Shown here: piece after piece, positions 1 through 33,947 of the stretch
Layout: each line of letters starts with the position of its first letter
Numbering within the stretch: the first letter of the stretch is position 1
Origin: Lachnospiraceae bacterium
GTDB lineage: Bacteria > Bacillota > Clostridia > Lachnospirales > Lachnospiraceae
Length of the DNA stretch: 33,947 bases
Reading direction: 5' to 3'
Assembly (NCBI GenBank): GCA_022800815.1
Contig: JAAWRC010000036.1
Coordinates: forward strand, 1 to 33,947
Made by a program: the position numbers and the translations under genes
The notes under the pieces: model-generated
The model's database searches: none
The model's input: the letters and a program-made list of their open reading frames with translations, nothing else
Told to the model about the DNA's origin: nothing

Positions 1-1
1 C

Positions 2-109
2 GATGAGGAACACGAGCACCATCACCATGACGGGGAATGCGGCTGCCATCATCACGATGAGGAACACGAGCACCATCACCATGACGGGGAATGCGGCTGT
101 CATCATCAC
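2..109 (+). repeat. Two 54-bp tandem repeats coding for a His-rich metal-binding linker
   Basis: Positions 2-55 and 56-109 are copies of one 54-bp unit (18 codons) that differ at a single silent C/T base (46 versus 100). A degenerate third unit follows to about 166. Each unit encodes a run of His, Glu and Asp and one Cys-Gly-Cys. The near identity of the two copies suggests recent duplication or a copy number prone to slippage. Confidence 0.9.
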
Positions 110-442
110 GAGGAGGAACACGGGCATCACCACCACGATGGGGAACACGAGCATCACCACCATCATGCCGACGAGATCTTTACCAGCTGGGGGATTGAGA
201 CTCCCCGCAAATTTACGGCAGAGGAGCTTGAGGGGGCGCTTGCGGCCCTCTCGGACAGCGAGACCTACGGCACGGTCCTTCGGGCCAAGGGCATCGTGGC
301 GGGAACGGACGGGAGTTTCCTGCATTTTGACTTTGTGCCGGAGGAGAAAAACGTCCGCATCGGTTCCTCCATCGTCATGGGACGCCTGTGTGTGATCGGT
401 TCCCATATCAATGAGGAGGCCCTTAAGAAGCTGTTCGCCTGA
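2..442 (+). CDS. CobW/COG0523-family GTP-binding metallochaperone, C-terminal part (5' end outside window)
   Basis: The reading frame is open from the window edge to a TGA stop and encodes 146 residues. About the first 55 residues are a His/Glu/Asp-rich linker with Cys-Gly-Cys motifs, built from a tandem DNA repeat. The rest resembles the CobW C-terminal domain: a TYGTVLRAKGIV-like strand, then a strand ending in a CVIGSHI-like segment, finishing in EALKKLF. COG0523 proteins are GTPases that deliver metals such as Zn or Co, and His-rich linkers in them are usually read as metal-binding. The GTPase domain lies upstream of the window, so its motifs cannot be checked. The next gene starts 35 bp downstream and is also a P-loop protein of this type, suggesting one operon for metal or cofactor handling. 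Confidence 0.82.
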   Translation, partial: DEEHEHHHHDGECGCHHHDEEHEHHHHDGECGCHHHEEEHGHHHHDGEHEHHHHHADEIFTSWGIETPRKFTAEELEGALAALSDSETYGTVLRAKGIVAGTDGSFLHFDFVPEEKNVRIGSSIVMGRLCVIGSHINEEALKKLFA

Positions 443-477
443 GCGGCTTTTTGGAAATGGTTGGAAGGAGGAGACAG

Positions 478-1422
478 ATGGAAGATTTTCCGGTTTACTT
501 GTTTACGGGATTTCTGGAGTCGGGAAAAACCAGATTTATCAAGGAGACTTTGGAGGATTCCAGGTTTAACGGAGGGGAGCGGACGCTCCTTCTTCTCTGC
601 GAGGAGGGGGAACTGGAGTACGATACGGATCTTCCCTCCATGGAGAATGTATTTATTGAGGTCATAGAGAATGAATCGGATTTAACGCCCAGGGTGCTGG
701 ATTATCTGGAGAAGAAGCACCAGGCGGAGCGGGCCATGGTGGAGTATAACGGCATGTGGCAGATTTCCTCTTTCTGTGACAACATGCCGGAGGCCTGGGC
801 CATATACCAGGAATTTCTGTTTATCGACGCAGGGACGTTTTTGAATTATAACGCCAATATGCGGGGGCTTGTGGTGGATAAGCTCACCACCTGTGAACTG
901 GCGGTTTTCAATCGGTTTGGGGCGGGCATGGACAAGATGGAATTCCACAAGATCGTCCGGGGCGTGAGCCGCCGCACGGCCATTGTCTACGAATCACCGG
1001 ACGGAAACGTGGAGTACGACGATATCGAGGACCCTCTTCCCTATGATCTTGACGCTCCCGTTATCATGGTTGGGGACGAGGATTATGCCCTCTGGTACAG
1101 GGATGTCTCGGAGGAACCGAAGAAATATAAGGGAAAGACGGTGGAGTGTCTGGGGATGGCCGTGGTCAATCCCCGGTTTCAGGCGGGAAGCTTTGCCTTT
1201 GGCAGAAAGGTCATGACCTGCTGCGTGGAGGATATTCAGTTTGCAAGCTTTTTGGCCCTGTGCGACCCGGCGCATATGCCGGAAAACAAGAAGTGGTATC
1301 GGCTGCGCTTTGAGATGGAGTTTAAGTTCCACAAGCTCTATGGACGGAGGGGTCCGGTGCTTACGGTTCGTTCCATGGAGGAGGCCGGGCCGCCGGAGGA
1401 TCCGGTGGCGACATTCTACTGA
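478..1422 (+). CDS. CobW-like P-loop NTPase fused to a C-terminal DUF1980/TIGR03943-like domain
   Basis: The product has 314 residues. ATG 478 is preferred over an upstream in-frame ATG at 451 because GGAAGGAGGAG lies just ahead of it. The N-terminus carries a Walker A motif, GFLESGKT (residues 11-18), followed by a LLCEEGELEYD stretch that sits where CobW proteins have the NEFGEVGID-like segment. The CobW CxCC metal motif is absent, and the expected NKxD guanine motif appears as FNRF. From about residue 215 the protein resembles the C-terminal half of DUF1980/TIGR03943 proteins, including the conserved MTCC motif (C248, C249). In Firmicutes that domain usually occurs in a separate protein beside CobW proteins and a DUF318 permease, so a fusion would join two parts of one metal system. 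The family assignment is from memory of motifs, and the substrate is unknown. Confidence 0.7.
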   Translation: MEDFPVYLFTGFLESGKTRFIKETLEDSRFNGGERTLLLLCEEGELEYDTDLPSMENVFIEVIENESDLTPRVLDYLEKKHQAERAMVEYNGMWQISSFCDNMPEAWAIYQEFLFIDAGTFLNYNANMRGLVVDKLTTCELAVFNRFGAGMDKMEFHKIVRGVSRRTAIVYESPDGNVEYDDIEDPLPYDLDAPVIMVGDEDYALWYRDVSEEPKKYKGKTVECLGMAVVNPRFQAGSFAFGRKVMTCCVEDIQFASFLALCDPAHMPENKKWYRLRFEMEFKFHKLYGRRGPVLTVRSMEEAGPPEDPVATFY

Positions 1423-1479
1423 CGTTCTGAGACGGCTTTTTATGGGAAGTCTTGGGGATGAAGGCGGGGAGGAAATGAG

Positions 1480-2295
1480 ATGCTTGCGAAGATTTTAATT
1501 GACAATCAGTCGAAAAATGAGCTGACCTGTGAATGGGGGCTGGCGGTGTATTTGGAATATGAGGGCCGCAGAATTCTTCTGGACACGGGGACGACGGGCG
1601 TATTTGTGAAAAATGCGGAGGCCATGGGCGTTCCCCTGGAAAAAGTAGAATACGGTGTGTTGTCCCACGCCCATTACGACCATTCCGACGGGATGGAGGC
1701 GTTTTTTGAGAAAAACGATACGGCAAAGTTCTATCTGAGGAAGGGTGCCAGAGAGAACTGCTATGGCAAGCGGTGGATTTTTTATAAGTATATCGGCATT
1801 GCGAGGGGCATTCTGGAAAAATACAGGGATCGGATTGTGTATGTGGATGGTATCTTTGAACTGGTTCCCGGCGTCTGGCTCCTGCCCCATACCACGCCGG
1901 GGCTTGCGCAGATCGGGAAGCGGGCGGGGCTTTATGTGAAGGATGGTCGGAAGCTGGTTCCGGACTTTTTTGCCCACGAGCAGAGTCTGGTCCTTGACAC
2001 GAAGGAGGGCCTTGTGATCTTTAACAGCTGTTCCCACGGCGGTGCCGACAATATCATCCGGGAGGTCTCGGAGGCCTTTCCGGGGAAGTCCATCTGCGCC
2101 CTGATCGGCGGGCTTCATCTGTACCGTTCCACCGGGGAGGAGGTGCGGGCTCTGGCCGGCCGGGTCCGGGAAACGGGGATCAGGAAGGTCATCACCGGAC
2201 ACTGCACCGGGGAGAGGGCATTTGGGCTCCTGAAGGAAGAACTGGGCGATGTGGTGGAGGGACTGTATACGGGGATGGAGTTTGAAATCGGGTGA
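1480..2295 (+). CDS. MBL-fold metallohydrolase (COG1237-like)
   Basis: The product has 271 residues and starts at ATG 1480 behind a GGGGAGGA ribosome site. The metal signature HxHxDH is complete (H63, H65, D67, H68), with further ligand candidates in a SCSHGGADN motif (H186), a GGLHL motif and a TGHCTG motif near the end. This order fits the COG1237 branch of the metallo-beta-lactamase fold, which databases often label as a dihydropterin-linked ribofuranosylaminobenzene-phosphate synthase. That label comes from archaeal relatives and should not be taken literally here. It lies 57 bp after the P-loop/DUF1980-like gene on the same strand and may share its transcript. The substrate is unknown. 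Confidence 0.85.
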   Translation: MLAKILIDNQSKNELTCEWGLAVYLEYEGRRILLDTGTTGVFVKNAEAMGVPLEKVEYGVLSHAHYDHSDGMEAFFEKNDTAKFYLRKGARENCYGKRWIFYKYIGIARGILEKYRDRIVYVDGIFELVPGVWLLPHTTPGLAQIGKRAGLYVKDGRKLVPDFFAHEQSLVLDTKEGLVIFNSCSHGGADNIIREVSEAFPGKSICALIGGLHLYRSTGEEVRALAGRVRETGIRKVITGHCTGERAFGLLKEELGDVVEGLYTGMEFEIG

Positions 2296-2301
2296 TGTTT
2301 T

Positions 2302-2478
2302 ATGAAGGAACAATATCGGGAGATTTATGAGGATCAGACCTGTCCTCTTGATGGCCGGGCGGCGGTCCATACCCTTTGGCTCACCAAAAGCACCTGCACC
2401 AGATGTGCAGATGAGGTGCTGGATTTTTCCTGTAGTCTGGACGGAGAGTGCAGGGAATGCGTCTCAGAATATCCGTAG
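2302..2478 (+). CDS. Small Cys-rich hypothetical protein (58 aa)
   Basis: An ATG 6 bp after the MBL gene opens a 58-codon frame ending in TAG. The product has six cysteines (C14, C32, C35, C44, C50, C53), including two CxxC pairs, as in small zinc-binding proteins. There is no strong ribosome site: the start sits just after the MBL stop, so translational coupling is likely if it is expressed. The frame ends beside the point where a truncated hydrolase begins in another frame, so this ORF may be an intact small gene or the 5' part of something cut by a deletion. I do not recognise the family. Confidence 0.5.
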   Translation: MKEQYREIYEDQTCPLDGRAAVHTLWLTKSTCTRCADEVLDFSCSLDGECRECVSEYP

Positions 2479-2486
2479 GGGCCGGG

Positions 2487-2975
2487 ATGGGCATTGGGAA
2501 AGCGCATCTGCTGGGTTTCAGCGACGGGGCCAATATTGCCATGACCTTTGCCCTGCGTTATCCGGAGTATGTAAAGAGCCTGATCCTAAATGGCGGAAAC
2601 TTAAGTCCCTGGGGGGTGAAGCTTACCGTCCAGCTTCCGGTTCTCCTGGGATACGGTCTGGTTTCCCTGATTGCCCTGTTTGACAGGAAGGACGTCTCCA
2701 AAAAGGAGATTTTGGGGCTGATGGTTCATGAGCCGAAGCTTTGCCCGGAGGAATTAAAGGGGATTTCGGCACCGACCCTTGTCATTGCCGGCACGAAGGA
2801 TATGATCCGTGAGTCCCACACAAATCTGATACAGAAAAATATACCGGGGAGCCGACTCTGCATTATGGAAGGAAACCACTTTATAGCCGCAGAAAAGTCA
2901 GAAGGATTCAACAAACAAGTTTTTGAATTTCTCGGAGTCGTCTGGCCGGAATCTGTTTTCGTGAGCAGACGATAG
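2487..2975 (+). pseudogene. Alpha/beta hydrolase lacking its N-terminal third
   Basis: The frame encodes the C-terminal part of an alpha/beta hydrolase. It opens almost directly at the nucleophile elbow (LLGFSDGAN, matching GxSxG), runs through a strand with the acid region (TLVIAGTKDMI) and ends with the catalytic His region (MEGNHF). Roughly 90-100 residues that normally come first are missing, including the oxyanion HG loop. I place the start at ATG 2487, although the frame is open back to an ATG at 2448. The last dozen residues lie in a palindrome (2940-3007) and do not look like family sequence. It is most likely a deletion remnant; a short product from 2487 cannot be excluded. Confidence 0.7.
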
Positions 2976-3007
2976 CAGCTGCGATGAAAAGCAGATTCCG
3001 GCCAGAC
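2940..3007. repeat. 16-bp perfect inverted repeat (long hairpin) between the hydrolase remnant and degV
   Basis: GTCTGGCCGGAATCTG at 2940-2955 is exactly complementary to 2992-3007, and pairing continues inward (TTTTC with GAAAA, one bulge) and outward (GTC with GAC). The 36-base loop holds the hydrolase stop codon. The degV ribosome site follows 8 bases after the second arm. There is no T-run after the stem, so it is not a standard intrinsic terminator. It could be a short palindromic repeat element or an RNA-stabilising hairpin. Confidence 0.75.
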
Positions 3008-3029
3008 GGCGACTTAAAGGAGTAATTTT

Positions 3030-3887
3030 ATGGGAAATGTAAAGATTATCGCAGACAGTACCTGCGATTTAAGCGACGAACAATTTGCGGAAAACGACAT
3101 CGACATGCTGCCCTTAAGCATTGTCATGGGTGAAAAGAGCTATTTTGACAGGAGCGAGATCACGCCGGAGGAGATTTTCCGGTGGGCGGACGAGAATAAG
3201 ACCACGCCGAAGACGGCGGCCATTTCCATGGAGATGGCGGTGGAGAAGGCGAGACCCTATGTGGAGGCGGGAAGGGATATCATCTTTTTTGGGATTTCCG
3301 AGGACATGAGCACCACCTGCAACGTGATGCGCCTGGCGGCAGGGGAACTCGGGACGGATCGGATCTTCGTGATCGACTCCCGGAGCCTTTCCACCGGGAT
3401 CGGGCTTCAGGTGCTCCGGGCGGCCGAGATGGCTATGGAGGGAAGGCCGGCGGAGGAGATCGTGGCCAAGATCGAAGGGGCCAGGGATCTTGTGCGGGCC
3501 AGCTTTGTGGTGGACACGCTCACCTATCTGGCCAGGGGCGGACGCTGTTCTTCCGTGACGGCTCTGCTTGCCAATACCTTGAAATTAAAGCCCAGGATTG
3601 CGGTAAGGGACGGGAAAATGGGAGTGGATAAGAAGTATCGGGGAGCCCTCTCCAAGGTTATCCTCAAATACACGAAGGACATGGAGGAAGAGCTTCTGCA
3701 TGCGGAGGGAAAGCGGGTGTTCATTACCCATTCCGGCTGTGACCGGGCGATCGTGGAGCAGGTGAGGACGTATCTGGAGGGCCTCGGAGTCTTTGAACAG
3801 GTCATCGAGACCAGGGCCGGAGGCGTGATCTCCAGCCATTGCGGGCCGGGCACCCTGGGCGTGCTGTTTTACGTAAGGGAGGATTGA
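3030..3887 (+). CDS. DegV family fatty-acid-binding protein
   Basis: The product has 285 residues and starts at ATG 3030 behind an AAAGGAG site. The N-terminus IIADSTCDL, the central DSRSLSTGIGLQV segment, the TLTYLARGGR motif and the Gly-rich C-terminal SSHCGPGTLGVLFY are all typical of DegV. Members of this family bind a single fatty acid. In several Firmicutes, DegV-type FakB proteins present the fatty acid to the kinase FakA, but no FakA is present in this window. The length is normal for the family. It is followed by a 70-bp gap and then the iron transporter gene, with no obvious functional link. Confidence 0.93.
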   Translation: MGNVKIIADSTCDLSDEQFAENDIDMLPLSIVMGEKSYFDRSEITPEEIFRWADENKTTPKTAAISMEMAVEKARPYVEAGRDIIFFGISEDMSTTCNVMRLAAGELGTDRIFVIDSRSLSTGIGLQVLRAAEMAMEGRPAEEIVAKIEGARDLVRASFVVDTLTYLARGGRCSSVTALLANTLKLKPRIAVRDGKMGVDKKYRGALSKVILKYTKDMEEELLHAEGKRVFITHSGCDRAIVEQVRTYLEGLGVFEQVIETRAGGVISSHCGPGTLGVLFYVRED

Positions 3888-3957
3888 CGGGCGGGACATG
3901 ACGGGCGAGGCGGGAAGCGAAAAAAGATAAAATCTGGCGGAAAATGGGAGGCGGGCC

Positions 3958-6351
3958 ATGACGATCAAAGACATGGGGATCGGCCAGTCGGCAGTGGTGA
4001 AAACGGTCGGCGGAGCCGGTTCCCTGAGACAGCATTTTCTGGATATGGGAGTGATCCCGGGAGCGGAGGTGACACTTGTAAAATATGCCCCTATGGGTGA
4101 TCCGATGGAGCTCAGGCTTCACGGGTATGAGCTGACCTTGCGGGTGGCGGACGCAGAGCAGATCGAGGTTGAGCGAACGGAGGAGAGCGGCAGGACAGCC
4201 TCAGGCGCATCCGGAGCAGGAAAAAAGGAGACCGGGGCGGGAATGCAGGGGCGTTTTACCAGGATCAGCAGCAGGGAGCATCCCGGCTTTGGCGAAGGCG
4301 GGCGCTACCATGTGAAGGAGGGGGAGAACCCTCTTCCCAAAGAGACCTGTCTGACCTTTGCCCTGGCAGGCAACCAAAACTGCGGGAAGACGACTCTGTT
4401 CAATCGGCTGACCGGAGCCAATCAGCACGTGGGCAATTTTCCCGGCGTGACGGTGGATCAGAAAAGCGGGGCCATCCGGGGCCATGAGAATACGCTGGTG
4501 ACGGATCTGCCGGGCATTTATTCCCTGTCACCCTACAGTAGGGAAGAGATTGTGTCCAGGCAATTCATTCTGGGGGAAAAGCCGACCGGGATCATCAATA
4601 TTGTGGACGCCACTAATATTGAGCGGAATCTGTACCTGACCATGCAGCTCATGGAACTCCAGGTGCCCATGGTTCTGGCCCTCAACATGATGGACGAGGT
4701 GAAGGGCAACGGAGGCGCCGTCTATATCAATGAGATGGAGGCCATGCTGGGGATTCCGGTGGTGCCCATCTCCGCAGCGAAAAACGAGGGGACGGAGGAG
4801 CTTGTGAACCATGCCCTCCATATCGCCAGGTATCAGGAGCGGCCGGGGCGGGTGGATTTCTGCGGCCCGGAGGAAATGGGCGGTGCTGTGCATCGATGCC
4901 TGCACAGCATCAGCCATTTGATCGAGGACCATGCGAAGGCGGCGGGGATTCCGGTCCGCTTCGGGGCGACGAAGCTGGTGGAGGGGGACGAACGGGTTCT
5001 TGAGGCGCTGCGGCTCTCCCAGAATGAAAAGGAGACCATTGAGCATATCATCTGCCAGATGGAGGAGGAGCGGGGGCTTGACCGGGCGGCGGCCATTGCC
5101 GACATGCGGTTTGCCTTTATCGAACGGCTGGTGAAAAAAACGGTGGTGAAGCCGAGGGAAAGCAAGGAGCGGGAGAGGAGCCGGAGGATCGACCGGCTCC
5201 TGACGGGGAGATATACGGCGATCCCGGCTTTTGCGGCCATTATGGGACTGGTGTTTTTCCTGACCTTCAACGTGGTGGGCGCCTGGCTCCAGGACCTTCT
5301 GGCCTCCGGCATCGATCGGCTGGCGGTGTATGTGGATGGGACCCTCGCCGCCTGGAATGTGAACCAGGTACTCCATTCCCTGATCATCGACGGAATCTTT
5401 AACGGCGTGGGAAGCGTTTTGAGTTTCCTGCCCATCATCGTAACCCTGTTTTTCTTCCTGTCCCTTCTGGAGGACACCGGGTACATGGCCAGGGTCGCCT
5501 TTGTCATGGATAAGCTTCTCCGGAAGATCGGCCTGTCCGGGCGGAGCATCGTGCCCATGCTGGTCGGCTTCGGTTGCACGGTGCCGGGAGTCATGGCGAG
5601 CCGGACCCTTCCCTCGGAGCGGGATCGGAAGATGACCATTCTCCTGACGCCCTTTATGAGCTGTACGGCGAAACTCCCCATTTACGGATTTTTCACGGCG
5701 GCATTCTTTCCGAAATACAGCGGTCTGATCATGGTGGGGCTGTATTTCCTCGGGATCTTCATGGGAATCCTGCTGGCGCTTCTGTTTAAGAACAGTATGT
5801 TCCGGGGGGAAGCGGTGCCCTTTGTCATGGAGCTTCCCAATTACCGGATGCCAGGGGCGAAAAACGTGGCCAGGCTTCTCTGGGAAAAGGCAAAGGACTT
5901 CCTGCAGCGGGCCTTTACGGTGATCTTCGTGGCGACCATCGTGATCTGGTTTTTGCAGACCTTCGACATCCGGCTGAACGTGGTGACGGATTCGAGGGAC
6001 AGCATTCTGGCGGCTGCGGCCGGCCGGATCGCTCCCTTGTTTGCGCCGTTGGGCTTCGGTGACTGGAGGATCTGCACGGCCCTGATTGCCGGCTTTATGG
6101 CGAAGGAGAGTGTGGTTTCCACCCTGTCGGTGCTGTTCGGGGCGACTGCGGCCCTCCTCTCGGCCATCACTCCTGCGGCGGCGGGGGCTCTCCTGGTGTT
6201 CTGCCTGCTGTACACGCCCTGCGTGGCGGCCGTCGCCTCCATCAAGCGGGAGCTTGGAGGAAAATGGGCGGCGGGCGTGGTAATCGGCCAGTGCGTGATC
6301 GCCTGGGCATGTGCGCTCCTTACCCATCTGGTCATGGGAATTCTGGCGTAG
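3958..6351 (+). CDS. feoB: Ferrous iron transporter: FeoA domain fused to FeoB
   Basis: The product has 797 residues and starts at ATG 3958 behind a GGGAGGCGGG site. Residues 1 to about 75 form a FeoA (SH3-like) domain with the typical LRQHFLDMGVIPGAEV segment. A linker of about 50 residues leads to the FeoB G-domain: G1 GNQNCGKTT (138-146), G3 DLPG (183-186) and G4 NMMD (243-246). The remainder is a multi-pass membrane part with the two conserved Gate-type segments containing GFGCTVPGVMASRT and PFMSCTAKLPIYG. FeoB imports Fe(II) across the cytoplasmic membrane and FeoA modulates it, so the fusion makes a separate feoA unnecessary. I see no clear Fur or DtxR operator upstream. Confidence 0.95.
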   Translation: MTIKDMGIGQSAVVKTVGGAGSLRQHFLDMGVIPGAEVTLVKYAPMGDPMELRLHGYELTLRVADAEQIEVERTEESGRTASGASGAGKKETGAGMQGRFTRISSREHPGFGEGGRYHVKEGENPLPKETCLTFALAGNQNCGKTTLFNRLTGANQHVGNFPGVTVDQKSGAIRGHENTLVTDLPGIYSLSPYSREEIVSRQFILGEKPTGIINIVDATNIERNLYLTMQLMELQVPMVLALNMMDEVKGNGGAVYINEMEAMLGIPVVPISAAKNEGTEELVNHALHIARYQERPGRVDFCGPEEMGGAVHRCLHSISHLIEDHAKAAGIPVRFGATKLVEGDERVLEALRLSQNEKETIEHIICQMEEERGLDRAAAIADMRFAFIERLVKKTVVKPRESKERERSRRIDRLLTGRYTAIPAFAAIMGLVFFLTFNVVGAWLQDLLASGIDRLAVYVDGTLAAWNVNQVLHSLIIDGIFNGVGSVLSFLPIIVTLFFFLSLLEDTGYMARVAFVMDKLLRKIGLSGRSIVPMLVGFGCTVPGVMASRTLPSERDRKMTILLTPFMSCTAKLPIYGFFTAAFFPKYSGLIMVGLYFLGIFMGILLALLFKNSMFRGEAVPFVMELPNYRMPGAKNVARLLWEKAKDFLQRAFTVIFVATIVIWFLQTFDIRLNVVTDSRDSILAAAAGRIAPLFAPLGFGDWRICTALIAGFMAKESVVSTLSVLFGATAALLSAITPAAAGALLVFCLLYTPCVAAVASIKRELGGKWAAGVVIGQCVIAWACALLTHLVMGILA

Positions 6352-6398
6352 ACGGAGAAAGCTTATTGTAAAAGTTTCAACTGAGAAAGGCGGTTCTT

Positions 6399-6770
6399 AT
6401 GAATTTTAAATTTGCACACAACAATCTGAATGTATATGACCTTAAGAAATCCCTGGATTTTTATGAGAAGGCTCTGGGGCTCAGGGAGGTCCGCAGGAAG
6501 GAGAAGGAGGACGGAAGTTTTATTCTGGTGTACCTGGGGGACGGGCAGACGTCCCACGAGCTGGAGCTGACTTGGCTTCGGGATATGGACAGGCCCTATA
6601 ACCTGGGGGACAATGAGATCCATCTGGCCTTTACCGTGGAGGATTTTGAGGCTGCCCATGAAAAGCATAAGGAGATGGGCTGCATCTGTTTTGAAAATCC
6701 GGCCATGGGCATTTATTTTATCTCGGATCCGGACGGTTACTGGCTGGAGATCATACCGGAAAGAAAGTAA
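6399..6770 (+). CDS. VOC superfamily protein (glyoxalase I-like)
   Basis: The product has 123 residues and starts at ATG 6399 behind GAAAGGCGG. It has two beta-alpha-beta-beta-beta modules typical of vicinal-oxygen-chelate proteins and all four metal-ligand positions of the glyoxalase I type: H7, E56, H75 and E117. The ending ISDPDGYWLEIIPE is diagnostic for the family. Lactoylglutathione lyase or a related methylglyoxal-handling activity is plausible. Clostridia generally lack glutathione, so the natural thiol or substrate remains open. It lies 47 bp after feoB and 11 bp before the Mur ligase gene. Confidence 0.87.
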   Translation: MNFKFAHNNLNVYDLKKSLDFYEKALGLREVRRKEKEDGSFILVYLGDGQTSHELELTWLRDMDRPYNLGDNEIHLAFTVEDFEAAHEKHKEMGCICFENPAMGIYFISDPDGYWLEIIPERK

Positions 6771-6781
6771 GGGATAAGGGC

Positions 6782-8311
6782 ATGGAATGTGGAACGAGGA
6801 CGAGGGAAACGGGAGTAGAGGGGAACGGCGAGATTCGGGAGCGGGACGGCATGGCGGGTCTGCTTGCGCTTCTTTCACGGGAAGGGCTTCTTTTGGAGGC
6901 GTCGGAGGGAGTCGAGGCGATCCGACCGGATTTTTTTACCACCAATTCCAGGGAGTCGAAGGCGGGCGCGTTTTTTGTCTGCAAGGGCTACACGTTTAAA
7001 AAAGAATATCTGGAGATGGCCGCCGGGCAGGGGGCCGTCCTCTATATGGCGGAGACGGATTACGGTGTTTCACTGCCGAAGATCCTGGTGAAGGACATCC
7101 GGCGGGCGGCTTCCCTGGCGGCTCGCTGGTTTTACGGAAATCCAGGGGAAGCGTTGTTTGTCACGGGCATCACCGGGACGAAGGGGAAGACCACCACGGC
7201 CTATATTTTAAAGTCAATCCTGGATGCGGGAAGGCCGGGAGGGACGGCGGTCTTTTCCACCATGGAGGTGTTCACGGGAAGGGAATCCCGGGTGAGCCAT
7301 CTGACGACGCCGGAACCGGCAGAGCTTCAGTCCTATTTCCGGGAGGCGCTGGAGAACGGCTGTGACCACGTGGTCATGGAGGTTTCCTCCCAGGCCATGA
7401 AGCTTTCCCGTGTTTACGGGGAGCGGTTTCCCGTGGGAATCTTTCTCAACGTGGACGAGGACCATATCGGCGGGAAGGAACATGCCACCCTGGAGGAATA
7501 CGTGGGCTGCAAGATTGCCTTCCTGGCCCAGTGCGACACGGTGATCGTCAACAGGGAGACCCGTTTTTTCGACCAGGTCATGGCCGGGTGCGCAGGGCGC
7601 CGGGTGATTCTCTATGGCCACGACGATTCCTGTGACGGAATCATCCGGAATATCGTGTCGGACGTGTCGGGGAGCCGGTTCGAACTGGGGTACGAGGGAC
7701 AGTGGTACGCCTTCGTGACCAGTCTGGTGGGCCGGTTCAACGTGGAGAATCTGACGGCGGCCATCTTGGCGGCCTTCGTCATGGGCATCGATGCGGGAAC
7801 CATCCAGGAGGGGATCCGCTCCGTCCATGTTCCGGGCCGGATGATGGTCATGGAGCATGACGGAATTCACATCGTGGTGGATTATGCCCACAACTACTTA
7901 AGCTTCCTGAACGTGTACCAGGCGGTGAGGGAGACCTTTTCGCCAAAGTGCATTCATTCCGTGTTCGGGAGTCAGGGGGAGCGTTCCCCGATCCGGAGGA
8001 GGGACGTGGGCGTGCTGGCGGAAAAATATGCGGACTACGTCTACCTGACGGCCGACGACCCCGGCTATGAGAGCGTCACGGACATCTGCGAAGAGATCCG
8101 GCGCCATGTCACGAAGCCCTGTCGGATCATTCCCGACCGGGAGGAGGCGGTATGGACGGCCCTCTCGGCGGCAGAACCGGGGGACGTGGTGATTTTGGCG
8201 GGGAAGGGGGCAGAGGTGACCCAGCGGGTGAGGGACGGGTTCGTCCCCTACATTTCAGACATCAAGGCGGCCCAGCAGTGGATCGCCGCACAAAAGAAGG
8301 AGGGCCGGTGA
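6782..8311 (+). CDS. MurE-like Mur ligase, divergent
   Basis: The product has up to 509 residues. It contains the three Mur ligase domains: an N-terminal domain with TTNSRESKAGAFFVCKG, the ATP-binding loop GITGTKGKTTT (129-139) and the VVDYAHNYLSF start of the C-terminal domain. Overall it is closest to MurE, which adds the third residue of the peptidoglycan stem peptide. The DNPR motif of diaminopimelate-adding enzymes is replaced by DDPG (425-428), and FGCGGDRD-like is replaced by FGSQGERS. It may be a second MurE-type copy with another amino acid or role. ATG 6782 has a weak site; ATG 6851, giving MAGLLALLS and preceded by GGGAGCGGG, is an equally good start. An intrinsic terminator overlaps the stop codon. 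Confidence 0.8.
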   Translation: MECGTRTRETGVEGNGEIRERDGMAGLLALLSREGLLLEASEGVEAIRPDFFTTNSRESKAGAFFVCKGYTFKKEYLEMAAGQGAVLYMAETDYGVSLPKILVKDIRRAASLAARWFYGNPGEALFVTGITGTKGKTTTAYILKSILDAGRPGGTAVFSTMEVFTGRESRVSHLTTPEPAELQSYFREALENGCDHVVMEVSSQAMKLSRVYGERFPVGIFLNVDEDHIGGKEHATLEEYVGCKIAFLAQCDTVIVNRETRFFDQVMAGCAGRRVILYGHDDSCDGIIRNIVSDVSGSRFELGYEGQWYAFVTSLVGRFNVENLTAAILAAFVMGIDAGTIQEGIRSVHVPGRMMVMEHDGIHIVVDYAHNYLSFLNVYQAVRETFSPKCIHSVFGSQGERSPIRRRDVGVLAEKYADYVYLTADDPGYESVTDICEEIRRHVTKPCRIIPDREEAVWTALSAAEPGDVVILAGKGAEVTQRVRDGFVPYISDIKAAQQWIAAQKKEGR

Positions 8312-8328
8312 GCAAGTCACCGGCCTTT
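8301..8328 (+). terminator. Intrinsic terminator after the Mur ligase gene
   Basis: GGCCGGTGA (8303-8311) pairs with TCACCGGCC (8317-8325) around a 5-base loop and is followed by TTT. The stop codon of the Mur ligase gene is part of the stem. The glycosyltransferase gene converges from the other side and ends at 8347. Confidence 0.75.
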
Positions 8329-8346
8329 ACACAAGGAAGAAAATGG

Positions 8347-9372
8347 TCAGTTGAAACCGTAAATTTTCTGTGTGATGTTGTAGGCGATCACGGAGATCAT
8401 CCGTCCGACGGAGCCCGGCAGGTTCATGAAGATGCCAAGGATCGTGCGGAAGCGGAATTTCCGGTAGAGGGAGGGATTCGCTTCCCGCAGGTACTGCCAC
8501 AGCTCCCTCTTCCAGCGAAGATGTTCGGGGGTGCCGGACTTGATCGCCATGATGGAAGAAACGCTCATGATGATGTTGAGATAGGAGCACATGTTTTTGC
8601 ACTGAGTGTCGCTCTTAAAACGGACGCCGGACCCTAGCAGGACGTCGATCATCCGGTAATTGACCCGGTACTGCTGGTCCAGTCTGGAGATCATGACGGA
8701 TTCGTTGACCGACTGGTCCTCCCTGCCGATGAGATAGCGGTAAAAATCCACGTCGATATAGTAAATGGTGTTTACGTAAGGCATGGGCTGGAACACGAAC
8801 AGGTTGTCCACGTAGAAGGTGTGCTCCGGAAGCTTCATGCCGCACAGGCGCAGCACGTTGGTTCGGTAGATAACTGAGTGCATCAGGATGTAGGTGGTGG
8901 GCGGCAGAGGCTTCACGTCGTCCCAGGTGAAATAGGTGTCCGTGGGAAAGTATTTCCGGTAATGCATGATTTTTTTGTGGGAGGCTCCCTGTTTTTCATA
9001 GACATAGTTGGAGAGCAGAAGGTCCGGCAGACGGTCTTTTTCCGCGGCGGTGCGCAGGAAATTCAGAATGCTCCGGTAGGCGTCCGCATCCACCCAGTCG
9101 TCGCTGTCGACCACCTTGAAAAACAGACCGGTGGCATGGGCAAGTCCCGTGTTGACGGCGCCGCCGTGGCCGGCATTTTCTTGATGGATGGCCCGGATGA
9201 CGTCCGGATGCGCTGCCGCCAGACGGTCGGCGATTCTGGCCGTGTCATCCCTTGACCCGTCGTCGACGATCAAAATCTCAACCTCCGTCCCGCCGGGAAG
9301 GAGGGATTCGATGCAATGTTCCATGTATTCCTGCGAATTGTAGCAGGGTACTACGATTGACAATAGTTTCAT
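8347..9372 (-). CDS. Glycosyltransferase family 2
   Basis: The product has 341 residues and starts at the reverse-strand ATG at 9372, preceded by AAGGAG (9381-9386). The GT-A fold signatures are clear: SIVVPCYNSQEYMEHCIESL at the N-terminus, the LIVDDGSRDDT nucleotide-binding segment (about 34-44) and the DSDDW metal motif (89-93). The C-terminal half is family-specific and I see no strong membrane anchor. GT2 enzymes transfer sugars from nucleotide-sugar donors to cell-surface polysaccharides or lipids. The acceptor cannot be deduced, as no polysaccharide cluster surrounds it. It is a single-gene unit with its own promoter. Confidence 0.9.
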   Translation of the reverse strand: MKLLSIVVPCYNSQEYMEHCIESLLPGGTEVEILIVDDGSRDDTARIADRLAAAHPDVIRAIHQENAGHGGAVNTGLAHATGLFFKVVDSDDWVDADAYRSILNFLRTAAEKDRLPDLLLSNYVYEKQGASHKKIMHYRKYFPTDTYFTWDDVKPLPPTTYILMHSVIYRTNVLRLCGMKLPEHTFYVDNLFVFQPMPYVNTIYYIDVDFYRYLIGREDQSVNESVMISRLDQQYRVNYRMIDVLLGSGVRFKSDTQCKNMCSYLNIIMSVSSIMAIKSGTPEHLRWKRELWQYLREANPSLYRKFRFRTILGIFMNLPGSVGRMISVIAYNITQKIYGFN

Positions 9373-9416
9373 GAAGTATACTCCTTGGGTGAGTCTTGTA
9401 TATCGCTTTACAGGTT

Positions 9417-9445
9417 AGTATACTCTTTTTTTTTTAAAGTTGCAA
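9417..9445 (-). promoter_or_regulatory. Sigma-A promoter of the glycosyltransferase gene
   Basis: On the reverse strand, TTGCAA (9445-9440) is followed after 17 bases by TATACT (9422-9417). The spacer is an A-rich tract. The start codon lies about 45 bases downstream. Confidence 0.75.
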
Positions 9446-9582
9446 CGGTGCGTGCCGGACAGTCTGGAATTTTTTTTCATACAGTGCGGAAGAGGGGCGT
9501 TTTCGGGAGAATTCATATTTTCAGGAGAATTGTGCATAATGAAACGGGAGGAAAGCCATCAAAACTCAGGAAAATTTAAGAA
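9446..9582. other. Intergenic spacer between divergent promoters, no gene seen
   Basis: This stretch separates the glycosyltransferase promoter from the aspS promoter. It is AT-rich with poly-T tracts. I find no convincing ORF: the longest candidate, about 15 codons near 9539, lacks a ribosome site at a suitable distance. No clear hairpin was found. Confidence 0.5.
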
Positions 9583-9611
9583 TTGACAAAAAAACATTCC
9601 TATTATAAAAT
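9583..9611 (+). promoter_or_regulatory. Sigma-A promoter of aspS
   Basis: TTGACA (9583-9588) and TAAAAT (9606-9611) are separated by 17 bases. Transcription would begin around 9618, at the start of the T-box leader. Confidence 0.85.
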
Positions 9612-9617
9612 ACGGTA

Positions 9618-9890
9618 ATATAAGTTAAAGGCGATGACGGAGAGAAGTAGTGCAAAAGATCGCTTCCAGTGAGCGGGGGACAGTGGGAACTCCGCAGAAT
9701 GAGTCTGCACGAATAACACTTTCGAGCCGCAATCTGAACCCTGCGAAGGAGCGGGCAGTAGGTGCGCCGCAGGCCGGGCGTTAACCGGCAGCCATGAGGG
9801 GACTGCCTACGGGCAGTAAATCAGGTGGTACCGCGGACAGAGGAGCTGTTCGTCCTGAAAGAAATTTTGAGGACGGACGGCTCTATTTTT
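9618..9890 (+). promoter_or_regulatory. T-box riboswitch controlling aspS
   Basis: The leader has the classic T-box parts: an AGAGAAGTAG element near the start of stem I (9641-9650), the conserved AGGTGGTACCGCG T-box at 9823-9835, and a terminator directly after it. T-boxes sense uncharged tRNA through a specifier codon in stem I and pairing of the tRNA NCCA end to the TGGN bulge, here TGGT. Aligning GAATAACACTTTCGAG (9711-9726) with known leaders puts the specifier at AAC (9715-9717), an Asn codon; I find no GAC at that place. The specifier reading is an inference from alignment by eye. Confidence 0.92.
9843..9890 (+). terminator. T-box intrinsic terminator ahead of aspS
   Basis: GAGCTGTTCGTCCT (9843-9856) pairs along its full length, with two G-U pairs, with AGGACGGACGGCTC (9870-9883), followed by TATTTTT. 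Formation of the T-box antiterminator upon binding uncharged tRNA would prevent this stem. Confidence 0.9.
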
Positions 9891-9943
9891 ATTACCTGAA
9901 CAAATCATCTAACTATTTTTATCCGGGAAAGGAGAGAACAACG

Positions 9944-11689
9944 ATGTCAGATATTTACCGCAGCAAAACCATGGACCAGATGGAAGAGGGCGACGTGGGA
10001 AAGGAACTCCGGCTTGCCGGATGGGTGGAAAACATCCGGGACCACGGCGGCGTGTCCTTCCTCGACCTGCGGGACATGTACGGGGTCATGCAGGTGGTGC
10101 TCCGAAATACGGAGCTTTTGAAGGGGATTCGCAAGGAGGAGTGTATTTCCGTGGAGGGCCTGGTGGAGCACAGGGACGAGGAAACCTACAATCCCAAGAT
10201 TCCCACGGGAACCATCGAGCTGGAAGCCCATAAGATTGACATTCTCGGAAAGGTCTACCGGGACCTTCCCTTTGAGGTGGCGGCCTCCAAGGAGATTCGG
10301 GAGGACGTTCGCTTGAAATACCGGTATCTGGACCTTCGGAACCACAAGGTGAAGGAGAACATCATATTCCGGTCCCAGGTGATCAACTATTTGAGGGAAA
10401 AGATGACGGAGATGGGATTCCTGGAGATTCAGACGCCGATTCTGTGCGCATCCTCCCCGGAAGGAGCCAGGGATTACATCGTTCCCTCCAGAAAATACAA
10501 AGGGAAATTTTATGCTCTGCCCCAGGCACCACAGCAGTATAAACAGCTCCTGATGGCCTCCGGATTTGACAAATATTTCCAGATCGCCCCCTGCTTCCGG
10601 GACGAGGATGCCCGGGCGGACCGTTCGCCGGGAGAATTTTACCAGCTTGATTTCGAGATGAGCTTTGCCACGGAGGAGGACGTGTTCCGGGTCGGCGAGG
10701 AAGTGCTCACGGCCACCTTTAAAAAGTTTGCGCCGGAGGGGTTCTCCGTCACGGAAGCGCCCTATCCGGTATTCAGCTACAGGGAGGCCATGGCCCTGTT
10801 CGGGACGGATAAGCCGGATCTCAGGAACCCTCTTCGCATCGTCGACGTGACGGAATTTTTCCAGAGATGCTCCTTCAAGCCTTTCCACAAGAAGACGGTG
10901 CGGGCCATCAGGGTCCATGCGGACCTTTCCAAGGGATTCCATGAGAAGCTGCTTGGATTTGCCCAGTCCATCGGCATGGGCGGTCTCGGCTATCTGGACG
11001 TGAAGGAGGACCTCTCCTACAAGGGCCCCATTGACAAATTCATTCCGGATGAGATGAAGGGGGAGCTGGCGGAGCTGGCAGGACTTTCGGGCGGCGACGT
11101 GATCTTTTTCATCGCCGACAATGAGGAACGGGCCTCCAAATATGCGGGGCAGATCCGAAACGAGCTGGGCGCCCGCCTGGACCTGCTGGAGAAAAACGCC
11201 TACCGGTTCTGCTATATCAATGACTTCCCCATGTATGAGCTGGACGAGGAGACGAAAAAGATCGGCTTCACCCACAACCCGTTCTCCATGCCCCAGGGCG
11301 GTTTGGAGGCCCTGAATGCGAAGGATCCGCTGGAGATTCTGGCTTACCAGTATGACATCGTCTGTAACGGCGTGGAGCTCTCCTCCGGTGCGGTGAGGAA
11401 TCATGACATGGACATCATGGAGAAGGCCTTCGAGATTGCGGGTTACGACAAGGCGACTTTGGAAAGCAAGTTCGGAGCCCTTTACCATGCCTTCCAGTTC
11501 GGAGCCCCGCCCCATGCGGGTATGGCTCCCGGTGTGGACCGGATAATCATGCTGCTTCGGAACGAGGAGAATATCCGGGAGGTCATCGCCTTCCCTATGA
11601 GCGGGACGGCCCAGGACCTCATGTGCGGCGCCCCGAACGAGGTGACGGAGCAGCAGCTCCGGGAAGTGCATATCAAGGTGAGGGAGTAA
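9944..11689 (+). CDS. aspS: Aspartyl-tRNA synthetase (bacterial type, possibly non-discriminating)
   Basis: The product has 581 residues. ATG 9944 follows GGAAAGGAGAG; the in-frame extension upstream to 9794 lies inside the T-box and is not coding. The N-terminal OB-fold anticodon-binding domain includes WVENIRDHGGVSFLDLRD (27-44). The class II motif 2 region FRDEDARADR sits near residues 221-230 and motif 3 GVDRIIML starts at 530. A bacterial GAD insertion domain fits the length. H34 replaces the Leu found at this place in discriminating enzymes such as that of E. coli; His is the residue reported for non-discriminating bacterial AspRS that also charge tRNA-Asn. This agrees with the apparent Asn specifier of the leader. 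GatCAB would then be needed to convert Asp-tRNA-Asn, but it is not in this window. Confidence 0.96.
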   Translation: MSDIYRSKTMDQMEEGDVGKELRLAGWVENIRDHGGVSFLDLRDMYGVMQVVLRNTELLKGIRKEECISVEGLVEHRDEETYNPKIPTGTIELEAHKIDILGKVYRDLPFEVAASKEIREDVRLKYRYLDLRNHKVKENIIFRSQVINYLREKMTEMGFLEIQTPILCASSPEGARDYIVPSRKYKGKFYALPQAPQQYKQLLMASGFDKYFQIAPCFRDEDARADRSPGEFYQLDFEMSFATEEDVFRVGEEVLTATFKKFAPEGFSVTEAPYPVFSYREAMALFGTDKPDLRNPLRIVDVTEFFQRCSFKPFHKKTVRAIRVHADLSKGFHEKLLGFAQSIGMGGLGYLDVKEDLSYKGPIDKFIPDEMKGELAELAGLSGGDVIFFIADNEERASKYAGQIRNELGARLDLLEKNAYRFCYINDFPMYELDEETKKIGFTHNPFSMPQGGLEALNAKDPLEILAYQYDIVCNGVELSSGAVRNHDMDIMEKAFEIAGYDKATLESKFGALYHAFQFGAPPHAGMAPGVDRIIMLLRNEENIREVIAFPMSGTAQDLMCGAPNEVTEQQLREVHIKVRE

Positions 11690-11816
11690 GAGGGCTGCGG
11701 CAGATAGATTGTGCGGATATCACCGACTTTTTCTTGCCAACTCCATGAGATGTCGGATAAATACTATAAAAGATGGAAAATAACAAATAATCAGACAATT
11801 TTGCAAAAAGTTTTTC
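11690..11816. other. Gap after aspS, no terminator or gene recognised
   Basis: This AT-rich gap follows the aspS stop. I found neither a strong stem followed by a T-run nor a credible small ORF. It ends at the gltB promoter. Confidence 0.4.
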
Positions 11817-11845
11817 TTTACAAATGGGAAAGACCGTTGTATGAT
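11817..11845 (+). promoter_or_regulatory. Sigma-A promoter of gltBD
   Basis: TTTACA (11817-11822) and TATGAT (11840-11845) are 17 bases apart. The predicted start near 11852 leaves a leader of about 140 bases before gltB. Confidence 0.8.
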
Positions 11846-11851
11846 AAAACG

Positions 11852-11991
11852 CAAGTTGCAGCTTGGAAAATTTCATAAATGGAAATACGTGGATGCTAAG
11901 ACACGACGGAGTGCCTGATACAGACGGATGATCTGTATCGAGCGCTCTTTTTTATACACACCGTATTTCCCTTTTAAAAGAGAGGACCAGA
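11852..11991 (+). promoter_or_regulatory. Structured gltB leader, probable transcription attenuator
   Basis: The leader between the promoter and gltB contains a full intrinsic terminator (11909-11953). It is enclosed by a perfect 9-bp pairing of GGAAATACG (11881-11889) with CGTATTTCC (11962-11970). A small CAAG/CTTG hairpin lies near the 5' end. An intrinsic terminator inside the leader of a biosynthetic operon implies conditional antitermination. I recognise no T-box sequence and no known riboswitch consensus. ANTAR-type antitermination is a candidate for nitrogen genes in this group, but I could not find its two hexaloop hairpins convincingly. Confidence 0.65.
11909..11953 (+). terminator. 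Intrinsic terminator inside the gltB leader
   Basis: The left arm 11909-11924 pairs with the right arm 11932-11947 over 16 positions with one mismatch and two G-U pairs, around the 7-base loop CGGATGA. Six T residues follow directly (11948-11953). It lies 38 bases before the gltB start, so read-through must be regulated or partial. Confidence 0.88.
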
Positions 11992-14900
11992 ATGATGGAA
12001 AGTAATCAGGCAGTACAAAGAAAATCGGAAAGGCGTCTGCCAGGCTTATATGAGGAACGGTTCGAGCATGACAACTGCGGCGTGGGCGCCGTGGTGAACA
12101 TTAAGGGTATGAAGACCCATCAGACGGTGGAGAACGCCCTGAAGATCGTGGAGAACCTGGAGCATCGGGCCGGAAAGGATGCCGAGGGGAAAACCGGCGA
12201 CGGTGTCGGCATCCTTCTGCAGATCTCCCATCGATTTTTTAAGAAGGCGGCGAAGGAGTGCGGTATTTCTCTGGGGGAAGAGCGGGAGTACGGCGTGGGC
12301 ATGTTCTTTCTTCCAGGCGGGGAGCTGGAGAGGCGGCAGGCCAGGAAGATGTTCGAGATCATCGTGGAGAAGGAGGGCATGAAATTCCTCGGCTGGAGGA
12401 AGCTTCCCACGGTGCCCGGGGTCCTCGGCAAGAAGGCTGTGGACTGCATGCCCTGCATTGAGCAGTGCTTCATCCGAAAGCCGGACGACGTGGAGCGGGG
12501 GCTGGACTTTGACCGGAAGCTCTACGTGGCGAGAAGGGTGTTCGAGCAGAGCAACGACAACACCTACGTGGTGTCCCTCTCCAGCCGGACCATCGTCTAC
12601 AAGGGTATGTTCATGGTGAAGGAGCTCAGGCAGTTTTTTCCGGACTTACAGTCTCCGGATTACGAGTCGGCCATCGCCGTGGTCCACTCCCGGTTCAGTA
12701 CCAACACCACGCCCAGCTGGATGCGGGCCCATCCCTACCGGCTGATCGTACATAACGGCGAGATCAACACCATCCGGGGCAACGTGGACCGGATGATCGC
12801 CCGCGAGGAGAACATGGAGTCGGAATTCACCAGGGAGGAAATGCTCAAGGTGGTCCCCGTGGTCAACGAGACCGGCTCCGACTCGGCCATGCTGGACAAT
12901 ACCCTGGAGTTTCTGGTCATGAGCGGCATGGAGCTTCCCCTGGCGGTGATGATCACCATCCCGGAGCCCTGGGCGAACGACAAATACATGAGCCAGAAGA
13001 AGAAGGATTTTTATCAGTATTATGCCACCATGATGGAGCCCTGGGACGGCCCTGCCTCCATCGTCTTCTCCGACGGCGACATCCTGGGTGCGGTCCTTGA
13101 CCGGAACGGCCTAAGGCCCTCCAGGTACTGCGTGACGAAGGACGGCTACATGATCCTCTCCTCCGAGGTGGGGGCTCTGGAGATCCCGGTGGAGAACGTG
13201 GTGAAAAAAGAGCGGCTCCGCCCCGGAAAGATGCTTCTGGTGGACACGGTGAAGGGGGAGATCGTGGACGACGAAACCCTGAAAAACCGTTATATCAACA
13301 GACAGCCCTACGGGGAATGGCTGGACACCAACCTGGTGGAGCTTAAGAATCTGAAAATCCCCAACCAGCGGGTGGAGGGCTATTCGGAGGAGGAGCGGGC
13401 GAAGCTCCAGAAGGCTTACGGCTACACCTACGAGCAGTATCGGACCATGATCCTGCCCATGGCCAGGGACGGCATCGAGGCGGTGTCCTCCATGGGAGCC
13501 GACAGTCCTCTGGCGGTGCTCTCCAAACAGCATCAGCCTTTGTTTAACTATTTTAAGCAGCTCTTCGCCCAGGTGACGAACCCGCCCATCGACGCCATCC
13601 GGGAGGAGATCGTGACCTCCACGGCGGTGTATCTGGGCCGGGATGGGAACCTGCTTAAGGAGATGCCGGAAAACTGCAGGATCCTAAAGGTCAACAACCC
13701 GATCCTCACGGGCACGGATCTTCTGAAGATCAAAAACATGAAGGTGGCGGGATTAAAGCCTGCGGTGATTCCCATCATCTATTATAAGAACACGTCCCTG
13801 GAGCGGGCCATCGACCACCTGTTTTTGGAGGCGGACCGGGCCCACCGGGACGGGGCCAACATCCTGATCCTCTCCGACCGGGGCATCGACGAGAACCACG
13901 TGCCCATCCCGTCCCTGCTGGCGGTCTCCGCCCTGCAGCAGCATTTGGTGCGGACGAAGAAGCGGACCTCCGTGGCCATGATCCTGGAAAGCGGGGAGCC
14001 CAGGGAGGTCCACCATTTTGCGACACTTCTGGGCTACGGCGCCTGTGCGGTCAATCCCTACCTGGCCCACGAGTCCATCCGGACCCTCATCGACTCCGGA
14101 ATGCTCGACAAGGATTACTATGCGGCGGTGGACGATTACAATTCGGCGGTGCTCCACGGCATCGTGAAGATCGCCTCCAAGATGGGCGTTTCCACCCTCC
14201 AGTCCTACCAGGGCTCCCAGATCTTCGAGGCCATCGGCATCTGCAAGGAGGTCGTGGACAAATATTTCACGGACACGGTGAGCCGGGTCGGCGGCGTGAC
14301 CCTTAAGGATATCGCGGCGGACATGGATGCCCTCCACTCGGCGGCCTTCGACCCCCTGGGGCTGCAGACGGACCTGACCCTGGAGAGCGTGGGGAGCCAC
14401 AAGTCCCGCTCCGGGAAGGAAGAGCATCTCTACAACCCGAAGACCATCCATCTCCTCCAGGAGTCCACGAAGACCGGCAATTACGAACTGTTCAAAGAAT
14501 ACTCGGCCATGCTCCACGAGGAGAGGAACCCCATGAACCTGAGGGGGCTTTTGGATTTCAACTATCCGAAGAAGGGCATCCCCCTGGAGGAAGTGGAGAG
14601 CGTGGATTCCATCGTCAGACGGTTTAAGACGGGAGCCATGTCCTACGGCTCCATCTCCCAGGAGGCCCACGAGACCCTTGCCCTTGCCATGAACGCCATT
14701 CACGGGAAATCCAACACGGGAGAGGGCGGGGAAGCTCTGGAGCGGCTGGACACCAAGGGGCTCCCAGGCAGGGACCGCTGCTCGGCCATCAAGCAGGTGG
14801 CTTCCGCCAGGTTCGGCGTCACGTCCCGGTTCCTGGTGAGCGCCGACGAGATCCAGATCAAGATGGCTCAGGGGGCGAAGCCCGGCGAGGGCGGACAGCT

Positions 14901-16578
14901 TCCGGGGAAGAAGGTCTACCCCTGGGTGGCGAAGACCAGGCATTCCACGCCCGGCGTGAGCTTGATCTCCCCGCCGCCTCACCACGACATTTACTCCATC
15001 GAGGACCTGGCCCAGTTGATCTACGATCTGAAAAATGCCAACAAGAACGCCAGGATCTCGGTGAAGCTGGTCTCCGAGGCCGGCGTGGGCACGGTGGCGG
15101 CCGGCGTGGCCAAGGCCGGGGCCCAGGTGATCCTGATCTCCGGCTTTGACGGCGGCACCGGGGCGGCCCCCAGGAACTCCATCTACAATGCGGGCCTTCC
15201 CTGGGAGCTGGGGCTTTCAGAGACCCACCAGACCTTGATCATGAACGACCTTCGGGACAAGGTGATCCTGGAGACAGACGGGAAGCTGATGAACGGCCGG
15301 GACGTGGTGGTGGCGGCCCTCCTCGGTGCGGAGGAATTCGGGTTTGCCACGGCGCCCCTCGTCACCATGGGCTGCGTGATGATGCGGGTCTGCAGCCTGG
15401 ACACCTGTCCGGTGGGCATTGCCACCCAGAACCCGGAGCTCAGAAAACGGTTCAGGGGAAAGCCGGAATACGTGATCAATTTCATGCGCTTTGTGGCGGA
15501 AGAACTTCGGGAATACATGGCGAAGCTGGGGATCCGCACGGTGGATGAGCTGGTGGGCCGCACCGACCTTCTGAAAATGAAGACAGAGTTTGATTCCCCC
15601 AGGGCGGGGACGGTGGACCTGGCCAGGCTTCTGGATAATCCTTACGTGGGGACGAAGCTGGCCGGCTACCACAAAAAGAAGGTTTACAATTTTGAGCTCC
15701 AGAAGACCATGGACGAGCGGGTGCTGGTGAAGAAACTGCTTCCGACCCTGGAGACAGGCCAGAGGAAGAGCATCGAGGTGGACATTCAGAACACGGACCG
15801 GGCCTTCGGCACGATCTTCGGTGCGGAGATCACCAGGAGATATCCGGAGGGGCTTTCGGAGGACACCTTCACGGTGAAATGCAGCGGCAGCGGCGGCCAG
15901 AGCTTCGGAGCCTTCATCCCGGCGGGACTGACCCTGGAGGTGTCCGGCGACAGCAACGACTATTTCGGCAAGGGACTTTCCGGCGGCAAGCTGGTCATCT
16001 ATCCTCCCAGGGGGGCGGGCTATGCGGCCGACGAGAACATCATCATCGGGAACGTGGCCCTCTACGGAGCCACCGGTGGCAAGGCTTACATAAACGGCGT
16101 GGCGGGAGAGCGGTTTGCCGTCCGCAATTCCGGGGCCAGGGCCGTGGTGGAGGGCGTCGGCGACCACGGCTGTGAGTACATGACCGGCGGCTGCGTGGTG
16201 GTCCTCGGAAAGACCGGGAAGAATTTCGCAGCGGGCATGAGCGGCGGCATCGCCTACGTGCTGGACAGAGACAATGACCTTTACATGCGCTTAAACCGGG
16301 AGATGGTCTCCATGGAGGAGCTGACCAACAAATACGACGTGCTGGAGCTCAAGACCATGATCCAGGACCATGTGACCTATACGGGCTCGGCCAGGGGCAA
16401 GGAGATCCTGGAGCATTTCGGGGAATATCTTCCCCGGTTCAAGAAGATCATTCCCTATGATTACAAGCGGGTGCTCAATACCATCGTCCAGATGGAGGAA
16501 AAGGGACTCAGCAGCGAGCAGGCGCAGATCGAGGCCTTCTTCGCCAATGCCAAGGGCGAAGAGGAAGGAGGACACTAG
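11992..16578 (+). CDS. gltB: Glutamate synthase, large (alpha) subunit
   Basis: The product has 1528 residues, the usual size of bacterial GltB. Two ATGs are adjacent (11992 and 11995) behind AGAGAGGA. Residues 1-28 look like the cleaved propeptide before the amidotransferase nucleophile C29 in the HDNCGVG motif. The class II glutaminase domain is followed by the central domain, the FMN-binding synthase domain ([20 protein letters not shown] region) and the 3Fe-4S cysteines C1128, C1134 and C1139 in [16 protein letters not shown]. A C-terminal Gly-rich beta-helix (GXGXG) domain ends the protein. It makes glutamate from glutamine and 2-oxoglutarate together with GltD, whose start codon lies one base after this stop. 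Confidence 0.97.
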   Translation: [1528 protein letters not shown]

Positions 16579-16579
16579 G

Positions 16580-18067
16580 ATGGGAAAACCGACCGGATTT
16601 TTGGATTATGAGAGGGAGACGGGGGCGGTGGTCCCGCCCCTGGAGCGGATCAAGAATTTTAAAGAATTTCACAAGCCCCTGCCTCCAAAGAAGCAGAGGC
16701 TCCAGGGGGCCAGGTGCATGGACTGCGGAACGCCCTTCTGTCAGTCGGGCGTCCTATTTAACGGGATGGTCTCCGGCTGTCCGTTAAACAACCTGATCCC
16801 GGAGTGGAACGACCTGGTCTACGACGGCAACTGGAAGCAGGCCTACAACCGGCTGAAAAAGACCCACAGCTTTCCGGAATTTACCTGCAGGGTCTGCCCG
16901 GCCCCCTGCGAGGTAGCCTGCACCTGCAATTTAAACGGCCTGCCCACCTCCATCAAAGAGAACGAGATGAGCATCATCGAGACGGCCTATGCGGGCGGGT
17001 ACGTGAAGCCCATGCCGCCCGCCATGCGGACGGGGAAGCGGGTGGCCGTGGTCGGCTCAGGGCCTTCCGGGCTGGCGGCGGCGGACCTGCTCAACAAGCG
17101 GGGGCACCAGGTGACGGTCTTTGAGAGACGGGACCGCATCGGCGGGCTCCTCCGCTACGGCATTCCCAACATGAAGCTGGAGAAGCAGGTCATCGATCGG
17201 AAGCTGGCCGTCATGGAGGCGGAGGGCGTGGAGTTCGTGACGAATGCCAACGTGGGGGAGAATTACAAGGCGGCGGACATCCTGAAGCAGTACGACAGCG
17301 TGGTCCTGGCCTGCGGCGCTTCCAACCCCAGGGACATCAAGGTGCCGGGGCGGGAGGCGAAGGGGATTTACTTTGCGGTGGACTTCCTCACGGCCACCAC
17401 CAAGAGCCTGCTGGATTCGGATCTTAAGGATGGAAAATTTATTTCCGCCAAGGGAAAGAAGGTCATGGTCATCGGCGGCGGAGACACGGGCAACGACTGC
17501 GTGGGAACCTCCATCCGCCACGGCTGCGCCTCCATCCTCCAGTTGGAGATGATGCCCAAGCCGCCGGAAGAGCGGCTTCCGAACAATCCCTGGCCCCAGT
17601 GGCCCCGGATCTTAAAGACAGACTACGGCCAGGAGGAGGCCATCGCCGTCTTCGGCCAGGACCCCAGGGTCTACCAGACCACGGTGAAGGAATTTATCGC
17701 CGACGGCAAAGGAAATCTGAAGAAGGCGGTGCTCATAAGCCTGGAGGGCAAGAAGGACGAGAAGAGCGGCCGCATGGCGATGGTCCCCGTGGCCGGCAGC
17801 GAGAAGGAGGTCGAGGTGGACCTGGTGCTGATCGCCGCCGGTTTTCTGGGAAGTCAGGAATATGTCACCAAGGCCTTCGGCGTGGAGGTGGACAGCCGTA
17901 CCAACGTAAAAACGGAACCTGGAAAGTACGCCACCAACGTGAAGAACGTGTTTGCGGCGGGCGACATGCACCGGGGCCAGTCTTTGGTGGTCTGGGCCAT
18001 CAGGGAGGGCCGGGAGGTGGCCAGGGCTGTGGACGAGAGCCTGATGGGATATTCCAACCCGGTGTGA
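16580..18067 (+). CDS. gltD: Glutamate synthase, small (beta) subunit
   Basis: The product has 495 residues and starts at ATG 16580, one base after gltB, with GGAAGGAGG just inside the gltB end. The N-terminal Fe-S domain has its Cys clusters C46, C49, C54 and C67, then C103, C106, C110 and C114. The FAD-binding motif VVGSGPSGLAAADL spans about 157-170 and an NADPH-type GGGDTGND motif lies in the second half. GltD passes electrons from NAD(P)H to GltB, and the two form the heteromeric GOGAT enzyme used with glutamine synthetase for ammonia assimilation. The tight spacing supports co-translation. Confidence 0.97.
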   Translation: MGKPTGFLDYERETGAVVPPLERIKNFKEFHKPLPPKKQRLQGARCMDCGTPFCQSGVLFNGMVSGCPLNNLIPEWNDLVYDGNWKQAYNRLKKTHSFPEFTCRVCPAPCEVACTCNLNGLPTSIKENEMSIIETAYAGGYVKPMPPAMRTGKRVAVVGSGPSGLAAADLLNKRGHQVTVFERRDRIGGLLRYGIPNMKLEKQVIDRKLAVMEAEGVEFVTNANVGENYKAADILKQYDSVVLACGASNPRDIKVPGREAKGIYFAVDFLTATTKSLLDSDLKDGKFISAKGKKVMVIGGGDTGNDCVGTSIRHGCASILQLEMMPKPPEERLPNNPWPQWPRILKTDYGQEEAIAVFGQDPRVYQTTVKEFIADGKGNLKKAVLISLEGKKDEKSGRMAMVPVAGSEKEVEVDLVLIAAGFLGSQEYVTKAFGVEVDSRTNVKTEPGKYATNVKNVFAAGDMHRGQSLVVWAIREGREVARAVDESLMGYSNPV

Positions 18068-18137
18068 CTGCAGGGCAGAGACCGCAGGAGGCGGATATCA
18101 GGCGGATACTGAGCAACAGGCGGTTCACAAAAAGACG

Positions 18138-18170
18138 ACAGGCGGTTCGGTCAGCGAACCGCCTGTAATT
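18138..18170 (+). terminator. Intrinsic terminator after gltBD
   Basis: ACAGGCGGTTCG (18138-18149) pairs perfectly with CGAACCGCCTGT (18155-18166) around a 5-base loop. It is followed by AATTTCT, a short, interrupted T tract. A partial copy of the left arm (GGCGGTTC) also occurs about 22 bases upstream. Confidence 0.8.
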
Positions 18171-18241
18171 TCTAGGAATGTAAAATATTAGGGAAATTTA
18201 AAGAAAAAATTAAAGAATAATTAAAAATTATTACAAAAATA

Positions 18242-18270
18242 TTGACAAAACCCGGAGGAGGAGCTATAAT
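18242..18270 (+). promoter_or_regulatory. Consensus sigma-A promoter of the ChW/3D wall protein gene
   Basis: TTGACA (18242-18247) and TATAAT (18265-18270) are both perfect consensus hexamers with a 17-base spacer, predicting strong constitutive transcription. The region just upstream is A/T-rich and could serve as an UP element. Confidence 0.92.
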
Positions 18271-18303
18271 CAAACCGAAATCTAGGAAAAGAAGGAGGAA
18301 TGG

Positions 18304-20415
18304 ATGAGAAAGCGAAGAACTACAATAAGAAAAAGGGGTTCCCTTATTTTTTTTGCCGTTCTTTTGTTCTGTAGTTCTGTTCCGGTTTACGGGCAGGAAG
18401 AGACAGATGCAGTCCAGGAGGAAGCGCCTGCAGAACTTTCGTCCGATGTTCCGAGAGAAGGCGGAGCGGTGTCACAGGAAGAGACATCCGCAGAAAGCTC
18501 CACCGAGGTGATGAAGGAAAGTGAAGCGGTGTCACAGGAAGAGGCATCTGCAGAAAGTTCCCTCGAGGTTCCGAAAGAAAGTGAAGAGGCGTCTTTGGAT
18601 GAACTATCCACAGAACTTTCGGAGGAGTCGCCGGAGGAGAGCGAGGAAGTATCCCTGGAAGCTTATCAGGGAGCCAGAGAGATGCAGGAGCCGGTTTACC
18701 GGGTTCTGTATCAGGCCCACGCCCAGAGCCATGGCTGGATGGATTGGACATCCGAGGGCGAATGGGCCGGGACTATGGGACAGAGCAAACGGCTGGAGGC
18801 CCTGAATATCAAGGTTGTGAAGGAGGGCGAAAATCCGGGAAGATCTGCCGAACCTCTGCAGGGAGCAATTACATACCGCGCCCACTGTCAGACCTATGGG
18901 TGGCAGGAGCCCGTGTCGGATGGGAACACGGCCGGCATGACGGATCAGGCGAAACGGCTGGAGGCCATCGAGATCTCCCTGACGGGAGAACTTGCAAAAG
19001 AATATGACATCTATTATCAGGTCCATGCGGCGAGCTTCGGCGATCTCGGCTGGGCGAAAAACGGAGAGCGGGCCGGAAGTGAGGGCTATGGAAAGTCCAT
19101 AGAGGCGATCAGGCTTCTTCTTGTCAAGAAGGGAAGCCCGGAAGCGCCGGCCCAGTCCGGCAGAAGCTTTCTCTCCCCCACCAGAAAAGGAACCGTGACC
19201 TACACCTCCCATGTTCAGAGCTATGGCTGGCTGGACACGGTTGCGGACGGGGCGGTAAGCGGGACGCAGGGCCAGGCGAAGCGGATGGAGGCATTCCGCA
19301 TTTATTTGGCAAATCCCAGGGATGAGAACGGGCGGGAGCTTGCGGGTTCCATCGAATATCAGGCTCACGCCCAGAGCCATGGCTGGATGAACTGGCAGAC
19401 AGAGGGGAAGGTTGCCGGCACGGAGGGCGAGGCGAAACGCCTGGAGGCGATTCGGATTCGTCTGACCGGGGAGATGGAAGAGCGATACGATGTCTGGTAT
19501 CGGGTGCACTGCGCCACCTGGGGGTCCCTGGGCTGGGCGAAAAACGGGGAGGTCGCCGGGACGGTCGGTTATCACAAGGCGGTCGAGTCCCTGGAAATCC
19601 GGATTCTCCCCAAGGGGAGCGATGGATATCCGCAGGACAAGCCCGCTTCCCTGGAGCAGGAGAAGATCGGAGCCCTTTCCGTTTCCGCAGGGGTGAGCGG
19701 ACAGGGCGGAACCCTGGCTGCCGGAAACGGCGGGATTGTCGGAAACGCCGGACAGGGGAGGGCCCTGGAAACGATTCAGCTGCAGATGGAATCCGGAAAC
19801 GGACGGTACGAGGGTTCGATCGCTTATAAAACGGCTAATACGAAAGACGGATGGGGCGGTGAAGTTACAGACGGTGCCCGTAGTGGAAAGCCGGGCAGCG
19901 GACTGGAGGCTGTGGAGATCCGTCTGACGGGAGAACTCTCTGTGTATGCGGACGTCTATTATCGGGGCTGCGTACGGGGCCTTGGATGGCTGGGCTGGGC
20001 GAAAAACGGACAGGCCGCCGGGACCTCCGGTTCGGGACTTTCGATAGAAGCGCTGCAGGTGGTGATTCAGCCGAAGACGGCGCCCGCTCCGGTTGGCGAC
20101 GCAGGTGCTTTCTGGGTGTCGCTGGGTGAGTTCAAGATCACCGGTTACTGCGGAGGCGCATGCTGCAACGGCCACTGGCTTGGTACGACTGCGTCAGGTG
20201 CCGTGCCTGCGGAGGGACGCACGATTGCGGTGGCCCCCTCGCTGATCCCCTACGGGACGAGAGTGAGAATCGAGGGCATAAACAGTATATTCACAGCCGA
20301 GGACACGGGCGGATTTGCAAACAGGAATCCCAGACAGATCGACGTCTTTTATGCAGATCATGGCCGGGCACTGCAGAGCGGCGTGTCCTACAGGGAGATC
20401 TGGGTACAGAGATAG
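18304..20415 (+). CDS. Secreted cell-wall protein: acidic repeats, nine ChW repeats and a C-terminal 3D domain
   Basis: The product has 703 residues and starts at ATG 18304 behind GAAGGAGGAA. Residues 1-31 form a signal peptide (RKRRTTIRKR, hydrophobic core, VYGQ). Residues 33 to about 128 are a Glu/Ser-rich region of 20-residue repeats. Residues 131 to about 595 hold about nine clostridial hydrophobic (ChW) repeats of the form YxAHxQSxGWxxWxxxGxxAG...RLEAIxIxL. They fall into three triplets whose third member has a YYRVH...LGWAKNG pattern. Residues 608-703 are a 3D domain with its three aspartates: D667 (EDTGG), D680 (IDVF) and D685 (ADH). 3D domains resemble MltA-type lytic transglycosylases; ChW repeats are thought to bind surface polymers. 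A wall-associated hydrolase or remodelling role is inferred. Confidence 0.88.
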   Translation: MRKRRTTIRKRGSLIFFAVLLFCSSVPVYGQEETDAVQEEAPAELSSDVPREGGAVSQEETSAESSTEVMKESEAVSQEEASAESSLEVPKESEEASLDELSTELSEESPEESEEVSLEAYQGAREMQEPVYRVLYQAHAQSHGWMDWTSEGEWAGTMGQSKRLEALNIKVVKEGENPGRSAEPLQGAITYRAHCQTYGWQEPVSDGNTAGMTDQAKRLEAIEISLTGELAKEYDIYYQVHAASFGDLGWAKNGERAGSEGYGKSIEAIRLLLVKKGSPEAPAQSGRSFLSPTRKGTVTYTSHVQSYGWLDTVADGAVSGTQGQAKRMEAFRIYLANPRDENGRELAGSIEYQAHAQSHGWMNWQTEGKVAGTEGEAKRLEAIRIRLTGEMEERYDVWYRVHCATWGSLGWAKNGEVAGTVGYHKAVESLEIRILPKGSDGYPQDKPASLEQEKIGALSVSAGVSGQGGTLAAGNGGIVGNAGQGRALETIQLQMESGNGRYEGSIAYKTANTKDGWGGEVTDGARSGKPGSGLEAVEIRLTGELSVYADVYYRGCVRGLGWLGWAKNGQAAGTSGSGLSIEALQVVIQPKTAPAPVGDAGAFWVSLGEFKITGYCGGACCNGHWLGTTASGAVPAEGRTIAVAPSLIPYGTRVRIEGINSIFTAEDTGGFANRNPRQIDVFYADHGRALQSGVSYREIWVQR
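18431..18670 (+). repeat. Four 60-bp tandem repeats coding for an acidic Glu/Ser-rich spacer
   Basis: Units begin with CAGAA(C/A)(T/G)(T/C)TC-like sequence at 18431, 18491, 18551 and 18611, an exact 60-bp period equal to 20 codons. The middle two copies are the most alike and share GCGGTGTCACAGGAAGAG just before the unit start. Copy number may vary between strains. Confidence 0.85.
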
Positions 20416-20440
20416 ATTCAGAGAGAGCAAGAAGGAAATG

Positions 20441-20487
20441 AAAACATCCCATTTTCAGCGTTGGCGCTGGAGATGGGATGTTTTGTT
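20441..20487. terminator. Intrinsic terminator after the ChW/3D gene, usable on both strands
   Basis: AAAACATCCCAT (20441-20452) pairs with ATGGGATGTTTT (20473-20484), with an inner CAGCG/CGCTG stem around a TTGG loop. A T-rich tail follows on the + strand and the mirrored A-run gives one on the reverse strand. Confidence 0.88.
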
Positions 20488-20653
20488 ATGCGCATGTTCC
20501 ATTCGCCGGAAGAGGACAAAACAAATACTCATGATGCCGTACCACATTTCCTCGTTCATGCGGATGTTGTTTTTTATCTTTTTCCTGTTTTGCAGGCCTT
20601 GAAGATCAGAAAATAAAGCAGGACCGGAAGTCCGATATAATTTCCGAAGCTCC
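20488..20653 (-). other. AT-rich gap with possible decayed membrane-protein remnant on the reverse strand
   Basis: On the reverse strand one frame reads a hydrophobic segment NYIGLPVLLYFLIFKACKTG and stops. Shifted by one base, the next frame reads NIRMNEEMWYGIMSICFVLF. Two adjacent hydrophobic pieces separated by a frameshift could be the end of a decayed membrane protein gene. No ribosome site or intact start was found and I do not recognise a family. On the + strand a 42-codon ORF (20488-20616) starts inside the terminator tail and lacks a usable ribosome site. Confidence 0.25.
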
Positions 20654-20683
20654 TTGTCAACTGCCTCTGTGAAATGCTACTAT
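20654..20683 (+). promoter_or_regulatory. Likely promoter of the FGGY kinase gene
   Basis: TTGTCA (20654-20659) is followed after 18 bases by TACTAT (20678-20683), about 40 bases ahead of the start codon. The match is moderate. Confidence 0.45.
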
Positions 20684-20721
20684 AGAGATAACAGAAGGAG
20701 CTTACAGGAGGAGGGGAAGCT

Positions 20722-22206
20722 ATGGCATATGCGGGACTTGACGTGGGGACTAGCGGCTGCAAGATCGTGGTGTATGATGCGGCGGGAAAGGTGATTTTTC
20801 AGGCGGGCGAGACTTACCGGGAGTACGGGGAGGACGGATGCCGGGAGATTGACCCGGAGGAGGTTCGGGAAAAGGTTTTTAAAGTATTAAAGGCGACGGG
20901 GGAGGGCTGCCCGGAACGGATCGCCGCCATGGCGGTGGCGTCCCTGGGGGAATCCATCGTCTGTCTGGACGAGAATGGGAGGAGCCTTTGCCGTTCCATG
21001 GTGACGGGGGACAGGCGGGGCGGGGACGAGTGCCGGGAGCTTATCCGCAAGCTGGGGGACGAGCGGATCATGGAAATTACGGGGCTTCCGGCCAGCGAGA
21101 TGTACGGCCTGCCCAAGTATATCTGGATGAACCGGAACACGGACGTCATAAGGAAGGCGGCCCAGATCTTTTTCTACGAGGATTACATCGGGTATCTCCT
21201 CACCGGGAAGCGCCTGGTGAGTGATTCCTCCGCCTCCAGGAGCATGGCCTTTGATATTCATAAGAAAGAGTGGGACCGGGAGCTTTTGGGGCTGGCGGGA
21301 ATAACCGCAGAGCAGATGTCCGAGCCGAAACCGGCCGGAACCGTGATTGGAACCGTCCGGAAAGAGCGGGCAGAGGAGCTTCACCTGCCGGAGGAGATGA
21401 AGGTGGTTGTGGGAGGCCATGACCAGAGCTGCGCCGCCTTTGGAAGCGGCTTAAACGACCCCCATGTGGGAGAGTGCGGCATGGGAACCTGTGAGTTTAT
21501 GTTCCTTATTCTTCCTGACATGGGCGATCCCCGGTATATGATTGATCATGATTTCACCTGCGTGCCCTATGTGCTGGGAAACCGGTATCTGACCAGCCTG
21601 GAGGTGACCACCTGCGGGGTCCTCAAAAACTGGTGCAGGGATACGATTTTCGGCGGGATCGCAAAGGAATGTGAGGAGCGGGGAGAGAACTTTTTCGCCC
21701 ACATGGAAGAGCGGATCCGGGGACTGTTCACGGAGGTTTTGGTACTTCCCCAGTTCGGCTCGTCGGGAAACCCGGACATCAACTGCAACGTTTCCGGGAC
21801 CGTGACCGGGCTTACGATTCATACGAAGCCGGAGGAAATTTATCTGGCCGTCCTTGAGGGGATGGCGTTCCAGATGAAGCTGTCCTACGACCTGGTGCGG
21901 AAGCTGGGAGTGGAGATTGGAAAGATCATCTGCACCGGCGGCGGGGCCAGGTCGGACGTGACCCTCCAGATGCGGGCGGACGTTTTCGGCGTGGAGGTGA
22001 CGACGGTCCAGTCGAAGGAGACGGGAACCCTAGGATGCATGCTTCTTTCCGCCGTGGCGGACGGGGCTTATGGCTCTTTGGAGGAAGCGGCAGGCCGGGT
22101 GGTCAAAACTGCAAAGGTATTCCGGCCGGACGCTTCCAAACGAGCCTATTATGAACGGAAATATGAAAAATATAAGAAGCTGTACGAAACCATGCATTTG
22201 TTTTGA
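20722..22206 (+). CDS. FGGY-family carbohydrate kinase (xylulokinase-like)
   Basis: The product has 494 residues and starts at ATG 20722 behind AGGAGGAGGGG. The phosphate-binding motif GLDVGTSGCK is at the N-terminus, the catalytic-type aspartate D234 is in GGHDQSC, and the adenosine-binding ICTGGGARSD segment lies near the C-terminus. FGGY kinases phosphorylate pentoses, glycerol or other polyols with ATP. The general layout is closest to xylulokinase-type members, but substrate motifs are not decisive and no sugar isomerase or transporter is adjacent, so I leave it unnamed. Its stop is 21 bp from the end of the converging GNAT gene. Confidence 0.87.
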   Translation: MAYAGLDVGTSGCKIVVYDAAGKVIFQAGETYREYGEDGCREIDPEEVREKVFKVLKATGEGCPERIAAMAVASLGESIVCLDENGRSLCRSMVTGDRRGGDECRELIRKLGDERIMEITGLPASEMYGLPKYIWMNRNTDVIRKAAQIFFYEDYIGYLLTGKRLVSDSSASRSMAFDIHKKEWDRELLGLAGITAEQMSEPKPAGTVIGTVRKERAEELHLPEEMKVVVGGHDQSCAAFGSGLNDPHVGECGMGTCEFMFLILPDMGDPRYMIDHDFTCVPYVLGNRYLTSLEVTTCGVLKNWCRDTIFGGIAKECEERGENFFAHMEERIRGLFTEVLVLPQFGSSGNPDINCNVSGTVTGLTIHTKPEEIYLAVLEGMAFQMKLSYDLVRKLGVEIGKIICTGGGARSDVTLQMRADVFGVEVTTVQSKETGTLGCMLLSAVADGAYGSLEEAAGRVVKTAKVFRPDASKRAYYERKYEKYKKLYETMHLF

Positions 22207-22227
22207 GGACTCAGGGCAGCGTTGTAT

Positions 22228-23217
22228 TCAGCAGTTCAGAGATCTCGGAAAATCCTCATATTCTTTTAAGGTGATCATGGCATGTTTTTGCTGTAAGGCG
22301 GGCATAGTATAGTAATCCAGCCTTGAGGAGACCTCGAACCCCAGCTTTTCGTAGAGCCGGAAGGCGGCCGTGTTCAACGTGGAGACCTGCAGTGCGAGCC
22401 GGGAGTGGTTCGGAAGCAGGGAGAATGCGGCCCCCAGGGCGGCCCCGGCGAAGCCCCGTCTGCGAAATTCCGGCAGGATGCCGAGACCCGTCAGGTAGGC
22501 GGTCTGTCCCTCCCGGCCCGCAGACGGCCCGGCCGGAGCACCCTGAAAGGTCAGATGCAAAAGTCCGACTGGTTTCCCGTCTGCGAGAATCAGCCGGGAG
22601 ACGGTGCCGGGGTCTGCCAGAACGGTGTCCACGTAATCCATGGAAAACGCTGCGGGGCAGTCAAAAGCCTTCCCGTGAAGCCTGGCCAGAAGTGCCCTGT
22701 CGTCGGAAGGCCGGAGGGATACGCCGGAGGCGGTCGGAAACGCCGCTCCCGGGACGGCCCCGCCGTGGCCGGAGGGCTTTGTTCCCGGCCACACTCTCTC
22801 CATGATGCACTCCGAATGGGAAAACGAAAGGCCCCTGGCCTTGCAGAAGGCGGTCGTGTCCGGGTCGGAGGAAAGGCACTGAAAAGAAAACGTGACATCC
22901 CCGAAGAGGCGTTTTGCCTCTTTTTTCGCTTCTTTAAAAAGAAGGGAAAAGAAGCCACGGTTCCGGAAGGAGGGGGCGGTGAAGCCGGAAAGCTCGCAGA
23001 CTTCCCCGTCCGGACAGAAACAGGAGAGAAAGCTGACAGGAGTTTCTTCTATATAATATAGGGCGTAAAAGGCGTCCTCCTCGGCCCCCTCCGCCTCCGG
23101 GAGCACGAGCCCCAGGAGGTCCGGGCCGGGGAAAGGTTCCGTGCAGGCGGCGTGGAGCGCCTCAATCTGGCAGATGACGGCTTTGGTCAGGGTATGGGAA
23201 ATCACGTGGCGGGGCAT
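22228..23217 (-). CDS. Double-domain GNAT acetyltransferase
   Basis: I choose the reverse-strand ATG at 23217, giving MPRHVISHT and 329 residues, because it begins the conserved-looking part. The frame is open to 23313, but that extension lacks a ribosome site. The first GNAT-like half spans about residues 1-160 with ELSGFTAPSFRNRGFFSLLF. The second half carries a clear motif A, GLGILPEFRRRGFAGAAL, and the ending NTAAFRLYEKLGFEV typical of GNAT enzymes. Tandem GNAT proteins usually have one active and one degenerate acetyl-CoA site; the second domain looks active here. The target is unknown. Confidence 0.82.
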   Translation of the reverse strand: MPRHVISHTLTKAVICQIEALHAACTEPFPGPDLLGLVLPEAEGAEEDAFYALYYIEETPVSFLSCFCPDGEVCELSGFTAPSFRNRGFFSLLFKEAKKEAKRLFGDVTFSFQCLSSDPDTTAFCKARGLSFSHSECIMERVWPGTKPSGHGGAVPGAAFPTASGVSLRPSDDRALLARLHGKAFDCPAAFSMDYVDTVLADPGTVSRLILADGKPVGLLHLTFQGAPAGPSAGREGQTAYLTGLGILPEFRRRGFAGAALGAAFSLLPNHSRLALQVSTLNTAAFRLYEKLGFEVSSRLDYYTMPALQQKHAMITLKEYEDFPRSLNC

Positions 23218-23365
23218 GGCGGTCTCTCTCTTTCTCACGGGGCTCAGAAAGCCTCTTGGCCCCGGCATCTTGGCCTTAGTGTAGCACAGGTGGGGGAGGT
23301 TGGGAAGGGGCATTTTTCCGGTGCCGGAACGGGACCGGGGGAGGGGCGCATCCCGGAGGGAAGTG

Positions 23366-23395
23366 TTGACAAGAGACGGAGGGAAAGGCTATAAT
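23366..23395 (+). promoter_or_regulatory. Sigma-A promoter of the EamA-pepF unit
   Basis: TTGACA (23366-23371) and TATAAT (23390-23395) are perfect hexamers with an 18-base spacer. Transcription would start near 23402, which rules out the GTG at 23401 as the start of the transporter. Confidence 0.85.
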
Positions 23396-23442
23396 CGGAT
23401 GTGCATAAAGCGAAAACGACAGGAAGGATGCCGGTAAAGAAC

Positions 23443-24342
23443 ATGGAAAAAAGTACAAACAGGAAAAGTGTCACGTGGCTGGCCAATCTGGGCATGGCGT
23501 TCACGGCCCTGATCTGGGGGTTTGCCTTCGTGGTGGTGAAAGATTCGGTGGACGCCGTGCCGCCGGTATATATGCTGGCCTTTCGGTTTACAATAGCATT
23601 TGTGGGGCTCTCGCTGGTGTTTTGCAGGAGGCTTGTGAAGGTCACGGGGAGCGACCTCGTCTGCGGCGGTTTTCTGGGGTTCTGGCTGTTTATCAGCTAT
23701 TTTTTCCAGACGGTGGGAATCCAGTACACGACGGCCGGGAAAAATGCCTTCCTGACCACTATTTACGTGGTGATCGTGCCCTTTCTTCACTGGGCCGTCA
23801 ATAAGAAAAAGCCGGACAGGTACTGTGTCGTCGCAGCCTTCCTGGCGGTGGCGGGGATCGGACTTCTGTCCCTGCAGGGGGATATGACCGTCAATATCGG
23901 GGACGTCCTGACCATTGTCTGCGGCTTTGGCTATGCGTTCCACATGATCTATATTGACAAGTACACGGAAACCCACGACCCCGTCATCCTGACCGTTCTC
24001 CAGATCGGGACGGCGGCGCTCATATCCTGGCTGGCCGCTCCTCTCTTTGACGGAGGCTTTCCGGCGGCGGTCTTCGCCTGGAAGCATCTGTCTGGCATGC
24101 TGTACCTGGGGCTTGGCAGCACCATGGTGGCCTTTCTTTTACAGAATGTGTGCCAGAAGTACACGACGCCCACCCAGGCCTCCCTGTTCCTCTCCCTGGA
24201 ATCGGTGTTCGGCGTGTTTTTTTCCCTGCTTTTTTTGGGAGAATACCTGACAATGCGGATGGCGGCGGGATGTGTGCTTATTTTTATGGCGATCATCATG
24301 GCGGAGACGAAGTTTTCGTTTTTAAAGAGAAGGAGGGAATAA
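23443..24342 (+). CDS. EamA/DMT-family transporter
   Basis: I choose ATG 23443 (MEKSTNRKS, 299 residues). The frame is open upstream to GTG 23401, but that lies at the predicted transcription start, and ATG 23428 touches its own AGGAAGG site. The spacing from AGGAAGG to 23443 is longer than ideal, so 23428 remains possible. The protein has about ten hydrophobic segments in two EamA repeats. The first begins with GMAFTALIWGFAFVVVK and the second includes YLGLGSTMVAFLLQNVCQKY, followed by LESVFGVFFSLLFLGE, all typical of drug/metabolite transporters. The exported substrate is unknown. It is 3 bp upstream of pepF. Confidence 0.9.
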   Translation: MEKSTNRKSVTWLANLGMAFTALIWGFAFVVVKDSVDAVPPVYMLAFRFTIAFVGLSLVFCRRLVKVTGSDLVCGGFLGFWLFISYFFQTVGIQYTTAGKNAFLTTIYVVIVPFLHWAVNKKKPDRYCVVAAFLAVAGIGLLSLQGDMTVNIGDVLTIVCGFGYAFHMIYIDKYTETHDPVILTVLQIGTAALISWLAAPLFDGGFPAAVFAWKHLSGMLYLGLGSTMVAFLLQNVCQKYTTPTQASLFLSLESVFGVFFSLLFLGEYLTMRMAAGCVLIFMAIIMAETKFSFLKRRRE

Positions 24343-24345
24343 CTT

Positions 24346-26151
24346 ATGGATCATGAGAATATAATCAGAAAGAGAGCGGACGTGCCTGCAGCGTATACCT
24401 GGGCGACGGAGGACATCTTTCCGTCCGACGAGGCCTGGGAGGAGGCTTTCCTCCGGGTGAAGGGTGAGCTTTCTTCCTATGAGGACTTCAAAGGGCGTCT
24501 CGGCGATTCGGCCGAGATGCTGTACGGGTGCCTGGGCCTCGACGAGAGGATCGGAATGGCGCTGGATCAGCTCTACGGTTATGCCCATTTGAGGTCGGAC
24601 GTGGACACGGGGGAGCCGGTTTATCAGAAGCTTGTGGGCAGGGCGGCCGGCCTGTGGGCCGAGGCCTCTGCAGCCGCCTCCTTCATGGCCTCGGAGATCC
24701 TTGCAATCCCTGCAGAAAGGCTTTCGGTTCTCAGAAAGGAGGGGGCGGGGGACGGGCGCTTTGAGCGGGCGCTGGACCTGATCCTGAGAGAACGGGAGCA
24801 TACCTGCGGCCCGGAGGTGGAAAAGCTCCTGGCCGACGTCTCCGAGGTGGCCGACGCCCCCTCCCGGATTTTTAAGATGTTCAATAATGCAGACACAAAA
24901 TTCCCCGCAGTGAAAAACGAGGAGGGGAAGGAGGTCGAGCTGACCCACGGCCGCTACGTCGCTTTCCTGGAGAGCCGGGACAGACGGGTCCGAAGGGATG
25001 CCTTTCTGACCATGCATGAAACCTTCGGCCACCATAAAAATACTCTGGCGGCGGCCTTTGCGGCCAACGTGAAGCAGGCTTGTTTTTATGCGAGGGCCAG
25101 AAACTACCCCTCGGCCAGAGCCTATTATCTGGCGGACGCCAACGTGCCGGAGACGGTTTATGACACGCTCATTGACACGGTCCGGGAGTCCATGCCGCTC
25201 ATGTTCCGCTACGTGGCCCTCCGAAAGCGGATGCTCGGAGTGCAGGAGCTCCATATGTACGACCTCTATACGCCCATCGTGCCGGACGTCAGTTTCCATA
25301 TCCCTTATGAGGAGGCGAAGGAGCTGATTCTTAAGGCTCTTAAGCCCATGGGGGAGGAGTATCTGGCGGCCTTTCGGAAGGGGCTTTCCGGCCGGTGGAT
25401 TGACTTTATGGAAAACGAGGGGAAGCGGAGCGGCGCCTACTGCAGCGGTCCCTACGGCGTTCACCCTTACGTGCTGATGTCCTGGCAGGGTACCCTGGAC
25501 AACGTGTTCACCCTGGCCCACGAGATGGGGCACGCCATGCATTCCTGGTTTTCCAACGAGAACCAGACCTTTTCCAATGCCCAGTACAAGATCTTCGTGG
25601 CGGAGGTGGCATCCACCTGCAACGAATGCCTGCTGAATCGTTATCTTCTGGGGCGTGCGAAGAATAAAAACGAGAGGGCCTTTGTCCTCAATCATTTTCT
25701 GGACGGATTCAAGGGGACGGTGTTCAGACAGACCATGTTTGCGGAGTTTGAGAAGCTGGTCCACGAGAGGAGCCAGGGCGGCGGGGTGCTGACGGCGGAT
25801 GTGCTCTGCGAGCTGTATCTGGGGCTCAACAGAGATTACTTCGGGGACGGGATCGCAATTGATGAGGAGATCGCCATGGAATGGGCCAGGATCCCTCATT
25901 TTTACACGCCGTTTTACGTGTACCAGTATGCGACGGGCTTTTCGTCGGCGGTGGCCCTTTCGGAGCGAATCTTGACAGGCGGGCCAGAGGCGGTGGAGTC
26001 CTACATGGGCTTCTTAAAAGGCGGCTGCAGCAAGGACCCCATCGATCTTCTGGCGGACGCCGGGGTGGATATGCGGACCAAAGAGCCGGTGGAGGCGGCC
26101 ATGCGGGCCTTTGAGCGGGCCCTCTCGGAGCTTGAGGAGCTTCTGAAATAG
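24346..26151 (+). CDS. pepF: Oligoendopeptidase F (M3B zinc peptidase)
   Basis: The product has 601 residues, the usual PepF length, and starts at ATG 24346 behind AGAAGGAGGG. The zinc site HEMGH spans residues 392-396 within LAHEMGHAMHSWFS, and the third ligand Glu lies in the following EVASTCNE segment. The YATGFSSAVAL and FLKGGCSKDPIDLLADAGVDM segments near the C-terminus match the family. PepF is a cytoplasmic enzyme that cuts peptides of roughly 7-17 residues. The 3-bp gap to the EamA gene suggests co-transcription. No signal peptide is present. Confidence 0.95.
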   Translation: MDHENIIRKRADVPAAYTWATEDIFPSDEAWEEAFLRVKGELSSYEDFKGRLGDSAEMLYGCLGLDERIGMALDQLYGYAHLRSDVDTGEPVYQKLVGRAAGLWAEASAAASFMASEILAIPAERLSVLRKEGAGDGRFERALDLILREREHTCGPEVEKLLADVSEVADAPSRIFKMFNNADTKFPAVKNEEGKEVELTHGRYVAFLESRDRRVRRDAFLTMHETFGHHKNTLAAAFAANVKQACFYARARNYPSARAYYLADANVPETVYDTLIDTVRESMPLMFRYVALRKRMLGVQELHMYDLYTPIVPDVSFHIPYEEAKELILKALKPMGEEYLAAFRKGLSGRWIDFMENEGKRSGAYCSGPYGVHPYVLMSWQGTLDNVFTLAHEMGHAMHSWFSNENQTFSNAQYKIFVAEVASTCNECLLNRYLLGRAKNKNERAFVLNHFLDGFKGTVFRQTMFAEFEKLVHERSQGGGVLTADVLCELYLGLNRDYFGDGIAIDEEIAMEWARIPHFYTPFYVYQYATGFSSAVALSERILTGGPEAVESYMGFLKGGCSKDPIDLLADAGVDMRTKEPVEAAMRAFERALSELEELLK

Positions 26152-26222
26152 AGAAATCGGAGGATGATACATCCGGCGGAGAAAATTACGAAAAAGTTAA
26201 GAAATTATTTCTCTATTTTCCG

Positions 26223-26251
26223 GTGCCAGAACCACAAAAATATGGTATGCT
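26223..26251 (+). promoter_or_regulatory. Weak candidate promoter of the nitroreductase-like gene
   Basis: GTGCCA (26223-26228) and TATGCT (26246-26251) are 17 bases apart, about 27 bases ahead of the start codon. Both hexamers are imperfect, so this is tentative. Confidence 0.35.
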
Positions 26252-26277
26252 GTGACTAATGGAGGGGAGGCGGGAGC

Positions 26278-27042
26278 ATGGACTTATATGAAGCGGTCTA
26301 CAACAGAAAATCGGTGCGCCATTATAAGATGGAGCTCCTGCCTCAGGATTTTTTTCGGAACCTGCGGAAGTTTGAGCAGGGTCTGCAGTCCTTTGACCCG
26401 GAGCTTCACTACTCCGTGGAGTTATTGAACGCCATGGACGGGGAGGCAAGGGTCCGGGGGCCCTTTTGCGTGAAAGCGCCTTATTATCTGGTGTTTTTTT
26501 CAGAGCCCGGGGAACAGGCCATGGTCAATGCGGGTTATCTGTTGGAGCAGATTGTCCTCTACATGACGGGCCACGGCGTGGGTACCTGCTATCAGGGGGC
26601 GGCGAAGGCGGTGGGCCTTTCGGGTCCGGCCGGGATGGAAGCGGTCATGGTGGTGGCTTTCGGCTATGCGGACGAGAAGCTGCACAGGGAGTCGTTCCGG
26701 GCGAAGAGACTGCCCTTAAAGGAGCTCTGCGCATTCAAGGAAGATTCCACCGAGGAGACCAGGCTCATGCTGCAGGCGGCCAGGCTGGCGCCCTCCGCAT
26801 TCAATCGGCAGCCCTGGAGGTTTATCGTGTATCAGAACCGGCTCCACGTATTCGCCAGAAAGGAACAGTTTCCTTTCTGGGCGCGGGAGGACCGGATCGG
26901 GTTTGACATGGGGATCATGCTCTTCCACATGACGCTGGCGGCGGAGGAATGCTGGCGTGACATCGAGTTTGTCAGGAAGGAAAATCTGGCCTCCAGAGGA
27001 ATGCGCAGCGGTCGCTATTTCGTGAGCGTCCTCCTGGTCTGA
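26278..27042 (+). CDS. Nitroreductase-like protein (TM1586-type)
   Basis: The product has 254 residues and starts at ATG 26278 behind GGAGGGGAGG. The N-terminus YEAVYNRKSVRHYK is the usual nitroreductase opening and binds FMN phosphate in relatives. The middle has YLLEQIVLYMTGHGVGTCYQ, and the C-terminal half repeats the fold with LAPSAFNRQPWRFIVY, the typical nitroreductase ligand loop. This two-lobe single-chain layout matches the putative TM1586 nitroreductase family. Such proteins are FMN-dependent oxidoreductases of mostly unknown substrate. It appears monocistronic. Confidence 0.83.
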   Translation: MDLYEAVYNRKSVRHYKMELLPQDFFRNLRKFEQGLQSFDPELHYSVELLNAMDGEARVRGPFCVKAPYYLVFFSEPGEQAMVNAGYLLEQIVLYMTGHGVGTCYQGAAKAVGLSGPAGMEAVMVVAFGYADEKLHRESFRAKRLPLKELCAFKEDSTEETRLMLQAARLAPSAFNRQPWRFIVYQNRLHVFARKEQFPFWAREDRIGFDMGIMLFHMTLAAEECWRDIEFVRKENLASRGMRSGRYFVSVLLV

Positions 27043-27125
27043 GACACGAAAAATTGTAGAAGAATAGGAGGGAACAGATGGAAAAGTCGGAAAATAAAAT
27101 TTAAAAATAAATTCTCAAAAAAGTG

Positions 27126-27154
27126 TTGACAAAAATCTCCATGCGTAGTATTAT
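27126..27154 (+). promoter_or_regulatory. Sigma-A promoter of tRNA-Gly
   Basis: TTGACA (27126-27131) and TATTAT (27149-27154) are separated by 17 bases. The tRNA begins about 40 bases downstream. Confidence 0.85.
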
Positions 27155-27194
27155 ACTATTTGTTCGGCGGAACAGGGAAAACAAAACAGCATAA

Positions 27195-27266
27195 GCGCGA
27201 GTGGCTCAGTGGTGGAGTATCGCCTTGCCAAGGCGAGGGTCGCGGGTTCGAATCCCGTCTCGCGCT
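27195..27266 (+). tRNA. tRNA-Gly (anticodon GCC)
   Basis: The acceptor stem GCGCGAG (27195-27201) pairs perfectly with CTCGCGC (27259-27265), with T as discriminator. The anticodon stem TCGCC/GGCGA closes the 7-base loop TTGCCAA, placing anticodon GCC at 27227-27229, which reads GGC. The T arm is GCGGG-TTCGAAT-CCCGT. No CCA is encoded, as CGA follows. It is a single tRNA with its own promoter and terminator. Confidence 0.96.
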
Positions 27267-27269
27267 CGA

Positions 27270-27297
27270 AAAATCCGGATTATACCGGATTTTTTTG
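27270..27297 (+). terminator. Intrinsic terminator after tRNA-Gly
   Basis: AATCCGG pairs with CCGGATT around an ATTATA loop and is followed by a run of T residues to 27296. It begins only a few bases after the tRNA 3' end. Confidence 0.9.
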
Positions 27298-27383
27298 TGT
27301 GCGGACCCCAAAGGAAGAGCGGAAAAGAAATATCTGTAATCAGCATGAGCGGCCCTCCTGTCCGGAGTGCCGCTCGCTTGCCG

Positions 27384-27923
27384 TCATTTCTTTCCCAGCA
27401 TGTCGGCCATCTTTCGAAGCATGTCAATGCGGGAGCGTTCTTCCGGACTCATGTGTTTTTTCAGAACCTCCAGAAGAAGACCGGTTTCCGCATCATTGAA
27501 CTGCAGTCCCATGGAGTTGGCGTTTTTGTTGGCAGAGATCAGAAAGGGGAGCAGGGTGTCCAGGGACTTATTGCCGGATTCGGCCACCAGCTCCGACAAA
27601 AAGGCCAGTTTTTTCAGGTCCATGTTTTTTAAGGAGGGATCGTTTTGCCATCCGGCATTTTTAGGCTCGTTCTCCGGCGGAGGGACGTTCCGTCCCTGTT
27701 CCCCGTCGTCGGCGGTCCGTGTTCCCATCCGCCCGGTTTCCGCATGTTGTGACCCGGTGCAAGATGCGGCCCGCCCGGTTTCTCCTTGTACGGTGTCAGT
27801 AGGCCTCTTTTCTTCCGTCTGTCCGTTTTGGTCAGCGGAAGGATTCTCGGAAGCGTTGCCGAACCGCTTCGCCGCCCCCTGGCCGGGATAGGGATTTCTG
27901 TAGGGATTGTGATAATTGTTCAT
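27384..27923 (-). CDS. Uncharacterised protein, disordered N-terminus and conserved-looking helical C-terminus (179 aa)
   Basis: The reverse-strand ATG at 27923 follows AAAGGAGA at normal spacing. Residues 1 to about 95 are rich in Asn, Pro, Gly, Gln and Glu and look disordered. Residues about 96-179 look folded and helical, with LKKLAFLSELVAES, a TLLPFLISANKNANSMGLQF stretch and a charged KHMSPEERSRIDMLRKMADM end. I recognise no named domain. The gene lies 5 bp after the 222-residue gene on the same strand, and the two are almost surely an operon. They may act together, since both have a folded end and a Pro/Gln/Glu-rich linker. Confidence 0.75.
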   Translation of the reverse strand: MNNYHNPYRNPYPGQGAAKRFGNASENPSADQNGQTEEKRPTDTVQGETGRAASCTGSQHAETGRMGTRTADDGEQGRNVPPPENEPKNAGWQNDPSLKNMDLKKLAFLSELVAESGNKSLDTLLPFLISANKNANSMGLQFNDAETGLLLEVLKKHMSPEERSRIDMLRKMADMLGKK

Positions 27924-27928
27924 GGGGA

Positions 27929-28597
27929 TTAGTTCTCCTTTCCTGAAAAGGGTTCCTGTGAACGGAACATGGCGCTGTAGGAATCAAAGAGGGCTTGGTT
28001 TTCCGGACTCAGGGAGTTTCGGATGCAGGTGCGGAAATCCGGTCCTTTCACGGATTCAGGAATTGGCGGAGCGGCGGAGAGGCTGGCGGCCGCAAGGTCC
28101 GGCTCTTCCCGGTCGGGCTCCTGTTCTGAGGGCTTTATGCGAGCGGCCGCTGCCCTTCTCTGTTCCGGACCGGACTGGGTTGCGTTCTGCGGCGGTTGTT
28201 CCCGGGAAACCGTTGCCCCGGGCTGTTCCGGCCGTCTGGCGTTTTCCGAGGCTGTCTGACTCATCTGCTCATACATGCTGGAGAGTTGGATCGCCTGATT
28301 CAGCCGGTCGAACATTTTCTGCTGCTCCGGGCTTCCATATTCCTTGATCTCGTTTAAGATATCAAAAAATCCCTGCTTCGGCTCACTTTCCGGGGCAGAG
28401 CAGATATTCAGGAAACCGGTGCTTTCGGAAGCCGAGACCAGCCGGAACGTGTTTTTAAGCTCCTGCATCTTGACGAGAAGGGACAGGAACCGCTTTGGCT
28501 GGGGAGGAAAATAGGCGAGAGCCGCTTTCAGCATTTGAAGGTCGTAGCTGCAGGTCATTTTGTCCAATTCTGTTGCCTTTAGATCGATTTGCTCCAA
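27929..28597 (-). CDS. Uncharacterised protein with TTG start (222 aa)
   Basis: The frame starts at a reverse-strand TTG (28597-28595), preceded by GAGGTG five bases away; no in-frame ATG fits better. Residues 1 to about 115 look helical, with LQMLKAALAYFPPQPKRFL and a GFFDILNEIKEYGSPEQQKM segment. Residues 115-190 are a Gln/Pro/Glu/Ala-rich linker, and the end FRTCIRNSLSPENQALFDSY is again helical. No known family is recognised. It is the first gene of a two-gene operon read away from a 41-codon gene, behind a sigma-E-like promoter, so a sporulation link is possible but unproven. Confidence 0.75.
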   Translation of the reverse strand: MEQIDLKATELDKMTCSYDLQMLKAALAYFPPQPKRFLSLLVKMQELKNTFRLVSASESTGFLNICSAPESEPKQGFFDILNEIKEYGSPEQQKMFDRLNQAIQLSSMYEQMSQTASENARRPEQPGATVSREQPPQNATQSGPEQRRAAAARIKPSEQEPDREEPDLAAASLSAAPPIPESVKGPDFRTCIRNSLSPENQALFDSYSAMFRSQEPFSGKEN

Positions 28598-28625
28598 AAT
28601 GACACCTCATAGTTTTTGTCTGTTT

Positions 28626-28654
28626 AATGTATGCGGAAAACGGGAAAGATATGT
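28626..28654 (-). promoter_or_regulatory. Sigma-E-like promoter of the two uncharacterised genes
   Basis: On the reverse strand ACATATC (28654-28648) is followed after 14 bases by CATACATT (28633-28626). The Bacillus sigma-E consensus is close to KMATATW, a 14-15 base spacer and CATACAHT, so the -10 box matches fully and the -35 box partly. No sigma-A pair with acceptable spacing is evident. The predicted start is about 20 bases before the TTG codon. Confidence 0.5.
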
Positions 28655-28773
28655 GTTTCCGGCCGCACTCCGTCTTTCCTGTCCGAAGCGGCAGGAAAAG
28701 GCTTGAGCGGGTGCCGCAGAGGAACGGGACGGCATAGGATATAGGGGGGGATTTTGCAAGGTAAGGAGGTCCT

Positions 28774-28899
28774 ATGAAAACAAAACTGGTCATTGACGAG
28801 GATTCGGTTTATGAGATAGACATGGAATGCAAAGAGGAGAGGAAGGAACAGGAAGAAAACAGGCAGGAGCGAAGAGAGGAGGGGCGAAGGAGGAAATAA
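28774..28899 (+). CDS. Small highly charged protein (41 aa)
   Basis: An ATG at 28774 follows a perfect ribosome site, AAGGAGGT (28763-28770), and opens 41 codons ending in TAA. The N-terminal half, MKTKLVIDEDSVYEIDMEC, looks like a short beta-hairpin. The second half is a run of Glu, Arg, Lys and Gln, probably a charged helix. It is divergent from the uncharacterised two-gene operon. The excellent ribosome site and the ordered N-terminal half argue that it is a real gene, although it has no assigned function. Confidence 0.7.
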   Translation: MKTKLVIDEDSVYEIDMECKEERKEQEENRQERREEGRRRK

Positions 28900-28939
28900 G
28901 GGAGCCGGTACGGTTCTGGAAACGAAGCCCATGCAAAAA

Positions 28940-28970
28940 TCCCCCCACCGCCGCATTGGCAGTGAGGGGA
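28940..28970 (-). terminator. Hairpin with T-run on the reverse strand
   Basis: TCCCCCCAC (28940-28948) pairs with GTGAGGGGA (28962-28970) with one mismatch, plus an inner GCC/GGC. The T-run follows only on the reverse strand (AAAAAT before the left arm). No reverse-strand gene is seen upstream of it, so its job is unclear. It may still end the 41-codon gene's transcript poorly. Confidence 0.5.
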
Positions 28971-29090
28971 TAATCAAAAGGGGAGGATAAGTATTTCTTT
29001 TTTTCTTTGGTACTATCTTAAGTATGCCCGGAAAGAGAAAGCTTATACCTTCTTTTTTGATTTTTTCAGGAAAATTCATGGATCGACCTC

Positions 29091-29119
29091 TTGTCCCTTT
29101 TTCAAAAGAATATTATAAT
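29091..29119 (+). promoter_or_regulatory. Sigma-A promoter of the methyltransferase-hslO unit
   Basis: TTGTCC (29091-29096) and TATAAT (29114-29119) are 17 bases apart, leaving an untranslated leader of about 60 bases. Confidence 0.8.
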
Positions 29120-29185
29120 AGACCGGACAGCGTTCCGGGACGTATCTTGCCGAGGGATAAACAGATAGAAAGGAGCGGATTCAGA

Positions 29186-29986
29186 ATGGACCATGAGGAT
29201 GCGGGAGTTTATACCTCCTTTGCGGAGGTCTACGACGCATTTATGGACAATGTTCCCTATGAGGAATGGTGTACCTATCTTGTGAGACTTCTGCGGAAAT
29301 ATGGCTGTGAGGGCGGTCTGGTGGCGGAGCTTGGCTGCGGCACGGGAACCATGACGGAGCTTCTTGCGCAGGCAGGCTATGACATGATCGGCATCGACTG
29401 TTCGGAGGAAATGCTGGCCATTGCCATGGAAAAGCGGGCGGAGACGGGATCGGAGATCCTCTATCTTTTGCAGGACATGCGGGAGTTTGAGCTTTACGGC
29501 ACCGTGGCGGCGGTGGTGAGCGTCTGTGATTCGCTGAATTATCTCACGGAATATGAGGACCTGGTGCAGACCTTTCGGCTGGTCAACAATTTTCTGGATC
29601 CCGGAGGCGTGTTTCTGTTTGACCTGAATACGGAGTACAAGTACCGGGAACTCTTAGGGGAGCGGACCATTGCGGAGAACCGGGAGGATCAGAGCTTTAT
29701 CTGGGACAATTATTACGACGAAGAGCAGAGGATCAACGAATACGGGCTGACTCTTTTTATAAAGGAAGAGAGCGGCCTTTACCGGAAACAGGAGGAATTT
29801 CATTACCAGCGGGCCTATTCCCTGGAGGAGGTCAGGGAGGCCCTTTCGGAGGCGGGAATGGAGTTCGTGGACGTCTATGACGCCTTTACGAAGGAGCCGC
29901 CGAAGGAGACCAGCGGGCGGATCCATGTGATTGCGAGAGAACATGGCAAGCAATTGCGCAACTCCAAAACCTGGGAAGGATTCTGA
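29186..29986 (+). CDS. Class I SAM-dependent methyltransferase with an insertion-derived C-terminus
   Basis: ATG 29186 follows AGAAAGGAGC; the open frame upstream to 29024 crosses the promoter and is not used. The 266-residue product has an N-terminal SFAEVYDAFMDNVPYEEW segment, SAM motif I VAELGCGTGTMTELL, the acidic end of strand 2 in MIGIDCSEEML, and a VVSVCDSLNYL post-motif, as in Methyltransf_25-type enzymes. The acceptor is unknown. The last 11 codons (after REHGK) lie inside a palindromic element. Without that element the frame would read on as REHGKERRTEG and stop in an ATGA overlap with hslO, so the two genes were probably once translationally coupled. Confidence 0.9.
   Translation: MDHEDAGVYTSFAEVYDAFMDNVPYEEWCTYLVRLLRKYGCEGGLVAELGCGTGTMTELLAQAGYDMIGIDCSEEMLAIAMEKRAETGSEILYLLQDMREFELYGTVAAVVSVCDSLNYLTEYEDLVQTFRLVNNFLDPGGVFLFDLNTEYKYRELLGERTIAENREDQSFIWDNYYDEEQRINEYGLTLFIKEESGLYRKQEEFHYQRAYSLEEVREALSEAGMEFVDVYDAFTKEPPKETSGRIHVIAREHGKQLRNSKTWEGF
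29935..29946 (+). repeat. Left 12-bp direct repeat of the palindromic element
   Basis: GAGAGAACATGG, identical to 30161-30172. It falls inside the methyltransferase coding sequence (codons for Arg-Glu-His). It is read here as one copy of a target-site duplication. Confidence 0.65.
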
Positions 29987-30160
29987 CAATTGCATCCAGG
30001 AAAGGCCCTCTGCGCCATGGAAACGAGACCATGGAAAACGGGAGGGCCTTTGCCCGATCGGTTTCTGCGCTTATGGGCTCGTTGGAATGGTTGGTGCAGT
30101 AGGTTTTGGATGGATCAATTGTCAGAATCCACCCGGAAATTCCACGTTTCGCAATTGATT
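29947..30160. mobile_element. MITE-like palindromic element flanked by 12-bp direct repeats
   Basis: GAGAGAACATGG occurs at 29935-29946 and again at 30161-30172, flanking 214 bp. The ends are inverted: CAATTGCG (29951-29958) matches CGCAATTG (30150-30157), and GGATTCTGACAATTG (29978-29992) matches its complement at 30116-30130. The spacing between the two matching blocks is 19 bases on both sides. The centre holds a further stem, 30001-30010 with 30042-30051. No ORF for a transposase is present. The layout is that of a non-autonomous insertion with a target duplication. Confidence 0.65.
30001..30051 (+). terminator. Terminator-like hairpin in the centre of the palindromic element
   Basis: AAAGGCCCTC (30001-30010) pairs with GAGGGCCTTT (30042-30051), and an inner CCATGG pair strengthens it. 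Only TTT ends the stem, so termination would be weak. If active, it would lower hslO expression from the upstream promoter. Confidence 0.5.
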
Positions 30161-30172
30161 GAGAGAACATGG
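30161..30172 (+). repeat. Right 12-bp direct repeat of the palindromic element
   Basis: GAGAGAACATGG, identical to 29935-29946. It is followed by sequence that continues the methyltransferase frame to a TGA overlapping the hslO start. Confidence 0.65.
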
Positions 30173-30193
30173 GAAAGAAAGGAGAACAGAAGG

Positions 30194-31093
30194 ATGAACG
30201 GAGATTACATTGTCCGGGCGACGGCGGCGGGCGGGAGTGTCCGGGCCTTCGCGGTGACTTCGAAAAACCTCGTGGAGGAGGCGAGAAGGCGGCATGATAC
30301 CAGTCCGGCGGCGACGGCGGCCCTGGGGCGGCTTCTTACGGCGGGGGCCATGATGGGGGCCATGATGAAGGGGGAAAAAGATGTGCTGACTCTGCGGGTG
30401 AAGGGGGACGGACCCATCGGCGGGATCACGGTCACGGCCAATTCCCGTGCGGATGTGAAGGGCACGGTTATAAATCCGCAGGTGCTCCTCCATGCCAGGG
30501 CGGACGGGAAGCTGGACGTGGCAGGGGCTGTGGGAAAAGGGACTCTCACGGTGATCCGGGACATCGGACTAAAGGAGCCATACTCGGGACAGATCGACCT
30601 GGTGAGCGGGGAGATCGCCGAGGATCTTACCTATTATTATGCTCTGTCGGAGCAGACGCCCTCCTCGGTGGCCCTGGGCGTGCTCATGAACCGGGAGAAT
30701 ACGGTGCGGCAGGCGGGCGGGTTTATCATCCAGCTGATGCCAGAGGCGGAGGAGGACGTGATTGCGGGGCTTGAGAAACGTCTGGGAGAGATAAGGTCCG
30801 TCACGGCACTACTGGATGCGGGGGAGGACCCGGAGGAGCTTCTCTCCCACGTACTGGGGAACTTTGGTCTGGAGATATTGGACAGGATTCCCACCCGGTT
30901 TTTCTGCGATTGTTCTAAGGTGCGGGTGAAAAAGGCCCTGATCAGCGTGGGAAAGAAGGAGCTTGAGGACATGATCGCCTCCGGGGAGGAGGCGGAGGTT
31001 TCCTGCCATTTCTGCAACGAGCGCTACCGGTTTGAGGTTCCGGAGCTTGAGGAAATCTTAGAGATTCTGGAAAATCAGACGTCTGATAAATAA
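30194..31093 (+). CDS. hslO: Redox-regulated chaperone Hsp33
   Basis: ATG 30194 follows AAGGAGAACAGAAGG; the frame is open further upstream but crosses the palindromic element. The 299-residue product has the Hsp33 N-terminal fold (DYIVRATAAGGSVRAFAV) and the C-terminal zinc centre with C238-x-C240 and C271-x-x-C274, the full redox switch. Under oxidative stress these cysteines form disulfides, release zinc and activate holdase activity in the cytoplasm. No separate promoter is obvious between the methyltransferase and hslO, so transcription may depend on the upstream promoter through the insertion element. Confidence 0.95.
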   Translation: MNGDYIVRATAAGGSVRAFAVTSKNLVEEARRRHDTSPAATAALGRLLTAGAMMGAMMKGEKDVLTLRVKGDGPIGGITVTANSRADVKGTVINPQVLLHARADGKLDVAGAVGKGTLTVIRDIGLKEPYSGQIDLVSGEIAEDLTYYYALSEQTPSSVALGVLMNRENTVRQAGGFIIQLMPEAEEDVIAGLEKRLGEIRSVTALLDAGEDPEELLSHVLGNFGLEILDRIPTRFFCDCSKVRVKKALISVGKKELEDMIASGEEAEVSCHFCNERYRFEVPELEEILEILENQTSDK

Positions 31094-31151
31094 TTACCAA
31101 ATATTGTACCGAAAAATATACAAAAATTATAAAAAATGGCAAAAAAATGGT

Positions 31152-31179
31152 TTGCGGACAGGCAATTCTGTGCTATACT
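31152..31179 (+). promoter_or_regulatory. Sigma-A promoter of ppdK
   Basis: TTGCGG (31152-31157) and TATACT (31174-31179) are 16 bases apart. An A-rich tract lies just upstream. Confidence 0.75.
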
Positions 31180-31181
31180 AA

Positions 31182-31209
31182 AACCAGCAGGCGTGCCAAC
31201 CTGCTGGTT
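31182..31209 (+). promoter_or_regulatory. Hairpin at the 5' end of the ppdK transcript
   Basis: AACCAGCAGG (31182-31191) pairs perfectly with CCTGCTGGTT (31200-31209) around an 8-base loop. It begins within a few bases of the predicted transcription start and has no T-run after it. A 5'-terminal stem of this kind commonly protects abundant mRNAs from decay. Confidence 0.7.
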
Positions 31210-31241
31210 AACGTCTAAAAACACAGGAGGGAGTTAGAAAC

Positions 31242-33869
31242 ATGGCAAAATGGGTATATTTGTTTAAAGAAGGCAATGCGGACATGCGCAACCTTCTCGG
31301 CGGCAAGGGCGCAAACCTGGCAGAGATGACCAATCTGGGTCTTCCGATTCCCCAGGGATTCACCGTGACGACAGAGGCGTGTACGGATTATTACAACAGC
31401 GGCAAGAAGATCACCGAGGAGATCCAGGGACAGATCTTCGACGCATTAAAATGGCTGGAGAGGGAGAACGGCAAGCAGTTCGGCGACACGGACAATCCGC
31501 TTTTGGTGTCCGTCCGTTCCGGTGCCAGGGCTTCCATGCCCGGCATGATGGATACCATCCTGAACCTGGGACTGAATGACGTTTCCGTGGAAGGCTTTGC
31601 GAAGAAGACCGGAAATCCCAGATTCGCCTATGATTCCTACCGGAGATTCATCCAGATGTTCTCCGACGTGGTCATGGAGGTTCCCAAGTCCTACTTTGAG
31701 AAGATCATTGACGAAGTGAAGACGGCCAAGGGCGTCCATTATGACACGGAACTCACGGACGAAGACATGAAGGTATTGGTTTCCAGGTTTAAGGCTATTT
31801 ATAAAGAAAAGATGGGCGAGGATTTCCCTCAGGATCCCAGGGTTCAGCTGATGGAGGCCGTGAAGGCCGTGTTCCGTTCCTGGGACAACCCCCGTGCCAT
31901 TGTTTACAGAAGGATGAACGACATCCCCGGCGACTGGGGCACTGCGGTCAATGTCCAGACCATGGTATTCGGAAACATGAGCAATACCTCCGGCACGGGC
32001 GTTGCCTTTACCAGAAATCCCTCCACCGGTGAGAAGGGCATCTACGGCGAGTACCTGATCAACGCCCAGGGCGAGGACGTGGTGGCAGGTGTCCGGACGC
32101 CCCAGCCGATCACGAAGCTGGAGCAGGATCTGCCCAAGTGCTACCGCCAGTTCATGGAGATCGCAAACAAGCTGGAAGACCATTACTGCGACATGCAGGA
32201 TATGGAATTTACCATTCAGGAAGGACAGCTTTTCTTCCTTCAGACCAGAAACGGCAAGAGGACGGCTCCTGCGGCCATTCAGATCGCCTGCGACCTGGTG
32301 GACGAAGGCAAGATCACGCCGGAGGAGGCTGTGTGCAGGATCGAGGCCAAGTCCCTGGATCAGCTCCTTCATCCCACCTTCGACGCTACGGCACTGAAGG
32401 CGGGCGAGGTGATCGGAAGTGCCCTTCCCGCATCTCCCGGCGCTGCCGCCGGCAAGGTGTACTTTACCGCCGAGGATGCGAAGAACGCCCATGAGAAGGG
32501 CGAGAGAGTCATCCTTGTCCGTCTGGAGACTTCCCCGGAGGATATCGAGGGCATGCATGCGGCAGAAGGCATCCTGACGGTCCGGGGCGGCATGACCTCC
32601 CATGCGGCCGTTGTTGCCAGAGGCATGGGAACCTGCTGCGTATCCGGATGCGGCGACATCAAGATCAACGAAGAAGAGAAGAGATTCGAGCTGGGCGGCT
32701 ACACCTTCACGGAGGGAGACTACATTTCCCTGGACGGCACCACCGGCAAGATCTACAAGGGCGACATTCAGACCGTGGAGGCTTCCGTGGGCGGAAACTT
32801 CGGACGGATCATGCGCTGGGCGGACCAGTACCGGAAGCTCCAGGTGCGCACCAATGCCGACACGCCCGCCGATACGGAGAACGCCGTGAAGCTTGGCGCC
32901 GAGGGCATCGGCCTGTGCCGGACGGAGCACATGTTCTTTGATCCTGACCGGATCCCGAAGATCCGCAAGATGATCCTTTCCGACACGGTGGAAGCGAGAG
33001 AGGCGGCGCTTAATGAGCTGATCCCCTTCCAGAAGGAGGATTTCAAGGCCATGTACAAGGCGCTCAAGGGCCGCCCCATGACCGTGCGTTATCTGGATCC
33101 GCCGCTCCATGAGTTCATCCCCACCGATCCCGAGGATATCCGGGCACTGGCGGAGGACATGGGACTTACGCCGGAGCAGGTACAGGCCAAGTGCGACGAG
33201 CTTCATGAGTTCAACCCGATGATGGGCCACCGTGGGTGCCGTCTGGCCGTGACCTATCCGGAGATCGCCAAGATGCAGACCAGGGCCATCATCGAGGCCG
33301 CCATCGAAGTCAAGGACGAGATGGGCTACGACATCGTTCCCGAGATGATGATCCCTCTCGTGGGCGAGAAGAAAGAGCTGAAATACGTGAAGAGCGTGGT
33401 CATCGCCACCGCCGAGGAAGTCATGAAGGAGAAAGGCGCTTACATCAATTACCATGTGGGCACCATGATAGAGATCCCTCGTGCCGCCCTGACGGCCGAC
33501 CAGATCGCCGAGGAGGCGGAGTTCTTCTCCTTCGGTACCAACGATCTGACCCAGATGACCTTCGGCTTCTCCCGCGACGACGCCGGGAAGTTCCTGCCGT
33601 CCTACTATGAGAACAAGATCTACGAGTCCGATCCCTTTGCGAAGCTGGATCAGGAGGGCGTGGGCCAGTTGGTCGCCATGGCTTCCGAGAAAGGCCGTTC
33701 CACCAATCCGAACCTTAAGATCGGTATCTGCGGCGAGCACGGCGGCGATCCCAGCTCCGTGGAATTCTGCCACAAGATCGGCTTAAACTACGTGTCCTGC
33801 TCCCCGTTCCGGGTGCCGATCGCAAGACTGGCTGCGGCCCAGGCGGCGATAAACAATGTAGGAAAATAG
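31242..33869 (+). CDS. ppdK: Pyruvate, phosphate dikinase
   Basis: The product has 875 residues, complete, and starts at ATG 31242 behind CAGGAGGGAG. It is close to the C. symbiosum enzyme over its whole length, as I recall that sequence. The N-terminal nucleotide-binding domain begins NLLGGKGANLAEMTNLGLPI. The phosphohistidine is H454 in GGMTSHAAVVARG. The C-terminal PEP/pyruvate domain has GLCRTEHMFF, MIEIPRAAL, FGTNDLTQMT and the catalytic C830 in ICGEHGGDPSS. It interconverts pyruvate, ATP and phosphate with PEP, AMP and pyrophosphate in the cytoplasm. In anaerobic Clostridia it can run in the glycolytic direction to save energy or in the gluconeogenic direction. Confidence 0.98.
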   Translation: MAKWVYLFKEGNADMRNLLGGKGANLAEMTNLGLPIPQGFTVTTEACTDYYNSGKKITEEIQGQIFDALKWLERENGKQFGDTDNPLLVSVRSGARASMPGMMDTILNLGLNDVSVEGFAKKTGNPRFAYDSYRRFIQMFSDVVMEVPKSYFEKIIDEVKTAKGVHYDTELTDEDMKVLVSRFKAIYKEKMGEDFPQDPRVQLMEAVKAVFRSWDNPRAIVYRRMNDIPGDWGTAVNVQTMVFGNMSNTSGTGVAFTRNPSTGEKGIYGEYLINAQGEDVVAGVRTPQPITKLEQDLPKCYRQFMEIANKLEDHYCDMQDMEFTIQEGQLFFLQTRNGKRTAPAAIQIACDLVDEGKITPEEAVCRIEAKSLDQLLHPTFDATALKAGEVIGSALPASPGAAAGKVYFTAEDAKNAHEKGERVILVRLETSPEDIEGMHAAEGILTVRGGMTSHAAVVARGMGTCCVSGCGDIKINEEEKRFELGGYTFTEGDYISLDGTTGKIYKGDIQTVEASVGGNFGRIMRWADQYRKLQVRTNADTPADTENAVKLGAEGIGLCRTEHMFFDPDRIPKIRKMILSDTVEAREAALNELIPFQKEDFKAMYKALKGRPMTVRYLDPPLHEFIPTDPEDIRALAEDMGLTPEQVQAKCDELHEFNPMMGHRGCRLAVTYPEIAKMQTRAIIEAAIEVKDEMGYDIVPEMMIPLVGEKKELKYVKSVVIATAEEVMKEKGAYINYHVGTMIEIPRAALTADQIAEEAEFFSFGTNDLTQMTFGFSRDDAGKFLPSYYENKIYESDPFAKLDQEGVGQLVAMASEKGRSTNPNLKIGICGEHGGDPSSVEFCHKIGLNYVSCSPFRVPIARLAAAQAAINNVGK

Positions 33870-33947
33870 AATATAAGCCAGTCTATTTTGGAACTTTTGT
33901 AGTGACTCGTGAAGATGTGCAAAAATATATGGCGCATCACCCACAGT

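Follow-up and report, generated by a model that had tools for sequence, protein, structure and literature searches.

Here we describe a 215-bp mobile element lodged between a SAM-dependent methyltransferase gene and hslO of a Lachnospiraceae bacterium, in the window (the whole stretch of DNA analysed, 33,947 nucleotides long, to which all coordinates refer). It is very probably a non-autonomous transposable element (MITE) moved by a DDE-type, IS1182-like transposase, and its group prefers sites about 16 nt upstream of a Shine-Dalgarno (SD) motif. The original prediction for this junction held that an insertion had split an overlapping gene pair and rewritten the end of the upstream protein, and that story is supported, most of the refuting conditions named for it having turned out in its favour. 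The insertion by itself is ordinary (a MITE); the interesting parts are the SD-addressed insertion and a mobile, covarying core that has no match in Rfam.

The methyltransferase gene (29186-29986, plus strand; Pfam Methyltransf_25, 8.5e-17) has its last 12 codons and its stop within the inserted element. The element (29947-30161, plus strand, its core strand reading toward hslO) is short, has no transposase of its own and is bounded by terminal inverted repeats at 29947-29962 (plus strand; family form about HAGGYRATTGCGAAAC) and 30146-30161 (minus strand), 16-bp blocks that are 88% complementary. Inside these lie two inner arms on the plus strand, GGATTCTGACAATTG at 29978-29992 and CAATTGTCAGAATCC at 30116-30130, which are 15 bp long, 100% complementary and paired with each other, the first of them covarying in the family (helices 3-4), and the spacing between outer and inner blocks is 19 bases on both sides. 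The direct repeat GAGAGAACATGG is read at 29935-29946 and 30161-30172, and a repeat search reports it as a 15-bp pair of 93% identity. The predicted palindromic segment between direct repeats, with its 15-bp arms and equal spacing, is confirmed; its predicted extent (29947-30160, 214 bp, with 12-bp repeats) was redrawn because the ends of the family are mostly [C/T/A]AGG...CCT[G/A], so that the window element is best drawn as 29947-30161 with an 11-bp target-site duplication, AGAGAACATGG, at 29936-29946 and 30162-30172 (no strand assigned), the left copy reaching 12 bp when the G before it is included. Either the element or the duplication may claim the G at 30161. The predicted fold of a 271-nt stretch with the element has an energy of -56.1 kcal/mol, while shuffled sequences average -34.1 (z -6.0; none of 200 shuffles as good). 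Downstream, the SD of hslO, AAAGGAG at 30178-30184 (plus strand, a 7/7 match), starts at offset 16 counted from the edge of the element, and hslO itself (30194-31093, plus strand; the Hsp33 chaperone; Pfam HSP33 4.8e-105; NCBIfam HslO 341 bits, cut-off 244) keeps both SD and start codon intact after the insertion.

When the insert is skipped, the flanks read through REHGKERRTEG to a stop whose TGA overlaps the hslO ATG, just as predicted. The predicted rewriting of the enzyme's end also stands, with a different count: the element contributes 12 codons, KQLRNSKTWEGF, and also completes the Gly codon before them with its third base; the earlier figure of 11 residues arose because the K of the element-supplied tail equals the K of the relative. 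All 11 genomes of the genus carry hslO, and in 10 of them, the window's own included, the methyltransferase gene is adjacent, the sole exception being G002, whose copy lies far from hslO. A tail of the QLRNSKTWEGF type is found in none of eight same-genus genomes with the adjacent pair, nor in the distant G002 copy. The closest relative, G004 (hslO 98% identical), has no element at the junction; its methyltransferase ends in REHGKHGKERRTEG and a stop, and the TGA overlaps the hslO ATG as ATGA. This is the empty site that had been hoped for, though an imperfect one, since the G004 junction keeps nine extra bases in frame, made up of CAAG (the first four bases of the element) and part of the duplication. 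We infer a later deletion of the same insertion, with the frame kept by luck, because the window copy shares the same unusual CAAG end. The possibility that the segment is an ordinary ancestral spacer, with no insertion at all, is refuted by this near-empty site together with the dispersed copies and target duplications described below; nothing spoke in its favour, and we regard it as practically out of the question. The coupled ATGA junction is certain only in G004 and is not general in the genus, since the G001 methyltransferase ends in REQGKERNG with its stop amid possible hslO starts, and those of G003 and G005-G009 stop short of hslO. The best explanation for the window is that the insertion exchanged the methyltransferase tail ERRTEG for QLRNSKTWEGF and undid the ATGA overlap at the hslO start.

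Other copies had been predicted, and 41 places in the window's own genome (G000), the window included, match the element at E <= 1.5e-15; the 40 further places are 71-97% identical to it, several being partial or at contig ends. Among 61 genomes, three are positive for the element, all in the same genus (3/11): besides G000 these are G004 and G010, both of which carry many copies. A terminal inverted repeat pattern allowing at most two mismatches has 97 forward and 89 reverse matches, against 7 and 5 for a reversed control (186 versus 12), with positions listed for 100 places. Paired ends delimit 82 elements in the examined loci of these three genomes; a called element may hold up to 6 mismatches over both ends together, and some may be spurious. 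By length, 51 are of 200-249 bp, 25 of 50-99 bp and 6 intermediate. The 25 minis of 50-99 bp hold little beyond the ends. A test for target duplication is passed by 26 of the 82 elements (8-19 bp, 20 of them 10-12 bp), where shuffled pairings pass 0.1 times on average and at most twice; the other 56 show no clear duplication.

A transposase-bearing element with similar ends, the kind of partner that the original prediction had proposed to look for, is present in the same genome. This IS is 1697 bp long (1.7 kb), with one end that matches the terminal repeat pattern fully and another with 2 mismatches, and its gene encodes 483 amino acids in which the only Pfam domains at E <= 0.001 are DUF772 (44 bits, cut-off 23.1) and DDE_Tnp_1 (20.6 bits, cut-off 23). 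The IS1182 family (IS1272) is the closest by profile, yet the transposase scores 62.8 bits against the IS1182 model NCBIfam NF033551, below the cut-off of 270, and for that reason we call it IS1182-like only. D163, D304 and E425, invariant in five transposase sequences, are a candidate DDE triad. The own-genome element may be dead or inactive, since its protein is missing about 25 residues that four relatives possess, and the IS has one divergent end and no recognisable target duplication. The IS was found in one of the 11 genus genomes, though G004 and G010 also bear MITEs, and no relative turned up in the G004 or G010 sequence searched. More widely, relatives at E <= 1e-60 occur in 32 of 397 Lachnospiraceae genomes, the window's own included, and in two plasmid records, from Butyrivibrio proteoclasticus B316 and Roseburia sp. 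831b; phage records gave no match at E <= 1e-40 and solved structures none at E <= 0.01. In G352, three of the four IS copies retain both ends and are flanked by duplications of 10, 12 and 10 bp.

The position of these elements relative to genes is far from random. A 6-7/7 match to AAAGGAG lies 4-34 nt from one edge in 59 of the 82 elements, with a peak at 16 nt, and 23 lack a 6/7 match; random positions in the same loci give such a match 11.7% of the time, and positions 12-120 nt upstream of strong-SD genes 21.7%. At offsets of 13-18 nt, 46 of the 82 have a 6-7/7 SD, as against 4.3% of positions upstream of strong-SD genes, and offsets of 14-17 nt hold 42 of the 59 strong matches. The SD tests rest on matching seven letters and on simple ORF calls. 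On those terms, once two orthologous sites are removed, 59 of 80 elements are accompanied by an SD of at least 5/7 and the start codon of an ORF of 50 aa or more, and 21 are not. The ISs behave likewise: their left ends, upstream of the transposase gene, face an AAAGGAG-type motif of at least 5/7 in 20 of 20 cases and of at least 6/7 in 17 (three ends reach only 5/7), at a distance of 15-17 nt in 16, while right ends face a motif of at least 6/7 in 1 of 19, the one-sided null being 39% for at least 5/7 and 7% for at least 6/7. Left ends were scored where they had at most 3 mismatches and at least 40 nt of flank, which leaves the weaker ends L136 and L145 unscored; L123 and L149 are one copy, counted once as L149, and of the two left ends at L119 the inner entered the count. 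In statistical terms the group has a preferred position, one edge lying about 16 nt upstream of AAAGGAG, which puts the target duplication just 5' of the SD and leaves the SD and the start codon untouched.

The same SD can also be occupied by different elements in different species. At hslO an element lies at offset 16 in both G000 and G010, the one in G010 belonging to a different subfamily and lying in the opposite orientation; the L046 site holds a 214 bp element with the duplication CTATTCTATCAC in G000 and a 67-bp mini with another duplication in G004; and at the L004 site, G004 bears the core of another subfamily without clear end repeats. All of our data are standing insertions, already filtered by selection, and 5' leaders would be among the few tolerant places in dense genomes, so it could be argued that insertion is loose, that only SD-sparing insertions persist, and that the targeting is merely apparent. 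Selection against harmful insertions must contribute. As the whole explanation it is unlikely, since the peak at 14-17 nt is narrower than tolerance predicts, the ISs turn the same end to the SD in every scored case, and one SD is found occupied by different elements; selection alone does not explain the sharp 16-nt peak or the one-sided orientation. A preference of the transposition machinery for the SD motif is the reading we retain. At 10 of the 80 sites an open frame of 120 aa or more enters the element from upstream, though a few of these may be spurious, and tail replacement as in the window methyltransferase probably recurs at other sites.

Placement at a fixed distance from a signal has parallels among known elements. 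TnGBS, ISLre2 and ISKra4-group elements insert 15-17 bp upstream of sigma-A promoters, mostly in one orientation, for which asymmetry of the inverted repeats is the proposed cause, and their transposases are Mutator-like (PMC3942029). The present group resembles them in consisting of DDE elements that lie some 16 bp from a signal for gene expression, at a fixed distance and mostly in one orientation; unlike them, it would target the SD, their target being the -35 promoter region, and it is DUF772/IS1182-like rather than Mutator-like. At the window site, the one site scanned for promoters, there are no promoter-like sites in 29850-30250, and the preferred distance of the group is to the SD. Some IS1182 members are said to target palindromes (PMC5678879), whereas the present group has SD motifs and, in the 8 ISs where a duplication is recognised, duplications of 10-12 bp each. 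BOX, RUP and SPRITE of Streptococcus pneumoniae, Correia, ERIC and Nezha are described in PMC3049150, in its passages on those repeats, as MITEs or short palindromes transcribed along with genes, bounded by terminal inverted repeats, with duplicated target sites and a strongly folded structure, several with ends like those of a resident IS, and the pneumococcal ones over-represented between convergent genes. Unlike BOX, RUP and SPRITE, the elements of the window's group sit just 5' of an SD, and those same passages mention no covarying core shared across a family and borne on arms of several kinds. Among the matches listed in the open-licence PMC literature, we found no precedent for insertion addressed to an SD or ribosome site, nor one on IS1182 targets, Lachnospiraceae MITEs or palindromic RNA, or MITE hairpins.

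The body of the element is a conserved structured core (29980-30128, plus strand) that matches covariance model R1 at 163 bits, the window copy being itself part of the model's alignment. RNAalifold on 48 full copies predicts a single long hairpin of 62 pairs, 31 of them with two-sided changes; the two-sided pair cells number 209 versus 68.6 in shuffled alignments (0 of 500 shuffles as high), with slid controls at 22-30. Pair counts lean toward the R1 structure in alignment A3, which was fitted to that model, and alignments A2 and A4 consist of hand-chosen copies. In the window's genus the core has 110 G-U versus 19 A-C cells, with symmetric transitions at unpaired positions, a comparison that uses the structure predicted for the plus strand and so favours G-U over A-C; folding of both strands, run as a counter-check, gives -68.7 kcal/mol for the plus strand versus -42.1 for the minus strand, the plus strand folding better in 39 of 48 single copies. 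Pair variants present in three copies or fewer show little wobble preference (28 G-U versus 19 A-C). We read this as a structure selected in the spreading copy lineage while inserted copies drift.

Beyond the genus, the covariance model found the core in 10 of 200 Lachnospiraceae genomes, the window's own included, representing 10 genera, with 2-14 matches in seven of the nine others; a stricter search of 391 Clostridia genomes found it in three, the window's own included, all of the same family. Both searches scored few candidates per genome, so that the copy numbers are lower bounds, and the RNA model match counts of 76, 66 and 102 can include antisense self-matches of the palindrome (10 of 61 in one set). 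The exact core pattern, in a collection of one genome per species, has 43 stretches, all in two MAGs, the window's own genome possibly lying outside that collection. In the other genera the core is carried mostly on different arms, often specific to a copy yet complementary, a comparison of arms and orientation that covers 37 of the 45 loci L196-L240 (L196-L202 and L238 left out); the eight copies examined in G140 are near-perfect palindromes of 259-400 bp. Two segments, CCAUGGARAUGAGAC and GGCUCAUYGGAAUG, which form an asymmetric internal loop, are nearly fixed across these copies, and over 44 of them 45 of 49 pairs have two-sided changes, with 719 cells versus 199.9. Rfam 15 gave no match at the gathering threshold for the window element or for 12 loci, 11 of them from other genera, and relaxed scans gave sub-threshold matches only, to microRNA models in two loci and to one lncRNA model in the window. 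The Rfam scan of the window also found a T-box and a tRNA elsewhere, outside the element.

Since other genera carry the core on other palindromic arms, we infer that it is structured cargo that serves the element's own spread or tolerance rather than hslO. The core may act as RNA. It is a doubtful but real possibility that it works instead as a single-stranded DNA hairpin, an attC-like substrate for a recombinase or linked to replication; a DNA hairpin confined to one strand would also be expected to accept G-T more readily than A-C. The arms of other genera differ strongly between copies while complementarity is kept, and the two strands there differ little (-62.4 versus -59.0 kcal/mol; 39 G-U versus 16 A-C), which favours DNA; in the window's genus, the far better fold of the plus strand and the excess of G-U over A-C with symmetric unpaired transitions speak against it, and RNA fits at least as well.

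The core also has an orientation relative to genes. The gene with the SD lies to its right in 30 copies and to its left in 6 (p 7e-5, de-duplicated), a further 14 being unclassified. In G209, whose ends are of a similar kind, each of the 8 copies looked at has a 6-7/7 SD on its right at offset 13-20. A bias of 30 in 36 classifiable copies together with a conserved structure is what one would expect of a cis-regulatory hslO leader, perhaps an attenuator, an RNA switch or an mRNA stabiliser, kept by host selection. That reading is nevertheless quite improbable: copies precede many different genes, G004 has no copy at hslO, the rare pair variants suggest that inserted copies are nearly neutral, 29850-30250 has neither a predicted terminator nor a predicted promoter, and in G116 the core is antisense to both neighbours in 5 of 7 copies. 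In the genera with other arms and ends orientation is mixed or antisense, with none common, and for this reason the idea that the bias reflects selection on a co-transcribed RNA is now weaker, and an asymmetry of the ends or of the subterminal sequence is an equally good cause. The original prediction placed hslO behind a terminator-like hairpin, and the hairpin is strong. This part is not supported: there are no terminator-like sites on either strand in 29850-30250, the element ends in its inverted repeat sequence with no run of T, and an intrinsic terminator before hslO is very improbable. No outward promoter is predicted in the element in that interval either.

The proposed mechanism would run as follows. 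A DDE-type transposase of the IS1182-like group would move the non-autonomous MITE, an IS of similar ends being its partner; the transposase complex, or a partner, would read the SD motif in DNA; and the target duplication would land just 5' of the SD, leaving SD and start codon intact. In a tight operon, where the upstream gene reaches as far as the SD, the insertion would replace the end of that upstream gene, which bears the cost because the SD and start are spared. The hairpin in the body would presumably serve the element itself. The full picture, in which an SD-addressed DDE group of ISs and MITEs (16 nt upstream, in a set orientation) goes together with a Lachnospiraceae-wide selfish hairpin, of structured RNA or single-stranded DNA, on several kinds of palindromic arms, is a plausible one that we put forward tentatively.

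The core is a nucleic-acid structure with strong covariation and no match in Rfam, found in several genera of one family, the Lachnospiraceae. If the SD is indeed recognised by this transposon group, it would amount to a natural address system that places DNA directly before genes without breaking them, and would parallel the promoter-addressed TnGBS and ISLre2 elements. It would also give a rule for the remodelling of operon junctions, by which upstream proteins gain new tails and overlaps are opened, while the start of the downstream gene survives.

Two further RNA features were matched in the window: a T-box leader at 9625-9860 (RF00230, 96.1 bits against a gathering threshold of 93), which adjoins a mechanically called ORF at 9794-11689, and a tRNA gene at 27195-27266 (RF00005, 67.4 bits).

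In the genome to which the window belongs (G000), a number of contigs (C2, C6, C32, C38, C48, C50, C51, C52, C56, C62 and C73) break off within or close to elements of the MITE family, and therefore the real copy numbers may be higher than those counted. Within the window genus, copies of the core, the conserved covarying hairpin inside the MITE, also stand without clear terminal repeats (loci L053/L015, L059, L060 and L246). At one orthologous site, G000 carries a 57-bp mini, one of the short elements with little besides terminal repeats, where the same-genus genome G004 carries a full copy (L082 versus L023), so minis may originate by loss of the central hairpin.

On the Butyrivibrio proteoclasticus plasmid pCY360 (L193), two copies of the IS1182-like element, the autonomous element whose ends are similar to those of the MITE, meet with their ends in tandem, and the short repeat CATTTATTTATAAA is all that separates them.

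The core also occurs in other genera. In G140 (L208-L213, L236 and L237), near-perfect palindromes 259-400 bp long carry it in their middle; the two arms vary from copy to copy and nonetheless keep their complementarity. In G116 (L214-L217 and L233-L235), most copies share a sequence beyond the palindrome, approximately CCGTAACCTTCCGT, on the left side only, and both neighbouring genes run antisense to the core in five of the seven; together, these two properties suggest that the G116 core copies are mobilised by a different agent.
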